A stretch of DNA of 64,000 bases from Acidimicrobiales bacterium. Its GTDB lineage: Bacteria > Actinomycetota > Acidimicrobiia > Acidimicrobiales > Iamiaceae. The translations under genes and the position numbers were made by a program. Below are positions 1 to 64,000 of this stretch, piece by piece (positions within the stretch are counted from its first letter, which is position 1; each line of letters begins with the position of its first letter). The DNA is taken from assembly GCA_035547835.1 (NCBI GenBank), contig DASZTW010000005.1:186001-250000 (forward strand), given 5' to 3'. Under the pieces are notes generated by a model that was given only the letters and a program-made list of their open reading frames with translations, had not been told where the DNA came from and did no database searches.

Positions 1-454
1 TGCGATCGAGCCCGAACGACTCGTCGCGTGCGCCCACGACCACCTCCGTGCCGGTGAGCCGCGCGATGTGGCTGTGCAACGCGTACGTCGGCTCGAACAC
101 CGCAGCGGTTCGCCCCGCGCCTCCGTACGTGAGGAGCAGCACTTGCAGCACCTCGTTGGATCCATTGGCCACGAACACCTGCTCGGGACCGACCTCGTGC
201 AGCTTGCCGATCGCCGTGCGCAAGCCGGTGGCCTCGCGGTCGGGGTAGCGGTGCCAGTCGAGAGCGCGGATCCCCGCCGTGAGCTCGTCGACGAACGCCG
301 CGGGTGGCTGGAACGGCGATTCGTTGGTGTTGAGCCGCACGTCGACCGCGACTTGTGGAGAGTGGTAGCCCTCCATCAACGCGACGTCGTCGCGCGGCGC
401 GACCCTCGGTGTCGACCCAGCCATGGCAGTCGGCTTCGATCCGGAGGCGCTCAC
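1..454 (-). CDS. hisC: Histidinol-phosphate aminotransferase, N-terminal part (cut by window edge)
   Basis: PLP-dependent enzyme of histidine biosynthesis that transaminates imidazole-acetol phosphate to histidinol phosphate. Only the first ~150 residues are in the window. Visible are the family N-terminus (GYHSPQ, then VRLNTNESPFQPP) and the NGSNEVLQVLLLTYGG segment of the fold-type I phosphate-binding region. I chose the GTG at 454 because it overlaps the hisD stop as GTGA and has GGAGG eight bases upstream inside hisD. An in-frame ATG at 424 is the alternative. It is cotranscribed with hisD and translationally coupled to it. The rest of the gene lies beyond position 1. Confidence 0.9.
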   Translation of the reverse strand, partial: MSASGSKPTAMAGSTPRVAPRDDVALMEGYHSPQVAVDVRLNTNESPFQPPAAFVDELTAGIRALDWHRYPDREATGLRTAIGKLHEVGPEQVFVANGSNEVLQVLLLTYGGAGRTAAVFEPTYALHSHIARLTGTEVVVGARDESFGLDR

Positions 455-1761
455 GCGCGGACCCTCCGCGCCACGGACTCGGCGTGCGCCACCAACCCCT
501 CGGCCTCGGCCAGCGTCTCGATGGTGGGAGCGAGCGCGTCGAGGGCCGGCCGGTCGACGCCGACCACGTGGACCTCCTTGAGGAAGTCGCGGACCGACAG
601 CGCGGAGCCGAACCGCGCCGTGCGGGCGGTGGGGAGCACGTGGCTGGGGCCAGCCGCGTAGTCGCCCACCGACGACGGGGTCCATGGCCCGCAGAAGATC
701 GCGCCTGCGTGGCGGATCGCCCGCACGAGCCGTGCGGGCTCCGCGGTGAGGATCTCGAGGTGCTCCGCGGCCACGACGTTGGCGACGTCGCAGGCTTGCT
801 CGGGCCCGTCGCACAGCACGAGGTAACCGCCTTGCGCGAAGTTCGCCTCGATGTCACCGCGCCGCGGCGCCGCGGCGACTTGGCGCTCCACTTCTCGTTC
901 CACCGAGTCGGCGACGTCGGGCGACCAGGTGACGACCCACGACTGCCCCACCGGACCGTGCTCGGCCTGGAGGATGATGTCGACCGCGACGTACTCGACC
1001 CGCGCGGTCTCGTCCGCGAGCACCACGATCTCCGACGGGCCCGCGAACGCGGAAGGGACGCCCACGAGGCCGCGGCCGGCGACCTCGCGCTGGGCGGTGG
1101 CGACGTACACGTTGCCCGGCCCGGCGATCACGTCGACCGGGCGGCACGACTCGGTGCCGAACGCCAGCATGGCCACGGCTTGCACGCCGCCCACGCGGTA
1201 CACCTCGTCGACCCCCACGATGGCGGCGGCGGCCAGCGTGATGGCGGGGATCTCGCCGTCGGGGCCGGGCGGTGAGCACAGCGCGACCGACCCGGCACCC
1301 GCGACGCTCGCCACCCCGGCGGTGTGGATCACGCTCGACGGGTAGCGCGCTCGGCCACCCGGCACATAGACCCCCGCACGCTCGACGGGACGGAACACGG
1401 TGTCGACCCGGACGGTGCCGCCGCCTTCGCGCCGCTCGTACGTCGAAGGGGAAGCGGTCGCGGCCAACGCGTGGCGGTGGAAGTCAGCCACGGCGCCGGC
1501 GGCCGCTTCGAGCGCGGCTCGGAGATCGGGATCGATCGACGCGAGGGCCGCGTCGATCTGAGCTGCGGGAACCCGCACGTCGGCGATCGCGGCACCGTCG
1601 AATTGCTTCGTGTAGGCCCGCACGGCCGCGTCGCCCTCGACTCGCACTCGGTCGAGCACCTCGCGGACCACCTCGACCGGGCCCGACGCGTCGGCCTTCG
1701 GCGCAGGAAGCAGTTCCGCGAGGCCGCGGGTCACGCCTCGGACGTCGATGCGGGTGAGCAC
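451..1761 (-). CDS. hisD: Histidinol dehydrogenase
   Basis: Zinc-dependent, NAD-linked enzyme that oxidises histidinol to histidine, the last two steps of histidine biosynthesis. The 436-residue product has the usual length. It shows the signature region VIAGPGNVYVATAQREVAG and the GPSEIVVLADE segment, followed by HGPVGQSWVVT and the C-terminal EHLEILTAEPARL motif with the zinc-ligand histidine. It starts at GTG 1761, six bases after a TAGCCT hexamer, so the message is probably leaderless. hisC follows with a GTGA overlap. Confidence 0.96.
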   Translation of the reverse strand: MLTRIDVRGVTRGLAELLPAPKADASGPVEVVREVLDRVRVEGDAAVRAYTKQFDGAAIADVRVPAAQIDAALASIDPDLRAALEAAAGAVADFHRHALAATASPSTYERREGGGTVRVDTVFRPVERAGVYVPGGRARYPSSVIHTAGVASVAGAGSVALCSPPGPDGEIPAITLAAAAIVGVDEVYRVGGVQAVAMLAFGTESCRPVDVIAGPGNVYVATAQREVAGRGLVGVPSAFAGPSEIVVLADETARVEYVAVDIILQAEHGPVGQSWVVTWSPDVADSVEREVERQVAAAPRRGDIEANFAQGGYLVLCDGPEQACDVANVVAAEHLEILTAEPARLVRAIRHAGAIFCGPWTPSSVGDYAAGPSHVLPTARTARFGSALSVRDFLKEVHVVGVDRPALDALAPTIETLAEAEGLVAHAESVARRVRA

Positions 1762-1767
1762 GTGGTG

Positions 1768-1773
1768 AGGCTA
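1768..1773 (-). promoter_or_regulatory. -10 hexamer of hisD (leaderless)
   Basis: TAGCCT on the minus strand, six bases before the GTG of hisD. There is no Shine-Dalgarno sequence and no clear -35. The spacing places the transcript start at or next to the start codon. Confidence 0.6.
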
Positions 1774-1813
1774 CCGGTCGCCCGTACCCACCCCGGAAGG
1801 GTTAACTGGCCCG

Positions 1814-2011
1814 ATGTCGCCGCCCGACCCCCGCGTCCAGATGTCGGCCATGTCGAGCGTGATCGACGACCTCAGCGCCCGGGTCGCCGAGCTCGCCAAG
1901 TCGCTCGAGAGCCCCGAGACCGAGCACATCGCCGCCACCATCTACGAGGTGGAACGGTCGCTCCGCACCGCCAGGCGATCGCTGGTTCGCGCGGAGCGCG
2001 CGCTGGGATGA
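1814..2011 (+). CDS. Small coiled-coil protein of unknown function
   Basis: A 65-residue product that I do not recognise. The first ~10 residues are proline-containing. The rest is a long predicted amphipathic helix (SSVIDDLSARVAELAKSLE, then a Glu/Arg-rich helix ending RRSLVRAERALG) without cysteines or a membrane segment. The ATG at 1814 is preceded by TTAACT six bases upstream, matching the leaderless spacing of neighbouring genes. Internal ATGs at 1841 and 1850 are alternatives. It is divergent from hisD and is followed by a structured region with a terminator. The coding call rests on codon pattern and start context only. Confidence 0.5.
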   Translation: MSPPDPRVQMSAMSSVIDDLSARVAELAKSLESPETEHIAATIYEVERSLRTARRSLVRAERALG

Positions 2012-2084
2012 ACGCGGTGCGAGAGATTCGCCACAAATCTCAAAAGTTCCCGACTTTCTTATCCCCACCAGACCCGAGTCTGAG

Positions 2085-2193
2085 TAACGTGAGCAACAGA
2101 CCAGGTACCCGCCACCTGGTTCTGGGGTGACTCAGGGATCCGCCGCCCGAGTCACCAGTGACGGCGCCCCTCGTGGGCGCCGTCACTTGTTTT
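2085..2193 (+). ncRNA. Candidate small structured RNA or leader with terminator
   Basis: Between the small ORF and nth lies a run of hairpins that no gene explains. A TAACGT hexamer (2085-2090) could start a transcript near 2097. That transcript would fold into CCAGGT/ACCTGG (2101-2106 with 2114-2119), GGTGACTC/GAGTCACC (2126-2133 with 2149-2156) and a perfect 13-bp terminator stem ending in TGTTTT. A 13-codon ORF from GTG 2089 ending at 2130 is also possible. The region could equally be just the 3' untranslated end of the small gene at 1814-2011. Confidence 0.35.
2157..2193 (+). terminator. Intrinsic terminator
   Basis: Perfect 13-bp stem AGTGACGGCGCCC (2157-2169) with GGGCGCCGTCACT (2175-2187), loop of five bases, followed by TGTTTT. 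The U-tract lies only on the plus-strand side, so it ends plus-strand transcription from the small gene or the candidate RNA. Confidence 0.8.
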
Positions 2194-2229
2194 CGGCCGG
2201 ACCGCCAGCGCGTCCGCCGGTGGGGCGAA

Positions 2230-2892
2230 TCATCCCGCGAACGCCGACGGGCAGAAGTCCTGTAGCACGCATTCCGCGCACTTGGGACGGCGCGCGATGC
2301 ACACACGCCGGCCGTGCAAGATCACCCGCAAGCTGAAGACCCCGCGCTCGTCCGCCGGCACCATCGGGTTGAGTTCGTACTCGATCTTCACCGGGTCGGT
2401 CTCGGCGATCAGCCCCAGCAAGCGGCACACCCGCTGCACGTGCGTGTCGACGGGGAGCCCCGGGAGCCCCATCGCCACTGAACGGACCACGTTGGCGGTC
2501 TTGCGGCCCACGCCCGGCAAGGCGACGAGGTCGGCCATGGCTTCGGGCACCTGCCCGTCAAACCGCTCGACCAGCGCGTTCGCCATGCCCAGCAAGCTCT
2601 TCGTCTTGTTCTTGTAGAAGCCGGTCGACTGCACGATCCGCTCCACATCCGCGGGATCGGCTGCCGCCAACTCCAGGGCCGACGGGTAACGGGCGAACAG
2701 CTCCGGCGTCACCGCGTTCACCCGTACGTCGGTGGTCTGTGCCGACAAGATCGTGGCGACCAGCAGCTCGAACGGGTTGCGGTGGTCGAGCTCGCACAGC
2801 GCGACGGCATCGCCTGGATACTCGTCGGCCAGCCGCTCATGGGTGAGGCGGGCTCGGCCCTTGGGCGATCGGGGACGTCGGGTGGCTGCCAT
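2230..2892 (-). CDS. nth: Endonuclease III (DNA glycosylase/AP lyase)
   Basis: Base-excision repair enzyme that removes oxidised pyrimidines and cleaves the abasic site. The 220-residue product has the helix-hairpin-helix LPGVGRKTANVV with the catalytic lysine, then VDTHV with the catalytic aspartate. A C-terminal [4Fe-4S] loop follows the pattern C-X6-C-X2-C-X5-C (from CIARRPKC to DFC). An in-frame extension to 2991 exists, but ATG 2892 has TACCGT seven bases upstream, and the extension would overlap the divergent gene at 2942. The two starts are 49 bp apart, so the promoters abut. Confidence 0.95.
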   Translation of the reverse strand: MAATRRPRSPKGRARLTHERLADEYPGDAVALCELDHRNPFELLVATILSAQTTDVRVNAVTPELFARYPSALELAAADPADVERIVQSTGFYKNKTKSLLGMANALVERFDGQVPEAMADLVALPGVGRKTANVVRSVAMGLPGLPVDTHVQRVCRLLGLIAETDPVKIEYELNPMVPADERGVFSLRVILHGRRVCIARRPKCAECVLQDFCPSAFAG

Positions 2893-2899
2893 CGCCGGA

Positions 2900-2905
2900 A
2901 CGGTA
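2900..2905 (-). promoter_or_regulatory. -10 hexamer of nth (leaderless)
   Basis: TACCGT on the minus strand, seven bases before ATG 2892. It decides the start over the longer frame. Confidence 0.6.
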
Positions 2906-2928
2906 CCGGGGCCGGCGCCGGGTCGAAC

Positions 2929-2934
2929 TACGGT
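2929..2934 (+). promoter_or_regulatory. -10 hexamer of the mshD-like gene (leaderless)
   Basis: TACGGT seven bases before ATG 2942. It lies back to back with the nth hexamer and fixes a short reading frame for the acetyltransferase. Confidence 0.6.
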
Positions 2935-2941
2935 GCCGTCG

Positions 2942-3523
2942 ATGGCCGGGTCCGAGCGCTCGTGGGTGGTCAGCGGGCCCGACGCGGCCACCGACGCCGA
3001 GGCGCTGGCGCGCGGCTTGCACCACCGGCGCGACTTGTATCAGCTCCGCGTCCCGCTGCCGCTGGTCGACGCCGCGCCGGCGGTGGCCACTCGGGCGCTG
3101 CGGCCCGGGACCGCCGACGAGGGGGCGTGGATCCAGGTCAACAACCGCGCCTTCGCCGACCACCCCGACCAGAGCGACTACACGATCGAACGGCTCCACG
3201 CCCGCATGGCCGAGCCCTGGTTCGACCCCGAGGGCTTCCTCCTCCACGAGCGGGACGGGCAGCTCGCGGCGTTCTGCTGGACCAAGGTCCATCCCGCCGC
3301 CGCGCCCGACCCCGTCTTGGGGGAGATATTCGTGATCGCCGTCGACCCCGCGTTCCAAGGGCTCGGGCTCGGCCGGTCGATGACGGTGGCCGGCCTCGAC
3401 TGGCTCCACCACCACGGCATCGACACCGCCATGTTGTACGTCGACGCGGTGAACACCCCGGCCGTGAAGCTCTACGCGTCGCTCGGCTTCACCCACCACC
3501 ACACCGACCGCGTCTACTCCTGA
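2942..3523 (+). CDS. Single-domain MshD-like GNAT acetyltransferase
   Basis: Resembles the C-terminal half of mycothiol synthase MshD, which acetylates Cys-GlcN-Ins to mycothiol. Family marks are HRRDLYQLRVPLPL, then NNRAFADHP, FCWTKVH, the acetyl-CoA loop VDPAFQGLGLGRSM, LYVDAVNTPAVKLYASLGF and the C-terminal tyrosine. MshD normally has about 300 residues and two GNAT domains. This product has 193 residues and only the active domain plus a short linker. The frame is open upstream to 2732, but that stretch is antisense to nth and the leaderless hexamer points to 2942. Mycothiol synthase is likely, but a related acetyltransferase cannot be excluded. Confidence 0.75.
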   Translation: MAGSERSWVVSGPDAATDAEALARGLHHRRDLYQLRVPLPLVDAAPAVATRALRPGTADEGAWIQVNNRAFADHPDQSDYTIERLHARMAEPWFDPEGFLLHERDGQLAAFCWTKVHPAAAPDPVLGEIFVIAVDPAFQGLGLGRSMTVAGLDWLHHHGIDTAMLYVDAVNTPAVKLYASLGFTHHHTDRVYS

Positions 3524-3558
3524 CCCGCTCCCGACCCGCCTCCCCCGGCGGACCCCAC

Positions 3559-3618
3559 AAACCCCTGCTGTGAGCACTTGGCCACCTGTGGCGTGGGTTT
3601 CTGCTCACAGCAGCGAGG
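3559..3618. terminator. Inverted repeat between convergent genes, probable bidirectional terminator
   Basis: Perfect 12-bp arms CTGCTGTGAGCA (3565-3576) and TGCTCACAGCAG (3602-3613) are separated by 25 bases. AAACC and GGTTT outside the arms can extend the stem across small bulges. It sits between the ends of the mshD-like gene (plus) and the DUF4389 gene (minus). It has short T-tracts on each side and is unusually AT-containing for this window. Confidence 0.5.
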
Positions 3619-3648
3619 TTTTCGGGCGGGATTTCGGGGCGGGGTCGG

Positions 3649-4266
3649 TCAAGCGTCGAGGCTGAAGGGCGGGTACTCGTCGACCAGGAGGTACTGGTAC
3701 GCGGTGAAGCGCTGTTCCAGCCGCAGCGCACGGACCAGGAAGCTGCGCATGCCGTCGGGCCACTGACCAGTGAACAGCACCACGAACCAGCCGATGACCG
3801 CGACCACTGCGGCGCCGATCCCCACCACCGCCGCCATGAACGCAGCCGGGATCGCCCAGATGATCCGCAGCGCGCAGGTGAGACGATTCCGTTCGGTGGG
3901 CCGTGACACGGCGAACAGCGCCGGCTCGCTGCCGGGGTCCTGCTCGCCGCTGTCGAGCTGGAACGGCGGGTACTTCGCGTGCAGGAACAGCGCGTACGTC
4001 GACGCGCGCCACTCCCAACGCATCACCCCGACCGAGAAGTCCCACAGGCCCTCGGGATATCGGCCCGTGAACAAGATCGCGAACCAGGCGATGATCGCCA
4101 CCACCTGAAGGGCCGCGCGCAGCACGTACAAGATGGCGAAGTGCGGGATCGCGGCGATCCACTGCAGCACGCGCCACCGGTCGAGCTGGGCGGGGGTGAC
4201 GACCTCCGCCTGCACCGGGTAGCCCGCTGGGTCGAACGCGGCCGGAGCCGCCGACGTTGGTTCCAT
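3649..4266 (-). CDS. Tandem DUF4389 membrane protein
   Basis: A 205-residue integral membrane protein made of two copies of one unit: a hydrophobic helix pair, then FTGRYPEGLWDF (copy 1) or FTGQWPDGMRSF (copy 2), an aromatic-rich segment and a closing YPPFQLD or YPPFSLD. This matches the DUF4389 family, whose function is not established. Both the N- and C-termini are short, so the protein is essentially membrane-embedded. Start ATG 4266 is preceded by TACGGT at seven bases. It is monocistronic, with a probable bidirectional terminator at its 3' side. Confidence 0.8.
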   Translation of the reverse strand: MEPTSAAPAAFDPAGYPVQAEVVTPAQLDRWRVLQWIAAIPHFAILYVLRAALQVVAIIAWFAILFTGRYPEGLWDFSVGVMRWEWRASTYALFLHAKYPPFQLDSGEQDPGSEPALFAVSRPTERNRLTCALRIIWAIPAAFMAAVVGIGAAVVAVIGWFVVLFTGQWPDGMRSFLVRALRLEQRFTAYQYLLVDEYPPFSLDA

Positions 4267-4273
4267 GACGCGA

Positions 4274-4279
4274 ACCGTA
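4274..4279 (-). promoter_or_regulatory. -10 hexamer of the DUF4389 gene (leaderless)
   Basis: TACGGT on the minus strand, seven bases before ATG 4266. Confidence 0.55.
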
Positions 4280-4395
4280 TCGACGTGGCCGCGGCCGTGC
4301 GATGGTTCTCACACCCCGCGCCGAGCCGACCACCTCAGCGCGCCCACCCCCTCCACCTCCGGGTCGCCGCGTCGCGAGGCGCGCGGTGCCGGGGG

Positions 4396-5130
4396 TCAGT
4401 GCACGTTGATGCCGATGAGGTGGCCGATGCCCCACGTGGTCGCGGCGGCCACGGCGGTCAACAGGAGTTGGCGAGCCGCGGTGCGATACGGCGACCGGTT
4501 CGTGAAGCGGGCGATCAAGAACCCGAGCGCCACCGACGCCACGACCGCCAGGGCCACCGAAGCGACGATGGGCGCGGTGCCTTCGGCGAACAGCCAAGGC
4601 ACCAACGGGATGAGCCCGCCGAGCGCAAAGGCCAACAGCGAGGCGAGCGCGGCAGACTTCGGCGAGCCCAGCCGCGTCGGGTCGATGCCGAGCTCTTCGC
4701 GCGCATGGGTCTGGAGTGCGACTTCGGGATCGGCCATCAGCTCGGTTGCCATGGCGAGGGCACGGTCGGGACGGACGCCACGCGACTCGTAGATGCGGGC
4801 CAGCTCGGCCCGCTCGACGTTGGGGTTCCGGCGCAGCTCCACGCGCTCGATCGCCAGCTCGCGTTCGAGCAACTCGGACTGCACGCGCATCGAGTTGTAC
4901 TCGCCCGCCGCCATCGACAGGGCGCCGGCGATCAGGCCAGCCAGGCCGGCGAGGCGGACGTAACCGCCGTACGCCTGCCCCCCGGCGACGCCCAAGATCA
5001 GCGACACGTTGGTGACCAGCCCGTCGCTCACCCCGAACACGGCGGCACGCGCCGCGCCGCCGCGGACATCACGGTGGTGATGCTCCCTCGACGGCGGGGA
5101 CGGGGCACGGTGTCGCACCGCGGATGGCAT
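4396..5130 (-). CDS. VIT1/CCC1-family iron/manganese transporter
   Basis: Membrane transporter related to plant VIT1 and yeast CCC1, which export Fe2+ or Mn2+ from the cytosol. The 244-residue product has the family start FGVSDGLVTNVSLILGVAGG, then GLIAGALSMAAGEYNSMRVQ. A Glu-rich cytosolic helical region follows (about 80-140), which binds metal in this family, and then three further hydrophobic helices. ATG 5130 is preceded by TACCGT at six bases. It stands alone and is divergent from rlmN. The substrate metal cannot be read from sequence. Confidence 0.85.
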   Translation of the reverse strand: MPSAVRHRAPSPPSREHHHRDVRGGAARAAVFGVSDGLVTNVSLILGVAGGQAYGGYVRLAGLAGLIAGALSMAAGEYNSMRVQSELLERELAIERVELRRNPNVERAELARIYESRGVRPDRALAMATELMADPEVALQTHAREELGIDPTRLGSPKSAALASLLAFALGGLIPLVPWLFAEGTAPIVASVALAVVASVALGFLIARFTNRSPYRTAARQLLLTAVAAATTWGIGHLIGINVH

Positions 5131-5136
5131 GCCGCG

Positions 5137-5142
5137 ACGGTA
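5137..5142 (-). promoter_or_regulatory. -10 hexamer of the VIT1-family gene (leaderless)
   Basis: TACCGT on the minus strand, six bases before ATG 5130. Confidence 0.55.
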
Positions 5143-5184
5143 AGCCGCGCCGCTCGTTCCGTTCCACGAAGGAAGGTGACCCCG

Positions 5185-5190
5185 TAGCCT
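5185..5190 (+). promoter_or_regulatory. -10 hexamer of rlmN
   Basis: TAGCCT nine bases before ATG 5200. The spacing is slightly longer than in other genes here, so the transcript may carry a leader of two or three bases. Confidence 0.45.
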
Positions 5191-5199
5191 GGGGCAGGC

Positions 5200-6294
5200 A
5201 TGCCGGATCCCGTGAAGCAGCCCTCAGCCCCGCTGGTCACCGCGCGCTACGAGGGCCCCACCCGATTCGAGGTCAACCGTGACGCCCTGGCCGGGTTGCT
5301 GGCCGGCGAGCCTCGTTACCGGGTCGACCAGGTCTGGCAGGCCATCCACGCCGGACGGGAACCCGCCGAGATCACCAACGTCCCGAAAGCGCTGCGCGCC
5401 CGGCTCGACCAGCAGCTGCCGGCCGGGCTGCGCATCGCGGATGAGCAGGCCGCCGACGCCGGCGAGACCGTCAAGTGGCTGTACGAGCTGCGCGACGGGA
5501 AGTTCATCGAATCGGTGCTCATGCACTACACCGACCGCTCGACCGTGTGCGTCTCGAGCCAGGCGGGTTGCGCCATGGCCTGCTCGTTCTGCGCGACAGG
5601 TCAGGGCGGCTTCGACCGCCACCTCACCTCGGGCGAGATCGTGGAGCAGGTCGTGCGCGCCGCGCGGCGTTGCCGTGACGCTGGCCGCCGCCTCGACAAC
5701 GTCGTGTTGATGGGCGGTGGTGAGCCGCTCGCGAACTTCGACAACGTGTGGCGCGCGATCGAGCGGATGCACGCCGACCTCGGGTTGTCCGCCCGGCATC
5801 TCACGGTCTCGACCGTGGGCATCGTGCCCGGGATCGCCCGCTTGGCGGCCGCTCCCCTGCCGGTCAACCTCGCCGTCTCCCTCCACGCCGCCAACGACGA
5901 GCTGCGCGACGAGTTGGTGCCGATCAACCGTCGCTATCCGCTCCGCCGGCTCGCAGCGGCATGCCACGAGTACTTGGCCGTCCGGAACCGGCGGCTGTCG
6001 TTCGAGTGGGCGCTGATCGACGGCGTGAACGACCGCGAACGCGACGCAGCGGAGCTCGCCGCCTTCGCCCGCCCGTTGCGGGCGCACGTCAACTTGATCC
6101 CGCTCAACCCGACGCCCGGCTACGGCGTGTCGGGCACCCCGCCCGTGCGGGTCGCAGCGTTCCGCGACGAGCTGCGCGAGCGAGGCGTGAACGCCACCGT
6201 GCGCCAGACGCGAGGCCGCTCCATCGACGCGGCGTGCGGTCAGCTCCGCGCCAACCACACCATCGCCGTGGCCGCACCCGCACGTCGCGCCTGA
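5200..6294 (+). CDS. rlmN: Dual-specificity 23S rRNA/tRNA adenine C2-methyltransferase
   Basis: Radical-SAM enzyme that methylates C2 of A2503 in 23S rRNA and A37 in some tRNAs. The 364-residue product has an N-terminal helical accessory domain (RVDQVWQAIHAG) and the radical-SAM cluster motif CAMACSFCATGQGGF. VVLMGGGEPLANFDNV follows, then a substrate-binding core (LAVSLHAANDELR). The two catalytic cysteines are the C-terminal one in SIDAACGQLR and the one shared with the domain after the cluster. It is convergent with the following nucleotidyltransferase gene. Confidence 0.95.
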   Translation: MPDPVKQPSAPLVTARYEGPTRFEVNRDALAGLLAGEPRYRVDQVWQAIHAGREPAEITNVPKALRARLDQQLPAGLRIADEQAADAGETVKWLYELRDGKFIESVLMHYTDRSTVCVSSQAGCAMACSFCATGQGGFDRHLTSGEIVEQVVRAARRCRDAGRRLDNVVLMGGGEPLANFDNVWRAIERMHADLGLSARHLTVSTVGIVPGIARLAAAPLPVNLAVSLHAANDELRDELVPINRRYPLRRLAAACHEYLAVRNRRLSFEWALIDGVNDRERDAAELAAFARPLRAHVNLIPLNPTPGYGVSGTPPVRVAAFRDELRERGVNATVRQTRGRSIDAACGQLRANHTIAVAAPARRA

Positions 6295-6324
6295 GCGGCG
6301 ACCGACGGGCGTGTCACCGGCGCG

Positions 6325-7134
6325 TCACGGGCGGATCAGCACGGTCTGCGCCGGTGTGCGGATGGCGTCGACCAGCCGTTCGGCCGGCCACACCCTGGCC
6401 CCCGGCCACACCACGCTGCGGACCACCTCGCCTTCGACGCGCGCCCCAGGAGCGATGACCCCCTGCGCGGTCGCCCCTTCGGACGCCAAGTTGGCCGTGA
6501 GGTAGTCGCGTGGCGTGCCGCAGTCGGTGAACGGTCCGCGATGGGTGACGAGGTCGAGCCGCCCGGCGACCTCCTCGTGACGCCACGATGCTTCGTACAG
6601 ACCCGACGGGCGCGCGGCCAACCCGCGGATCACCGACCACGGCACCAAGGCCACGCCGATGTAGCGATGATCGCCGAAATCGCCGCGCGCCGGGTCGGTG
6701 ACGCACCACAGGCGGGACCGTTCGCCGTCCCATCCGGCGACGAACGAGGCCACCTCGCCGGGCGCGACCGGGAGCCAGGCATCGGAGTTGGTCACCAGCG
6801 CGCCACGCCCGTCGAGCCAACCCCGCAACTCGCCCAAGGCGCCTGCGGTGCCGAGGGCCGTGGGCTCCTCCACCGACACCGTCACGTCACGGTGGTGGCG
6901 CGCCAAGTGCTCCTCGACCTGGAGACGGTGGTGGTGGACGTTCACCGCGACCGCGCCCACGACCGAGCGGACACGCTCGATCGCCAAGTCGACCAGCAGC
7001 CGGTTGCCGACCGGGCACAGCGCCTTGGCGCGCTCACGGGTGAGTGGCCACAACCGGGCGCCGGCGCCCGCCGCGAGCACCACCCCCGCGAGCGGCGGGT
7101 GCGATGGTTCGCCGGAGTTCTCACCGTCGGTCAT
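6325..7134 (-). CDS. Sugar-phosphate nucleotidyltransferase family protein
   Basis: Belongs to the NTP_transferase (mannose-1-phosphate guanylyltransferase/glucose-1-phosphate thymidylyltransferase) family. The N-terminal Rossmann core carries LAAGAGARLWPLT and AKALCPVGNRLLVD. These are followed by EEPTALGTAGALGEL, the NSDAW metal-binding site and the GDHRYIGVALV strand. The C-terminus has a short left-handed beta-helix-like stretch (VIAPGARVEGEVVRSVVWPGARVW). The 269 residues are short for a full mannose-1-phosphate guanylyltransferase. No sugar-pathway neighbour is present, so the substrate is unknown. It is divergent from the MaoC gene with only ~20 bp between starts. Confidence 0.75.
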   Translation of the reverse strand: MTDGENSGEPSHPPLAGVVLAAGAGARLWPLTRERAKALCPVGNRLLVDLAIERVRSVVGAVAVNVHHHRLQVEEHLARHHRDVTVSVEEPTALGTAGALGELRGWLDGRGALVTNSDAWLPVAPGEVASFVAGWDGERSRLWCVTDPARGDFGDHRYIGVALVPWSVIRGLAARPSGLYEASWRHEEVAGRLDLVTHRGPFTDCGTPRDYLTANLASEGATAQGVIAPGARVEGEVVRSVVWPGARVWPAERLVDAIRTPAQTVLIRP

Positions 7135-7154
7135 CGTCGGCCATCATGCAGGCC

Positions 7155-7613
7155 ATGACCAAGGTTCTCAACGGCATCGACGACCTCAAGGCCAACGTCG
7201 GCCAGCACCTGGGGTACAGCCCATCGGTTGAAGTCACCCAAGAGATGGTGAACCAGTTCGCCGAAGCCACCGGTGATCACCAGTGGATCCACGTCGACGT
7301 GGAGCGCGCCAAGGCCGAGAGCCCGTTCGGCGGGCCGATCGCCCACGGCTACCTCACGCTGTCGTTCGGTCCGCGCCTGCTCCCGCAGACCGTCCGCATC
7401 GAAGGCTTCAAGCTCGGCGTCAACTACGGGGCCGACAAGGTTCGCTTCCCCTCGCCGGTGCCCGTCGGGGCCAAACTCCGGGCGGGCGTCGAGCTCCTCG
7501 ACGTGGCCGACGTGGCCGGCGGGGTGCAGATCAAGTTGCGGATCACCTTCGAGGTCGAAGGCGCCGACAAGCCGGCCTGCGTCGCCGAGGTGCTGTTCCG
7601 TTACTTCGTCTGA
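7155..7613 (+). CDS. MaoC-like (R)-specific enoyl-CoA hydratase
   Basis: Hot-dog fold hydratase that adds water to trans-2-enoyl-CoA or related thioesters. The 152-residue product has the MaoC hydratase motif: FAEATGDHQWIHVD with the catalytic Asp and His, then SPFGGPIAHGYLTLS. The usual strand KVRFPSPVPVGAKLRAGVEL follows. Start could be ATG 7155 or ATG 7146 (three codons longer). CATCAT lies seven bases before 7155, a weak match to the leaderless pattern. The nearby acyl-CoA ligases fit a role in fatty-acid or acyl-CoA metabolism, but the gene has its own start 140 bp before that operon. Confidence 0.85.
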   Translation: MTKVLNGIDDLKANVGQHLGYSPSVEVTQEMVNQFAEATGDHQWIHVDVERAKAESPFGGPIAHGYLTLSFGPRLLPQTVRIEGFKLGVNYGADKVRFPSPVPVGAKLRAGVELLDVADVAGGVQIKLRITFEVEGADKPACVAEVLFRYFV

Positions 7614-7739
7614 TCAAACCAGCGATCAGCGTGTCGGTCCCGCCGTCTGAACCCGTGGGCACGGGCGCCGCGGGGCACCGCCGCCGCGTGCCCTGCGGGC
7701 AGGCGCCGCCACGGATTTCACCGGTCGGGCGGTGACCAC

Positions 7740-7745
7740 TACCGT
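7740..7745 (+). promoter_or_regulatory. -10 hexamer of the five-gene lipid operon (leaderless)
   Basis: TACCGT seven bases before GTG 7753. A longer in-frame GTG at 7732 exists but would start upstream of this hexamer, so 7753 is preferred. The 7614-7739 stretch before it shows only GC-rich short inverted repeats and no gene. Confidence 0.5.
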
Positions 7746-7752
7746 CGCCGCC

Positions 7753-9342
7753 GTGGGGGGAGCGAACCTGGCCGACCTGCTCGAGCAGGTCGCCGAAGAG
7801 CGGCCCACGCGGCCGGCGATCCGAGTCGGTGGGTCCGACGTGACCTACTGCGACTTCGTCGACCGCGTCCACCGCCTCGCCAACGTCTTCGCCGCCGAAG
7901 GCATCGGCGCGGGCGACCACGTGGGCGTGGCACTGCGCAACACCGTCGACCACCTCGCAACCCTGTTCGCGGCGTTCACGGTGCGGGCGGTGCCCGTCAA
8001 CGTGAACTTGCGCTACACCGCCGCCGAGTTGCGGGCACTTTTCACCAGCACCGACCTGCGCGCGGTGATCCACGAACCAGAACCCGACCTCACCCGGGCC
8101 GTCGGCGCGGCGATCGGGCTGACCGCCGACCGTGGAGTGCAGCGCGACATCCACCGCCTGTCGGCCGGCTCCGAGCTCGACGCGGCCATCGCCGGGGCGA
8201 GCAGCGCCCGGCCCGACCACCCACGCAGCGGCGACGATCACTACCTGCTGTGCACCGGCGGCACCACCGGCACCCCCAAAGCGGTGCTGTGGCGTCACGA
8301 GGACTTGTACCTCAGCGCGCTGCAGGGCAGCCATGCGGCCGACGGCGCCCGCGTGCGCCTCTTCCCCGCCAGCCCGCTCACCCACGGCACCGCCCAATGG
8401 ACTGCGCTCATCACACTCCTGTCTGGCGGAACGGTGGTGCTCGGCCACACGACCGGGTTCGACCCCGAGGCGGTGTGGACGTGCGTCGAGCGCTGCTCGG
8501 TCACCCACCTCGTGATCGTCGGCGATGCGTTCGGCCGCCCGCTGGCCCAAGCCCTCGACGCGGCGCCGCGGCGTTGGGAGCTCGGCGACCTGCTCGTGGT
8601 CGTGTCGGGCGGCGCCACGCTGTCGGGCCCGGTCCGGGCGGCGCTGCTCGACCACTTGCCCGGCGCCGCCGTGGTCGACGGCTACGGCACCACGGAGACC
8701 GGCAGCGGCGGGCAGATGGCCGTCTTCCCCGGCCAGGCGGCCTCGGGCCTGCGCCGCTTCGTCGCGAGTCCCGGCACCGCCGTGCTCGACGACGGACTTC
8801 GTCCCGTCGTGCCCGGATCGGGCGCCGTCGGACGCCTGGCCCGGCGCGGTCGTGTGCCGCTCGGCTACTACGGCGACGACGAACGGACCGCCCGCACCTT
8901 CATCACCATCGACGGCGAGCGCTGGGCACTCACCGGCGACCTCGCCTCGGTCGACACCGACGGCACCGTCGTGCTGCTCGGCCGTAGCGAGCGGATCATC
9001 AACACGGGCGGAGAGAAGATCTTCGCCGAGGAAGTCGAAGCGGTCCTCGTCGACCACGAGGCCGTCATCGACGCCGTCGTCGTGGGCGTGCCCGACGAGC
9101 GGTGGGGCGAACGGGTCACCGCGGTCGTCGCGCTCGACCCGCACGACCTCGTCGACCCGTCGGTGCTCATCACCCACTGCCGCCAGCATCTGGCCGGCTT
9201 CAAGACCCCCCGGCGCATCGAAGTGGTCCCCGCGATCCCCCGCCTCAGCAACGGCAAGCCCGACCACCGCTGGGCGCGCATGGTCGCCGGTCGATCTGCC
9301 CGCGACGGCGCCACCGAGCGGGCCACCCACCCAGTTCCCTAG
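7753..9342 (+). CDS. Acyl-CoA synthetase (AMP-binding), first of the lipid operon
   Basis: ANL-superfamily ligase that adenylates a carboxylic acid and transfers it to CoA. The nucleotide loop is LLCTGGTTGTPKAVLW and the A5 motif is DGYGTTETG. The hinge region reads LTGDLASVDTDG, then GRSERIINTGGEKIFAEEVE, and the C-terminal catalytic lysine lies in SNGKPDHRW. The product has about 529 residues. It shares with the next gene the features of actinobacterial FadD19-like ligases, which act on steroid side chains or branched acids. The actual substrate is not readable. It begins a run of five genes spaced by -4 to +16 bp. Confidence 0.85.
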   Translation: MGGANLADLLEQVAEERPTRPAIRVGGSDVTYCDFVDRVHRLANVFAAEGIGAGDHVGVALRNTVDHLATLFAAFTVRAVPVNVNLRYTAAELRALFTSTDLRAVIHEPEPDLTRAVGAAIGLTADRGVQRDIHRLSAGSELDAAIAGASSARPDHPRSGDDHYLLCTGGTTGTPKAVLWRHEDLYLSALQGSHAADGARVRLFPASPLTHGTAQWTALITLLSGGTVVLGHTTGFDPEAVWTCVERCSVTHLVIVGDAFGRPLAQALDAAPRRWELGDLLVVVSGGATLSGPVRAALLDHLPGAAVVDGYGTTETGSGGQMAVFPGQAASGLRRFVASPGTAVLDDGLRPVVPGSGAVGRLARRGRVPLGYYGDDERTARTFITIDGERWALTGDLASVDTDGTVVLLGRSERIINTGGEKIFAEEVEAVLVDHEAVIDAVVVGVPDERWGERVTAVVALDPHDLVDPSVLITHCRQHLAGFKTPRRIEVVPAIPRLSNGKPDHRWARMVAGRSARDGATERATHPVP

Positions 9343-9358
9343 TTCCGAGGAGGCGGCT

Positions 9359-11065
9359 GTGGCCGATCCCGCCGTGACCGATCCTGCAGCACCCCCCGCC
9401 CGCGTGCCCTACAACTTGGCCAAAGTGGTCGACGTCGTGGCGGAGCGGCTGCCCGACCGCGAGGTCATCGTGTGGCGTGACTTGCGGATGACGTACCGCC
9501 AGCTCGTCGCACGTGCCAACCGCGTGGCCAACGTGCTGCACGAGCACGGGCTCGGTGTGCGTGTGGAGCGTGCCGGGTTGGCCGGCCACGAGTCGGGCCA
9601 AGACCACCTCGGCCTCTACCTTCACAACGGCAACCAGTACCTGGAGTCGATGATCGGCGCGTACAAGGCCCGGGTGGCGCCGTTCAACGTCAACTACCGG
9701 TATGTCGCGGAGGAGCTCGAGTACCTCCTGCGCAACAGCGCGGCTCGCGCGCTCGTGTACAGCGCCCGGTTCGCACCGGTGCTCGCCGAAGTGCGCGCCA
9801 ACGCCCCCGACCTGTCGCTGCTGCTCCAAGTGGCCGACGAGTCGGACAACGACCTGCTGCCCGGCGCCATCGACTACGAGACCGCGCTCGCGGCGGCCTC
9901 ACCCGAGCCACCCCCGGGGGTGGAGCCGTCGCCCGACGACTTGTACATCCTCTACACCGGCGGCACGACCGGCATGCCGAAAGGGGTGCTGTGGCGCCAA
10001 GACGACATCTACGTCGGGGCCATGGGCGGCCGCGTCTTCGGCACCGCGAACGAGTACGAGAGCTACGAAGCGATCGCCGACCATGCGGCCGCGGCCGAGG
10101 TCGGGCTCCGGATCATGCCGCTGCCGCCGTTCATGCACGGCGCGGCGCAATGGGCGAGCTGGATGACCTTCACCAACGGCGGCACGATCATCATCCAAGA
10201 CGACGTCGAGCACCTCGATGCTCCCGGCATCTGGCGCCGCGTCGAGCAGGAGAACGTCAACACGGTCATGATCGTGGGCGACTCCTTCGCCCGGCCGCTC
10301 GTCGAGGAGCTCGAGAACGGTGCGCACGACATCTCGTCGATCGTGGCGATCTCCAACGGCGGCGCGCCGCTGAACCCTGCGCTGAAGCAGCGCCTGCTCG
10401 ACCAGCTGCCGGGCACGCTGGTGATCGACGGGGTCGGCGCGTCGGAGACCGGCGCCCAGATGATGTCGGTATCGGCACCCGGCGCGGTGTCCAGCGGCAC
10501 GTTCAACGCGGGGCCCGCCACGGTGGTGCTCGATGAGGACCTCACCAAGGTGCTGCCACCTGGTCACGACGGCACGGGCTGGCTGGCCGAGCAGGGGCGG
10601 GTGCCGCTCGGGTACCTCGGCGATCCCGACAAGACCGCCCGTACGTTCGTCGAGCTCGACGGTGTGCGCTATGCGGTGCCGGGCGACCGCGCCCGCTTGC
10701 TCGACAACGGCCAGATCGAGCTGCTGGGCCGCGACTCGGTGACCATCAACTCCGGCGGCGAGAAGATCTTCGCCGAGGAGGTCGAGCAGGCCATCGCGCA
10801 GCACCCCGCGGTGTACGACGTGGTGGTGGTCGGCAGGCCGAGCGAGCGGTGGGGCAACGAGGTGGTGGCACTCGTGCAAGTGCACGAAGGGCAAACCGTC
10901 ACCGACGATGAGTTGCTCACCGAAGCCGCCGAGCACATCGCCCGCTACAAGTTCCCCAAGCAGTTCATCTACCTGCCTCAGCTCGTGCGGTCGCCAGCGG
11001 GCAAGGCCGACTACCGCTGGGCCCGCGCCCAGGCCGTCGAAGCGCCGGCCGCGGACCAGCCATGA
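9359..11065 (+). CDS. FadD19-like acyl-CoA synthetase, second of the lipid operon
   Basis: A 568-residue ANL ligase. Motifs are LYTGGTTGMPKGVLWR, DGVGASETG, PGDRARL and SVTINSGGEKIFAEEVEQ, with the terminal catalytic lysine in SPAGKADYRWARAQ. The last motif and the NVNYRYVAEELEYLL segment resemble M. tuberculosis FadD19, a steroid side-chain CoA ligase. It starts at GTG 9359 after a strong GAGGAGG Shine-Dalgarno sequence, sixteen bases past the first ligase. Two ligases of the same type in tandem suggest two related acids or a duplicated step, and specificity is inference. The N-terminal insertion around residues 60-80 (GVRVERAGLAGHESGQD) is unlike the first copy. Confidence 0.87.
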   Translation: MADPAVTDPAAPPARVPYNLAKVVDVVAERLPDREVIVWRDLRMTYRQLVARANRVANVLHEHGLGVRVERAGLAGHESGQDHLGLYLHNGNQYLESMIGAYKARVAPFNVNYRYVAEELEYLLRNSAARALVYSARFAPVLAEVRANAPDLSLLLQVADESDNDLLPGAIDYETALAAASPEPPPGVEPSPDDLYILYTGGTTGMPKGVLWRQDDIYVGAMGGRVFGTANEYESYEAIADHAAAAEVGLRIMPLPPFMHGAAQWASWMTFTNGGTIIIQDDVEHLDAPGIWRRVEQENVNTVMIVGDSFARPLVEELENGAHDISSIVAISNGGAPLNPALKQRLLDQLPGTLVIDGVGASETGAQMMSVSAPGAVSSGTFNAGPATVVLDEDLTKVLPPGHDGTGWLAEQGRVPLGYLGDPDKTARTFVELDGVRYAVPGDRARLLDNGQIELLGRDSVTINSGGEKIFAEEVEQAIAQHPAVYDVVVVGRPSERWGNEVVALVQVHEGQTVTDDELLTEAAEHIARYKFPKQFIYLPQLVRSPAGKADYRWARAQAVEAPAADQP

Positions 11066-11075
11066 GCGAGTCGGC

Positions 11076-13046
11076 GTGAGCGAGCGCGCCCGGTTCTCGG
11101 TCCGGCCGGCCCTCGAGCGGCCTGCGCCGCGTGGCGGGCCGGGGCTGATCGCCGGCGCCGCCGAGGTCGACATCACCCCGCCGCCCGGGTTGCCGAAAGC
11201 CGGGTACTCGGCCAACGCGCACGACGGCAACGGCTTCCACACCCGACTGCGCGCCCGCGTGCTGTACCTCGACGACGGCACCACGCCGCTGGCGTTGGTG
11301 GCCTGCGACCTGCTCGGCGGATCGTCGGTGCTCCAGCACCGCGTCGCGGAGGCCGTCGCGGCGACCACCAGGGTCCGCCTGCCGGGTCTGTTCATCGGCG
11401 CGACCCACACCCACGCCGGGCCCGGCCAGTTCCTCGGCACCGACTTCTACAACCGGTTCGCCTCGAACCGGTCGGGGTTCGACCCAGGCTGGGTCGACTT
11501 CCTGGTCGAGCGGATCAGCGGCGCGGTCACCGAGGCCGTGACCGGGGCCGGCCCCGCGTCGCTGGCGATCGGCACGGCCGACGTGTGGGGCTCGACCCGG
11601 AACCGATCACACCCCGCGCACGTCGAGAACGAGACCGTCGCCGACAAGCGGACGGAACCCCAACGGAAGTGGTCGGCCGTCAACCCCGAGCTGCACGTGA
11701 TCCGTGCGGACCGGGTCGACGGCGACGCACCCCGGCCGCTCGCCGCGTTCGCGGTGTTCTCGATCCACGGCACCGGCGTCCCGCAGCGAACGCACTCTTA
11801 CAACGCCGATGTGTGGGCTTACCTCACCGGTGAGCTCGACCGCCGCATCGAAGCCTCGGCGGGGGCCCGGGCGGTGGTGGGCGCGGTCGAAGGCACCCAC
11901 GCCGACGTCGCTCCCGCGCTGCGTCCAGGTATGGCCGGCCACGTGGAAGCTCGCCGAATCGGGCGAACGATCGGTGCAGCCGCGCACGAGCTCTGGGCGT
12001 CGCTGGCCCAGGACTTGCGCACCGACGTCGAGCTCGGCGCCGGCTTGCGGGAAGTCGACTTGGACCGGTCGCGGCGCATCGGCGAGATCGAGCTGCCGCG
12101 CCGCGGGGCGGTCGGCGCGGCCCTGGTGGCCGGCGCCACCGAGAACACGACCCCCGTGCTCGACAAGTTGCCGCCGTTCACGCCCGGTCACCCCAGGCGG
12201 TGGGGCCGGCCCGGACCGCAAGGCGCCAAGTGGGTCATCGGCTCACGGTGGTTGCAGCCGCTGGTCGTGCCGCCACGCTCGATGCCGCGCATCATCCCGG
12301 TGCAAGTGCTCCGGTTGGCCGACACGGCGCTGATCGGCCTGCCGTTCGAGATCACCGTCGAGTCGGGGCGGCGCATCGCGGCTGCGGCGTGGGCTGCGCT
12401 CGACGAGAGCGCAGCGGGCCGAGGTGGGGTCGACCGCGTCGTCGTGTCGTCGGTGGCCAACGAGTACTGCGGCTACGTGGCCACCGCCGAGGAGTACGGC
12501 CAGCAGTGGTACGAGGGCGGCCACACGCTGTACGGACCCCGCACGCAGGCGTTCCTCGCGGCGCACGCGGCAGAAGTCGCCCACCACACCCTCGCCCACG
12601 GCTGGTTCCACGACGTGGCGGCGTCGCGGTCGTGGGACCTGAAAGTGCGCCGCTTCCTGCCATCGCCGGTGGCACCCCCCGAAGTCCCGCCCGCCCAGCC
12701 GGACGGGAAACCGACGTTCACCGACCCCGCGCCGACGGTCGACGGGCACTGGTCGTTCGAATGGATCGGCGGCCCGCCTACCACGCTGTGCTGGCACCGC
12801 ACGATGGTGTCGGTCGAGGCAAGCGACGACGACGGGACGACATGGCGGCCAGCCATCGCGGACGGGCGACCGGTCGACGACCAGGGCTGGGACGTCGAGG
12901 TCACGCACCTTGGCGACGCGTCGCCGCCGGGCCGCCACCGCTACCGGGCCCGTTGGTTCAACCCCGACCTGCGGGCCGGCCGCGTCCACCGGTTCATCGT
13001 CGCCACCGGTGGTGGCGCCTCGCTCAGCTCCCCGGCGTTCGACTAA
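11076..13046 (+). CDS. Neutral-ceramidase family protein lacking the catalytic serine
   Basis: Neutral/alkaline non-lysosomal ceramidase family (zinc amidases that split ceramide into sphingoid base and fatty acid). The 656-residue product has the start GAAEVDITPPPGLPKAGYS and the zinc-site motif GATHTHAGPGQF (near 108-118). FSIHGTGV follows with His231, then NEYCGY with Glu463 and YEGGHTLYGP with a ligand tyrosine. A C-terminal beta domain is also present. The position of the nucleophilic serine (NLSPN in Pseudomonas, DVSPN in human) reads DVAPA, with Ala279. There is no signal peptide. It starts at GTG 11076, ten bases after the ligase. The fold is clear, but the activity may be changed or lost. 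Confidence 0.82.
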   Translation: MSERARFSVRPALERPAPRGGPGLIAGAAEVDITPPPGLPKAGYSANAHDGNGFHTRLRARVLYLDDGTTPLALVACDLLGGSSVLQHRVAEAVAATTRVRLPGLFIGATHTHAGPGQFLGTDFYNRFASNRSGFDPGWVDFLVERISGAVTEAVTGAGPASLAIGTADVWGSTRNRSHPAHVENETVADKRTEPQRKWSAVNPELHVIRADRVDGDAPRPLAAFAVFSIHGTGVPQRTHSYNADVWAYLTGELDRRIEASAGARAVVGAVEGTHADVAPALRPGMAGHVEARRIGRTIGAAAHELWASLAQDLRTDVELGAGLREVDLDRSRRIGEIELPRRGAVGAALVAGATENTTPVLDKLPPFTPGHPRRWGRPGPQGAKWVIGSRWLQPLVVPPRSMPRIIPVQVLRLADTALIGLPFEITVESGRRIAAAAWAALDESAAGRGGVDRVVVSSVANEYCGYVATAEEYGQQWYEGGHTLYGPRTQAFLAAHAAEVAHHTLAHGWFHDVAASRSWDLKVRRFLPSPVAPPEVPPAQPDGKPTFTDPAPTVDGHWSFEWIGGPPTTLCWHRTMVSVEASDDDGTTWRPAIADGRPVDDQGWDVEVTHLGDASPPGRHRYRARWFNPDLRAGRVHRFIVATGGGASLSSPAFD

Positions 13047-13056
13047 AGAAGGTCCC

Positions 13057-14460
13057 GTGGGCACGACACCGTTCGACCTCGACGCACTCCTCGCCCGCGT
13101 GGCCGACGCGCCGGCGATCCACCACGCGCACCTGAACCACCAACTGGTCAGCGTCCTCGAGCTCACCGGGTTCGACCGCCGCTACGTACGGGCCGACGGC
13201 TGCCTGCTGTACGACGACGAAGGTCGCGACTACCTCGACTTCCTTGCCGGGTTCGGGGTGTTCGCGCTCGGTCGCAACCACCCGGTCGTCAAAGACGCGC
13301 TGGTCGACGCGCTCGACCGCGACCTCGCGCACTTGGTGCAGTTCGACACGCCGTTGCTGGCCGGGTTGCTGGCCGAGGAGCTGGTCAACCGCGCGGGCGG
13401 CGGGCTGTCGCGCTGCTTCTTCGGCAACAGCGGCGCAGAAGCCAACGAGACAGCCATCAAGCTCGCCCGGCGCCACACCGGCCACTCGCGCATCGTCTAC
13501 TGCGACCACGCGTTCCACGGCCTGACCACCGGCGCGCTGGCGCTCAACGGTGGTGCCGAGTTCCGGGAGGGCTTCGAGCCGCTGCTGCCGGGCACCGCCC
13601 CGGTGCCGTTCGGTGACCTCGAAGCGCTCGAGGCCGAGCTCCGCCGCGGCGACGTGGCTGCGTTCGTGATCGAGCCGATCCAGGGCAAGACCGTCGAGAT
13701 CGCGACACCGTCCTATCTGCGCGGTGCCCTCGAGCTGTGCCACCAGCACGGCGCGCTGCTGGTGATCGACGAAGTGCAGACCGGCTTGGGGCGGACCGGT
13801 GAACTGTTCTGCTACCAGCACGCCGGCATCGAGCCCGACCTCGTCACCATGGCCAAAGCGCTTTCCGCAGGCTTCATCCCGGTCGGGGCCACCTTGTGCC
13901 GCGACGACATCTGGCGCTCGACGTACAGCTCGCTCGATCGCGCCATGGTCCACTCCTCCACGTTCGGACAGAACACGCTCGCCGCCGTGGCGGGCCACGT
14001 GTTCCTCCACGTGCTCGACGAGGAAGACCTGCTCAGCAACGCCCGGCGCACGGGCGCGCTGCTCACCAACGGCATCAAGCAGCTCGCCGGCCACCACGAC
14101 ATGATCAGCGATGTCCGTGGCCTCGGCTTGATGATCGGCATCGAGTTCGACCAGCCTTCCGCCGCACCCGGCAAGGCGGCGTTCCGGCTGCTGCAGGCGA
14201 TGCGTCACGGTCTGTTCTCGCAGATGGTCGTCGGGCCGCTGTTCAACGATCACCGGATCCTCACGCAAGTCGCCGCCGACGACGTCAACATCGTGAAGCT
14301 CCTCCCACCGCTGGTGGCCGGCCCCGCCGAGGTCGAGCGGTTCGTGACCGCGCTCGACGACGTGCTTCGCAAAGCGCGTCACATGGGCACGTCCACCGTT
14401 CGCCTCGGGCGCGACTTCGCCACGCGCGGCCTGAAGGCGAGGAGGAAGCACAAGTCGTGA
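13057..14460 (+). CDS. Class III PLP-dependent aminotransferase
   Basis: Fold-type I aminotransferase of the acetylornithine/4-aminobutyrate class. The 467-residue product shows FFGNSGAEANETAIKLARR, DHAFHGLT, the PLP aspartate in LLVIDEVQTGLGRTG, the Schiff-base lysine in VTMAKALSAGFIPVG and HSSTFGQNTLAAVAG. The C-terminal tail is basic (LKARRKHKS). It starts at GTG 13057 after AAGAAGG. The product of the next gene resembles the hopanoid/ceramide-pathway epimerase family. Candidate roles are therefore an HpnO-like transaminase or one acting on a long-chain amino-alcohol. Neither is proven by the sequence. Confidence 0.85.
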   Translation: MGTTPFDLDALLARVADAPAIHHAHLNHQLVSVLELTGFDRRYVRADGCLLYDDEGRDYLDFLAGFGVFALGRNHPVVKDALVDALDRDLAHLVQFDTPLLAGLLAEELVNRAGGGLSRCFFGNSGAEANETAIKLARRHTGHSRIVYCDHAFHGLTTGALALNGGAEFREGFEPLLPGTAPVPFGDLEALEAELRRGDVAAFVIEPIQGKTVEIATPSYLRGALELCHQHGALLVIDEVQTGLGRTGELFCYQHAGIEPDLVTMAKALSAGFIPVGATLCRDDIWRSTYSSLDRAMVHSSTFGQNTLAAVAGHVFLHVLDEEDLLSNARRTGALLTNGIKQLAGHHDMISDVRGLGLMIGIEFDQPSAAPGKAAFRLLQAMRHGLFSQMVVGPLFNDHRILTQVAADDVNIVKLLPPLVAGPAEVERFVTALDDVLRKARHMGTSTVRLGRDFATRGLKARRKHKS

Positions 14461-15491
14461 GCGTGCCGAATCCGCTCGTCCGGCCCGTCGGCGACGACGA
14501 CCTCGTCCTCGTCACGGGCGCTGCCGGGTTCATCGGCTCGCACATCGTGAAGGCTGCGCTGGCACGGGGGTGTCGTGTGCGCGCCATGGTCGAGCCGGGC
14601 GACCCTGCCCTCGAGCTCGAAGGTCTCGACGTGGAGCGGGCCGACGTCGACGTGCGCGACCGCGCCGCAGTGATGGATGCCGTGGCGGGCACGAGCCTCG
14701 TGATCCACACCGCCGCCGTCTACAAGTTCTGGGCGCCCGACCCCGACGTGTTCTACGACGTCAACGTCGACGGCACGATCCACGTGATCGAAGCGGCGGG
14801 CGCTGCCGGGCTCCGGACGGTGTACACGAGCACCGTCGGCACCTTGGGCTTGCGGGCCGATCGGCAGCCCGCCACCGAATCCGAACGCCCACGCATCGAC
14901 CAGCTCTACGGCCACTACAAGCGCTCGAAGTACGTCGCCGAACACGAGGCGCTCCGTCTCGCGGCGCAAGGGGCTGACGTCGTGCTCGGCATGCCGACGT
15001 TCCCCGTCGGCGACGGCGACCGTGCGCCGACCCCCACCGGCGGCACCATCTTGCGCTTCTTGAATCACCAGATGCCGGGGTTCGTCGACACCGTCCTCAA
15101 CGTGGTGGACGTCGCCGATGTGGCCGAAGGCCACTTGCTGGCGGCCGAGCGTGGGCGTACGGGTCGCAGCTACATCTTCGGCGGTCGCGACTTCACGCTC
15201 GCCGAGTTGCTGCACGTGCTGGCCGACCACACGGGGTTGCCGGCACCGACCCGCCATGTCCCCGAATGGGTCGCGCTCGGCGCGGCACGGGCCAGCGACT
15301 TCTTCGAGGGAACGCTGCTGCGCCGCGAGCCGCACGTCCCGCTCGAGGCAGCCCGCATGTCGGCCAAACCCATGCCGTTCGACGACACCCGGGCGCGCAC
15401 CGAGCTCGGCTACACGTCGGGACCGCCCGAAGCCGCCCTCGCCCGCGCCGCCGACTGGTTCCGCGCGCACGGCTACGCCCCCGCCGGCTGA
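14457..15491 (+). CDS. NAD-dependent epimerase/dehydratase (HpnA/CerR-like)
   Basis: Extended SDR of 344 residues with the NAD loop TGAAGFIGSHIVKAAL, the aspartate region DVDVRDRAAV and HTAAVYKFWAPD. The YGHYKRSK catalytic Tyr-X3-Lys and a C-terminal substrate domain follow. The family includes hopanoid-associated HpnA and the ketosphinganine reductase CerR of bacterial ceramide synthesis. It starts at GTG 14457, overlapping the aminotransferase stop as GTGA, with GAGGAGG upstream. It is last in the five-gene operon. Its substrate is unknown. Confidence 0.82.
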   Translation: MSVPNPLVRPVGDDDLVLVTGAAGFIGSHIVKAALARGCRVRAMVEPGDPALELEGLDVERADVDVRDRAAVMDAVAGTSLVIHTAAVYKFWAPDPDVFYDVNVDGTIHVIEAAGAAGLRTVYTSTVGTLGLRADRQPATESERPRIDQLYGHYKRSKYVAEHEALRLAAQGADVVLGMPTFPVGDGDRAPTPTGGTILRFLNHQMPGFVDTVLNVVDVADVAEGHLLAAERGRTGRSYIFGGRDFTLAELLHVLADHTGLPAPTRHVPEWVALGAARASDFFEGTLLRREPHVPLEAARMSAKPMPFDDTRARTELGYTSGPPEAALARAADWFRAHGYAPAG

Positions 15492-15583
15492 CGGGCCGCC
15501 AGCCGGCGGACGAACCGGACCGCGCCACACCGCCCCACCCGCGGCACGGCGGGCGCGCACGGCACGACGGGTGAATTGACCGC

Positions 15584-15589
15584 TACGTT
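15584..15589 (+). promoter_or_regulatory. -10 hexamer of the HerA-like ATPase gene (leaderless)
   Basis: TACGTT seven bases before ATG 15597. It favours this start over the in-frame TTG at 15576. Confidence 0.55.
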
Positions 15590-15596
15590 CCGTTCC

Positions 15597-18077
15597 ATGA
15601 GTGCGCGCACCTTCGGGATCGGCGAGACGGTCGACGGCGACCACAAGCGAACCGGTGAGGCAGTGACGGTCGCGTCGGCCGACTTCACCACCCACGGCGT
15701 CATCGTCGGCATGACCGGCTCCGGCAAGACCGGCCTCGGCATCGTGTTGATGGAAGAGGCGTTGCTGGCCGGCATCCCTTTGATCGCGTTCGACCCCAAA
15801 GGCGACCTGGGGAACCTGTTGTTGACGTTCCCGAAGCTCGACGCGCCATCTTTCGAGCCGTGGGTCGACCCGTCGGCTGCGCAACAAGCCGGCCAGGACG
15901 TGCCGACGTTCGCGGCCACCCAGGCCGATGCCTGGACGAAGGGGCTGGCCGATTGGGGGCTCGGGCCCGACCGCATCCAGGCGCTGCGCGATGCGGCGGA
16001 GTTCACGATCTTCACGCCCGGCTCCACGTCGGGGGTGCCCCTCAACATCGTCGGCTCGCTGGCCGCACCCAAAGGCGTCGATCCCGAGTCGCTCAACGAC
16101 GAGATCGAAGGCTTCGTGTCGGGCCTGCTGGGCCTCATCGGCATCCAAGCCGACCCCTTGTCGAGCCGCGAGCACATCTTGTTGTCGAACTTGCTGGCCA
16201 ACGCCTGGGGCAACGGGCAGGACCTCGACCTCGCCACGCTCGTCGCACAGGTCGCACAGCCGCCGATCCGCAAGCTGGGCGTCTTCGAGCTCGACCAGTT
16301 CTTCCCCCCGAAGGACCGCACCCAGCTCGCCATGCAGCTCAACGGGCTGCTGGCGTCACCCTCGTTCTCGGCGTGGGGCCAAGGTGTCCCGCTCGACATC
16401 GACCACGTGCTCCAAGGCGAGGGCGGCAAGCCCCGCGCCGCGATCGTGTCGACCGCGCACCTGTCCGACGACGAGCGGCAGTTCGTCACGTCGATGATCC
16501 TCGGCAAGCTGATCACCTGGATGCGACGCCAGTCGGGCACCAGCGACCTGCGGGCGCTCGTGTACATGGACGAAGTCGCCGGCTACGCGCCCCCGAACGG
16601 CGCGCCGCCGGCGAAGAAGCCGATCCTCACCTTGTTGAAGCAAGCGCGCGCGTTCGGCGTCGGTCTCGTCCTGGCCACCCAGAACCCCGTCGACGTCGAT
16701 TACAAGGCGCTGTCGAACGCGGGCACGTGGATGGTCGGGCGCTTGCAGACCGAGCAGGACCGCTCACGGCTGCTCGACGGCATGTCGTCGGCCGCAGGTG
16801 GCGTCGACGTGAAGGCCGTCGGCGACACGATCGCCGGCTTGGGCAAGCGCGAGTTCGTGCTCCGCAGCCCCGGAGCGAACCAACCGAAGGTGTTCACCAC
16901 GCGCTGGGCGCTCTCGTACCTGCGCGGGCCGATCACCCGCGACCAGATCGCCTCACTGATGGCGAACGCACCCGAGAAGGCCGCGAGTGCTTCACCCGCC
17001 GCTTCGGACGCGCCCGCCGCCGCTGCTGCCGAGACCGCCCAACCCGGCGTGTCAGCCGACGCGTCCGACCCGGCGACAGGTGCCGCCGCCCCAGCGAGCC
17101 CTGTGCCGCCTCCTGCGCCGGCCGCCCCTGCGACGATCGGCGCCGAGGACTCTCCCGTGGCGCCACAGTGCGCGGACGGGGTGGCGGTCCACTGGATCGA
17201 CTCCGCCGCGGCCTGGGCGCCGACTGTGGGCGCCACCGCCGGGACCCGCTATGAAGCCGCGGCCGTCGCCAGGGTGAACTTGGTATTCGACGACACCAAG
17301 ACCAAGGTCCGCACCACCCAGGAATGGGAGGCCGTGCTCCACCCGCTCGGGCCGGCCCCCAACCCCGCCGATGCGACGGTGGTCGACTACGACGACCGCG
17401 ACTTGCTCGACCAGGCCCCGGCCGGCGCCGTGTACCGGCTGCCCGACGCACCGATCGACAAGAAGACGTTCTGGTCGAAACTGCAAAAGGACCTCGTGGC
17501 CCAGCTCGTCGCGACCCAACAAGCGCACGTGTTGCAATGCGCGTCGCTGAAGGTGGTGGCCGCGCCCGGCGAGGCCGAAGAGGCCTTTCGAGCCCGAGTC
17601 GCGCAGGCCGCGTCGGACGCCGCTGACAAGGAAGCCGCAGCGCTGCGCACCAAGTACGAGGCGAAGCTCACCACCGAGCACAAGCAGCTGGTGGCCGCGC
17701 AGGAGGCCGCCGGTGTGGCCGAGGCGTCGGCGAAGTCGCAACGCACCTCGGCGGTGCTGTCCGCCGCCGGCAGCTTGCTCGGCTCGTTCCTCGGCGGCCG
17801 CCGCAACACCGGCACGATCGTCCGCAGCATCGGACGGGCGGCCAGCCGAAGCACCAGCACCGGTGCGGCCGGGCGGCGCGTCGAAGCTGCCGAGACGAAA
17901 GTCGAGTCCGAGCAGGCCGACATCGAGCGGCTGGAAGCGGAGCTGTCCAGCGAGCTCGCCGCGATCGACGCCAAGTGGAAGGCGGCCGCCGACGACATCA
18001 CGCCGCTCGACATCGCGCTCGAGCGTGCCGACGTGACGGTCACCGAGCTCGTGCTGGGGTGGCTGCCGGTCGGCTGA
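15597..18077 (+). CDS. HerA/FtsK-like ATPase with C-terminal coiled-coil domain
   Basis: An 826-residue P-loop ATPase of the HerA/DUF87 type. Walker A is GMTGSGKT (38-45). IAFDPKGDLGNLLL follows, Walker B is LRALVYMDEVAGY, and LLKQARAFGVGLVLATQNPVDV is the typical sensor stretch. After ~460 residues comes an Ala/Pro-rich linker, then a beta segment (HWIDSAAAWAPTVG). The C-terminus is two long coiled coils flanking a small-residue hydrophobic stretch (LSAAGSLLGSFLGG). It is monocistronic and convergent with the FAH gene. Such ATPases usually move DNA or protein. The C-terminal part suggests attachment to a membrane or a partner. No NurA nuclease is nearby. Confidence 0.75.
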   Translation: MSARTFGIGETVDGDHKRTGEAVTVASADFTTHGVIVGMTGSGKTGLGIVLMEEALLAGIPLIAFDPKGDLGNLLLTFPKLDAPSFEPWVDPSAAQQAGQDVPTFAATQADAWTKGLADWGLGPDRIQALRDAAEFTIFTPGSTSGVPLNIVGSLAAPKGVDPESLNDEIEGFVSGLLGLIGIQADPLSSREHILLSNLLANAWGNGQDLDLATLVAQVAQPPIRKLGVFELDQFFPPKDRTQLAMQLNGLLASPSFSAWGQGVPLDIDHVLQGEGGKPRAAIVSTAHLSDDERQFVTSMILGKLITWMRRQSGTSDLRALVYMDEVAGYAPPNGAPPAKKPILTLLKQARAFGVGLVLATQNPVDVDYKALSNAGTWMVGRLQTEQDRSRLLDGMSSAAGGVDVKAVGDTIAGLGKREFVLRSPGANQPKVFTTRWALSYLRGPITRDQIASLMANAPEKAASASPAASDAPAAAAAETAQPGVSADASDPATGAAAPASPVPPPAPAAPATIGAEDSPVAPQCADGVAVHWIDSAAAWAPTVGATAGTRYEAAAVARVNLVFDDTKTKVRTTQEWEAVLHPLGPAPNPADATVVDYDDRDLLDQAPAGAVYRLPDAPIDKKTFWSKLQKDLVAQLVATQQAHVLQCASLKVVAAPGEAEEAFRARVAQAASDAADKEAAALRTKYEAKLTTEHKQLVAAQEAAGVAEASAKSQRTSAVLSAAGSLLGSFLGGRRNTGTIVRSIGRAASRSTSTGAAGRRVEAAETKVESEQADIERLEAELSSELAAIDAKWKAAADDITPLDIALERADVTVTELVLGWLPVG

Positions 18078-18082
18078 CACAT

Positions 18083-18126
18083 CCGGGCCGCGGCGAACCG
18101 GTGGCGCCGGTCGGGTCCGCGGCCGG
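18083..18126. terminator. Nested GC-rich hairpin between convergent genes
   Basis: CCGGGCCGCGG (18083-18093) pairs with CCGCGGCCGG (18117-18126) with one bulge, and an inner ACCGG/CCGGT hairpin fits in the loop. There is no U-tract. Its place between two converging stops suggests termination. Confidence 0.35.
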
Positions 18127-18134
18127 CGGCGCGT

Positions 18135-18992
18135 TCACGCCACGCGGTTGCGCAACAACCCCAGGCCCGTGACCTCGCACACCACCTCGTCGCCCGCCGT
18201 CAGGAACTGCGGAGGATCCATGGCGGCGCCCACCCCTGCGGGTGTGCCGGTCGCGATCACGTCGCCCGGCACCAGGGTCATCCCGGCCGACAGCGCAGCG
18301 ATCAGTGTCGGGATGGCGAAGATCATCTGGCTGACCGGGGCCGCTTGCCGCACCTCGCCGTTGACCGAGCAGCGGACCTCGGCGCCGTCGAGATCGAACG
18401 CGTCGGCAGTGACCACCCACGGGCCCATCGGGCAGGCGCCGTCGAGCGACTTGCCGAGGAACCATTGGCCGTGTGCGAACTGGAGGTCGCGAGCGGTCAC
18501 GTCGTTGATCACCGTGAAGCCCCACACATGGGCCATGGCCTCGGCCTCGGTGATCGCCCGCCCGCCGCGGCCGATCACCACCCCGAGCTCGGCCTCGTAA
18601 TCGAGCATCGACGTGACTTCGGCATGCAACGGGATGTCGTCGGCCGGGCCGATGACCGTGGTCGGCGCCTTGGTGAACACGATCGGCCGTTCCGGCTGAG
18701 CCGAGCCGCCGGTGGCCGCCGCCATCTCGCTGACGTGGTCGCGGTAGTTCTTGCCGATGCACAGCACGTTGCGGGGCGGCGCCAGCGGCGCATGCAGCCG
18801 TACAGTCTCGAGTGGCATCGGCGGCCCGGCTTCGGCTGCCGCGGCAACCGCGGAACGTTCGGTGTCCCACGACACGACGAGCTGGGTGAGGTCGGCGGGG
18901 TGGTGCAGCTCCACGATGTCGAGGCCGGCGTCGTCGACCACACCCAGCCGAACGCGCGGATCATCGGCGGTGGAGAAAGAAGCGATGCGCAC
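18135..18992 (-). CDS. Fumarylacetoacetate hydrolase (FAH) family protein
   Basis: FAH-fold enzyme (fumarylpyruvate, acylpyruvate or related C-C hydrolase). The 285-residue product has the N-terminal FAH_N-like part. The core follows: NVLCIGKNYRDHVSEM, then the metal ligands in LDYEAELGVVIGR and the aspartate in VINDVTARDLQ. GKSLDGACPMGPW and LVPGDVIATGTPAGVG come after. The frame is open far upstream, but GTG 18992 follows TACCGT by six bases and gives the normal family length. It is monocistronic, and the substrate is unknown. Confidence 0.87.
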   Translation of the reverse strand: MRIASFSTADDPRVRLGVVDDAGLDIVELHHPADLTQLVVSWDTERSAVAAAAEAGPPMPLETVRLHAPLAPPRNVLCIGKNYRDHVSEMAAATGGSAQPERPIVFTKAPTTVIGPADDIPLHAEVTSMLDYEAELGVVIGRGGRAITEAEAMAHVWGFTVINDVTARDLQFAHGQWFLGKSLDGACPMGPWVVTADAFDLDGAEVRCSVNGEVRQAAPVSQMIFAIPTLIAALSAGMTLVPGDVIATGTPAGVGAAMDPPQFLTAGDEVVCEVTGLGLLRNRVA

Positions 18993-18998
18993 ACCCGG

Positions 18999-19004
18999 AC
19001 GGTA
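18999..19004 (-). promoter_or_regulatory. -10 hexamer of the FAH-family gene (leaderless)
   Basis: TACCGT on the minus strand, six bases before GTG 18992. Confidence 0.55.
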
Positions 19005-19017
19005 GCGACCGGAGGGC

Positions 19018-19179
19018 TTGCAGGTCGTGGTCGATCCGGCCCAGGCCGCCCACGACGAACTCGCTGCCAACGGCGTGGCCGTGAGTGACGTCGAGCCGCT
19101 GCCGTGGGGCACGTTGGTGTACTTCCAGGACCCCGACGGCAATGCCTGGTCCGTCCACGAGCCCACAGCCCGCAGCTGA
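19018..19179 (+). pseudogene. Remnant of a glyoxalase/VOC-superfamily gene (C-terminal end)
   Basis: A 53-codon frame beginning at TTG 19018 encodes only the C-terminal half-module of a VOC protein: VVVDPAQAAHDELAANGV, then VSDVEPLPWGTLVYFQDPDG and NAWSVHEP, where the glutamate is the usual metal ligand. A TAG lies five codons upstream in frame, and the first beta-alpha module is missing. It is oriented opposite to both flanking genes. It is best read as the end of a deleted gene, although translation from the TTG, which follows GGAGGG closely, cannot be ruled out. Confidence 0.6.
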
Positions 19180-19236
19180 TCTGCAACCGGGCGGGCCCGG
19201 CGGACCGGCGCCGAGCCCGACCAGGTCGCCCGACGG

Positions 19237-20355
19237 TCAGCCCGGGATGATCGAGGCGCCCCGTGCGACGACCTCGGTGAGCGCCCAGTCGTCGTCGAAC
19301 ACGCACAGGTCGGCGGCCATCCCGGGTGCGATCTCGCCGGTGCGGTCCGCGACCCCGAGCACCCGTGCCGGGTTCGTGGCGGCGGCCCGGCAGGCGGCGA
19401 CGGGCGACAGGCCCACGTCGCGCACGGCCCGCCGCAGCGCGGCATCCATCGTGAGCGTCGAGCCGGCGAGGGTGCCGGTCCCCGCGACCCGCGCCACGCC
19501 CTCGCGCACCTCGACCCGGTGGCCGCCGAGGTCGAACGTGCCGTCGCCGGCACCTGCGGCTGCCACCGCATCGGTCACGAGCGCGATCCCCTCGTCGCCT
19601 GCGGCCTGCGCGAACAGCGCAACCGCTGCCGGGTGCACGTGGACCCCGTCGCAGATCACCTCGCACACCACACCGGGCGCGCCGAGCAAGGCCCCGATCG
19701 GGCCGGGCTCGCGGTGGTGGAAGCCGCGCATGGCGTTGCCGAGATGGGTGGCGGCGGCGGCGCCGGCCTCCAAGGCGGCTCTCACCTGGTCGTGCGTCGC
19801 GTCGGTGTGGCCCACGCACGCCGCCACACCCGCCGCCCGCAGCGCGCCCACCAGATCGAGCGCGCCCGGCAGCTCGGGAGCGAACGTCATGGTGCGCACG
19901 GTGCCGGCTCCCGCGTCGAGCAGCCGGCCGAGCACGGCGAGATCGGGGTCTCGCATCGACGCGGCGTCGAGTGCCCCACAGCGCGCGGCCGACACGAACG
20001 GACCTTCGAGGTGGAGCCCGACGACCTGGCCGCCGTCGACGATCGACGCGAGCGCGGCCGCGGTTCGACACATGCCGTCGACGGGGGTGGTGACCAGGCT
20101 GCACACCGTGGACGTGGTGCCGTGGCGCTGGTGGAACGCGACGGCAGCGAGCGCCTCGCCCGGGTTGCCGCTGGTCATGGTGTGCCCGCCGCCGCCGTGC
20201 ACGTGCACGTCGATGAGACCCGGCGTGATCCACTGGTCGTCGACGGGGCCGTCCGCCTCGCCGACCGCAACGATCCGATCTTCGGCGATGCGCACACGAC
20301 CGCGATCGAGCACCCGGTCGGCCAGCACCACCCGGCCGGTCAGCGTGCGGTTCAC
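19237..20355 (-). CDS. nagA: N-acetylglucosamine-6-phosphate deacetylase
   Basis: Amidohydrolase that removes acetate from GlcNAc-6-phosphate in amino-sugar recycling. The 372-residue product shows the metal-site DVHVHGGGG, LHLEGPF, CVGHTDATHDQ, THLGNAM, CDGVHVHP, the catalytic aspartate in LVTDAVAAAG and GEIAPGMAADLCVFD. The frame is open upstream, but GTG 20355 overlaps the SDR stop as GTGA and gives the expected length. Cotranscription with a mycofactocin-type SDR is unusual for nagA. No nagB or phosphotransferase gene is visible. Confidence 0.92.
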   Translation of the reverse strand: MNRTLTGRVVLADRVLDRGRVRIAEDRIVAVGEADGPVDDQWITPGLIDVHVHGGGGHTMTSGNPGEALAAVAFHQRHGTTSTVCSLVTTPVDGMCRTAAALASIVDGGQVVGLHLEGPFVSAARCGALDAASMRDPDLAVLGRLLDAGAGTVRTMTFAPELPGALDLVGALRAAGVAACVGHTDATHDQVRAALEAGAAAATHLGNAMRGFHHREPGPIGALLGAPGVVCEVICDGVHVHPAAVALFAQAAGDEGIALVTDAVAAAGAGDGTFDLGGHRVEVREGVARVAGTGTLAGSTLTMDAALRRAVRDVGLSPVAACRAAATNPARVLGVADRTGEIAPGMAADLCVFDDDWALTEVVARGASIIPG

Positions 20356-21209
20356 GCGGTGACGCGTGCGGCGGCGCCCGCGTCGACCGGCACCACGATG
20401 CCGGTGAGGTGGGCGCTGGCTTCGTCGGCCAGGAACAGCACCACGCGGGTGACCTCTGCCGGGTCGAGCCACGGCACGCCGGGCTGGAGGTGCAAAGACC
20501 CCAACGTCGCAGCGATGTCGTCGGCGCCCGGCTGGTCGAGATCGGGGCGCAGCATGCGATACATGAAATCGTTGTGCACCATGGGGGTGTCGACGTTGCC
20601 CGGCGCGACCGAGTTGACCGTGATCCCGAAGGGCGAGAGGTCGTGCGCCGCCGACTTCGTGAGGCCGATCACCCCCCATTTCGAGGCGCCGTACGCGCTC
20701 ATCCCGTAGTTGGCGCCGCGCCCGATCATCGACGACACGGTGACGATGCGCCCGTAGCGACGGCGGATCATGCCGGGCGCCACCGCAGTGACGGTGTTGG
20801 CGACCCCGGTGAGGTTCGAGCCGATGATCTCGTCCCAGAGGTCGGCGGTCATGTCCTGCACGCTGCGGGCGCACGACACGCCGGCGTTGGCCACCGCGAT
20901 GTCGATCCGGCCGAGCGACGCTTCGGCTTCCGCCACGAACGCGTCGAGGGCGGCGCGATCGGCCGTGTCGAGCGTGGCCGACACACACCGCCGGCCGAGC
21001 GCCTCGATCTCGCGGACCGTCTCGGCGAGGTCGCCGGCGGTCGCCATGGGGTACGGGATCGCGGCCACGTCCGCGCAACGGTCGCAGAGCGCGATGTCGG
21101 CGCCGCCTGACGCGAAGGCCAGCGCATGTGACTTCCCCTGCCCTCGCGCGCCGCCCGTGATCAGGGCCACCCGGCCCGCGAACGCAAGCGCAGCCTCGTC
21201 GTCCGTCAT
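20352..21209 (-). CDS. Mycofactocin-type short-chain dehydrogenase
   Basis: SDR of 285 residues with GGARGQGKSHALAFASGGAD, the NAG region VANAGVSC, a catalytic serine in VTVSSMIG and YGASKWG for Tyr-X3-Lys. The extended loop IPYPMATAGDLAETVREIE and the C-terminal MVHNDFMYRMLRPDL are hallmarks of mycofactocin-coupled SDRs. These hold NAD(H) tightly and pass electrons to the peptide-derived cofactor. ATG 21209 has CATGAT six bases upstream, a weak form of the local promoter pattern. No mycofactocin biosynthesis gene is in the window. Confidence 0.85.
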   Translation of the reverse strand: MTDDEAALAFAGRVALITGGARGQGKSHALAFASGGADIALCDRCADVAAIPYPMATAGDLAETVREIEALGRRCVSATLDTADRAALDAFVAEAEASLGRIDIAVANAGVSCARSVQDMTADLWDEIIGSNLTGVANTVTAVAPGMIRRRYGRIVTVSSMIGRGANYGMSAYGASKWGVIGLTKSAAHDLSPFGITVNSVAPGNVDTPMVHNDFMYRMLRPDLDQPGADDIAATLGSLHLQPGVPWLDPAEVTRVVLFLADEASAHLTGIVVPVDAGAAARVTA

Positions 21210-21284
21210 CGACCCATCATGGCCGACCCGGGCTCGGCGGGAGGCCGATCACGGCGCCGGAAGTTGCCACCGGCACAGGCCGGG

Positions 21285-22703
21285 TCACGACGTGATCCGC
21301 TCGCGCAGCGCGGCGTAACCCGGCAGCGCGCGGACCGGCGCCAAGTCGGCCTCGTGGTCGATCAACTTCGGTGCGGTGAAGCCAGCGTCGACCGCGCGCT
21401 CCAGCCACTCGAGGCCACGGCGGGGATCGTCGGCCTGCGCCCATGCGCACGCGATCTCGAACGCCGTCTGCGGCTGGCTGGCCCGGCCGTCGGCATACAC
21501 CCGCTCGCCGACCAGCGCGGCGGCGGCGAAGCGGCCGGCGTAGTGCAGATGGGTGGCCAGCGTCGCGGCTGCGTCGACCCCGTCGCGGTCGTGCGCCAGC
21601 AAGCGCTTGGCGAGCTCGCCGGCGAGGTCATGGTCGGCCACCACGCCCGCGGCCACCAGGTTGGGCGGCGGGCCGGCCAGGAACGCCTGCTCGAACAAGG
21701 TGAGGGCCTTGGGGCGGTCGCCCGACGATGCCGCCACCGACGCGGCCAGGTACCTGGGCACACCAGGCGTCCGCTCACCCGCGCTGTCGAGCAGCAGCGC
21801 GGCCGTGTCGCCGTCACCGGCCCGCAGCGCTTCCCAAGCCGATGCGACGAGCTGCGCGACGGTGCGCGTGGGCGCCCGCTCCGGGCGGGGCGCATCGGCC
21901 TCGGGTGGAAGGTCGGGCACCGCGCTGAGCCCGCGGCGGGCCTTGCCGCGCTTGCCCGAGCCCTTGCCGCCCCCGTCCTTCGGTCGACGGCGCTTGGGCG
22001 GAGGTTCCGGAGCAGGGCGCGGCGACGAGAACCCGCCGGGCAGGAACCCGCTCTCGCCGCCCTGGCGCATCCGGTAGGCCTCCATGCCGTTCCAGACGGC
22101 GAGCACCACCAGGAACAGGGCCACGAGCCGCTGACCCTTGGCGTCGACGTAGACGGCCGCGCCGGCAGACACCGCCACCGCCAGCACCCGCGCCCGGAAC
22201 GGGCCGATCAACGCCTCACTCACGTGGCCGCCGTCGAGCGGCACGATCGGCAAGATGTTGAAGATCGACCACCAGATGTTGACTTGCGCCACGTAGTACA
22301 CGGTCCAGAACCAGGCCGGGTGCACAAAGGCCCAGCCACCCACGTCGTTGAGGCCCTGTTGGCGCAAGACGATCGCGGGGGTCGCCAGGAACCCGAACGC
22401 GAACACCGAGCCGGCCAGCGACACGATGATCGTCTTGGCGCGCGGCAGCGGGCGTTCGCCGTGGGTGAGGCCCGACACGGGGGTGATGTGCACCGTCGGG
22501 TGCTGGCCGAAAACCCGGTAGAGGACGGCGTGGCCGAACTCGTGCACCAGCACCGACACGAACACGATGAGGATCCAACCGAGGATGTACAGGCCGTGGA
22601 AGTCGAGGCCGAGCACGCCGGCGAAGAGGAAGAAGGGCCACTCGACGCGCACCGGGATCCCCGCGACGCGAACTTGCGGGGGGCCTCCCAACTCGTCGAA
22701 CAC
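21285..22703 (-). CDS. M50 site-2-type metalloprotease with C-terminal helical repeats
   Basis: Membrane zinc protease of 472 residues. The zinc motif HEFGH sits in the second hydrophobic helix (FVSVLVHEFGHAVLYR), with the partner motif NILPIVPLDGGH in a later helix, as in site-2 proteases that cut membrane proteins. After ~210 residues comes a basic Pro/Lys/Gly-rich linker, then about 200 residues of TPR-like helices (RAGDGDTAALLLDSAGE and similar). GTG 22703 is preceded by TATGCT at six bases. The repeats probably bind a substrate or partner. No anti-sigma gene is adjacent. Confidence 0.82.
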   Translation of the reverse strand: MFDELGGPPQVRVAGIPVRVEWPFFLFAGVLGLDFHGLYILGWILIVFVSVLVHEFGHAVLYRVFGQHPTVHITPVSGLTHGERPLPRAKTIIVSLAGSVFAFGFLATPAIVLRQQGLNDVGGWAFVHPAWFWTVYYVAQVNIWWSIFNILPIVPLDGGHVSEALIGPFRARVLAVAVSAGAAVYVDAKGQRLVALFLVVLAVWNGMEAYRMRQGGESGFLPGGFSSPRPAPEPPPKRRRPKDGGGKGSGKRGKARRGLSAVPDLPPEADAPRPERAPTRTVAQLVASAWEALRAGDGDTAALLLDSAGERTPGVPRYLAASVAASSGDRPKALTLFEQAFLAGPPPNLVAAGVVADHDLAGELAKRLLAHDRDGVDAAATLATHLHYAGRFAAAALVGERVYADGRASQPQTAFEIACAWAQADDPRRGLEWLERAVDAGFTAPKLIDHEADLAPVRALPGYAALRERITS

Positions 22704-22709
22704 CGCGCC

Positions 22710-22715
22710 AGCATA
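22710..22715 (-). promoter_or_regulatory. -10 hexamer of the M50 protease gene (leaderless)
   Basis: TATGCT on the minus strand, six bases before GTG 22703. Confidence 0.55.
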
Positions 22716-22794
22716 AGTGGGCGGGGCGGGCGGGCGTCTCGGGGTGCAGAGCGGCGCCGTCACCTCGGCGCGCGGGTCGGTGGCGGACTCGCCG

Positions 22795-22800
22795 TACGAT
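22795..22800 (+). promoter_or_regulatory. -10 hexamer of menG-menF (leaderless)
   Basis: TACGAT six bases before GTG 22807. Confidence 0.6.
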
Positions 22801-22806
22801 GGGTCG

Positions 22807-23523
22807 GTGACCCTGCGGACCACCGACGGCGCGGCTGCGGCCGTCCACTTGCCCGAGGGCGACGAGAAGGTCGCGGCGGTGCGGTCGATGTTCGACACGA
22901 TCGCCCCCCGCTACGACCTGGTGAACCGGATCATGACCTTCCGGCTCGACGTCGGGTGGCGCAAGCGGGCGATCGCCGCGCTGGACTTGCCCCCCGGGTC
23001 ACGGGTGCTCGACCTCGCGTGCGGCACCGGCGACATGTGCCGCGACCTCGCCACAGCTGGGCACCAACCGGTCGGGGTGGACCTCTCCTTCGGGATGCTT
23101 GCCAACGCCCGTACCTCGGCGCCGCTGGTGCAAGGTGACGCGCTCCGGCTCCCGGTCCCTGACTCGTCGGTCGACGGGGTGTCGTGCGGGTTCGCGCTGC
23201 GCAACTTCGTGGAGCTCGAGCCGTTCCTCGCCGAGCTCGGCCGCGTGGTCCGACCCGGCGGCCGCATCGCGCTGCTCGAGGTGGCCGAGCCCCCCAACCG
23301 CCTGTTGCGGTTCGGGCACAGCCTCTACTTCGGGAAGGTCGTGCCGTGGATCGGCGGCCTCTTCAGCGACAAGGCCGCGTACCGCTACTTGCCCGCGTCG
23401 GTGGCGTACCTCCCACCCACTCCCGAGCTGCTCGACCTGGTGCGAGGCGCGGGGTTCCCGGATGTGCGGCACGACTTGCTGACACTGCAAGTGGCCCAGC
23501 TCATCGCCGCGAGCCGTGCCTGA
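22807..23523 (+). CDS. menG: Demethylmenaquinone methyltransferase
   Basis: SAM-dependent C-methyltransferase making menaquinone from demethylmenaquinone (UbiE/MenG family). The 238-residue product has VRSMFDTIAPRYDLVNRIM and the SAM loop VLDLACGTGDM. VDLSFGML, VSCGFALRNF and the C-terminal YRYLPASVAYLPPTPEL follow, all typical. An in-frame ATG at 22717 is rejected because TACGAT lies six bases before GTG 22807. It overlaps menF by 8 bp, so the two are coupled. Confidence 0.93.
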   Translation: MTLRTTDGAAAAVHLPEGDEKVAAVRSMFDTIAPRYDLVNRIMTFRLDVGWRKRAIAALDLPPGSRVLDLACGTGDMCRDLATAGHQPVGVDLSFGMLANARTSAPLVQGDALRLPVPDSSVDGVSCGFALRNFVELEPFLAELGRVVRPGGRIALLEVAEPPNRLLRFGHSLYFGKVVPWIGGLFSDKAAYRYLPASVAYLPPTPELLDLVRGAGFPDVRHDLLTLQVAQLIAASRA

Positions 23524-24778
23524 CGCTCACGGCGGAGCAGCGCTTGTCGCCCGCACCCGTCGCCTCGACCTCGACGTCGACTTGCCGGTCTTGGCGGGCG
23601 CCGATGGCGTCCTGTTCGAGCGGGCCGGTGAGGGCTTCGCCGGGCTGGGCGTCGCGACGCAGGTGCCGGCCGAACTGGCAGCAACTGCGCTGGCCGCCAT
23701 CGACGTCGACGACGAGGTCGGGCTGCCGGGGTGCGGGGCCGTGGCGTTCGGGGCCCTGCCGTTTCGCGACGACGGGCCGGAGGCCGAGCGCCACCGCTTG
23801 CTGACCATCCCGTCGCTCGTGGTCGGGAGGTCGGGCGACGGCACCCGGTGGGTCACCACGATCTCGCCCCCCGCCGGAGCGGCCGACGCCGGCGCTGCGA
23901 CGGCCCAGGTGGCCCACGCGCTCGCCGCCGCGCGGTCCGGGTCCGTGCCGCCCGGGCCATCCGCGTTCGAGGTCCGCGCCACCCTCGATCCCGCTGAATG
24001 GTGCGACCGGGTGGCCGACGCGGTCGGTCGCATCAATGCCGGAAAGCTCGACAAAGTGGTGCTCGCGCGGGAACTTCGCATCGAAGCCGACGCCCCCATC
24101 CCGGTCGACCAGGTCCTGGCACGGCTACGCAACACCTACCCCGACTGCTACCTGTTCTCGGTCGACGGGTTCGTCGGGGCAACCCCCGAGCTGCTCGTCG
24201 CCCGCAGAGGCGACATCGTGCGCGCCGATCCCCACGCGGGCACCACACCTCGCCGTGGCGACCCCGACGCCGACGCCCGTGCGGCCGCCGGGCTGTTCGC
24301 ATCGGCCACGTACCGCCACGAGCACCAGGTGGCCGTCGAGGAAGTCCACCAGACCCTCCTCGACTTCTCGTCGTACGTCGACCACGAAGCCGAACCGCGG
24401 GTGGTCACGCTCGCCAACGTCCACCACCTCGCCACGAAAGTCGAAGGCCGGCTCTCGCATCCGCCGGCGTCCGCCCTCGAGCTGCGCGATGCGCTGCATC
24501 CGACTCCCGCCGTGTGCGGGCGGCCCACCGACACCGCCCGCGACCTGATCGCCGAGCTCGAAGGCTTCGACCGTGGGCGATACGCGGGGTCGGTCGGATG
24601 GGTCGACGCCGCGGGCAACGGCGTGTGGGCCGTGAGCATCCGCTGCGCGCAGCTCGACGGCCCCAACGCCACTGTGTGGGGCGGCAACGGCATGGTGGGC
24701 GGCTCCGACCCCGCCACCGAGCTCGTGGAGACCCGCGCCAAGCTGCAAGTGATGCTCAACGCGCTGATCCGGCCCTGA
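23516..24778 (+). CDS. menF: Isochorismate synthase (menaquinone branch)
   Basis: Chorismate-binding enzyme that isomerises chorismate to isochorismate. The 420-residue product has a variable N-terminal half. The core follows: LDKVVLARELRI, FVGATPELLVARRGD, then HAGTTPRRGDPDADARAAAG. HEHQVAVEEV, LHPTPAVCGRPTDTARDLI, GFDRGRYAGSVGWVDA and a C-terminal NGMVGGSDPATELVET segment complete it. It starts at GTG 23516 inside the end of menG. Given the men neighbours I favour menF over a siderophore isochorismate synthase. Confidence 0.9.
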   Translation: MPDAHGGAALVARTRRLDLDVDLPVLAGADGVLFERAGEGFAGLGVATQVPAELAATALAAIDVDDEVGLPGCGAVAFGALPFRDDGPEAERHRLLTIPSLVVGRSGDGTRWVTTISPPAGAADAGAATAQVAHALAAARSGSVPPGPSAFEVRATLDPAEWCDRVADAVGRINAGKLDKVVLARELRIEADAPIPVDQVLARLRNTYPDCYLFSVDGFVGATPELLVARRGDIVRADPHAGTTPRRGDPDADARAAAGLFASATYRHEHQVAVEEVHQTLLDFSSYVDHEAEPRVVTLANVHHLATKVEGRLSHPPASALELRDALHPTPAVCGRPTDTARDLIAELEGFDRGRYAGSVGWVDAAGNGVWAVSIRCAQLDGPNATVWGGNGMVGGSDPATELVETRAKLQVMLNALIRP

Positions 24779-24819
24779 GCCCGAGCCTGGTCGCGGCGCA
24801 CCGAGCCGGGCGCCCTGGC

Positions 24820-26607
24820 TCACCCGTCGATCGCTTGGACCACTGCGGCGTGGATGCGGTCGTGCACGTCGACGTTGCGGGCGCGGTCGGTGGGCACGAC
24901 GACCAGCCGCACACCGCTGGCGGCTCGAGCCTCGGCGAGCGTGGCCAGCACCGGGATGCCGTGGGCCGCGGCCAGCCCGGCAACGTCGACGTCTTGTGGG
25001 GTGCCGAACAGCTGCTCGAAGCGGGCCGAGTCGAGCGCGGCAGCTTGCGGGAGGAACGAAAAGATGCCGCCGCCGTGGTTGTCGACCACGACGACGGTGA
25101 GGTCGACCGGCCGGTGGCGCAGACCGAGCAGGGCGTTGCTGTCGTGCAGGAAGGCCAAGTCGCCCAAGAGCGCGGTGGTCGGGGCGCCGGACGCCAGCGC
25201 CACGCCCACAGCGGTCGACACCACGCCGTCGATCCCGTTGGCCCCTCGGTTGGCGTGCACGCGCCAACCGACGCGCGGCGCCGCGAACCACTCGACATCG
25301 CGCACCGGCATCGACGAGGACACCACCATGTGGCCGCCGTCTGGCAAGCCGGCAGCGACGGCGCGGGCCGTCCCGGGCTCGGTCGTGGGTTGCGCCGGAT
25401 CGCCGTCGCCCTCGGCCTGCAGCGTGGCGGCGATCGAGCGCGCCGCGGCGGATTCGGCCTCCTGCCAGCCGTCGAGCCAGTCGCCGGGGGTCACCGCCTG
25501 CCGGGCCTGCCCGGTCACCTGCTCGACGAGGCGCCGGCAGGTGTCGACCGGATCGGCCACTACGTAGTGCGCGGCCGCGCGCGCCGCGTCGATCCACGCA
25601 CCGGTCGGATCGAGCACGACCTCGCGTGGCGTGGCACCCGCCAGCCACTCGCCGAGCACTTTGGACGCGGGCAACCGGCCGACCCGGAGCACGACGTCGG
25701 GGGTGTGGCTCGATGCGAAGCCCTTGGCGCGCAAGATCGCATCGAAGTGCGCCACGGTCGTGGGGTGCGGGGCGCGCGCCCCGGACCGCGGGTCGGCCAA
25801 CACCGGCCAGCCGAGCGCGGCAGCCAGTTCGTGCACAGCCGCGGCCCCGCCCGCACCGAAGTGGGACCCGGCGATGATCACACCTCTAGTGGCGTGCGGT
25901 CCGCAACGCGCGCCCGCAGATCGGTCGTCGCCGGCGAACAGCGCGTGCGCGGCGGCGGCCAAGGCCGACTCGCCGAGGGTGGTAGCCACGATCGGCCGGC
26001 CGTGCCAGGGCGCGCTGCCGTCGCGCCCCGGCGGCAGCGGCGCTGGTTCGCCGACCAACGGCTCGCGGAAGCCGAGGTTGAGGTGGACCGGGCCGGGTGG
26101 GCGGCGTCCGCCCACGGCCTCGAGCACGGCCCGCGCCGCGAGGGAGCGCCACGACGAAGCGCTCGGGGCCGTGACAGGTTCGGGAGGACCGGGCGATGCC
26201 GCCCAGCGCACCGCGCCGCCGTACAAGCCGACTTGATCGACCGTCTGCGGCGCGCCCACGCCTTGCAGCTCCGGTGGGCGGTCGGCGGTCACGCAGATCA
26301 TCGCGACACCGTCGTGGTGCGCCTCGACGACCGCCGGGTGCAACTCGACCGCGGCCGTGCCACTGGTGGTCACGACGATGGCGGGCCGGTCCGTCGCGCG
26401 GCCGACACCGAGCGCGGTGAACGCCGCCGAACGCTCGTCGAGCACCACGTGGGTCCGCAAGCGGCCATCGGCCGCAAGCGCCACCGCCATCGGCGTCGAG
26501 CGAGATCCGGGGGCCACCACGGCGTGCTCGACACCGGCCCGGACCCACTCGTCGACCAACGTGGCGCAGAAGGTGGCCGCATCCCGGCCCGGGTCCGATT
26601 CCACCAT
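24820..26607 (-). CDS. menD: 2-succinyl-5-enolpyruvyl-6-hydroxy-3-cyclohexene-1-carboxylate synthase
   Basis: Thiamine-diphosphate enzyme that adds 2-oxoglutarate to isochorismate. The 595-residue product has the N-terminal THDP pyrimidine domain (ATFCATLVDEWVRAGVEHAV, VAPGSRSTPMAVALA, IVVTTSGTAAVELHPAV with RPPEL after it). The C-terminal pyrophosphate domain carries NRGANGIDGVVSTAVG, ALLGDLAFLHD and VVVDNHGGGIFSFL. I chose ATG 26607 and not the upstream TTG 26646, because 26607 gives the family start. It is divergent from menH and convergent with menF. Confidence 0.93.
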   Translation of the reverse strand: MVESDPGRDAATFCATLVDEWVRAGVEHAVVAPGSRSTPMAVALAADGRLRTHVVLDERSAAFTALGVGRATDRPAIVVTTSGTAAVELHPAVVEAHHDGVAMICVTADRPPELQGVGAPQTVDQVGLYGGAVRWAASPGPPEPVTAPSASSWRSLAARAVLEAVGGRRPPGPVHLNLGFREPLVGEPAPLPPGRDGSAPWHGRPIVATTLGESALAAAAHALFAGDDRSAGARCGPHATRGVIIAGSHFGAGGAAAVHELAAALGWPVLADPRSGARAPHPTTVAHFDAILRAKGFASSHTPDVVLRVGRLPASKVLGEWLAGATPREVVLDPTGAWIDAARAAAHYVVADPVDTCRRLVEQVTGQARQAVTPGDWLDGWQEAESAAARSIAATLQAEGDGDPAQPTTEPGTARAVAAGLPDGGHMVVSSSMPVRDVEWFAAPRVGWRVHANRGANGIDGVVSTAVGVALASGAPTTALLGDLAFLHDSNALLGLRHRPVDLTVVVVDNHGGGIFSFLPQAAALDSARFEQLFGTPQDVDVAGLAAAHGIPVLATLAEARAASGVRLVVVPTDRARNVDVHDRIHAAVVQAIDG

Positions 26608-26647
26608 CGGCCACCATGGTGGCAGCCGTCGTGGCAGAGTGCCCAAC

Positions 26648-27523
26648 GTGGCTCACGTGGGCGATCGCCTCATCTTGTTGCACGGCTTCACCCAGACCGG
26701 CCGCTCGTGGCAGCCCGTGGTCGACCGCCTCGAGCTCGGACCTGGCTACGACGTCATCGCGCCCGACCTGCCCGGGCACGGCATGAACGGCGACAAGCAC
26801 CTGTCGTTGGGCGGTGCCGCCCGCATCCTCGCCGCCACGTACGGCCTGTCGTCGTGGGTCGGCTACTCGCTCGGCGGGCGCCACGCGCTCCACGTGGCCA
26901 TGTTGCGGCCCGATGCCGTCCGCTCGCTCGTGCTGATCGGCGCCACCGCCGGGATCCGCGATCCGCAAGAGCGCGCCACCCGGCGCACCGACGACCACAA
27001 GCTCGCCAGCTGGATCGAGCAACAAGGCGTCGAGCCGTTCCTCGACTGGTGGCTCCAACGGCCGCTGTTCGCCCACCTCACGCCGGAACAAGCCGACCGC
27101 GACGATCGCATGCGCAACGCCGAGTCCGGTCTGGCAGCGAGCTTGCGTCTTGCCGGGACCGGCGCCCAGGAATCGCTGTGGGACCAGCTTCCGCTGCTCA
27201 GCGAGCGCCGGATCCCGGTGCTGGTGCTCGCGGGCGAGCACGACCCCAAGTTCCGGGCGATCGGCGAGCGCATGGCCGAAGCCATTGGTCGCTTCGCCCG
27301 CTTCGAGGTCGTGCCCGGCGCGGGCCATTCCGTGCCGCGTGAACAACCCGAGTGGGTGGCAGGGCGATTGTCGCACTGGTTGCGGAACTTGCCGCCGGTA
27401 CCCGACCACACGGCGTCCGGCCCCACCGCCGCAGGCCGAGACGGGCGTGGAGGTGACGGCGGAGATCGAGGCGACGACGGCGGGCGACGGCCGTCCCTGC
27501 CGGTGTGGCCACCGGCCGAGTAA
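26648..27523 (+). CDS. menH: Alpha/beta hydrolase, probable SHCHC synthase
   Basis: Alpha/beta-fold enzyme of 291 residues, in the right context to be MenH, which removes pyruvate from the MenD product. Visible are LILLHGFTQTGRSW, the nucleophile elbow WVGYSLGGRHALH, VLVLAGEHDPKF with the acid and PGAGHSVPREQPEW with the histidine. GTG 26648 follows CAGAGT by seven bases. The last ~40 residues are a low-complexity Gly/Asp/Arg tail not seen in the family. Sequence alone cannot separate MenH from other small hydrolases. The placement between menD and menA supports the call. Confidence 0.78.
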   Translation: MAHVGDRLILLHGFTQTGRSWQPVVDRLELGPGYDVIAPDLPGHGMNGDKHLSLGGAARILAATYGLSSWVGYSLGGRHALHVAMLRPDAVRSLVLIGATAGIRDPQERATRRTDDHKLASWIEQQGVEPFLDWWLQRPLFAHLTPEQADRDDRMRNAESGLAASLRLAGTGAQESLWDQLPLLSERRIPVLVLAGEHDPKFRAIGERMAEAIGRFARFEVVPGAGHSVPREQPEWVAGRLSHWLRNLPPVPDHTASGPTAAGRDGRGGDGGDRGDDGGRRPSLPVWPPAE

Positions 27524-27579
27524 CCGGAACTGGCTGGGGACCTGGTCGCCCCAACCACCACATCACGCCCCGGTTGGCG

Positions 27580-27610
27580 GTCGGCTCCTGGCCGTCGGCT
27601 CCTGGCGGTC
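27580..27610 (+). repeat. Short 14-bp tandem repeat after menH
   Basis: GTCGGCTCCTGGCC (27580-27593), GTCGGCTCCTGGCG (27594-27607), then a partial third unit, in the gap between the convergent menH and menA ends. Confidence 0.6.
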
Positions 27611-27626
27611 GGGCGGTCAGCCCGAC
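27608..27626 (-). terminator. Hairpin over the menA stop codon
   Basis: GTCGGGC (27608-27614) pairs with GCCCGAC (27620-27626) around the stop codon of menA, with a five-base loop and no U-tract. It is a possible terminator for menA. Confidence 0.35.
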
Positions 27627-28537
27627 AGGGCCAGACCGAGCGCGAACAGCAGGCCGCACACCAGTTGCACGCGGCCGGTGTCGCCGAGAACGGCGATCAA
27701 GTCCGGCCCGCGAGCCCCGCCGCGGACCCGGCCGATGGGGCGCACCGCAAGCGGCAGTGCGGCGAGCCCCAGCAACCCCCATCGACGGTGGCCGGCGAGT
27801 GCCACCACCGCAACGGCGACGATGGCTGCCTCGAGCAGGCCGATGAACAACCAGCGGGTGGCGCGGTCGCCGATGCGGACGGCGACCGTCCGCTTGCCCG
27901 ACTCGGTGTCACCTGGGATGTCCCGCAAGTTGTTGGTGACCAACAGCGCCGTCGCCAACATCCCAACCGGCACCGACGCCGCCACCGCCAACAACGTGAC
28001 GTGCTCGGTCTGCACGTACGCCGAGCCAGCGGTCGCCACCACGCCGAAGAACACGAACACGAACAGCTCGCCGAAGCCCGCGTACCCGTACGGCCGCGGT
28101 CCGCCGGTGTAGAACCAGCCCGCGGCGATGCTGGCCGCGCCGACGATCAGCAGCACCCAGCCCACCGCGAGCGTGAGCGCCAAGCCGGCGATGCCCGCCA
28201 CGCCGAACGCCGCGAACGCCGCGATCTTCACGCGTCGAGGCTCGGCAAGGCCTTGGCCAACCAAGCGCACCGGCCCCACGCGGCGCTCGTCGTGGTCGGT
28301 ACCGCGCACGCCGTCGCTGTAGTCGTTGGCGTAGTTGGTGCCGACTTGGAGCGCGAGCGACACCACCATCGCCGCCACGAACCGCCACCAGATGATGCCG
28401 CCGCTGGTCACCCCGACGGCTGCTGAGGTGCCCACGGCAACGGGCACCACCGCGGCGGGCAGGGTGCGGGGGCGGGCGCCGGCCAGCCACACCTCGAGGC
28501 GCGAGGTGAGAGCGGCGGGAGGCGCGACAGGCTGCAC
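27617..28537 (-). CDS. menA: 1,4-dihydroxy-2-naphthoate polyprenyltransferase
   Basis: UbiA-superfamily membrane enzyme that attaches the polyprenyl chain to dihydroxynaphthoate. The 306-residue product has the first Asp-rich motif NYANDYSDGVRGTD, the second motif region NNLRDIPGDTESGKRTVAVR and about eight hydrophobic helices. It begins at GTG 28537, 31 bp from the divergent menE start. AACACT eight bases upstream is a weak promoter match. Confidence 0.93.
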   Translation of the reverse strand: MQPVAPPAALTSRLEVWLAGARPRTLPAAVVPVAVGTSAAVGVTSGGIIWWRFVAAMVVSLALQVGTNYANDYSDGVRGTDHDERRVGPVRLVGQGLAEPRRVKIAAFAAFGVAGIAGLALTLAVGWVLLIVGAASIAAGWFYTGGPRPYGYAGFGELFVFVFFGVVATAGSAYVQTEHVTLLAVAASVPVGMLATALLVTNNLRDIPGDTESGKRTVAVRIGDRATRWLFIGLLEAAIVAVAVVALAGHRRWGLLGLAALPLAVRPIGRVRGGARGPDLIAVLGDTGRVQLVCGLLFALGLALSG

Positions 28538-28556
28538 GGCGCGCCAGTGTTGCCCC

Positions 28557-28562
28557 TAACGT
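28557..28562 (+). promoter_or_regulatory. -10 hexamer of menE (leaderless)
   Basis: TAACGT six bases before GTG 28569. Confidence 0.55.
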
Positions 28563-28568
28563 GCCTTC

Positions 28569-29756
28569 GTGCCAATGGCCCGAACACCCCGTCTCGTCGC
28601 GCTTGATCTGGTGCCGGGGCCGGACTGGGTCCTGGCGCTGTGTCGCGTGTGGGACGCGGGCGACGTGGCGCTGCCCGTCGACCCGCGCCTGCCCGTGCCC
28701 TCCCGCCAGCACCTCTTCCAGTCGCTCGATCCCGACGAGATCATTCGGGCCGACGGGGTGCGCGACCCGATCCGCTCCTATCCCACCCCGCACCCGCCGC
28801 TGCGACCTGGCGACGCGCTGGTGGTGCCCACCAGCGGTACGACCGGCCCGGCCAAAGGCGTGATCCACACCCACAGCGGTCTGGCGGCCCACGCTCGCTC
28901 CGTGCACCGCCGCCTCGGCGTCGACCCACGGGCCGACCAGTGGCTCGCCTGCCTCCCGCTCACTCATGTGGGCGGGCTCGGCGTGGTGACTCGGGCGCTG
29001 ATCGAGGGTGTGCCGCTCGAAGTGCATCCGGGCTTCGACGCCGAACGGGTCCTGCAAGCCGCCGAGCGAGGCGCCACGCTGACGTCGCTGGTGGCCACGG
29101 CGCTCGATCGGATCGGACCCGACGCGTTTCGTCGGGTCGTGCTCGGCGGCTCGGCAGATCCCACACCTCGACCGGCGAACGTCGTGCACACGTACGGCCT
29201 GACCGAGACCGGCGGCGGCGTGGTCTACGAGGGCGAAGCGCTCGACGGGGTGGAGATCGCGATCGGCGACGACGGCCAGATACGGGTGCGCGGCCCGCAG
29301 CTGTTGCGTGCCTACCGCGACGGGTCGAACCCGCTCGAGGACGCCGGATGGTTCACCACCGGCGATCTCGGTCGCATCGACGACAAGGGTCGCCTCCACG
29401 TCGACGGCCGCCGCGACGACCTGATCGTGACCGGTGGCGAGAACGTGTGGCCTGCATCGGTGGAGGAAGTGCTCCGCAGCCATCCGGGCGTCGCCGATGC
29501 GGCCGTGGCCGGGCTCCCCGATGACGAGTGGGGCCAGCGCGTGACGGCGTTCGTGGTGCCCGTCACCCGCGACCGACCGCCGACGCTCGCAGGGCTCCGG
29601 GAGCACGTGAAGCGACAGCTCCCCGCGTACGCGGCACCCCGCCATCTGGTGCTCGTCGGCCGCCTGCCCCGCACAGCGCTCGGCAAGATCCGTCGAGATC
29701 TGCTCCGCGCACCGACGCGCACGACAGGCGAACCCGGGCCGCGGCCGCAGCCCTGA
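28569..29756 (+). CDS. menE: O-succinylbenzoate-CoA ligase
   Basis: Short ANL-superfamily ligase of 395 residues, the usual form of actinobacterial MenE, activating o-succinylbenzoate with CoA. It shows VVPTSGTTGPAKGVIHTH, WLACLPLTHVGGLGVV, the A5 motif HTYGLTETGGG, FTTGDLGRID, DDLIVTGGENVWPASVEEVL and the C-terminal catalytic lysine in RTALGKIRRD. The short N-terminal domain separates it from the FadD-type ligases elsewhere in the window. The menB and menC genes needed beside it are not in the window. Confidence 0.88.
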   Translation: MPMARTPRLVALDLVPGPDWVLALCRVWDAGDVALPVDPRLPVPSRQHLFQSLDPDEIIRADGVRDPIRSYPTPHPPLRPGDALVVPTSGTTGPAKGVIHTHSGLAAHARSVHRRLGVDPRADQWLACLPLTHVGGLGVVTRALIEGVPLEVHPGFDAERVLQAAERGATLTSLVATALDRIGPDAFRRVVLGGSADPTPRPANVVHTYGLTETGGGVVYEGEALDGVEIAIGDDGQIRVRGPQLLRAYRDGSNPLEDAGWFTTGDLGRIDDKGRLHVDGRRDDLIVTGGENVWPASVEEVLRSHPGVADAAVAGLPDDEWGQRVTAFVVPVTRDRPPTLAGLREHVKRQLPAYAAPRHLVLVGRLPRTALGKIRRDLLRAPTRTTGEPGPRPQP

Positions 29757-29816
29757 GCGGCCGCCCGGCCGGTCCCACCGCACCGACCGGCACCCCGGGC
29801 GTGGCACGCTGATGAG

Positions 29817-30464
29817 GTGCCCCTTCGACGCCTCGTGCTCGCTTCCGCCTCCTCGGCCCGCCTGCGCCTGCTGCGGACTGCGGGCTTCGACCCCGAGGTC
29901 GTCGTGTCGCGCGCGGCAGAAGACGACGTCGGCCACTTGTCGCCCCACGACCAGGCGTTGGCCCTCGCAGTCCGCAAGGCCCGTGCCGTGGCCGACCGCA
30001 TCGCGGACGACCGCACCACCCCACCAGCACTCGTGGTCGGCTGCGACTCCGTGCTCGACGTCGACGGGACCGCGTACGGCAAGCCCGCCAGCAAGGCGGA
30101 GGCGTTGCAGCGCTGGTTCTCATTGCGCGGCCGCGAGGCGGTGCTGCGGACGGGCCACTGCGTGATCGACCTCGCGCCTTCCGTCGAGCCCGAACGCGAG
30201 GGCCGTGACCTGCAGCTGGTGCCGATCGCCGAGGTCGCCGCCACGGTCGTGCGGTTCGGGTCGCCGACCGACGAGGAGATCGCCCGCTACGTCGGGACCG
30301 GCGAGCCGCTCGGGGTGGCGGGCGGGTTCACGCTCGACGGGTGGTCGGCCCCGTTCATCGATGGCGTCGACGGCGACCCGGGCAACGTCATCGGCCTCTC
30401 GCTGCCGCTGTTGCGCGTGCTGGTCGAGCGGCTCGGCCTGTCGGTCACCGACTTGTGGCCGTGA
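29817..30464 (+). CDS. maf: Maf-type nucleoside triphosphate pyrophosphatase
   Basis: House-cleaning pyrophosphatase that hydrolyses modified nucleotides such as dTTP/UTP analogues. The 215-residue product has the Maf start LVLASASSARLRLLRTAGF, VVGCDSVLDVDG, then GKPASKAEAL. VLRTGHCVIDL follows, with YVGTGEPLGVAGGFTLDG and DGDPGNVIGLSLPLL. GTG 29817 follows CACGCT by six bases. An ATG at 29812 is out of frame. It overlaps dus by 4 bp (GTGA). Confidence 0.92.
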   Translation: MPLRRLVLASASSARLRLLRTAGFDPEVVVSRAAEDDVGHLSPHDQALALAVRKARAVADRIADDRTTPPALVVGCDSVLDVDGTAYGKPASKAEALQRWFSLRGREAVLRTGHCVIDLAPSVEPEREGRDLQLVPIAEVAATVVRFGSPTDEEIARYVGTGEPLGVAGGFTLDGWSAPFIDGVDGDPGNVIGLSLPLLRVLVERLGLSVTDLWP

Positions 30465-31612
30465 GCACCACCACGGCGCCCGCGCTCCAGATCGGCCACA
30501 TCGATCTCGACGTGCCGGTGGTGCTGGCACCCATGGCCGGCGTCACGAACGCGCCGTTCCGCACCTTGTGCCGGCGCTTCGGCGCCGGCTTGTACGTCAG
30601 CGAGATGATCACCGCTCGTGCGGTGGTGGAGCGCAACGACCGAACTTGGAAGCTCGCCGCGTTCGCCCCCGAGGAGACGCCGCGGTCGCTGCAGCTCTAC
30701 AGCACGAATCCATCCACCACCGCGGAGGCGGTGCGGATCCTGATCGGCGAGTTGGGGATCGACCACCTCGACCTCAACTTCGGGTGCCCAGCCGCCAAGG
30801 TCACCCGCAAGGGTGGCGGTGCGGCCCTTCCCTGGCGCCACCGGCTGTTGCGCCGGATCGTCGCCGCTGCCGTCGCCGTCGCTGAGCCGCACGGGGTGCC
30901 GGTCACCGTGAAGTTCCGCAAGGGCATCGACGACCACCACCTCACCCACGTTGCCACCGGTCAGATCGCCGAGGAGGAGGGCGCCGCCGCCGTGGCGCTG
31001 CACGCTCGCACCGCGGAGCAGCACTACGCGGGAGCTGCCGACTGGGATGCCATCGGTGAGTTGAAGGCCGCCATCGCGTCGATCCCCGTGTTGGGCAACG
31101 GCGACATCTGGGAGGCCGCCGACGCCCAGGCGATGATGACCGCGACCGGCTGCGACGGTGTGGTCGTCGGCCGGGGTTGCCTGGGCCGCCCGTGGCTGTT
31201 CGGTCAGCTCGCCGCCGTGTTGGCGGGGCGACCCGAGCCGGCCCCACCCGCACTCGGCGGCGTCGCCGACCTCATGGTCGAGCACGCCCAACTCCTCGCG
31301 GCGTGGAAGGACGACTTGTGGGGCGTCGGGCGCGACATCCGCGAGTTCCGCAAGCACGCCCACTGGTACGTGAAAGGTTGGCCGGTCGGCAACGACGTCC
31401 GCCGCGCGGTCATGCAGGTCTCGACCCTCGACGACCTGGTCGAGATCGTGTCGCGCTTGGACCGTTCGATGCAGTTCCCTGACAGCGCGCGCCGAGTGGC
31501 CCGCGGCCATACGAGCGGACCCCGACCGGTCGCGCTGCCCGAGGGTTGGCTCGACGACCCGGACGATCCCGCCGCGCCGCTCGGCGCCGAGGAGATGGTG
31601 TCGGGGGGCTGA
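30461..31612 (+). CDS. dus: tRNA-dihydrouridine synthase
   Basis: FMN-dependent enzyme reducing uridines in tRNA. The 383-residue TIM-barrel product has APMAGVTNAPFRTLCRRFG, SEMITARA and the catalytic-cysteine motif DLNFGCPAAKVTRKGGG. VTVKFRKGID, ALHARTAEQHYAG, PVLGNGDIWEAAD and GVVVGRGCLGRPWLF follow. It resembles the DusB group. Actinobacterial examples commonly carry a helical C-terminal domain like the one here (~260-383). It starts at GTG 30461, overlapping maf as GTGA. Confidence 0.92.
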   Translation: MSTTTAPALQIGHIDLDVPVVLAPMAGVTNAPFRTLCRRFGAGLYVSEMITARAVVERNDRTWKLAAFAPEETPRSLQLYSTNPSTTAEAVRILIGELGIDHLDLNFGCPAAKVTRKGGGAALPWRHRLLRRIVAAAVAVAEPHGVPVTVKFRKGIDDHHLTHVATGQIAEEEGAAAVALHARTAEQHYAGAADWDAIGELKAAIASIPVLGNGDIWEAADAQAMMTATGCDGVVVGRGCLGRPWLFGQLAAVLAGRPEPAPPALGGVADLMVEHAQLLAAWKDDLWGVGRDIREFRKHAHWYVKGWPVGNDVRRAVMQVSTLDDLVEIVSRLDRSMQFPDSARRVARGHTSGPRPVALPEGWLDDPDDPAAPLGAEEMVSGG

Positions 31613-31630
31613 CAAGGTCCCCGGGCCGCG

Positions 31631-31636
31631 TACGCT
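31631..31636 (+). promoter_or_regulatory. -10 hexamer of the saccharopine-dehydrogenase-like gene (leaderless)
   Basis: TACGCT six bases before ATG 31643. Confidence 0.6.
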
Positions 31637-31642
31637 GCGCGC

Positions 31643-32755
31643 ATGGGACCCAGCAAGGGACGAATCGTGTTGTTCGGCGCCACGGGCTTCACCGGTCGGC
31701 TCACCGCCGCGGATCTGGTGGCCAGCGGCGAGCGGCCGCTGCTCGTCGGACGCGACCAGGGCAAGCTCGATGCGCTCGCCACCAGCCTCGACGGCGCGGC
31801 CGAGACCGCCGTCGCAAACGTGGAGGCCCCGCACACGCTGCGTGAGCTGCTGTCCGACGGCGATGTGCTGATCTCGACGGTCGGACCGTTCGCCCGCTGG
31901 GGCGACGCCGCGGCAAGGGCCGCGATCGACGCGGGCGTGCACTACCTCGACTCCACCGGCGAACCGGTGTTCATCCGTCGCATCTTCGAGCACTACGGCG
32001 CGCAGGCTGCCGCGGCCGGCTGCGGACTGCTCACTGCCTTCGGTTTCGACTACGTGCCGGGCGCCCTGGCCGCGTCGCTCGCGCTGCGCGACGCCGGCGA
32101 CGGCGCGCGAGGTGTCGACATCGGCTACTTCCTGGTGGGCGACGTGGGTCGCGAAGCAGCGAGCGGCGGCACGCTGGCATCGATGGCGGGGATCGTGGCC
32201 GACCCCGGATTCGCTTGGCGTGGCGGCGCGTTGGTCACCACCCGCACTTCCGCGTCGGCGCAGAAGTTCCGGGTCGACGGCAGCGACCGCTACGGCGTGT
32301 CGGTACCGGGCAGCGAGCACTTCACGGTGCCGCGCGTCGCGCCCGACGTCCGCGATGTGGGCGTATATCTCGGTGCCTTCGGCAAGCTGAGCCGCCCCAT
32401 GGCGGCGTTGGCGCCGATCACGGCCGTGCTCACCCGCATCCCTGGCACCGCCAAAGCCATGGAACGCCTGGCCAACCGGGTGCGCCCGCCCGGCGAGGGG
32501 CCCAGCGCAGAAGTCCGTGCCCGCCAGCGCAGTTGGGTGGCCGCCGTGGCCCGCGACGCACAGGGCGCCGAGCTGGCCACCGTCGACCTCGCCGGACCCG
32601 ACCCGTACGACCTCACTGCGGCGTTCCTCGCGTGGGGGGCGATCACCGCACGCGATGGCGCGATCCACGGCACGGGGGCGCTCGGGCCGGTCGAGGCGTT
32701 CGGCCTCGACCCACTCGCGGCGGCCGCCGAAGCGGCCGGCTTGCGCCGCACCTGA
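31643..32755 (+). CDS. Saccharopine-dehydrogenase-like oxidoreductase
   Basis: NAD(P)-binding protein of 370 residues resembling the saccharopine dehydrogenase/trans-acting enoyl reductase family of actinobacteria. The Rossmann start is IVLFGATGFTGRLTAADL. The family marks LISTVGPFARWGDAAARAAID, YLDSTGEPVFIRRI and the hydrophobic C-terminal half follow. In mycobacteria, relatives reduce polyketide-derived lipids. No polyketide synthase is nearby, so the substrate is open. Monocistronic. Confidence 0.75.
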   Translation: MGPSKGRIVLFGATGFTGRLTAADLVASGERPLLVGRDQGKLDALATSLDGAAETAVANVEAPHTLRELLSDGDVLISTVGPFARWGDAAARAAIDAGVHYLDSTGEPVFIRRIFEHYGAQAAAAGCGLLTAFGFDYVPGALAASLALRDAGDGARGVDIGYFLVGDVGREAASGGTLASMAGIVADPGFAWRGGALVTTRTSASAQKFRVDGSDRYGVSVPGSEHFTVPRVAPDVRDVGVYLGAFGKLSRPMAALAPITAVLTRIPGTAKAMERLANRVRPPGEGPSAEVRARQRSWVAAVARDAQGAELATVDLAGPDPYDLTAAFLAWGAITARDGAIHGTGALGPVEAFGLDPLAAAAEAAGLRRT

Positions 32756-32842
32756 CCGAACCGGTGCGCCGGCCGGCAGCGCACCGGCCCGTCGGCACCG
32801 ACCGACCGCCGGGCCGCCGGGCCGCCGAGCCGACGGAGTTCC

Positions 32843-32930
32843 GGTCAGCCCGCCGCCATCAGCCCGCCACCATCAGCCCGCCACCGGTCAGCCCGCCACC
32901 GGTCAGCCCGCCACCATCAGCCCGCCGTCG
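32843..32930. repeat. Six-unit 14-15 bp tandem repeat at the 3' end of an SDR gene
   Basis: Units 32843-32857, 32858-32871, 32872-32885, 32886-32900, 32901-32915 and 32916-32930 are variants of GGTCAGCCCGCCACC/ATCAGCCCGCCACC. The last two units hold the end of the SDR gene, including its stop codon (32903-32905). The others repeat that end downstream of it. Confidence 0.85.
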
Positions 32931-33658
32931 ACCGCGAACGTCTGGCCGGTGATCCACGACGCTGCGTCGCTCGCCAAGAACAGCGCCATGTGGGCGATGT
33001 CGACCGGCGCGCCGAGGCGCCGCATCGGTATGCGCTTGGCGACCGCTTCTTCGTGCTCCTCCCACAGCGCCCGCGCCATGTCGGTCTTCACGAGACCCGG
33101 GGCGATGGCGTTGACCCGCACGTCGGGCGCCAACTCCGAGGCCAGAACCCGGGTCAGGTGGATCAGCCCGGCCTTGCTGGTGTTGTAGATGCCGATCCCG
33201 TGCTCGATCCCCATGCCGCCGATCGACGCCATGTTCAAGATCACCCCGCCGCTGGCAGCCATGCTCGCCCGATGCGCGGCTTGCGACCACAGCAGCGGCC
33301 CGCGCAAGTTGACGTCGCTGATCTTGTCGAACTGGCTCACTTCCACGTCGACCGCCGGCCCGAAGTATGGGTTGGTGGCGGCGTTGTTCACCAAGATGTC
33401 GACGGACCCGAACTCCTCCATCGTGGCGGCCACGGTCTCGACCGCCGCGTCCGGGTCGCCCGCATTGGCCGCGTGGAACGCCAACACGCCGGTGGCCGAC
33501 GGCCGGGCTTGCTCGACCGCGGCCGCGAGCGCGTCGGGTTTGCGCGACGAGAGCATCACGTTGGCGCCGCACGCCGCGTACAGCTCCGCGATCGCGTAGC
33601 CGATCCCCTTTGAGGCCCCAGTGACGAGGGCCGTCTTCCCGTCGAGTCGCAGATCCAT
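32903..33658 (-). CDS. Short-chain dehydrogenase/reductase
   Basis: Classical SDR of 251 residues with ALVTGASKGIGYAIAELYAA, VNNAATNPYFGP, the catalytic serine in LNMASIGGM, YNTSKAGLIHLTRVLASEL (Tyr-X3-Lys) and AIAPGLVKTDMARAL, ending in the usual ITGQTFAVDGG. ATG 33658 has TACGGT eight bases upstream. It lies 40 bp after the acyl-CoA synthetase on the same strand but has its own promoter. Its 3' end is duplicated in the tandem repeat beside it. The substrate is unknown. Confidence 0.88.
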   Translation of the reverse strand: MDLRLDGKTALVTGASKGIGYAIAELYAACGANVMLSSRKPDALAAAVEQARPSATGVLAFHAANAGDPDAAVETVAATMEEFGSVDILVNNAATNPYFGPAVDVEVSQFDKISDVNLRGPLLWSQAAHRASMAASGGVILNMASIGGMGIEHGIGIYNTSKAGLIHLTRVLASELAPDVRVNAIAPGLVKTDMARALWEEHEEAVAKRIPMRRLGAPVDIAHMALFLASDAASWITGQTFAVDGGLMVAG

Positions 33659-33666
33659 GAGCGCCG

Positions 33667-33672
33667 ACCGTA
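33667..33672 (-). promoter_or_regulatory. -10 hexamer of the SDR gene
   Basis: TACGGT on the minus strand, eight bases before ATG 33658. Confidence 0.5.
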
Positions 33673-33698
33673 CCGCTCGCCACGCGCCGAGCAGTCTC

Positions 33699-35435
<1,737 letters not shown>

Positions 35436-35464
35436 CGCCTGATCTTGTCAGCCCGACCCGGCGC

Positions 35465-35470
35465 TACGGT
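35465..35470 (+). promoter_or_regulatory. -10 hexamer of the DUF255 gene (leaderless)
   Basis: TACGGT six bases before ATG 35477. Confidence 0.6.
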
Positions 35471-35476
35471 GGCCCG

Positions 35477-37543
35477 ATGGCTTCTGGCGCACGGCCCTCC
35501 GGCGAGCGGCCACCGGCCAATCGGCTCGCCAGCGAGACGAGCCCCTACCTCCGCCAGCACGCGGACAACCCGGTCGACTGGTACCCGTGGGGCGCCGAGG
35601 CGTTCGAGCGGGCCGCCGCCGACGACAAGCCGCTGCTCATCTCGATCGGCTACTCGTCGTGCCACTGGTGCCACGTGATGGCCCACGAGTCCTTCGAGGA
35701 CCCCGCCACGGCCGCGGTCATGAACGAGCTGTTCGTGAACGTCAAAGTCGACCGTGAGGAACGACCCGACGTCGACGCCGTGTACATGGAGGCCACGCAA
35801 GCCATGACCGGCTCGGGCGGATGGCCCATGACGGTGTTCGCCACACCCGATGGCCGACCGTTCTTCTGCGGCACGTACTTCCCACCCACCGGGGCGCCCG
35901 GTCGCCCCGGGTTCGTCGACCTGTGCCGGGCCGTCGATCAGGCGTGGCACGGCGAGCGCGACGACCTGGTTGCGCAAGCCGATCGCATCACCCAGCACCT
36001 GCAGGCGGCCGCCGTCCGCTCCGACCGGGCGATACCCGGCGCCGAGGCGATCACGGCGGCGATCGCCAAGCTGTGCGACCAGCACGACGACCGTCGCGGT
36101 GGATTCGGTCGGGCGCCGAAGTTTCCCCAGGCCTCGAACCTCGACCTACTGCTGGCAGCGGGCGCACACGGCGACGCACGGGCGCTGGCGGCCGCGCGCA
36201 TCACGCTCGACGCGATGGCCGCGGGCGGGATCTACGACCACATCGGCGGCGGGTTCGCCCGCTACTCGGTCGACGACGTCTGGCTCGCCCCGCACTTCGA
36301 GAAGATGCTGTACGACCAAGCACAGCTCGTGCGCGTGTACCTGCACGCGTGGCAGCTCACCAGCGACGCGACCTACCTCCAGGTGGTCGAGGAAACCGTG
36401 GGCTACGTGCTGCGCGACCTGCGCCACCCGAGCGGTGGGTTCTTCTCGGCCGAGGATGCCGACAGCGAGGGCGTGGAGGGGAAGTTCTACCTGTGGGCGC
36501 CCGCCGAGGTGCGCAGGGCGCTCGAAGGCGCCGGGGAGCCCCACTTGGCCGGGCCAGCGCTCGAGTGGTGGGGCATCACCGAGGCCGGCAACTTCGAGGG
36601 CTCCAACATCGCCAACCGGATCGCGCACCGCGGTGAGCTCACGAGGCCCGACGATGTCGAGGCGGCCCGCCGGATCCTGTTCGAGGCCCGCACTGAACGG
36701 GTGCGTCCCGGCCTCGACGACAAGGTGCTCACCGAGTGGAACGCGCTGATGTTCGGCGCGCTCGCCGAGGCCGGCGCAGCCACCGGAAACGCCGCTTGGG
36801 TCGACGCCGCGGCGGCCAACGCCGAGTTCCTCTGCGCCGAGCTGCGCGACCCGGTCGGCCGTTGGCTGCGCAGCTGGCAGGCCGACGCAGGCGAAGCCAA
36901 GCAACCCGCGTTCGCTGCCGACCACGGCGCGCTCGTCGAGGCGTTCGTGCACCTCTACGAAGCCACGGGCCAGGTGCGATGGCTCGATGAGGCCCGCCAC
37001 TGCGCCGACACCTTGCTCGACCGGTTCTGGGATCTCGACGCCGGCGGCGTTTTCACCACTGCCGACGACGCCGAGAAGCTGGTGGCCCGCCCCAAGGACC
37101 TGATGGACAACGCCAGCCCGTCGGCCAACAGCCTCGTCGCCGTGGGGTTCGTGCGCCTCACCACCATCACGGGCGACCAGCGATACCGCGAAGCTGCCGA
37201 CGCGATCTTCGAGCTGCTCGGCACGGTGGCCGTCGACGTGCCCGGCGCGTTCGGGCACTTGCTGCACGGCCTCGACCTCGCCGTGCACGAACCGCTCGAG
37301 ATCGTGGTCAGCGGCGAGCGCGACGACCTGGTTGCCCAAGCGCAGCGCCGCTGGCTCCCCCACGCTGTGCTCGTGTGGGGCGAGCCGTTCGACGGCCCAC
37401 TGTGGGAAGGCCGCACCGCCGCCGACGGCGAGCCCGAGACCGGCCGCGCGTTCGTGTGCCGTGGCATGGTCTGCGACGCGCCCACTGCCGACGCAGCCGC
37501 GCTCGGCGCGCAGCTCGACGCCGTGCAGACTGCCGGCGCCTGA
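35477..37543 (+). CDS. DUF255 (YyaL/SPATA20-type) thioredoxin-domain protein
   Basis: A 688-residue cytosolic protein with an N-terminal thioredoxin-like domain. The family marks are [38 protein letters not shown] with a CXXC site, and [21 protein letters not shown] long alpha/alpha-barrel region resembling N-acylglucosamine epimerases follows ([42 protein letters not shown]). The family is widespread and its reaction is not established. Length is normal. It is followed by a short tandem repeat. Confidence 0.88.
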
Positions 37544-37553
37544 GGCACCGCTG

Positions 37554-37620
37554 ACTCACGCCTGCTTCACTCACGCCTGCTTCACTCACGCCTGCTTCGC
37601 TCTCGCCTGCTTCGCTCTCG
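37554..37620 (+). repeat. 15-bp tandem repeat, four units and a partial
   Basis: ACTCACGCCTGCTTC three times (37554-37568, 37569-37583, 37584-37598), then GCTCTCGCCTGCTTC (37599-37613) and a truncated unit. It lies in the gap between two convergent genes, begins ten bases after the DUF255 stop and encodes nothing supportable. Confidence 0.85.
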
Positions 37621-37725
37621 CGACGGCGTGTGGCCAACGTCGAGCCCCTGGTGGCCCGCCGCAGTGTCACCCGGCGGGTCGAGCCCGCTCGGCCTGCGAT
37701 CGACGTGGTGTTGCCCGCGACAGGT

Positions 37726-39129
37726 TCAGCTGCCGGGGTCGGGGCGGTCGGGGTCGGGGCGGTCGGGGTCGACCGGCTGGCTGCCGGGCGGTTCGGCTGG
37801 TGGCTCGGGGCCGTCGGGGCTGACCGGCTCACCGACAGGCGGCTCAGTGGAACTGTCTGGTTCGTCGCCTTCCTCGGATCGATCGGGCTCGTCGGGCGGA
37901 TCGCCCGGTGGGTCGGGTCCGTCGGGTTCGTCTTCGTCGGGCGGGTCGGGGTGGGTGTTGCGCCAGTTGTTGTGGTAGCGGCAGGCGAGGCGGCCGTTGT
38001 CTTGGGTGGTGGGCCCGCCGTTGTGGGCTTCGGTGATGTGGTCGATTTCGGGGCGGTCGGGTGGCTGGTCGCAGCTTGGGTGGTAGCAGGTGCGGTCGCG
38101 CACTTCGATCGCCCGGCGCAACGCGCCGCGGTAGAAGCGGCGTTGTTCGCCGACGTCGAGCACGCGTGACGGCCCGTCGAACACGATCCGTTCCACATCC
38201 GCCCGGCTCAACCACGCCGCGGCGGTGCCGGGTGTGACCAGGGTGCGGTTGAACAGCTCCAAGATCGGGCCTTGCAGTGTTTCGAGACCGACGACGACGG
38301 TGAACAGCGGCCTCGGCCGCTTGCCGTTCTCGGGTGTGGTGCGGGCCCGGATGGCCATCTCCACCAGCGCATCCGCGCGGCGCTGGCTGGGTGTGCGGCA
38401 CAGGTCATCGACGGTGGGTTCGCGGCCGAGTCGTTCGCGGGCCTCGGCCCAGTCCGCCTCGAACAGCTCGCGGTCGATGCCTTCGAGGGTGTCGGCGAGG
38501 ATCTGTCCGGAGATCGGGTCGAACACGCCGCGGGCGAACCACATGTCGCCAAAGGTTTGTGACAGGTGCAGCTCGCGTGCGTCGCGTGCCGCATCGGCGC
38601 CTTGTTCCGCGCCGTCAGGATCGACGGTGGCTTCCCAACGGCGACACAAACGCTGAAACCTCGCGAAGTTGTGGACCGCAGCGGCTTCGACCAGATCGGG
38701 ATGATCGGCCTCGAACGCTGCTTCGGTGCGCGGCGTGCGGACCCGCAACAGGGCCGCGACATGCGCCCCGTCGATGCGGCCCTTCGCCCACGCCTCGGCG
38801 ATCACCGGGTGATCCCGGCACGCCCGGGCGTGACGCACCCGCCGGCGCGCATCGGCGACCGGGACACGGGTCTGCCACGCCAACCACGCCGCCCCCGACC
38901 GCGCGCCCGACGGCTTCCACGCCTGACGCCCATCCCACGTGCCGATCATCGCGGCTTCGGCCGCGTCGAGACGCGCCCGCAACTCCTGCAACTCCACCAG
39001 GCCGTCACCCAACGCGTCGTCATCCACCGAGCCGAAATCCACATCCGCGAGGGCGGAGACAACGGCATGCGCGGCAGCCAACGCCACAGCAACCGGGCCA
39101 GGCACAGCCGGTGTGGGGGCTTCGTCCAC
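37726..39129 (-). CDS. DUF222/HNH endonuclease family protein (13E12-type)
   Basis: A 467-residue protein of the actinobacterial DUF222-HNH family, often multicopy (13E12 repeats in mycobacteria). The N-terminal DUF222 helical domain (LGDGLVELQELRARLDAAEA, WKPSGARSGAAWLAW) precedes an HNH nuclease domain. In that domain RTCYHPSCDQPPDRPEIDH gives two cysteines and the first catalytic residues, then HNGGPTTQDN and CRYHNNWRN follow. The last ~75 residues are an acidic Pro/Asp/Glu tail ending in DRPDP repeats. GTG 39129 is chosen because GGAGGAAGC lies just before it. It is the only gene here with a clear -35/-10 promoter and a leader of ~145 bases. Confidence 0.85.
   Translation of the reverse strand: MDEAPTPAVPGPVAVALAAAHAVVSALADVDFGSVDDDALGDGLVELQELRARLDAAEAAMIGTWDGRQAWKPSGARSGAAWLAWQTRVPVADARRRVRHARACRDHPVIAEAWAKGRIDGAHVAALLRVRTPRTEAAFEADHPDLVEAAAVHNFARFQRLCRRWEATVDPDGAEQGADAARDARELHLSQTFGDMWFARGVFDPISGQILADTLEGIDRELFEADWAEARERLGREPTVDDLCRTPSQRRADALVEMAIRARTTPENGKRPRPLFTVVVGLETLQGPILELFNRTLVTPGTAAAWLSRADVERIVFDGPSRVLDVGEQRRFYRGALRRAIEVRDRTCYHPSCDQPPDRPEIDHITEAHNGGPTTQDNGRLACRYHNNWRNTHPDPPDEDEPDGPDPPGDPPDEPDRSEEGDEPDSSTEPPVGEPVSPDGPEPPAEPPGSQPVDPDRPDPDRPDPGS
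37735..37764. repeat. 15-bp repeats in the 3' end of the HNH gene
   Basis: GGGGTCGGGGCGGTC occurs at 37735-37749 and 37750-37764, followed by a partial copy. Read on the minus strand it encodes the terminal DPDRPDPDRPDP stretch. Confidence 0.8.
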
Positions 39130-39281
39130 GCTTCCTCCCTTCCATCCACGACCGCTCCACCCGCCCAGCATCGGGCAGGGAGCAAACACCGAATCGAGGT
39201 TTCGAGCCCGGCTCACCCGCCGGACCCGTCTTGGAGGGGACCGTCACAACAACCCTCGGTCCCGAAAGGGGAAGTAGCCGC

Positions 39282-39310
39282 ACCCTATCGAACACACGCG
39301 CGGCCAGCAA
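39282..39310 (-). promoter_or_regulatory. Promoter of the HNH gene (-35 TTGCTG, -10 TAGGGT)
   Basis: TTGCTG (39310-39305) and TAGGGT (39287-39282) on the minus strand, 17 bases apart. A leader of about 145 bases follows. It contains a GGGACCG/CGGTCCC hairpin and ends in the GGAGG before GTG 39129. The 39130-39347 stretch holds nothing else I can support. Confidence 0.5.
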
Positions 39311-39347
39311 CCCCTGACCAGGAATTCTTCAAGAAACCTCTGCGAGC

Positions 39348-39620
39348 TCAGATGGCCCTCCGGCGGGCGCGGAAGTTCTGGCCGAACGCTCTGAAGCCAA
39401 GGCGATGCGCGATCGCGAGCGAAGCGGTGTTCGTGGCAAGCGCCCGGTATCGCACGACGTCGATGGCGCTCGAGGCGTCGGCGACCATCGCGCCCGCCAG
39501 CCGTCCGGCGAACCCGTTCAGCCCTGACAACGTGGACCCCGCCAGCACAGCGGCCGCAGAGGTCGCGTCATGCCGATCGCAGTACAAAGCGATCACACAG
39601 GCACACCTCGCAATGCGCAC
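39348..39620 (-). pseudogene. Remnant of a GNAT acetyltransferase (C-terminal end)
   Basis: Up to 90 residues. Only the last half is recognisable: VVRYRALATNTASLAIAHRL, then GFRAFGQNFRARRR, the final strand-helix-strand of a GNAT domain with the N-X2-S motif. The acetyl-CoA loop (Q/RxxGxG/A) is degraded or absent and the first domain half is missing. It lies 33 bp downstream of the MDR oxidoreductase and has no promoter or Shine-Dalgarno sequence of its own. Probably a decayed gene, though a small functional product cannot be excluded. Confidence 0.5.
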
Positions 39621-39653
39621 GCTGGCTAATCCAGCAGAGGAAGGGCTCTCCAG

Positions 39654-40700
39654 CTACAGCCGTATCACGATCTTGCCGATGTTGGCGCCGGTGAACATGG
39701 CGTTGAGCGCGTCGGGTGCCGACTTCAGCCCCTCGTGCCAGTCGATCCGGTACCTGATCTTGCCTTCCGCCACCCACGCGGCGAGCTGCTCGGTGGCCGC
39801 CGGGAACCGGTCCCACCAGTCCAGGCTGATGAACCCCTGCATCTTGGCCCGCCGTGAGATCAAGTTGAGGTAGTTCGCCGGGCCCGGTGGCTTGTGCACG
39901 TCGTTGTAGACCGCGATCGCGCCACACAGGGCGATGCGGGCCCCACGGGCGATCTGGCCGAGCACGATGTCGAGCAGTGGCCCGCCGACGTTGTCGAAGT
40001 ACACGTCGATCCGTTTGGGGCACAGTTCACGCAGCCGGGCCGGCACGTCGTCGGTCCGGTGGTTGACGGCGCCGTCGATGCCGAGGTCGTCGACCAGCCA
40101 GCGACATTTCTCGTCGCTGCCACAGATGCCGATCACCCGGCACCCGAACACATTCTTGGCGATCTGCACGGCCACCGAGCCGGTGGCGCCCGCAGCCGCC
40201 GAGACGACCACTGTGTCGGACTCGTTGATCTCGGCCACGTCGGTGAGCCCCAGGTACGCGGTCAGTCCGGTGGAGCCGAGCACGCTCAACATCGCGGGCA
40301 GGTCGGCTCCGGCTTGGATGGCCGACGACATGCCGTCGTCGCGCACGATGCCGTACTCCTGCCAGCCGGGTAGCCCGTACGCGATCTGGCCCACCGGGAA
40401 CTTCTCGCACCGCGAGGCCACCACCGTGCCGATGCCGCTGCAACGCACCGCCTCGCCGATCTCGACCGGTGGGAGGTAGCCCTCGGCACTGTTGAGCCAC
40501 GTGCGGACGGTGGCGTCGATGCCGAGGTACTCGGCCCGCATCAGCGCCTCGCCCTCAGCCAGATCGGGCAATGGCACCGCGTCGGAGGTGAAGTTCTCCT
40601 GCCGAACCAAGCCGACAGGTCGCCCGGCCAGGACCAGCCGGTGGTTCTGGACGCCCGCGAGGCTGGGTTCGAGCTCCGACGCCGCGATCGAATCGGTCAT
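39654..40700 (-). CDS. NADP-dependent MDR oxidoreductase (zinc-independent)
   Basis: Medium-chain reductase of the leukotriene-B4-dehydrogenase/CurA-like group, which reduce enones. The 348-residue product has the N-terminal RLVLAGRPVGLVRQENF, IGTVVASR, YGLPGWQEYG and LSVLGSTGLTAYLGLTDVA. The nucleotide loop is VVSAAAGATGSVAVQIAK, followed by CGSDEKCRWL, VDVYFDNVGG and a C-terminal MQGFISLDW. There are no zinc cysteines. ATG 40700 follows TAGCTT by seven bases. Confidence 0.87.
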   Translation of the reverse strand: MTDSIAASELEPSLAGVQNHRLVLAGRPVGLVRQENFTSDAVPLPDLAEGEALMRAEYLGIDATVRTWLNSAEGYLPPVEIGEAVRCSGIGTVVASRCEKFPVGQIAYGLPGWQEYGIVRDDGMSSAIQAGADLPAMLSVLGSTGLTAYLGLTDVAEINESDTVVVSAAAGATGSVAVQIAKNVFGCRVIGICGSDEKCRWLVDDLGIDGAVNHRTDDVPARLRELCPKRIDVYFDNVGGPLLDIVLGQIARGARIALCGAIAVYNDVHKPPGPANYLNLISRRAKMQGFISLDWWDRFPAATEQLAAWVAEGKIRYRIDWHEGLKSAPDALNAMFTGANIGKIVIRL

Positions 40701-40707
40701 GGCGGCG

Positions 40708-40713
40708 AAGCTA
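40708..40713 (-). promoter_or_regulatory. -10 hexamer of the MDR oxidoreductase gene (leaderless)
   Basis: TAGCTT on the minus strand, seven bases before ATG 40700. Confidence 0.55.
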
Positions 40714-40721
40714 CCGCCCGC

Positions 40722-41330
40722 TCACCAGCCACCGCGGTGGACCACTTCGCCGAGCGGGCGCCGGGGTCGCGCAGCCGACCGGCCGGGCTCGTCGGGCGCC
40801 GGGTGGCCGAGCGCGATCGTGGCGGCTGCCCGCCACCCGGGCGGCACCCCGAGGGCGGCCAGCACGGCGGGCTCGTGGTCGAACGCCCCGAACAGGCAAG
40901 CGCCGAGGCCGGCCTCCGCGGCGCCCAACAAGACGTGCTCGGCTGCGGCGCCGGCGTCGACCCACCAGTACGGCACCGGCCATGCACTGGCACCCGCGCC
41001 GAGTCCGGTTGCGGCCTTGTCGGGCTCGCCATAGCGGGTGAGATACGCGTCAGGCGAGCAGCACACGATCACCAACACCGGGGCCTGGAACAGCCCCGGC
41101 CAGCGGAAGCGGCTCCGACGCGCCGACGGCAGGGTGACGTCCCAATAGCGAGCGGTGTCGGCGCCTTCGAGCACCACGAACGCCAGACCTTGGGTGTTGC
41201 CCGCCGAGGGCGCCCGCCGAGCGAGGTCGAGCAGCTGGTCGACTGCGGCGGCCGGGACGGACTCGTCCGTGAAGTTGCGGATCATCCTGCGCCGCCGCAC
41301 CAGCGCGGCGAACAGGGACTCACCCGCCAC
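40722..41330 (-). CDS. Nitroreductase-family flavoprotein
   Basis: FMN-binding oxidoreductase of ~202 residues with the family start LVRRRRMIRNFTDESVP, LARRAPSAGNTQGLAFVVLE and GAAAEHVLLGAAEAGLGACL, and a C-terminal ATIALGHPAP. The start is uncertain. GTG 41330 leads straight into the domain and avoids overlap with the gene upstream. GTG 41402 would overlap it by 46 bp. It probably forms an operon with the conserved unknown gene at 41357-42028. Electron donor and substrate are unknown. Confidence 0.8.
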   Translation of the reverse strand: MAGESLFAALVRRRRMIRNFTDESVPAAAVDQLLDLARRAPSAGNTQGLAFVVLEGADTARYWDVTLPSARRSRFRWPGLFQAPVLVIVCCSPDAYLTRYGEPDKAATGLGAGASAWPVPYWWVDAGAAAEHVLLGAAEAGLGACLFGAFDHEPAVLAALGVPPGWRAAATIALGHPAPDEPGRSAARPRRPLGEVVHRGGW

Positions 41331-41356
41331 CGCGCCGGGCGGGCTCGAAACGTCGC

Positions 41357-42028
41357 TCAGCGGCCGATCTTCTCGAGCTCTTCGGCCAGTGCCCAGCCGC
41401 ACACCACCAGCGCGTCGCCGCGGTCGGGGTCGAGGTCGCCGAAGAAGATCTCGACGCCCTCGGGCACGCGGTCGGCCTTGAGCGCCTCATGTGACAGGCA
41501 CGGCGGCGGCACTTCGGCGCCACGGGCGACGAACGTCTGCTCGTCGTAGCTCGCCGAGTCGATGCCGAAGCGCTTGGCGAGGCGGCGACCCCATGCCCGA
41601 TCTTCGCCCGTGGGCTTGTAGTCAGGCCGCGGCACGACGTCGTGCAGCGTGCGGAACGCCTCGTAGCCGCCGGTGGTGACGATGCGGGTGCCGACCAGCA
41701 CGTCCTCGTCGGGGAACGCCATGACAGCGCGGCGCAACAGATCGTGGTTGATGGCGCGCAGCACGCTGTCGCGCTTGGACGTGCGCTTCACGGACGCCAA
41801 CCCGACGATCACGCTCGGCGTCCCGCCGATGCGCTCGAGCGTGGAGAACGCGAAGCCCTTGAGCCTCCCGGTCTCTCTCACGAGCGTGATCAGCACCCAT
41901 TCCTCGGCGTGCTTCGTGAGAAGCCCGACCTCGTAGGCCTGCGGCGTCTCGGCGCAGAGGTCGGCCATCTCGGCCATCTCGTCTTCGCCCAACGCGGTGC
42001 AGTCCTTGGTGTCCACTTCAATTGCCAT
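41357..42028 (-). CDS. Conserved-looking protein of unknown function
   Basis: A 223-residue protein I cannot assign. The N-terminal part alternates short strands and helices in a pattern like a GNAT fold (WVLITLVRETGRLKGFAFST, then VIVGLASVKRTSKRD), but no clear acetyl-CoA loop is present. The second half has conserved-looking PDEDVLVGTRIVTTGGYEAF, PRPDYKPTGEDRAWGRRLA and a C-terminal acidic segment GVEIFFGDLDPDRGD. It starts at ATG 42028. It is followed by the nitroreductase and sits downstream of dnaE. The gap to dnaE (42029-42132) contains a 6-bp hairpin CCTACT/AGTAGG at 42064-42080 and nothing else supported. Confidence 0.7.
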   Translation of the reverse strand: MAIEVDTKDCTALGEDEMAEMADLCAETPQAYEVGLLTKHAEEWVLITLVRETGRLKGFAFSTLERIGGTPSVIVGLASVKRTSKRDSVLRAINHDLLRRAVMAFPDEDVLVGTRIVTTGGYEAFRTLHDVVPRPDYKPTGEDRAWGRRLAKRFGIDSASYDEQTFVARGAEVPPPCLSHEALKADRVPEGVEIFFGDLDPDRGDALVVCGWALAEELEKIGR

Positions 42029-42132
42029 GGGCTGCAATGACCCCCGAAAGGACGGCGACTACCCCTACTAGTTCAGTAGGTCCGCCCGGGAACTGCAACT
42101 TGAGTGCCGCGACAGCGCGGCGCGTCGGCGGA

Positions 42133-45100
42133 TCAGAGCAGCGATCCGGGGCCGAACAACACCCGGATCTCGCCGATCAGACCGGGCGTGACGCCCACGT
42201 TGAACTTGCTCGGCAGCCGCACGACCGGCCCGTCGCCGAGGTGCAAGAACACCTCGGACTCCCCGGGGAACTGGTCCAGGAGACCCCGGAGCTTCGCCAG
42301 CAGGCGCTCGGACAACTGCTGCGGCGGGACCTTGAGTCGCAACGGAGGCGCGCCGTCGGTGATGCCATCGAAGATCTCGACGCCCATGGCCACCAGCTTC
42401 GGTTGGTCGTCGCGGGTGTCGACACGGCCGGTGACGATCAGCACGGCGTCGTCGTCGAGCAGGTGCCCGACCTCGTGCATGGTCTTGGGGAACACCATGC
42501 ACTCGATCTGCGACTGCAGGTCTTCGAGCTGGAAGACGGCCATGAGGTCGCCTTTCTTGGTCCACTTGCGCTGCAAGCTGGTGCAGACGCCGCCCACCTT
42601 CACCACGCCGCCGCTGTCGCCCAGGCTGCCCAGCTCGTCGATCGTGCGGTCACACCGGCGGCGCAGCGCGTCCTCCGCACCCATGAGCGGGTGATCGCTC
42701 ACGTACAGGCCGAGCATCTCCTTCTCGTACGCAAGGCGGGCACGTTTGTCGAACTCGACGTCGGGGATCGGAGGTCGCTCGTCAAACGCCGATCCATCGT
42801 CGGTGGCCGGCGCGTCGTCGAACAAGCTCATCACGCCCTGGTCGCGCTCGCGGCGGCGGGCGACGGTCACGTCGACGATCTGCTCGAACACTTGCAGGAG
42901 GCCTTGGCGCGGGTGACCGAGTGAATCGAACCCGCCCGCCTTGATCAGCGACTCGATCGTGCGCTTGTTCAGCACCGACACGTCGACCCGCTCGCAGAAC
43001 TCATAGAAGTCGGCGAACGGCCCGTTGGCCTCACGCTCGGCAATCAGCAGCGACACGAGCCCTTCACCCACGTTGCGGACGGCGGACAGGCCGAACGGGA
43101 CGACCACCTCCCCGTCGGGCAGGCGGGCCGGCACGAAGTCGCTCCGGGAGCGGTTGACGTCGGGCGTGAGCACCCGGATCCCCATGGCCCGGCACTCGGC
43201 CAGGTAGACGGCCGCCTTCTCCAAGCTCGTCTTGACGCTCGTGAGCAGCGCAGCCAGGTACTCGTGGGGGTAGTTCGCCTTGAGGTACGCGGTCTGGTAC
43301 GCCACGTAGCCGTAGCCGTACGCGTGGCTCTTGTTGAACGCGTAGTCGGCGAACGGCTCGATGATGTCGAACCACTTCGTGCCGAGCTCGCGGCCGTAGC
43401 CGTTGCGTTCACAGCCCTCTGTGAAGCGCTCACGCTCCTCCGCGATCTTCTCCCGGATCTTCTTCCCGCAGGCCTTCCGGAGGTTGTCGGCGTCAGCCAG
43501 GGAGTAGCCCGCGAACTTCTGGGCCACCCGCATCATCGACTCCTGGTACACCATCAGCCCGTACGTGTCGCCGAGGACCTCCTCGGCGTCGGGATGGAGG
43601 TACTGGACCGGCTTGCGGTTGTTCTTGCGGTCCGCGTAGTCGTTGTGCATGTTGGCGGCCATCGGACCGGGGCGGTACAAGGCGTTCAGCGCGGCGATGT
43701 CCTCGAACTCGGTGGGCGCCAGCGAGCGCAGCAGTGCCCGCATCGGGCCACCTTCGAGCTGGAACACGCCGATCGACTCACCGCGCCGCAGCATCTCGTA
43801 CGTCGGCTCGTCGTCGAGCGGCACCGCGTCGATGTCGACCTCGACCCCACGGAAGTCGCGGATGATCTCGACCGCGTCGCTGATCACATCGAGGTTGCGG
43901 ACCCCGAGGAAGTCCATCTTCAGCAGACCGAGATCCTCGACCCCGTGCATCTCGTACTGCGTGACGACCGGTGCCTCCTCCACCGGCTTGCCGGCTTCGG
44001 GCTTGCGCTGGATCGGCAGGTAGTCGGTGAGCGGGTCCTTGGTGATCACCACGGCTGCAGCGTGGATGCCGTCTTGGCGACGGAGCCCCTCGAGGCCTTT
44101 GGCCACATCGATGACCCGCTTGCAGTCGGGGTCCTCGGCGTACATCTGGCGCAAGTCGCTCGCCATCTTGTAGCCGTCGTCGAACTTGGGATGCGGTTCG
44201 AGGCACGCGTACAACGGCGTGTCGCGACCCATCACGAGCGGCGGCATGGCCTTGGCGATCCGGTCGCCAACGGCATACGGGTAGCCGAGGACGCGTGCCG
44301 CGTCGCGCACCGCGGCGCGGGCCTTGATCTGGCTGAACGTCACGATCTGCGCCACCCGGTCGCGGCCGTAGCGCTCGGCGGCGTAGCGGATCATCTCGTC
44401 GCGGTAGCGGGAGTCGAAGTCCATGTCGATGTCGGGCATGGACACCCGGCTCGGGTTCAAGAAGCGCTCGAACAGCAGGTCGTAGCGGATCGGGTCGATG
44501 TCGGTGATCTGCAGGCAGTAGGCCACCGCGCAACCGGCCGCCGACCCTCGGCCGGGTCCCACCCGGATGTTGCTGTCGTGGGCGTGGCGGATCAGGTCCC
44601 ACACGATCAAGAAGTAGGAGCTGAAGCCCATGTCGCCGATGACCTTCAGCTCGTACGCCAGCCGTTCGACGACGTCGTCGCGGAGCTTGGCGCCCCAACG
44701 TGCCTTGGCGCCCTCGAACGTGAGGTGCTCGAGATACGCCGCGGCGTCGGCGAAACCCGGCGGGAGTGGGAAGTCGGGCAGCAGGGCCTTGTCGAACTCG
44801 ATCTCGACGTTGCACCGCTCGGCGATCCACAAACTGTTGTCGCACGCCTCGGGCAGCTCGGCGAACAGCGCCCGCATCTCCGCGGCCGACTTCAAGTAGT
44901 GCTCGTCACCGCTGAACTTGAAGCGGTCGGGATCGCTCATCAGCGAGTTGGTCTGCACGCACAGCAGCGCGTCGTGCGACTCCGCGTCGTGGCGATGCGT
45001 GTAGTGACTGTCGTTGGTGGCCAGCAGCGGCGCGCCGATGCGCCGGGCGATGTCGAGCAGCTGCGGGTTGGTCTTGTGCTGCTCAGGGATCCCGTGGTCC

Positions 45101-45669
45101 TGCAACTCGACGAACAGGTTGTCGCGCCCGAAGATGTCCTGCAGGCGGGCGGCCTTTTCGAGTGCGCCCTGCTGGTCGCCGCGGAGCAGCGACTGGAGCA
45201 CGTGGCCGCCCAGGCACCCCGTGGTGGCGATCAGGCCCGGCGCGTGCTCGGCGAGGATGTCCCAGTCGACGCGGGGCTTGTAGTAGTAGCCCTCGAGATA
45301 CGCGCGGCTCGAGAGCTGGATGAGGTTCTTGTAACCGACGGTGTCCTGCGCCAGCAGCGTCAGGTGGTAGTAGAGCTTGTTGCCACCCTCGGCTTCACCG
45401 CCGGTGTCGTCGACCCGGCCCCGCCGCGGGGGGCGCTCATGGCGGGAATCGTGGGCCTGGTAGGCCTCCAAGCCGAGGATCGGCTTGATCCCGACCTGGC
45501 GGCACGCCGCGTAGAAGTCGAGGATCCCGTACATGTTGCCGTGATCGGTGATGCCGATCGCGGGCTGCCCATCGGCCGCGGCCGCGGCCACCACCTCGCT
45601 CACACGGGCGGCGCCGTCGAGCATGGAGAACTCGGTGTGCAGATGCAGGTGGGTGAACGAATCCCCCAC
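42133..45669 (-). CDS. dnaE: DNA polymerase III alpha subunit
   Basis: Replicative polymerase of 1178 residues, normal DnaE1 length. The N-terminal PHP domain starts FTHLHLHTEFSMLDGAARV and GITDHGNMYG. The polymerase core has VGPGRGSAAGCAVAYCL, SMPDIDMDFDSRYRDEMI with the catalytic aspartates and GIHAAAVVITKDPLTDYLP. YNKS-type AFNKSHAYGYGYVAYQTAYLK and a C-terminal OB-fold region (GGVCTSLQRKWTKKGDLMAV) follow. GTG 45669 has GGGGGAG seven bases upstream. The promoter lies ~75 bp away, next to a perfect palindrome. Confidence 0.96.
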   Translation of the reverse strand: MGDSFTHLHLHTEFSMLDGAARVSEVVAAAAADGQPAIGITDHGNMYGILDFYAACRQVGIKPILGLEAYQAHDSRHERPPRRGRVDDTGGEAEGGNKLYYHLTLLAQDTVGYKNLIQLSSRAYLEGYYYKPRVDWDILAEHAPGLIATTGCLGGHVLQSLLRGDQQGALEKAARLQDIFGRDNLFVELQDHGIPEQHKTNPQLLDIARRIGAPLLATNDSHYTHRHDAESHDALLCVQTNSLMSDPDRFKFSGDEHYLKSAAEMRALFAELPEACDNSLWIAERCNVEIEFDKALLPDFPLPPGFADAAAYLEHLTFEGAKARWGAKLRDDVVERLAYELKVIGDMGFSSYFLIVWDLIRHAHDSNIRVGPGRGSAAGCAVAYCLQITDIDPIRYDLLFERFLNPSRVSMPDIDMDFDSRYRDEMIRYAAERYGRDRVAQIVTFSQIKARAAVRDAARVLGYPYAVGDRIAKAMPPLVMGRDTPLYACLEPHPKFDDGYKMASDLRQMYAEDPDCKRVIDVAKGLEGLRRQDGIHAAAVVITKDPLTDYLPIQRKPEAGKPVEEAPVVTQYEMHGVEDLGLLKMDFLGVRNLDVISDAVEIIRDFRGVEVDIDAVPLDDEPTYEMLRRGESIGVFQLEGGPMRALLRSLAPTEFEDIAALNALYRPGPMAANMHNDYADRKNNRKPVQYLHPDAEEVLGDTYGLMVYQESMMRVAQKFAGYSLADADNLRKACGKKIREKIAEERERFTEGCERNGYGRELGTKWFDIIEPFADYAFNKSHAYGYGYVAYQTAYLKANYPHEYLAALLTSVKTSLEKAAVYLAECRAMGIRVLTPDVNRSRSDFVPARLPDGEVVVPFGLSAVRNVGEGLVSLLIAEREANGPFADFYEFCERVDVSVLNKRTIESLIKAGGFDSLGHPRQGLLQVFEQIVDVTVARRRERDQGVMSLFDDAPATDDGSAFDERPPIPDVEFDKRARLAYEKEMLGLYVSDHPLMGAEDALRRRCDRTIDELGSLGDSGGVVKVGGVCTSLQRKWTKKGDLMAVFQLEDLQSQIECMVFPKTMHEVGHLLDDDAVLIVTGRVDTRDDQPKLVAMGVEIFDGITDGAPPLRLKVPPQQLSERLLAKLRGLLDQFPGESEVFLHLGDGPVVRLPSKFNVGVTPGLIGEIRVLFGPGSLL

Positions 45670-45714
45670 GAAGCGGCTCCCCCGGACCTACTGGCGGCGG
45701 TTCGAAACGGGCGA

Positions 45715-45738
45715 CCGAATCACATCGATGTGATTCGG
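45715..45738. promoter_or_regulatory. 24-bp perfect palindrome at the dnaE transcription start
   Basis: CCGAATCACATCGATGTGATTCGG reads the same on both strands. Its left half is at 45715-45726 and its right half at 45727-45738. It begins right at the start expected from the TACAGT hexamer of dnaE and is far less GC-rich than its surroundings. This suits an operator for a dimeric repressor. It is not the actinobacterial LexA box (CGAAC-N4-GTTCG). Confidence 0.55.
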
Positions 45739-45745
45739 GATCTCG

Positions 45746-45751
45746 ACTGTA
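45746..45751 (-). promoter_or_regulatory. Probable -10 hexamer of dnaE
   Basis: TACAGT on the minus strand, about 77 bases before GTG 45669. No convincing -35 is seen. The transcript start would fall at the edge of the palindrome. Confidence 0.4.
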
Positions 45752-45794
45752 GCGCCTCGCATCCGACGACGCCCGATCGCTCGTCGGCTCCGAC

Positions 45795-46358
45795 TCACAG
45801 GTAGACGCCCGGGCGGTCGTCACCCTCGCCCGGCGGGCCACCCCCCATGCCCGGCGGCATCCCGGGACCCCCCGGGCCCCCCGGGCCACCTGGGCCACCT
45901 GGGCCGAGCTGGCGTCGCATGTCGTCGAGCTGCTGGCGGGCCGCCATCTGCTGGGCGAACAGCGTGGCCTGGATGCCGTGGAACAGGCCTTCGAGCCAGC
46001 CGACGAGCTGCGCCTTGGCCACCCGCAGCTCGGCATCAGAGGGCTGTTCGTCCTCGGTGAACGGCAGCGCGAGACGGTCGAGCTCCGCCCGCAGGTCGGG
46101 CGACAGTGCGGCGCCGAGCTCCTGCACCGACGTGTCGTAGATGTCGCGCAGCCGGGTCCGGGCCGGCGCATCGAGCTCCATGTTCCGCGTCTCTTCGAGC
46201 AGCTGTTTGATCATGGAGCCGATCCGCATCACCTTGGCCGGCTCTTCGACCGCTTCGCGATGCACGTCCTCGGCTTCGTCTGCCGGCGGCGGCGCTGGGT
46301 CGACGAGCTCCCCCCGGGCGACCGTCGGCGCGGCTTGCGGTGTCTCGTCAGGGGCCAT
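45795..46358 (-). CDS. bpa: Bacterial proteasome activator
   Basis: Ring-forming ATP-independent activator of the actinobacterial 20S proteasome (Bpa/PafE). The 187-residue product matches the family core: PAKVMRIGSMIKQLLEETRN, the four-helix region LRDIYDTSVQELGAALSPDL, then ALPFTEDEQPSDAELRVAKA and QLVGWLEGLFHGIQATLFAQ. A collagen-like Gly-Gly-Pro linker follows, and the C-terminus is GVYL, equivalent to the GQYL docking motif of the mycobacterial protein. ATG 46358 follows CAAGAT by six bases. The proteasome and Pup genes themselves are outside the window. Confidence 0.93.
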   Translation of the reverse strand: MAPDETPQAAPTVARGELVDPAPPPADEAEDVHREAVEEPAKVMRIGSMIKQLLEETRNMELDAPARTRLRDIYDTSVQELGAALSPDLRAELDRLALPFTEDEQPSDAELRVAKAQLVGWLEGLFHGIQATLFAQQMAARQQLDDMRRQLGPGGPGGPGGPGGPGMPPGMGGGPPGEGDDRPGVYL

Positions 46359-46425
46359 GCGTCGATCTTGTCACGCGACCGGGAGCCGTGGGACCACGCC
46401 ACCGCTCGCCCGCGCGGGCCGGGCG

Positions 46426-47526
46426 TCAGCCCTGGGCGACGACGAGTGGAACGAGCAGCTCCGCCGCGGTGACCGAGCCGTGGCGAGCGAGCATCTTCAA
46501 GATCCCCGTGTCGCGGGGATCGTCGAACGCGACGGTTCCCTTCGCCACGAGGGCGACGTCGCCGAGGCGCGAAGCTGCCTCGTCGGTGACTTTGGGCCCG
46601 AGCCAGCCCTGCCCGACGACCTCGTCGCGGGTGCGAACCCACGCGTGGTCGTGGTGGGCGGCCCGTGCCGCATCAGCCAGCTCGTCGACCCGACCGGGCC
46701 GGGCGTGCAGCCAGCGGAACCGGGCTTCACCGGACTGGGCGGCCACGAGCCGCTCGACGCTGTCGTCGAGGTCGACCTTGTCGACACCGGTGTGCACCTG
46801 CCCGTGGTCGGCCGTGACCAGCAGCACTGCGCCGCGCGGGAGCGCGGCGATCACGTCGGCCACGAGCCGATCGGTGGCCACCAGCTCCGCGTCGTAGTGC
46901 TCCGCCAACCCGTACTCGTGGGCGACCTTGTCGATGCCGTCGTAGTACGCATACACGAACGGCTCCCCCGACCGCAGGAGGGCGCCCACCTCGACCGGCA
47001 GCGACGAGGGCACCCGGTAGCCGCGAAACCGCACAGGATCGAGGTGGATGCCGCTGAACCCCGACGAGGAGAACTCTGCGCGGGTGACGACGGGCGGGCA
47101 CTGGTTGGCGAACGCCGGGTGCGGTTGGAACTCGTGCGGGGGCAGCCGCTTGCGGGCGTCGCCAGCCGAGGTGTGCCAGCGCAACACGTTGAGGACGTCG
47201 CCGCCGAGCCCGATCCGGTAGCCGATGACGCCGTGCTCCCCCGGCGCGAGCCCCGTGGTGATGCTGGTGAGGGCTGTGGCGGTGGTCGACGGCGCCACGC
47301 TGGTGATCGGTCCTCCCTGCATGGCGACCAGCGTGGGGGCGAGCGACCGGCGCTCGAGGAGCTGCTCCCAACCGAGTCCGTCGAGCACCAACAGCACGAC
47401 CTGTTCGGCGTCATGCGCCATGGCCGGGAGCCACGGCGGGCAGGTCGGCGCGGGGTCCTGCAGGGCCGGGACGACGTTGGCGATGCAGCCACCCTCGTAG
47501 TCCGGAAGCAGGGGTTCGTCGGCCAT
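46426..47526 (-). CDS. Alkaline-phosphatase-superfamily phosphodiesterase/nucleotide pyrophosphatase-like protein
   Basis: A 366-residue metal-dependent hydrolase of the type I phosphodiesterase family. The N-terminal metal site is QVVLLVLDGLGWEQL, and the threonine nucleophile is in SVAPSTTATALTSITTGLAPGEHGVIGY. YAYYDGIDKVAHEYG and the C-terminal metal-binding VLLVTADHGQVHTG follow. There is no signal peptide, so it appears cytosolic. ATG 47526 follows TAGCTT by seven bases. The substrate is unknown. Confidence 0.85.
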   Translation of the reverse strand: MADEPLLPDYEGGCIANVVPALQDPAPTCPPWLPAMAHDAEQVVLLVLDGLGWEQLLERRSLAPTLVAMQGGPITSVAPSTTATALTSITTGLAPGEHGVIGYRIGLGGDVLNVLRWHTSAGDARKRLPPHEFQPHPAFANQCPPVVTRAEFSSSGFSGIHLDPVRFRGYRVPSSLPVEVGALLRSGEPFVYAYYDGIDKVAHEYGLAEHYDAELVATDRLVADVIAALPRGAVLLVTADHGQVHTGVDKVDLDDSVERLVAAQSGEARFRWLHARPGRVDELADAARAAHHDHAWVRTRDEVVGQGWLGPKVTDEAASRLGDVALVAKGTVAFDDPRDTGILKMLARHGSVTAAELLVPLVVAQG

Positions 47527-47533
47527 CGCGGTC

Positions 47534-47539
47534 AAGCTA
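47534..47539 (-). promoter_or_regulatory. -10 hexamer of the phosphodiesterase gene (leaderless)
   Basis: TAGCTT on the minus strand, seven bases before ATG 47526. Confidence 0.55.
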
Positions 47540-47636
47540 TCCCCTCCCACCCCCGGTCACGCGGTCCGGCGGCTCCCCGCACCCGGCGCCAGGCCCGGCC
47601 GCCCCGGCCACTCGCCCGAGGTGCGATCCGCTCCCG

Positions 47637-47642
47637 TACGAT
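47637..47642 (+). promoter_or_regulatory. -10 hexamer of the Rrf2-type gene (leaderless)
   Basis: TACGAT six bases before ATG 47649. Confidence 0.6.
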
Positions 47643-47648
47643 GGGGCC

Positions 47649-48107
47649 ATGAAGGTCTCGACCAGGGGCGACTATGCCTGTCGCGCGCTGTTGTCGCTGG
47701 CGTTGCACGACGGCACGTCGGTGCCGACCTCGGTGCGCGACATCGCCGAGCGCACCGGCCTGCCCCAGCCCTACCTCGAGCAGATCCTGCTGGCGCTCAA
47801 AGGCGCGGGTCTGGTGCGGTCGAAGCGGGGTGTCGGGGGCGGCTACATCCTCGCCGCGGAACCGGGTGACATCACGCTGGCCCAGATCGTGTCCGCGGTC
47901 GACGGACCCATCGTGGTGGGCGACTTCGGGCTGCCGCACCAGGACGGGGCCTGTGACCACGAAGGTCAATGCGTCCTGCTGGCGGTGTGGGCCGACACCG
48001 GTGAGCGGATGCGCCACCTCCTCGAAGGCATCACCCTCGCCGACGTCACGGCCATGGCCCGGGGCACCAGGGAGTGGCCGAAGCTGACCGCCCGCCTGCT
48101 CGACTGA
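47649..48107 (+). CDS. Rrf2-family transcriptional regulator
   Basis: Winged-helix regulator of 152 residues: MKVSTRGDYACRALLSLALH, VRDIAERTGLPQPYLEQILL and the wing LVRSKRGVGGGYILA. The cluster-loop region reads CDHEGQC. The family's iron-sulphur members have three cysteines (C-X5-C-X5-C). Here the third position is alanine, so a cluster may be bound differently or not at all. No target gene is adjacent in the same direction. It is convergent with the rluD-type gene. Confidence 0.85.
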   Translation: MKVSTRGDYACRALLSLALHDGTSVPTSVRDIAERTGLPQPYLEQILLALKGAGLVRSKRGVGGGYILAAEPGDITLAQIVSAVDGPIVVGDFGLPHQDGACDHEGQCVLLAVWADTGERMRHLLEGITLADVTAMARGTREWPKLTARLLD

Positions 48108-48179
48108 CCCGCGCGGCTCGGTGCCGGGCCCACCTCACCCGCCTCGATCAGCCCGGCCCGTTTCGCGCGCCGGTCGGCC

Positions 48180-49109
48180 TCAGCTGGGCACCGGTTGCAG
48201 GCGCCCCAGCACAGCCACGAGGTCGCCAGGCAGGGGCGATGCCACGTCCACGGGCTCGCCGGTCACGGGATGGGCGAACACCAGTCGGGCCGCGTGGAGG
48301 AACGGCCGCTCCAGCTCGAGCTCGGGTCGAGCCCGCCCGTAACGGTCATCGCCGACCACCGGGTGACCGATGGCGGCCAAGTGCACCCGGATCTGGTGGG
48401 TGCGCCCCGTCTCGAGCCGGCAGGTCAGCGCTGCCACGTCGGGCTCGACGTAGCGGACGTCGACCTCATAGCTGGTGCGCGCCTCACGCCCGTCGGCCGT
48501 GACCGCCATCTTGGTGGGTTCGCGCGCCGACCGGCCGATCGGCGCGTCGACCACGCCGCGGCCCGATTCGGGATGGCCCCACACCAGCGCCCGGTACGTG
48601 CGCTGCACCTCGCGGGCAGCGAGCTGTGCCACCAGCGCCTCGTAGGCCCGCGCCGTGCGCGCCACGACGAGCAATCCCGAGGTGCCCTTGTCGAGGCGGT
48701 GGACGATGCCGGGTCGCGCCGGATCGGCACCGACCGAGGCGATCTCCGGAAAGCGCGCCACGAGCGCGTGCGCCAACGTGCCGGAGCGGTTTCCGGCCCC
48801 GGGGTGGACCACCAGACCGGCGGGCTTGTCGACCACCGCGACGTCGTGGTCGGCGAAGCGGATCACCAGCTCGATGCCGGGGTCGGGGGTCAGCGCCCGC
48901 TCACCGATCGGCTCCGGCACCGCCATGCGGATCTGGTCGCCCTCGGCCACCCGCGTCGACGGCTTCGTCTGCGCCGCCCCTCCGATCTCCACGGCGCCGG
49001 CGACCACGAGCTCGGTCGCTGCCGCCCTCGAAAGATCGGCGACCAGGGCCACGAGACGATCGAGGCGTTCCCCGTCGAGCGCGTGCGGGACGACTTCCTC
49101 GATGATCAC
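48180..49109 (-). CDS. rluD: RluD-type large-subunit rRNA pseudouridine synthase
   Basis: Converts uridines of 23S rRNA to pseudouridine. The 309-residue product has an N-terminal S4 domain (ERLDRLVALVADLSRAAATE). The catalytic domain follows: VVDKPAGLVVHPGAGNRSGT and GIVHRLDKGTSGLLVVARTA with the catalytic aspartate. YRALVWGHP and CRLETGRTHQIRVHLAAIGH with PVVGDDRYG complete it. The frame is open upstream, but GTG 49109 overlaps the lspA stop as GTGA. lspA-rluD order is typical of actinobacteria. Confidence 0.92.
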   Translation of the reverse strand: MIIEEVVPHALDGERLDRLVALVADLSRAAATELVVAGAVEIGGAAQTKPSTRVAEGDQIRMAVPEPIGERALTPDPGIELVIRFADHDVAVVDKPAGLVVHPGAGNRSGTLAHALVARFPEIASVGADPARPGIVHRLDKGTSGLLVVARTARAYEALVAQLAAREVQRTYRALVWGHPESGRGVVDAPIGRSAREPTKMAVTADGREARTSYEVDVRYVEPDVAALTCRLETGRTHQIRVHLAAIGHPVVGDDRYGRARPELELERPFLHAARLVFAHPVTGEPVDVASPLPGDLVAVLGRLQPVPS

Positions 49110-49609
49110 GACGAGCCGGAGGGCCCGGCCGGGCCTTCGGCCCCCGACAGGAGCACCGCCGCAGCGATGAGCAGCACACCGACCACGACGCATGTGTCAG
49201 CCAGGTTGAAGACCGGCCACCACTGGAGGTCGACGAAATCGACCACGCCGCCTTGCAGGAACCCACTGTGAGAACGGAACAGGCGATCGCTCAAGTTGCC
49301 GAGCGCGCCGCCCATCACGAGGCCGATCGCGGTCTCACCGAGACGCCCGCGAAGTTGCCGGCTGCTCAACGCCAACACGGCCAGGACCGCGATCGCGGCG
49401 AGCGCGATGGCCGGGCCGTAACCCTTGCCGGAAAAGAAGCTGAACGCCGCCCCGCTGTTGTGGACCAGCGACAACCGCAACGTCCACACCAAGTGGATGG
49501 AGCCGCGCGACAGCCGGTTGACCGCCCACCACTTGGTGAGCTGGTCGAGGCCGATGACGGCGGCTGCGACACCGAGGGAGCGCAGGGCCGCCGGCCGCGG
49601 CCCCGTCAA
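49106..49609 (-). CDS. lspA: Lipoprotein signal peptidase
   Basis: Membrane aspartyl protease (signal peptidase II) that removes the signal peptide of diacylated prolipoproteins. The product has ~167 residues and four membrane helices. It has LDQLTKWWAVNRL, LVHNSGAAFSFFSG and the two catalytic aspartates in GGALGNLSDRLFRS and WPVFNLADTCVVVG. I chose TTG 49609, which overlaps the stop of the DksA-like gene as TTGA and gives normal length. GTG 49660 would overlap that gene by ~50 bp. Confidence 0.93.
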   Translation of the reverse strand: MTGPRPAALRSLGVAAAVIGLDQLTKWWAVNRLSRGSIHLVWTLRLSLVHNSGAAFSFFSGKGYGPAIALAAIAVLAVLALSSRQLRGRLGETAIGLVMGGALGNLSDRLFRSHSGFLQGGVVDFVDLQWWPVFNLADTCVVVGVLLIAAAVLLSGAEGPAGPSGSS

Positions 49610-50253
49610 CGGCGGGTGGCCAGACCGCCGGTCTTGAACTCGACCCGGACTCGCGCCCACGGGATCGCCTCCAACCGTTCCTTGGGGATCGGCTCGCCGG
49701 AGGCCTCACAGATGCCGTACGTGCCGTCGTTGATCTTGCCGAGCGCGAGGTCGATCTCTTCGACCATCTGGCGGGCCTGCGCGGACAGCTGCAAATCGCG
49801 CTCGCGCTCCATGCTGATCGTGTCGCCCTCGCCGGACTCCTCGTCGAACTGCACATCGCCTGGCTCGTAGTCGGCGACGAGGGAGTCGGCCTCGGCCCGC
49901 AGCGTCTCCGCCTGCTGGAAGTACGTGGCGCGCTCCTCGAGCAACGCCTTTTGCTGTTGCTCGACGAACTTGGCGGGATAGGGCGATTTCTTGGGCTTGG
50001 CACGCGCCACGGCGCCGTTCGCCCTGGTTGCGCCGGTGCCGGCCGGCGACGCCGCCTTCGTGGGCTTCGCCGCCTTGGTGGCCTTCGCAACCCCGGCCGC
50101 TCTCGCCGCTTTGGCAGGTGACGCCCCTTGGCGCGCGGACGTCTTCGCCGCCGGCTTGGCCGTGGTCTTCGAGGTGGCCGGAGCCGGCTTCTTCGCGACC
50201 GTCTTCTTGGCCGCTGCGGACTTGGGCGAGGTGGACTTCTTCGACGAGGTCAC
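49606..50253 (-). CDS. DksA/TraR-like protein with Lys/Ala-rich N-terminal tail and degenerate zinc finger
   Basis: A 215-residue protein. The first ~90 residues are a basic Lys/Ala/Pro/Thr tail like histone H1 (SPKSAAAKKTVAKKPAPAT and onward). Then comes the DksA coiled-coil domain (KFVEQQQKALLEERATYFQQ, with the acidic tip region DYEPGDVQFDEESGEGD) and the C-terminal YGICEASGEPIPKERLEAIP segment. The family zinc finger has four cysteines. Here only one remains, so zinc is unlikely. The family acts on RNA polymerase through its secondary channel. The tail may bind DNA. It has a -35/-10 promoter (50293-50322) and is cotranscribed with lspA-rluD. Confidence 0.85.
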   Translation of the reverse strand: MTSSKKSTSPKSAAAKKTVAKKPAPATSKTTAKPAAKTSARQGASPAKAARAAGVAKATKAAKPTKAASPAGTGATRANGAVARAKPKKSPYPAKFVEQQQKALLEERATYFQQAETLRAEADSLVADYEPGDVQFDEESGEGDTISMERERDLQLSAQARQMVEEIDLALGKINDGTYGICEASGEPIPKERLEAIPWARVRVEFKTGGLATRR

Positions 50254-50292
50254 AGGCTCTTTTCCGGCAGGAGAGGCAGAGGAAGGCGCCGG

Positions 50293-50322
50293 ATTGTAGG
50301 CAGCTCACACGGCGGGTCACAA
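50293..50322 (-). promoter_or_regulatory. Promoter of the DksA-like/lspA/rluD operon
   Basis: TTGTGA (50322-50317) and TACAAT (50298-50293) on the minus strand, 18 bases apart, with a leader of about 35 bases. It is one of few conventional -35/-10 promoters in the window. Confidence 0.6.
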
Positions 50323-50368
50323 CCTGCACCGTACGAAACCGACGGTCGGACACCCTCGGGGAGCCGTT

Positions 50369-50374
50369 TACGCT
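50369..50374 (+). promoter_or_regulatory. -10 hexamer of ileS (leaderless)
   Basis: TACGCT seven bases before ATG 50382. It leaves no room for a T-box leader. Confidence 0.55.
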
Positions 50375-50381
50375 ACCAGGC

Positions 50382-53300
50382 ATGCCGTTTGGCCCTGTTG
50401 CGCCCTCGTTCGACCTGGCCGCGCTCGAGCAGCGAGTGCTCGAGCGCTGGCGCCGCGACGACCTGCCCGCCCGCGTGCAGGACCTGCGCAAGGACGGCAC
50501 GCCGTGGATCTTCTACGAGGGCCCGCCCACCGCCAACGGCCGACCGGGCCTGCACCACGTGTGGGCACGGGCCTTCAAGGACCTCTTCCCGCGCTTTCAG
50601 ACCATGCGGGGCCACGCCGTGCCGCGCAAGGGGGGATGGGACTGTCACGGGCTGCCCGTCGAGCTCGAAGTCGAAAAGTCGCTCGGGCTGCACTCCAAGG
50701 GTGACATCGAGGCGTACGGCATCGCGGCCTTCAACCAGCGCTGTCGCGACTCGGTGCAGGAGTACGTCAACGACTGGACCTCGCTGACCGAGCGCGCCGG
50801 GGTGTGGATCGACACCGCCGACGCGTACTGGACCCTGACCAACGACTACATCGAGTCGGTGTGGTGGCTGGTGCGCCAGATGTGGGACCGCGGTCTGCTG
50901 TACGAAGGCCACCGGGTGGTCCCGTACTGCGGGCGGTGCGGCACGGCGCTCAGCTCCCACGAGGTCGCCCAGGGCTATCAGGACGTCGTCGACCCGTCGG
51001 TCTACGTGCGATTCCCCCTCACGTCCGTGCCGGCGGCCGCGTCGGCCCTCGAGGGCGCCGACCTGTTGGTGTGGACCACCACGCCCTGGACCCTCGTCTC
51101 CAACGTCGCCACAGCGGTCGGCGCCGCCATCACGTACCAGCGGGTGCGGGCCGGCACCGGCGGGCTGCCCGCTGGACATGACCTGGTCGTGGCGGCGACG
51201 GCCCGCGGGCGCCGCTGGCCCGAGGCCGAAGTGGTGGCCGAGGTGCAGGGGGCCGACCTCGTCGGCGCCCGCTACGAGCGGCCGTTCGCCCTGCTCGAGC
51301 CGCCCACCGGGTCCGGCGACGCCTGGCGGGTGGTGACAGCCGACTTCGTGACCACCGACGACGGGTCCGGCATCGTGCACATGGCGCCCGCGTTCGGCGA
51401 AGACGACGCCAAGGTCGGCCGCGCCGAAGGGCTGCCGGTGCTGAACCCCGTGACCGCCCAGGCCACGTTCGACGACTCGGTCCCGCAATGGGCTGGCCGC
51501 TTCGTCCGCGACGCCGACGAAGACATCATCGCCGAGCTGCAACGGGCGGGTCGGCTGGTCCTCCGCGTCCCGTACGAGCACAGCTACCCGCACTGCTGGC
51601 GGTGCGGCACGCCCCTCATCTACTGGGCCAAGACCTCGTGGTTCGCCCGCACATCCGATCGGCGCAACGACCTGCTCGCCCAAAACGAGCGCATCGGCTG
51701 GCACCCCGCCCACATCAAGCACGGCCGGTTCGGCAACTGGCTGGAGAACAACGTCGACTGGGCCTTGTCGCGCGACCGGTACTGGGGCACGCCGCTGCCG
51801 ATCTGGCGCTGCACGGAAGACCACGACACTTGCGTCGGCTCGGTGGCCGAGCTGGCCGAGCGGGCCGGCCGCGATCTCAGCGACCTCGATCTGCACCGCC
51901 CGTACCTCGACGAGGTGACGTTCCCGTGCGGAGCCGAGGGCTGCGACGCCACCGCTTCCCGCCTGGCACCCGTGCTCGACGCCTGGTTCGACTCGGGCTC
52001 GATGCCCTCCGCCCAACGGCACCATCCCTTCGAGGGCGCCGCCACGTTCGACCAGAACTTCCCCGCCGACTTCATCTGCGAGGCCATCGATCAGACCCGC
52101 GGCTGGTTCTACTCCCTCCTCGCCGTGAACACGCTGGTGTTCGGGCAGACGCCGTACCGCAACGTGGTCTGCCTCGGCCTGCTGGTCGACGCCGACGGCC
52201 TCAAGATGTCGAAGTCCCGAGGCAACATCGTCGACCCGTGGACCGTCTTCGAACACCACGGCGCCGACGCGCTGCGCTGGTACTTCTTCTCAGCCGGTCA
52301 GCCGTGGGCACAGCGCCGCGTCATGGAGGACGCGATCCGCGAGAGCGCCCGCCGCACGCTGCTGACGTTGTGGAACTGCTTCAGCTTCTTCGCCACCTAC
52401 GCCGACCTCGATGGCTGGGAGCCCGACAGCGCCGCGCCACCGCCGAGCCACCAGCTCGACCGCTGGATCCTGTCGGAGCTCGACGAGACCATCGCGGTGA
52501 TGACCGACGCGCTCGAGGACTTCGACGCGCTGACGGCCGCCGACCGCCTCGCACGGCTCGTCGACGACCTGTCGAACTGGTACGTCCGGCGGAACCGCCC
52601 GCGGTTCTGGAAGTCGGCCGACCCGAGCGCACACGCCACGCTGTACCGCTGCCTGGTCGCGATCTCCCGGCTGCTGGCACCGTTTTGCCCGTTCCTCGCT
52701 GACGAGCTCCACATGGTGCTCACCGAGCCCACCGCCGATGGTCCAACGTCCGTCCACATGGCCGACTGGCCCACGCAGAGCGGGTGGCACGACCCTGCCC
52801 TGGCCGCCGAGGTCGCAGCCAGCCGACGGCTCGTCGCGCTGGGTCGTGCGGCTCGCACCGACGCTGCCGTGAAAGTCCGCCAGCCGCTGCGCCGCGCGCT
52901 GGTGCTGCACCCGGGCGTCGAGCTCGACGACGGGACCCGCGCCGAGATCGCCGGTGAGCTCAACGTCAAGGTGCTCGAGGATGTCGACACGCTGTCGGGG
53001 CTGCTCACGTGGACCGTCACGCCAAACTTCCGGGTGCTCGGGCCCCGGCTCGGTCCCCGCATCGGCGAGATGAAGGCGGCGCTGGCGGCGGCCGACGGCA
53101 CGGCGCTCCAGCGCCAACTCGAGGCCGACGGCTTCATCGAGGTCCTCGGCGAGCGGCTCGGTCCCGACGATGTCGAGACCCGCGCCAGCCGTCATGAGTC
53201 GTTCGCGCTGGCAGAGGACGCCGGGTGGGCGGTCGCACTCGACCTCGAGCTCGACGACGAGCTCCGGCTCGAGGGCCGCGCCCGTGAGTTGGTGCGCGCC

Positions 53301-53513
53301 GTCAACGACCTCCGCAAGGAGCAGGGCTTCGCGATCGCCGACCGGGTCGACGTCGCCATCGCGGGCGCTGACGATCTGATCGAGGCGTACGGCGACTGGA
53401 TCGCCGGCGAAGTGCTCGCCGCGTCGCTGCGGCGAGATCCGGCCACCGTGGGATCGACGCTGCGCCTCGGCGATGACGACGCCGTCACCGTCGGCCTCAC
53501 CTTGGCGCGCTGA
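50382..53513 (+). CDS. ileS: Isoleucyl-tRNA synthetase
   Basis: Class I synthetase charging tRNA-Ile, 1043 residues. The signature region is FYEGPPTANGRPGLHHVWAR, then GWDCHGLPVELEVEKSLG and the editing domain (DLLVWTTTPWTLVSNVA, GIVHMAPAFGEDD). KMSKS sits in DGLKMSKSRGN near residue 607, and a long C-terminal anticodon-binding region follows (NWYVRRNRPRFWKS). The motif set is that of the eukaryote/archaea-like IleRS group, some members of which tolerate mupirocin. The frame is open upstream of ATG 50382, but the hexamer at 50369 fixes the start. Confidence 0.95.
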   Translation: MPFGPVAPSFDLAALEQRVLERWRRDDLPARVQDLRKDGTPWIFYEGPPTANGRPGLHHVWARAFKDLFPRFQTMRGHAVPRKGGWDCHGLPVELEVEKSLGLHSKGDIEAYGIAAFNQRCRDSVQEYVNDWTSLTERAGVWIDTADAYWTLTNDYIESVWWLVRQMWDRGLLYEGHRVVPYCGRCGTALSSHEVAQGYQDVVDPSVYVRFPLTSVPAAASALEGADLLVWTTTPWTLVSNVATAVGAAITYQRVRAGTGGLPAGHDLVVAATARGRRWPEAEVVAEVQGADLVGARYERPFALLEPPTGSGDAWRVVTADFVTTDDGSGIVHMAPAFGEDDAKVGRAEGLPVLNPVTAQATFDDSVPQWAGRFVRDADEDIIAELQRAGRLVLRVPYEHSYPHCWRCGTPLIYWAKTSWFARTSDRRNDLLAQNERIGWHPAHIKHGRFGNWLENNVDWALSRDRYWGTPLPIWRCTEDHDTCVGSVAELAERAGRDLSDLDLHRPYLDEVTFPCGAEGCDATASRLAPVLDAWFDSGSMPSAQRHHPFEGAATFDQNFPADFICEAIDQTRGWFYSLLAVNTLVFGQTPYRNVVCLGLLVDADGLKMSKSRGNIVDPWTVFEHHGADALRWYFFSAGQPWAQRRVMEDAIRESARRTLLTLWNCFSFFATYADLDGWEPDSAAPPPSHQLDRWILSELDETIAVMTDALEDFDALTAADRLARLVDDLSNWYVRRNRPRFWKSADPSAHATLYRCLVAISRLLAPFCPFLADELHMVLTEPTADGPTSVHMADWPTQSGWHDPALAAEVAASRRLVALGRAARTDAAVKVRQPLRRALVLHPGVELDDGTRAEIAGELNVKVLEDVDTLSGLLTWTVTPNFRVLGPRLGPRIGEMKAALAAADGTALQRQLEADGFIEVLGERLGPDDVETRASRHESFALAEDAGWAVALDLELDDELRLEGRARELVRAVNDLRKEQGFAIADRVDVAIAGADDLIEAYGDWIAGEVLAASLRRDPATVGSTLRLGDDDAVTVGLTLAR

Positions 53514-53531
53514 CCGAGCGGGCTGAACCGC

Positions 53532-53553
53532 GGGCCGGTGCCGTGACCGGCCC
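53532..53553. terminator. GC-rich hairpin between convergent genes
   Basis: GGGCCGGT (53532-53539) pairs perfectly with ACCGGCCC (53546-53553), loop of six bases, between the ileS stop and the end of the membrane/H1-like gene. No U-tract. Confidence 0.4.
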
Positions 53554-53573
53554 GACGGCAAGCCTGCAGGCGG

Positions 53574-54968
53574 CTACCGCTTGCGGGGGGTGCGGCTGCC
53601 GGACGCCTTCTTTGCTGGCGCCTTCTTGGCGGTCGACTTCTTGGCCGGGGCCTGCTTTCCCGCAGCCTTCTTTGCCGTGGCGCGCGCCGGTGCCGCCTTC
53701 TTCGCTGGCGCCGCGGCGCGCTTGGCCGGGGCGGCCTTGTTGGCCGGGGCCTGCTTGGCCGCTGCCTTGCGGGCCGGGGTCTTGGCCGGCGTGGCCTTCT
53801 TGGCCGGCGTCCGCGACGCCGCTGTCTTCTTCGCGGCACCGGTCTTCTTCGCGGCACCGGTCTTCTTCGTGGCGGTGGCCTTCCTCGCCGGCGCCGCCTT
53901 CTTGGCGGTCACCTTCGTGGCGGCGGCCTTGCGCGCCGGCGCCGTGGATGCCGCGGCCCTTCCGGCGCCCGCGCGCCCGAGCCGCCGGTCGATGGCGGTG
54001 AGGACCGTGGCGCGCTTCGCACCCCGAGCCTCGTGTGCTCGCACTTCAGCGAGCTCATCGGGCTCCAAGTCACCCAGCAGCGGGATCACTTCGGCGGCGG
54101 TGAGCTGGTCGTAGTCGTCGATCGGGAATGGAAGATCGTCGTCGGCCCCAACTGCAGCGGGCTCCCACTCGTCGTGGACCTCCCACTCGTCGTCGCCCAT
54201 CTTCCACTGGCCAGCGGGCACCGCACTGCCGCTGGCCGCGAACTCCTCGCGGAGGTCGGCCAACGTGTCGAGGATCACGGCCCGATTCTTCGTGGAGCGC
54301 TCCCGCTCCTCGACGACCGGCAGTTCCTCCGGGTAGAGCTGCGGCAACAGCGGGAGGATCTCCTCGACGTTGAGATCGTTGTACTCGGCGATCGGGAAGT
54401 AGTCGTCGGCCGCCCAGTCCTCGTCGCTGACCCACTCCCCCTCGCCGGCCGCGGCCGCAGGAGGGGCGGCCGCCGCGAGGTGGTCGTGGTCGTGCGCGGC
54501 TTCCGCGAGATGGGTCTCGGGTACCTCGGGCGCCCAGTCCTCTTGGGTGGGGGCCGCGGCGCCGCCAGCCAGCTCCTCGTCGACCGAGGCGTGCGCGGCC
54601 GCATGCGGCTCGGCCGCTTCGTGCTCGGCCGTGTCGTGGTCGGCGACCGCCACGGCACCGGGCCGATCGTCGACCGCACCGAGCGAGGCGGCCGAGTCGG
54701 CGTCACCATGGGACGACAGCGCCGCCGGGGCTCCCGCAGCTGCGCCGGCGATCGCCGGCTCGAAGCCGCTCCCGATGTCGGACGGGCGGTCGCGTGCTGC
54801 GGACGGCCGCTTGCGGTCGAGCAGCACGGAGATCACCAAGACCGCGCCCGCGGCCACCGCGACGATGATCGCGGCATAGATGAGCCCGAGCCCGCTCGAG
54901 ACCGCGAAGCCCAACACCAACAGGATGAGGGCGACGACGACCAACACGATGCTCAACAAGAACAACAC
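53574..54968 (-). CDS. Membrane-anchored protein with histone H1-like C-terminal tail
   Basis: A 464-residue protein of unusual build, which I cannot name. Two hydrophobic helices open it (residues ~2-22 and ~27-49), followed by an Ala/Glu/His-rich acidic linker. Two copies of a helical motif come next (PIAEYNDLNVEEILPLLPQL near 192, PIDDYDQLTAAEVIPLLGDL near 280), each ending in a KR..VL..I helix. This resembles a small helical module seen in other actinobacterial proteins. The final ~120 residues are Lys/Ala/Pro repeats (KKAAPARKATATKK) like histone H1 or the HupB tail. GTG 54968 has GGAGG five bases upstream. The tail probably binds DNA or acidic polymers at the membrane. It lies 39 bp after divIVA and is probably cotranscribed with it. 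Confidence 0.8.
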   Translation of the reverse strand: MLFLLSIVLVVVALILLVLGFAVSSGLGLIYAAIIVAVAAGAVLVISVLLDRKRPSAARDRPSDIGSGFEPAIAGAAAGAPAALSSHGDADSAASLGAVDDRPGAVAVADHDTAEHEAAEPHAAAHASVDEELAGGAAAPTQEDWAPEVPETHLAEAAHDHDHLAAAAPPAAAAGEGEWVSDEDWAADDYFPIAEYNDLNVEEILPLLPQLYPEELPVVEERERSTKNRAVILDTLADLREEFAASGSAVPAGQWKMGDDEWEVHDEWEPAAVGADDDLPFPIDDYDQLTAAEVIPLLGDLEPDELAEVRAHEARGAKRATVLTAIDRRLGRAGAGRAAASTAPARKAAATKVTAKKAAPARKATATKKTGAAKKTGAAKKTAASRTPAKKATPAKTPARKAAAKQAPANKAAPAKRAAAPAKKAAPARATAKKAAGKQAPAKKSTAKKAPAKKASGSRTPRKR

Positions 54969-55007
54969 TTCTGCCTCCGGTGCGGGTGGGGGTCAGACCA
55001 GCGGAAC

Positions 55008-56069
55008 TCAGCGCCGCCGGCCGAAGCGCGGGCGACGCCCACCGTCATCGCCCGCTGCACCAGCTTCACTGGATCGTGGCCCTAGAGGTTCCTCGTCAGC
55101 CATGGCTCGACGCAACTCGGCCAAGAACGCGTCATCGCTCTCATCGGCCTCGAAACGGGCCGCAGAGACGGGTTGGGTGCGCGGACCCGGGTCGGCAGGC
55201 GCCGCGCCCGCCGCCGGGGTCGCGCCTTTGAAGGTGACCTCACCGCTCGGCGGGCCTTGCTGGCCCGAGCCGGCCGGGCCAGGAGCAGGGCGGCGGGGCT
55301 GGCGGGCAGGCGGCGCTGCTGCGGGGCGCGGCGCGGGCGCCGGGCGATTCTCCGGCGCGGGCCGCGCCGCGGGAAGCTCGTTCGCGCGTGGGGCGGACAC
55401 GCCCGACAGCGGCGGGATCGGCTCGACACGGAAGCTGCCAGGGTCGTCGAGCAGCCGCTGGAGCTCCTGCAACGTGGACCTCAGCTGGAGCCGCTGTTCC
55501 TCGAGATGGCGCTCGAGCACGGTGACGTCGCCACGGAAGGACTCGCGGATGCCCTCGAGCTCGGCGATCTCGGCCAGCAGCTTCGAACGGGCTTCGTCGG
55601 ACTTGCGGCGGGCTTCGGCCTCGGCATCGGCGATGCGGCGCTGGGCACGTTCGTCGGCCTCGCCGGTGATCTTCATGGCTTGCTCGCGCGCTTCACGGAT
55701 CGCGGCGTCCGCGGTGCGCTGGGCGAGCACGAGCGTGCGGCGAAGCTCCTCGTTGAGATCCTCGGTCTCACGGCTGCTGACCGCGGGCGGCTCGGCAACC
55801 GGCGCCGCTGCCGGCACGGCGGCCGGCGCGGGCTGCGTGGACTGGGCACGGGCAGCGTGACGCTTCGCTTCCTCGGCCTCACGCTGCGCGGCCTGCACAC
55901 GGGCGTCGGCGCCACGAGCACGTTCGACCGCCTCGCCGAGTTGCGCCTGCAACTGACCCACCGCCACCGCCACCCGCTCGAGGAAGTCGTCGACCTCGTC
56001 GCGGTCGTAGCCCCGGTAGGCGACCCGGAAGTCGACCTCGTCGGTGAGCAGTTTTGGCGTGAGTTCCAT
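55008..56069 (-). CDS. divIVA: DivIVA/Wag31-family polar scaffold protein
   Basis: Coiled-coil protein that marks curved membrane and directs polar growth and septation in actinobacteria. The 353-residue product has the N-terminal lipid-binding domain (LTPKLLTDEVDFRVAYRGYD, RDEVDDFLERVA) and a first coiled coil. A Pro/Ala linker and a second long coiled coil follow (AQRTADAAIREAREQAMKIT and onward). The C-terminal half is Pro/Ala-rich and disordered, ending GRRPRFGRRR. ATG 56069 follows TAGCAT by eight bases. It lies at the end of the ftsZ-sepF cluster, as in other actinobacteria. Confidence 0.9.
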   Translation of the reverse strand: MELTPKLLTDEVDFRVAYRGYDRDEVDDFLERVAVAVGQLQAQLGEAVERARGADARVQAAQREAEEAKRHAARAQSTQPAPAAVPAAAPVAEPPAVSSRETEDLNEELRRTLVLAQRTADAAIREAREQAMKITGEADERAQRRIADAEAEARRKSDEARSKLLAEIAELEGIRESFRGDVTVLERHLEEQRLQLRSTLQELQRLLDDPGSFRVEPIPPLSGVSAPRANELPAARPAPENRPAPAPRPAAAPPARQPRRPAPGPAGSGQQGPPSGEVTFKGATPAAGAAPADPGPRTQPVSAARFEADESDDAFLAELRRAMADEEPLGPRSSEAGAAGDDGGRRPRFGRRR

Positions 56070-56077
56070 GGGTGGCG

Positions 56078-56083
56078 ATGCTA
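56078..56083 (-). promoter_or_regulatory. -10 hexamer of divIVA
   Basis: TAGCAT on the minus strand, eight bases before ATG 56069. Confidence 0.5.
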
Positions 56084-56133
56084 GTCGGCAGCGTCGGCAG
56101 GCTCAGGATTGCGAGCGCGAGCCGACCAGGGGG

Positions 56134-56382
56134 TCAACCGCCGAGCAGGCGGGCCAGGATGTAGCAGCCGACCATGGCGATCGTGGGCGACCAGTCGATC
56201 CGACCAGAGGCGGGAAGCGCACGACGGATCGGGCTCAGCACCGGATCCGTGATCTTGGCGAGCGCTCGCTCGACCTGCTGGAGGGGCTGGCTCCGGGAGT
56301 AAGCGGTCGCCCAGCTCAGCGCCACGCGGATGAACAACACGAACGCGTAGGCGTAGAGCAGATCGATGACGAGCGTTCGCAC
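56134..56382 (-). CDS. YggT-family membrane protein
   Basis: An 82-residue membrane protein with two hydrophobic helices and the family stretch ALAKITDPVLSPIRRALPAS between them. YggT proteins lie next to sepF and divIVA across actinobacteria and are linked to division or osmotic response, with no defined biochemical role. GTG 56382 follows TACGCT by six bases, so it also has its own start within the cluster. Confidence 0.88.
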   Translation of the reverse strand: MRTLVIDLLYAYAFVLFIRVALSWATAYSRSQPLQQVERALAKITDPVLSPIRRALPASGRIDWSPTIAMVGCYILARLLGG

Positions 56383-56388
56383 GGGGTC

Positions 56389-56394
56389 AGCGTA
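56389..56394 (-). promoter_or_regulatory. -10 hexamer of the yggT-family gene (leaderless)
   Basis: TACGCT on the minus strand, six bases before GTG 56382. Confidence 0.55.
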
Positions 56395-56425
56395 GGTTGC
56401 GCCGGGATCGGTCGAGCCGCAGGTG

Positions 56426-57010
56426 TCAGCGGTCGAAACCGCGCTCTTCGAGGCGTCGCCGTTCCTCGGCCGGCACCTCGACGTTGACGGGGGTCAGCAG
56501 GTACACCTGGTTGGCGACCTTCTCCATGTGGCCGCCGAGCCCGTAGCAAAGGCCGCTGCCGAAGTCGATCAGACGACGCGAGAGCTCGCGGTCGGCTCCT
56601 TGGAGGTTGACGATCACCGGCTGGTTGCCCTTGAACTTGTCGGCCACTTCTTGCGCCTGGTTGAACGAGGTGGGCACCACCACCACGGGCTTGGCGCTCG
56701 ACGGCGCAGGCAAGGGCCGCACCACCTGGGGGCGCGGCCGTGGCTGGGGCTGCAGCTGGCCCGAAGGCTGCACGGTGACGACCGACGGCGTGTCGCGCAC
56801 GCCACCCGTGGGGTTGATGGGCCGCACGGCGCCGATCGACGACGGCTCGTCGGGCGGGTACGACGACGGCGAGTACCGCCCGCCGAGCCCCGCCGAGTCG
56901 TTGTCGTAGCCGCGACTGGCCGGCGGCTCGTAGCCGGGTTCGTAGTCGTCGTATTCCTCGTCGGGGCCGAGCCCCAGGTAGAGCATGGCCTTACGCCACA
57001 TGGTCGCCAT
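56426..57010 (-). CDS. sepF: Cell-division protein SepF
   Basis: Membrane anchor and bundler of FtsZ. The 194-residue product starts with a short amphipathic helix (MWRKAMLYLGLG), which binds membrane in the family. An Asp/Tyr/Pro-rich linker follows, then the SepF domain (VVVVPTSFNQAQEVADKFKG, VIVNLQGADRELSRRLIDFG, CYGLGGHMEKVANQVYLLTP). ATG 57010 has a strong AGGAGG four bases away. Actinobacteria lack FtsA and use SepF for this role. Confidence 0.94.
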   Translation of the reverse strand: MATMWRKAMLYLGLGPDEEYDDYEPGYEPPASRGYDNDSAGLGGRYSPSSYPPDEPSSIGAVRPINPTGGVRDTPSVVTVQPSGQLQPQPRPRPQVVRPLPAPSSAKPVVVVPTSFNQAQEVADKFKGNQPVIVNLQGADRELSRRLIDFGSGLCYGLGGHMEKVANQVYLLTPVNVEVPAEERRRLEERGFDR

Positions 57011-57032
57011 GGTTCCTCCTGACCCGAGAGCC

Positions 57033-57746
57033 TCAGTCTCGCACGTAGGACGTCGTGGTACGGCGACCCATCAGCGCGGTGCCCACACGCACGATGGTGG
57101 CGCCCTCCGCCACTGCGACCTCGAGGTCGCCCGACATGCCCATCGAGCAGTCGACCAACCCGAGTCGATCGGCCAACCGTCGCAACGTGCGAAAGCCGTC
57201 GCGGGCCGCTTCGGGGGCACCGGTCGCCCCGACGGTCATCAGGCCACGCACCGCCAGCCCGAGGTCACGCAACGCGGCGACGAGGTCGGGGGCCGCGTCG
57301 GGCAGGCAGCCGCCCTTTTGCGGCTCGCCGCTGACGTTGACCTGGGCGAACACCGTCGCACCGGGCGCGTGGCGCGCAATGGCGGTACCGAGCTCGACGC
57401 GGTCGACCGTCTCCCACACGTCGACCACCGGTGCCAGCTTCGCCACCTTGTTGCGTTGCAACTGGCCGATGAAGTGCCAGCGAACCCGGGCGGCCGCTGC
57501 ACCGAGCTGCTCGTGCTTGGACAGCAGCTCCTGCGCGTAGTTCTCGCCGAGATCTTCCAGCCCCGCCTCCAACGCCAACGCGGCGAGGCCGACGGGGAGC
57601 CCTTTGGTGACGGCGACGAGCGTGATCGCAGCCGGGTCGCCGCCCGCAGCGGCGATCCGTTCGCGCACGCGCGCCGCGCGCGCCTGCAGCTCCGCCACGT
57701 CGCGAGGCGGCGCCGCGGGGATGGGGTCGCCGGCCACGGTGATCAC
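57033..57746 (-). CDS. YggS/PLPBP-family pyridoxal-phosphate homeostasis protein
   Basis: A 237-residue PLP-carrying barrel protein that buffers the cofactor pool. It has ITLVAVTKGLPV with the PLP lysine, EDLGENYAQELLSKHEQL, VRWHFIGQLQRNKVAKLAP, FAQVNVSGEPQKGGC, GLMTVGATGAPEAARDGF and CSMGMSGDLEVAVAEGATIV. GTG 57746 overlaps the pgeF stop as GTGA. The pgeF-yggS-sepF order is standard downstream of ftsZ in actinobacteria. Confidence 0.94.
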   Translation of the reverse strand: MITVAGDPIPAAPPRDVAELQARAARVRERIAAAGGDPAAITLVAVTKGLPVGLAALALEAGLEDLGENYAQELLSKHEQLGAAAARVRWHFIGQLQRNKVAKLAPVVDVWETVDRVELGTAIARHAPGATVFAQVNVSGEPQKGGCLPDAAPDLVAALRDLGLAVRGLMTVGATGAPEAARDGFRTLRRLADRLGLVDCSMGMSGDLEVAVAEGATIVRVGTALMGRRTTTSYVRD

Positions 57747-58387
57747 GGCTCCAGCCACGCGACGGTGGCCTGGCGGGACGCGTCGCGACGAGCGCGGTGG
57801 GACCAGTGGACGGGGCTGCACGCCGTGCACGTCCCGGCGTCGTCGACACGGCTCACCCCCCGCCGGGCCAGCGCCGCCTGCACCCCGGCCGGCAGATCCA
57901 GCGCGGGCGTGCCCCACGACGTGGTCGAGCGCACGTCGGGCCCCACTGCCGCGACGACATCGGCGAGCTCGGCGGTTCCGAACTCGTAGCACCGTGGGCG
58001 GATGCAGGGTCCGATGGCCGCCGCGAGCGCGGCGGGATCGGCGCCGAGGTCGATCATGGTGTCGACCATGCGGTCGAGGATCCCGGCCGCGAGCCCGCGC
58101 CAACCGGCATGGGCGACACCGACGACACCGGGTGCCGACATGACCACCGGCGCGCAGTCCGCGGTGTGGATGGCAAGCGGCGCCCCCGCCACGCGGGTGA
58201 CCGCCGCGTCAGCTGCGACCCCGGCGTGCTGGCCGGGCCTGGTGACGACCACCACCTGCGCACCGTGCACTTGGCGCAGCCAGGTCCACGGTGCGTCGAC
58301 CACCCGGGCGCGGCGCGGTGCGAGCACCTCATCGTCGAGATCGACCGCCAGGTCGCCATGGCTGCGATCCGTGAAGCGGACGGGCAA
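57743..58387 (-). CDS. pgeF: Peptidoglycan editing factor (YfiH/laccase-domain)
   Basis: Multicopper-like hydrolase that removes mis-incorporated residues from peptidoglycan precursors in E. coli. Family members also act on purine nucleosides. The 214-residue product has WLRQVHGAQVVVV, LAIHTADCAPVVM, VGVAHAGWRGLAAGI and AAIGPCIRPRCYEFG with the metal-site residues. It starts at TTG 58387 after AGAGGA, 13 bp past ftsZ. Confidence 0.9.
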   Translation of the reverse strand: MPVRFTDRSHGDLAVDLDDEVLAPRRARVVDAPWTWLRQVHGAQVVVVTRPGQHAGVAADAAVTRVAGAPLAIHTADCAPVVMSAPGVVGVAHAGWRGLAAGILDRMVDTMIDLGADPAALAAAIGPCIRPRCYEFGTAELADVVAAVGPDVRSTTSWGTPALDLPAGVQAALARRGVSRVDDAGTCTACSPVHWSHRARRDASRQATVAWLEP

Positions 58388-58400
58388 CGAGCGCGGTCCT

Positions 58401-59483
58401 CTACTTCAAGAAGGAGGGGACGTCGAACTCATCGTCGTCACCGAGGTCGCCCTCGTCGTCGTCGGGGCCGAACAGGTCCGCAGCGCGGTTCGAACGGGGC
58501 TCGGCGGTGGCCGGCGGCGCGCCCTTCTTGTCGTCCCACCGGTCGAATCCGGCGGCGATGACGGTAACTCGCACCTCGTCGCCCATCTCGTCGTCGATGA
58601 CGGCGCCGAAGATGATGTTGGCGTCAGGATGGGCGACGCTGTGGATCACTTCGGCTGCTTCGTTCACCTCGAACAGGCCGAGGTCGGAACCGCCCGAGAT
58701 CGACAGCAGGATCCCGCGAGCGCCTTCGATCGAGGCTTCGAGCAGCGGGCTGGAGATGGCGTTGCGGGCCGCTTGGAGTGCCCGACCGTCGCCGCTGCCG
58801 TGGCCAATGCCCATGAGCGCCGAACCTGCGTTGCTCATGATCATCTTGACGTCGGCGAAGTCGGTGTTGATCAGGCCCGGCGTGGTGATCAGGTCGGTGA
58901 TGCCGGACACGCCCTGAAGGAGGACCTCGTCGGCCATCTTGAAGGCATTGATCACCGACGTCTTCTCGTTGGAGACGGTGAGCAACCGATCGTTGGGGAT
59001 GACGATCTGGGTGTCGACCTTCTCCTTCAGCTTCTGGATGCCGGTCTCGGCCTGGACGGCGCGGCGCCGGCCCTCGAAGGCGAACGGCCGGGTCACGACG
59101 CCGATCGTGAGCGCGCCGAGGTTCTTGGCGATCTCGGCGATGACCGGCGCACCGCCGGTGCCGGTACCGCCACCCTTGCCGGCGGTGATGAACACCATGT
59201 CGGCCCCCTTGAGGACCTCTTCGATCTCTTCGCGGTGGGCCTCGGCGGCCTGCGCCCCGACTTCGGGGTCGCTGCCGGCACCCAACCCGCGGGTGAGCTC
59301 GCGGCCGATGTCGAGCTTGACGTCGGCGTCGCTCATGAGCAGCGCCTGGGCGTCGGTGTTGACCGCGATGAACTCCACGCCCTTCAGGCCGGCGTCGATC
59401 ATGCGGTTCACCGCGTTGACGCCGCCGCCACCGATCCCGACGACTTTGATCACCGCCAGGTAGTTCTGCAGGTTGCTAGCCAT
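58401..59483 (-). CDS. ftsZ: Cell-division GTPase FtsZ
   Basis: Tubulin-like GTPase forming the Z-ring. The 360-residue product has [16 protein letters not shown], the tubulin signature [20 protein letters not shown], then NDRLL and the T7 loop region [13 protein letters not shown] with [14 protein letters not shown] after it. The C-terminal partner-binding peptide is [11 protein letters not shown], the usual SepF contact. The acidic linker before it is short. ATG 59483 has GGAGG about ten bases upstream. A short upstream ORF covers that site. Promoters lie in 59484-59599. Confidence 0.97.
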
Positions 59484-59485
59484 CT

Positions 59486-59506
59486 TCAGGCGACCTCCGG
59501 CTGCAT
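59486..59506 (-). CDS. Putative leaderless upstream ORF of ftsZ (MQPEVA)
   Basis: ATG 59506 is six bases after a TAGCGT hexamer and opens a 6-codon frame (MQPEVA). It ends at TGA 59486, two bases before the ftsZ ATG. Its codons run through the ftsZ Shine-Dalgarno sequence GGAGG. If translated it would couple ribosomes to ftsZ or shield its initiation site. Support is positional only. Confidence 0.35.
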
Positions 59507-59512
59507 TCGATA

Positions 59513-59518
59513 ACGCTA
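59513..59518 (-). promoter_or_regulatory. -10 hexamer of the proximal ftsZ promoter
   Basis: TAGCGT on the minus strand. The transcript would start at or near ATG 59506 of the short upstream ORF, 23 bases before the ftsZ ATG. Confidence 0.5.
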
Positions 59519-59544
59519 GAACGGCCGAGGCCGCGCCTCGACGA

Positions 59545-59569
59545 AACCCTCGACTGCTACTTTAGGGTT
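59545..59569. promoter_or_regulatory. Inverted repeat AACCCT-N13-AGGGTT upstream of ftsZ
   Basis: Six-bp arms at 59545-59550 and 59564-59569 lie in the most AT-rich part of the ftsQ-ftsZ gap. On the minus strand a TAAAGT hexamer overlaps one arm, with GATACA 17 bases upstream as a poor -35. It is a possible operator or distal promoter for ftsZ. Confidence 0.45.
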
Positions 59570-59599
59570 ATGTAAACCTGTTGTATCCGGTTGGACACG

Positions 59600-60403
59600 C
59601 TAGGCGCACCCTTGCTTCGTGGTCAAGGTTGGCGCAGTCGGCACCTGCACATCGATGACCGCGGCGCAGTGGGCAGCCGGTGTCTCGAGCAGCGTGACCG
59701 CGGCAACGAGCTTGTCGCGCAACGCCGTCGTGTCCCCCACCCGGATGACCGCGCCCCCCGGCAGGTTCACCACCAACAGCGACCCATCGAGCGACACGGT
59801 CGCCGGCGCCTCGCGCAGTTCGGTCGGGAGCGCGTCGGCCAGCCGCAACAACGCGGCCGGAACGGCGAGGGTCGAGCCCGGAGCCACGCGGCTGCCCTGC
59901 CACACGACGGTGGCAAGGTCCGATGACGATGATGACCGACGTTCGAGCACGCGGCCGGCGAGGTCGACGACCAGCCACTGCTTCCCGTCGGCGAGCTGCG
60001 CGGCGGGCTGGCGCTCCGCAACCTTGATCACGATGGTGCGCGGCCACTTGCGTTGCACGGATGCATCGGCGACCCACGGCAGTTGCTCGATGCGCCGGGC
60101 GGCCGCGCCAGTCGACACGTCGAGCATGGGCGCACCGTTGCGGATACCCGACGCGGCCTGGATCGCCGCGGGCCGAACCTGATCGCCTCCGCTGACCCGG
60201 ACGTGCTGCACGGCCAGCAGCGGTGTGCGCGTGACGCCGTACGCGATGGCCGACAACGCCACGAGCGCCCCGAGCGCAACCACCCGGTGCAGCCGCTTGC
60301 GCCCCCGTTCGCGTTGCACCTCGATGCGACGGGCGCGCAGGCGAGGGTCGACCCCGGGTCGACGTGGGGTCGAGCGTGCACGGGGCGGGCTGGCGGTCGG
60401 CAA
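59600..60403 (-). CDS. ftsQ: Cell-division protein FtsQ
   Basis: Bitopic divisome protein of 267 residues. A basic cytosolic tail (~37 residues) is followed by one membrane helix (VVALGALVALSAIAYGV) and an extracytoplasmic POTRA domain (LLAVQHVRVSGGDQVRPAAI, LPWVADASVQRKWPRTIVIK). The FtsQ beta domain follows (VVDLAGRVLERR). TTG 60403 lies directly after the murB stop, with GAGG upstream. Confidence 0.92.
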   Translation of the reverse strand: MPTASPPRARSTPRRPGVDPRLRARRIEVQRERGRKRLHRVVALGALVALSAIAYGVTRTPLLAVQHVRVSGGDQVRPAAIQAASGIRNGAPMLDVSTGAAARRIEQLPWVADASVQRKWPRTIVIKVAERQPAAQLADGKQWLVVDLAGRVLERRSSSSSDLATVVWQGSRVAPGSTLAVPAALLRLADALPTELREAPATVSLDGSLLVVNLPGGAVIRVGDTTALRDKLVAAVTLLETPAAHCAAVIDVQVPTAPTLTTKQGCA

Positions 60404-61387
60404 TCAGGCCTCGAGGTCAGGTAGAGGTCCGAGCTCGATGAGTCGGTTCTCCGGGTGGAGGACGATGCCGGAGGACTCGTGCACCCGGCGGCGCACCTCG
60501 ACCAGCAGCGCGAACACGTCGTCGGCGGATCCGCCGGCGTCGGCCTGGATGAAGTTGGCGTGCTTCGGCGACACCTCGGCGCTGCCGATCCGCAAGCCCT
60601 TGCAGCCCGCTGCGTCGATCAACCGGCCGGCGGAGTCGCCGGGCGGGTTGGCGAACACCGACCCCGCGTTCTGTCCGCCTGGCTGGTTGGCGCGACGCCA
60701 GCGCACGATCTCGCTGATCTCGGCTTCGGATGCCGCTCGGTCGCCGACGACCAGCCGCAACCGGGCGAGGGAGACCACCTGGCTCGCCGTCACCGAGGAG
60801 CTGCGGTATCGGAGGGCGAGCGACCCAGCTGACACGAATCCATCCTCGCCGGTCGCGAGGTCGATCACGCGGACCCCCTCGAGGCTGGCTGCCATGTCGG
60901 AACCGTGGCCACCCGCGTTCATGCGCACCGCACCACCTATCGAGCCGGGCACACCCACGGCCCACTCGAAGCCGGTCAGCCCCGCCGCGGCGGTCCGGCG
61001 GGCCACGACCGGCAGCGACGCTGCTCCCCCGGCATCGACCACCCCGACGCCCTCGCCGTGCGCCACGTCGACATCGATCTCGGCGAACCCGTCACCGAGC
61101 AGGACAGCGAGACCCGGAAAGCCTCGGTCCGCGACCAGCAGGTTCGAGCCCTTGCCCACGATCAGGATCGGCACGTCCGAGCCCGCGGTGGCCGACGCCA
61201 GCGCGGCCAGCTCGTCGTGATCGTCCACTCGCACCAGACGGGCAGCGGACCCGCCGACCCGGTACGTGGTGCGCGCACCCAGCGGCGCATCGGTCTCGAC
61301 CTCGCCGCCGAAGCGCGCCCGCAAGCGTGCATCGAGCTCGACCAGCCCCTTCCGATCCCGCAGCCCCTTCCGATCCCGCCGGCTCAT
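60404..61387 (-). CDS. murB: UDP-N-acetylenolpyruvoylglucosamine reductase
   Basis: FAD enzyme making UDP-MurNAc. The 327-residue product has TTYRVGGSAARLV, ILIVGKGSNLLVADRGFPGL, AVGVPGSIGGAVRMNAGGHG, the catalytic-serine segment GGQNAGSVFANPPGDSAGRL and the C-terminal HPENRLIELG. ATG 61387 overlaps the murC stop as ATGA. Residues 4-14 hold a small duplication (RDRKGL twice). A long upstream open frame is antisense/overlap within murC. Confidence 0.95.
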   Translation of the reverse strand: MSRRDRKGLRDRKGLVELDARLRARFGGEVETDAPLGARTTYRVGGSAARLVRVDDHDELAALASATAGSDVPILIVGKGSNLLVADRGFPGLAVLLGDGFAEIDVDVAHGEGVGVVDAGGAASLPVVARRTAAAGLTGFEWAVGVPGSIGGAVRMNAGGHGSDMAASLEGVRVIDLATGEDGFVSAGSLALRYRSSSVTASQVVSLARLRLVVGDRAASEAEISEIVRWRRANQPGGQNAGSVFANPPGDSAGRLIDAAGCKGLRIGSAEVSPKHANFIQADAGGSADDVFALLVEVRRRVHESSGIVLHPENRLIELGPLPDLEA

Positions 61388-62811
61388 TCCTCCGCGCGCT
61401 CCCGGAGCCGGGTCATGATCTCGGACGGGTAAGTGGTCACGTCGCCCGCGCCGAGCGTCAGGCACAAGTCCCCCGTTCGCAGGTGACCGGCGAGGTAGTC
61501 GACGACGTCGCGCCGCTGGGGCAGGTACACCACGGTCTGGCCAGGTCGCGCCGCGAGGATCGCTTCGACGACGAGGTGGCCCGACACTCCGGGGCGTGGC
61601 GTCTCGCCCGCGCCATATACGTCGGTGACCACGACGAGGTCCGCACCCGGGAACGCGTCGCCGAACTCGCGCCACAGGTCTTGCGTGCGGCTGTACCGGT
61701 GGGGTTGGAACACCGCCACCACTCGGGTCCACCCGGTACCCTCGACGGCCTCCATCACCGCCCGCACCTTGCCGGGGTTGTGGGCGTAGTCATCGACGAA
61801 CGTGACGCCGCCGACCTCGCCACGGAACTGGAACCTCCGGGCGACGCCACCGAATCGACCCAGCGCGCGGGCCACGCGGTCGAAGTCGGCGCCGAGCTCC
61901 ATCGCCATGGCGAGCGCCGCGGTGGCGTTGCGAAGATTGTGCAGGCCCGGCACCGGGAGCGTGAGCCTCCCGAGCACTTCGCCCCGACGCACGATCGTGC
62001 CGGTCGCGCCCACTTGGCGGATCGTCGGCTCCGCGATCCAGTAGTCGGCACCAGCCGCGGTTCCGTACGTGATCGCTCCAGTCACCCGGGCCAGCTCGGC
62101 GCCGTTGGGCTCGTCGATCCCGACCACCTGCACACCGGGCGCCTGGCGCACGAACTGCTCGAACGCCTTCTTGACGTGCGCGAGGTCGCCGTAGTGGTCG
62201 AGGTGGTCGGCCTCCACGTTGGTGACGACCACCGAATCGGCGGGCAGTTCGAGGAAGGTGCCGTCGCTCTCGTCGGCTTCCACCACGAACAGCTCGCCGT
62301 CCGTCCACACCGCCCCACTGCCGATCTCGTTGAGATCGCCGCCGATGATGAACGATGGCGCCAGCGCGGATCCGACCAGCGCCAGGGCGAGCATCGATGA
62401 GGTCGTGGTCTTGCCGTGCGTGCCCGACACTGCGACCGTGCGCCGGGTCGCTGCGATCGCCGCCAGGATCTCGGCGCGTCGCAGGACGGGAATCCCGCGC
62501 TCGCGCGCCGCGCGGACCTCGGGGTTGTCCTCGGGAACCGCCGTGGACACTGCGACCACGTCGGGCGCGCCGAGGTGTGCTGCGTCGTGGCCGACATGGA
62601 CGACCCCGCCTTGGGCGCGCAGCCGGGTGAGCCCGTTGGACTCCTTGAGATCGGTGCCGGTGACCGAGTGGCCCATGGCGAGCAGGACCGACGCGATGGC
62701 GTTCATCCCCGCGCCGCCCGCGCCGATGACGTGCACGGTGATCGGCGGCCCTGCGAGATCGAGGAGAGGGGCGCCACCCGGGCGAATCGCGGATCGTGCG
62801 TCGTCAGCCAT
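61384..62811 (-). CDS. murC: UDP-N-acetylmuramate-L-alanine ligase
   Basis: Mur ligase adding the first L-Ala to UDP-MurNAc with ATP. The 475-residue product has the N-terminal Rossmann HVIGAGGAGMNAIASVLLAM, the P-loop AVSGTHGKTTTSSMLALAL, EADESDGTFLELPADSVVVT, NVEADHLDHYG, and the C-terminal FVDDYAHNPGKVRAVMEA and FQPHRYSRTQDLW. ATG 62811 overlaps the end of murG by 8 bp. GTG 62820 is the alternative start. Confidence 0.96.
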   Translation of the reverse strand: MADDARSAIRPGGAPLLDLAGPPITVHVIGAGGAGMNAIASVLLAMGHSVTGTDLKESNGLTRLRAQGGVVHVGHDAAHLGAPDVVAVSTAVPEDNPEVRAARERGIPVLRRAEILAAIAATRRTVAVSGTHGKTTTSSMLALALVGSALAPSFIIGGDLNEIGSGAVWTDGELFVVEADESDGTFLELPADSVVVTNVEADHLDHYGDLAHVKKAFEQFVRQAPGVQVVGIDEPNGAELARVTGAITYGTAAGADYWIAEPTIRQVGATGTIVRRGEVLGRLTLPVPGLHNLRNATAALAMAMELGADFDRVARALGRFGGVARRFQFRGEVGGVTFVDDYAHNPGKVRAVMEAVEGTGWTRVVAVFQPHRYSRTQDLWREFGDAFPGADLVVVTDVYGAGETPRPGVSGHLVVEAILAARPGQTVVYLPQRRDVVDYLAGHLRTGDLCLTLGAGDVTTYPSEIMTRLRERAEE

Positions 62812-63922
62812 GCACCACATCTTCGATCACCGCCGCGACCTTGTCGGCTGCGTCGATGCTCGCGGCGGTCCGCATCGCCTTGCGCATGCGGACGAGGCGG
62901 TCGGGATCGGCGAGCAGGGTGGCGAGCTCGGCTTCGAGGCGATCCCCATCGAGGTCGGCGTCGGGCACCACGACGGCCCCACCGGTGGCCGCCACCGCCT
63001 CGGCGTTGGCGGTCTGGTGATCACGCGTGGCGATCGGCAGCGGCACGAGGATCGCCGGCAGCCCTGCGGCCATCAACTCGAAGACCGTGCCACCGGCGCG
63101 GGTGACCACCAGATCGGCGGCGTCGAGGAGCAACTCGACACGATCCTCGTACTCGACCACCTGGTACACCATGCCGCTGGACGGAGGGTGGGGAGCCGTC
63201 TGCAGGTACGTCGCAAAATCGCGCCGTCCGATGACATGGCGCACGGCGAGGTCGGAACGGTCCGCCCATCGCTCCACCACCTCCCGCACCGCTTCGTTGA
63301 TCCGCCGAGACCCGAGCGACCCGGAGAACACCCCGATCACCGTGCGGTCCGCGGGCAGCCCCAACGCCAGTCGAGCGGCTGCGGGCTCGGGGTGCTCGGC
63401 CATGTGCCGGATCTCGGGCCGGAGCGGGTTGCCGGTCACCGTCGCTCGCGGCAGGTCCGTGCCCTCGAACGACACGGCCGCTGCCGTGGTGAACCATCGC
63501 AGCAGCCGGTTCACGGCGCCGGCCTTCTTGTTCTGCTCCAGCGAGACGATCGGCACGCGCCACAGAACGGCACCGATGCCGCACGCCGCCGACGCGTAAC
63601 CCCCGAGCACCACGACGACCGCGGGTCGACGTCGGCGGACGACCATGATGCCGCGGAACAGCGCCTGGACCAGATCGGCGACCGCGCGGACGTTGGCCCA
63701 CGTCAGACGACGCTGGATCCCGCGTCCGGGGAGAACCTCGACGGTGAAGCCCGCCTTCGGGACGAGGTCGGACTCGGGGCCCCGGACCGCGCCGACGAAG
63801 TGGATCGTGGCGCGATCACGGCCCCCCTCGACGAGGGCCTGCGCCACTGCCAGACCTGGCAGGAGGTGCCCGGCGGTGCCGCCGCCCGCGATCAGGACCC
63901 CGCCGGGGCCCCCGGTGCTCAC
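62804..63922 (-). CDS. murG: Lipid II synthase MurG
   Basis: GT-B glycosyltransferase that transfers GlcNAc to lipid I at the inner face of the membrane. The 372-residue product has VLIAGGGTAGHLLPGLAVAQ, VVVLGGYASAACGIGAVLWR, VSLEQNKKAGAVNRLLRWF, TGNPLRPEI, VFSGSLGSRRINEAV and RAGGTVFELMAAGLPAILVP. GTG 63922 overlaps the upstream stop as GTGA. Confidence 0.95.
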   Translation of the reverse strand: MSTGGPGGVLIAGGGTAGHLLPGLAVAQALVEGGRDRATIHFVGAVRGPESDLVPKAGFTVEVLPGRGIQRRLTWANVRAVADLVQALFRGIMVVRRRRPAVVVVLGGYASAACGIGAVLWRVPIVSLEQNKKAGAVNRLLRWFTTAAAVSFEGTDLPRATVTGNPLRPEIRHMAEHPEPAAARLALGLPADRTVIGVFSGSLGSRRINEAVREVVERWADRSDLAVRHVIGRRDFATYLQTAPHPPSSGMVYQVVEYEDRVELLLDAADLVVTRAGGTVFELMAAGLPAILVPLPIATRDHQTANAEAVAATGGAVVVPDADLDGDRLEAELATLLADPDRLVRMRKAMRTAASIDAADKVAAVIEDVVHG

Positions 63923-64000
63923 CGCAGTCGGGCGCCGAGCAGCCGACCCCCGCCGGCGCCGGCGGGTACGGGCCGGCGTGCGCCGGCGCGGGCGCGAGTC
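63919..64000 (-). CDS. 3' end of the gene upstream of murG (ftsW expected)
   Basis: The last 27 codons of a minus-strand frame end in TGA at 63919-63921, overlapping the murG GTG as GTGA. They encode an Arg/Ala/Gly/Pro-rich tail ending GGGRLLGARLR. Gene order elsewhere places ftsW here, and such basic tails occur in actinobacterial FtsW. The visible part carries no diagnostic motif, so the identity rests on synteny. Confidence 0.45.
   Translation of the reverse strand, partial: TRARAGARRPVPAGAGGGRLLGARLR

Follow-up and report, generated by a model that had tools for sequence, protein, structure and literature searches.

The five-gene lipid-enzyme array described here is real but was wrongly read as one pathway, and its lasting part is a pair of genes, one of the hpnO family and one hpnA-like, that recurs across Acidimicrobiia. 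The array is best explained as a composite transcription unit built from three unrelated blocks: a pair of acyl-CoA ligases (LIG1 and LIG2), a protein of the ceramidase fold family (CER) and an aminotransferase followed by a short-chain dehydrogenase/reductase (AMT and SDR). With about two-thirds confidence, we read AMT from its sequence as an HpnO that would aminate ribosylhopane, with the HpnA-like SDR acting on the same aldehyde and with the ligases and CER standing outside the pathway of the hopanoids, which are sterol-like bacterial lipids. We go no higher because some genomes with AMT show no detectable hopanoid cyclase gene (SHC), because the only HpnG match in the genome is weak and because AMT sits on a long branch.

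The window, that is, the whole stretch of 64,000 nucleotides analysed from an Acidimicrobiales bacterium, carries the five genes in a tight run on one strand, with gaps of 16, 10, 10 and -4 bp (see the table). The genes, their order and their spacing, as given in the original prediction, were all found again in our reading of its open reading frames, and so were the family calls (two AMP-binding ligases, a PF04734 protein, an Aminotran_3 enzyme and an SDR of the Epimerase/3Beta_HSD type; Pfam and NCBIfam). The start proposed at position 7740, by contrast, is out of frame for LIG1, for which the in-frame starts are 7732 and 7753, the second of these fitting the N-termini of the orthologues better. 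The maoC gene ends 118 bp upstream of LIG1, and SD-like sequences (GAGGAGG/GAAGG) precede LIG2, AMT and SDR. A consensus scan of the array region returned no sigma-70-like promoter, and the promoter/terminator scan gave no guidance; from the spacing of the genes we infer that they are co-transcribed.

Table. Genes of the array and its upstream neighbour (positions in the window).
Gene	Product or family	Position	Strand	Remarks
maoC	MaoC-like hydratase	7155..7613	+	PF01575 91 bits; precedes the two ligase genes in the ancestral block
LIG1	Acyl-CoA ligase, PRK07798 subfamily	7732..9342	+	GTG start; start may be 7753
LIG2	Acyl-CoA ligase, PRK07798 subfamily	9359..11065	+	GTG start
CER	Alkaline/neutral ceramidase fold family	11076..13046	+	GTG start; PF04734 160.6 bits
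AMT	Class III PLP aminotransferase, HpnO family	13057..14460	+	GTG start; PF00202 297.6 bits
SDR	HpnA-like extended SDR	14457..15491	+	GTG start; 4 bp overlap with AMT

The five-gene set was absent from every locus that we read in the relatives, which rules it out as a conserved module. In fact, the blocks lie apart in these genomes, against the proposal that the five genes form one set serving one pathway, and gene-order conservation, the check suggested at the outset, fails for the whole set and holds for the AMT-SDR pair. What is conserved around the ligases is an old syntenic block: the window's order EndoIII-like - W2942 - RlmN - nucleotidyltransferase - MaoC - LIG1 - LIG2 (the outer genes being named from sequence inspection) recurs in relatives with small changes, and maoC stands upstream of LIG1-LIG2 in their syntenic loci (67-72% identical). 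By this comparison maoC-LIG1-LIG2 is ancestral. In the relatives that share this block other genes follow LIG2, and for that reason CER, AMT and SDR appear to have been added downstream of it in the lineage of the window. Thus, an ancestral fatty-acyl block would have gained CER and the hpnO-hpnA-like pair downstream, in this lineage only.

Both ligases exceed the subfamily cut-off of the PRK07798 model (556 and 710 bits, cut-off 543; NCBIfam) and differ from other acyl-CoA synthetases of this type in being paired, and syntenic with maoC, in the window's bacterial family. Orthologues of LIG1 (~50-55%) adjoin those of LIG2 in about nine relatives; LIG2 orthologues are 56-67% identical within the family, and two further LIG2 paralogues are found in the window's own genome. 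The solved structures retrieved for the two proteins were distant ANL enzymes only and gave no hint of a substrate.

AMT is assigned to the HpnO family because it groups with aminotransferases encoded beside SHC, HpnG and HpnH. In a 90-row tree, the window's AMT and all hopanoid-linked aminotransferases fall on one branch (100/100), the other class III aminotransferases remaining outside. Homologues of AMT, 47-60% identical, lie directly beside HpnH/HpnG/SHC genes in Streptomyces, Actinospica, a Methylococcaceae bin and others, and also near SHC in Phycisphaerales and Aciditerrimonas, these hopanoid neighbours being identified from sequence motifs and not with full models. Of 26 residues fixed among the hopanoid-linked members and nearly absent elsewhere, AMT keeps 21, against 0-3 in the outgroup, and its PLP lysine is Lys267, in TMAKALSAG. 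Within the clade, however, AMT forms the longest branch and its exact position changes with the outgroup: it branches first when a distant outgroup is used and joins the AMT-SDR rows of its own order when that outgroup is left out (90/93).

HpnO makes aminobacteriohopanetriol, and in Alphaproteobacteria its gene is mostly found away from the main hpn cluster (PMC12583986); in Streptomyces, the hopanoid cluster contains HpnO, which is required for aminobacteriohopanetriol (PMC9228677). AMT resembles the HpnO of Rhodopseudomonas and Streptomyces as a class III PLP enzyme of the same clade, with a gene outside the main hpn cluster. It differs from them in its deep, long branch and in its place within an acyl-ligase array, where it overlaps an hpnA-like gene, and its activity is putative. 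In Bacillaceae, tandem pairs of divergent class III aminotransferase genes were seen at seven loci (L117, L118, L120-L124), each product being ~29-38% identical to AMT.

The hopanoid cyclase gene said to be missing is indeed absent from the window, but not from the genome (G000), where contig C15 carries an HpnC-HpnD-HpnE-prenyl synthase-SHC-IspH-HpnH cluster. HpnC, HpnE, SHC (TIGR01507, 760 bits), IspH and HpnH (TIGR03470, 507 bits) are over their NCBIfam cut-offs and HpnD is just below its own. The window's genome is predicted to hold the genes for adenosylhopane, SHC and HpnH, and it is the only one among the 23 genomes of the family in which these two exceed their cut-offs. No HpnG was found in its hpn cluster, in which IspH sits between SHC and HpnH. 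The lone HpnG match in the genome (94 bits, cut-off 187) is not near SHC or HpnH, and similar matches also occur in relatives without hopanoid genes; the 187-bit cut-off is uninformative in this order, in which an HpnG-like gene inside the hopanoid cluster of genome G053 scores only ~64. On contig C15, IspH occupies the place held in relatives such as G053 by the HpnG-like gene (L151 9823-13715). In two hopanoid clusters from different families, hpnC has beside it a gene for a MerR-like protein (L151 4609-5427 and L153 16474-17265), identified by eye from the N-terminal residues; this protein is a candidate hopanoid regulator.

Across 397 genomes of the order, SHC was found in 38/53 genomes with AMT and in 41/344 without it (OR 18.7, p 3e-19, with no correction for phylogeny). 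Thus, the idea of an aminated hopanoid-like product gains support for AMT and SDR, from the HpnO clade and from linkage and co-occurrence with SHC.

The best NCBIfam model for SDR is by far HpnA (TIGR03466), and the motifs TGxxGxxG and YxxxK are both present. Its score of 361.8 bits lies just under the cut-off of 367.65, and because of these ~6 bits we call it HpnA-like and not HpnA; orthologues encoded beside AMT straddle the same cut-off (339.8-399.3), several of them passing it. A further difference from HpnA is its partner, which is hpnO and not hpnG or hpnH. The best solved relative, 3wj7, is a 'putative oxidoreductase' that we take to be Gox2253 of Gluconobacter. AMT and SDR occur in the same 3/61 near genomes (G000, G050 and G053), always as neighbours and with their order unchanged, and SDR was found directly downstream of AMT at 25 distinct loci besides the window, in many unrelated neighbourhoods (public genome scan and search of the 397 genomes of the order, G050 and G053 included). 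Counting the window, these 26 AMT-SDR rows come from bins of Acidimicrobiia type, plus one of Myxococcales. Between the two proteins, pairwise identities are correlated (r=0.90, Mantel 0/5000), with shared ancestry, which was not removed, contributing to r. By gene order, AMT-SDR is a recurrent two-gene unit, hpnO plus hpnA-like.

How would such a pair operate? Adenosylhopane is the product of HpnH, ribosylhopane that of HpnG and the 35-amine that of HpnO (PMC12583986, PMC5462960). HpnA is without an assigned function, and the enzyme that converts ribosylhopane to bacteriohopanetetrol has not been identified (PMC12583986, PMC5462960); ribosylhopane reduction has been proposed for HpnA, with counter-evidence from Burkholderia, both being noted in PMC5462960. 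In the window's organism, ribosylhopane would be supplied through the HpnC/D/E-SHC-HpnH cluster on contig C15. AMT would then transaminate its ring-opened C35 aldehyde, the presumed substrate, to give 35-aminobacteriohopanetriol, and SDR would most likely act on the same aldehyde or on its sugar-like side chain, presumably by reduction or epimerisation.

The pair could instead derive from HpnO and HpnA and use a non-hopanoid sugar-like or lipid aldehyde, its co-occurrence with hopanoid genes reflecting shared ancestry only. We consider this unlikely. SHC was not detected at the threshold used in 15 AMT-positive genomes, in many of which AMT is paired with SDR; HpnH is over cut-off in one of these genomes and partial in another. 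Neither SHC nor HpnH was detected in seven SDR-paired genomes that are 93-97% complete (G050, G067, G118, G186, G278, G305 and G351; loci L045 and L234-L239). Roughly one in two of the checked genomes with the AMT-SDR pair has no SHC, and AMT without an adjacent SDR was read almost only in genomes that have SHC. The long branch of the window's AMT would also fit a changed substrate. On the other side, the seven genomes are scattered among SHC-positive relatives, G050 has SHC-positive congeners with the same locus, and HpnH lies at contig ends in G176 and G267; because of these observations, some of the absences are losses or assembly gaps. In addition, the window's own genome does carry the hopanoid cluster. 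We thus favour the assignment of AMT and SDR to ribosylhopane in the window's organism, while in the SHC-less genomes the pair may have another substrate, since SHC and HpnH are mostly undetected there.

CER shares with neutral ceramidases (PaCD of P. aeruginosa, 2zws, its best solved relative, and human ASAH2, 4wgk) the fold family and the His/His/Glu/Tyr zinc-site motifs: HTH, IHGTG, PFEIT, the Tyr motif and RNRS are kept in an alignment to 2zws and to the orthologues that cover them. It differs from these enzymes at the serine of GDVSPN, replaced by alanine in CER (ADVAPA) and in all close orthologues (motif table), in showing no obvious signal peptide and in reaching 105 bits against the 1200-bit cut-off of NF041649, the equivalog model for neutral ceramidase. 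For these three reasons we would not file CER as a ceramidase. Its orthologues (57-65%) are spread over most of the family's other genomes, with one more genome of the order also carrying the gene. At the loci read, none of LIG1, LIG2, AMT and SDR lies beside these orthologues, the sole ligase match (L035) being a 30% distant relative. In 10/16 of the relatives' loci read, the orthologue stands at most two genes from lgt, the prolipoprotein diacylglyceryl transferase gene (L022-L025, L029-L032, L034 and L004), and this proximity suggests an ancestral link to envelope lipid or lipoprotein acylation, not to hopanoids. Two orthologues are interrupted, one split into two reading frames (G016, L036 8922-10872) and one with a single in-frame TAG (G014, L010/L029); sequencing error and decay are both possible in each.

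A sphingoid-base or ceramide operon, in which a ceramidase, an aminotransferase, a CerR-like reductase and ligases cooperate, thus appears very improbable. Its appeal lies in the ceramidase fold family of CER and in the precedent of FumI, a class III aminotransferase that acts on fumonisin during degradation of this sphingoid-like toxin. The ceramidase score and the alanine shared by all close orthologues argue against it, as do the hopanoid-linked clade of AMT, the fit of SDR to HpnA and the unconserved gene set; the sphingoid-like product first envisaged finds no support here. The SphBC-type sphingosine metabolism of Pseudomonas, with its periplasmic oxidase and cytochrome c, was also considered and is unlike this gene set.

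A more elaborate possibility is that the whole operon makes or remodels an N-acyl-aminobacteriohopanetriol, a ceramide-like hopanoid, with LIG1/LIG2 activating fatty acids, HpnO providing the amine and CER forming or cleaving the amide. The five genes are united only in the family's one genome with a hopanoid cluster, CER retains zinc-site motifs belonging to an N-acyl amidase fold, and N-acylaminotriols carrying palmitic or similar acids have been described from Nitrosomonas and from thermophiles (PMC8537080). A CER working as an N-acyl amidase or acyltransferase on aminobacteriohopanetriol would fit these compounds (PMC8537080), on the basis of one adjacency. We nevertheless regard this scheme as improbable: CER, LIG1 and LIG2 are common among relatives that lack hopanoid genes, CER at loci separate from the ligases, and no other AMT locus read has an adjoining CER. 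Every one of these adjacencies was met only once. Its strictest version, a dedicated unit in which the serine-less CER forms or breaks the amide and SDR is the ribosylhopane reductase, seems to us a shade more doubtful still. Because of this wide and separate distribution, the basic roles of CER, LIG1 and LIG2 appear independent of hopanoids, and these proteins probably serve general acyl metabolism.

Read as a composite unit with an HpnO-HpnA-like pair at its end, the array has wider implications. A recurrent hpnO-hpnA-like unit in Acidimicrobiia would put HpnA at the step of HpnO, which makes the function of HpnA directly testable. Should closed genomes confirm them, AMT-SDR pairs in genomes that lack detectable hopanoid genes would pose a genuine puzzle. 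Finally, uncultured Acidimicrobiia emerge as likely sources of aminobacteriohopanetriol.
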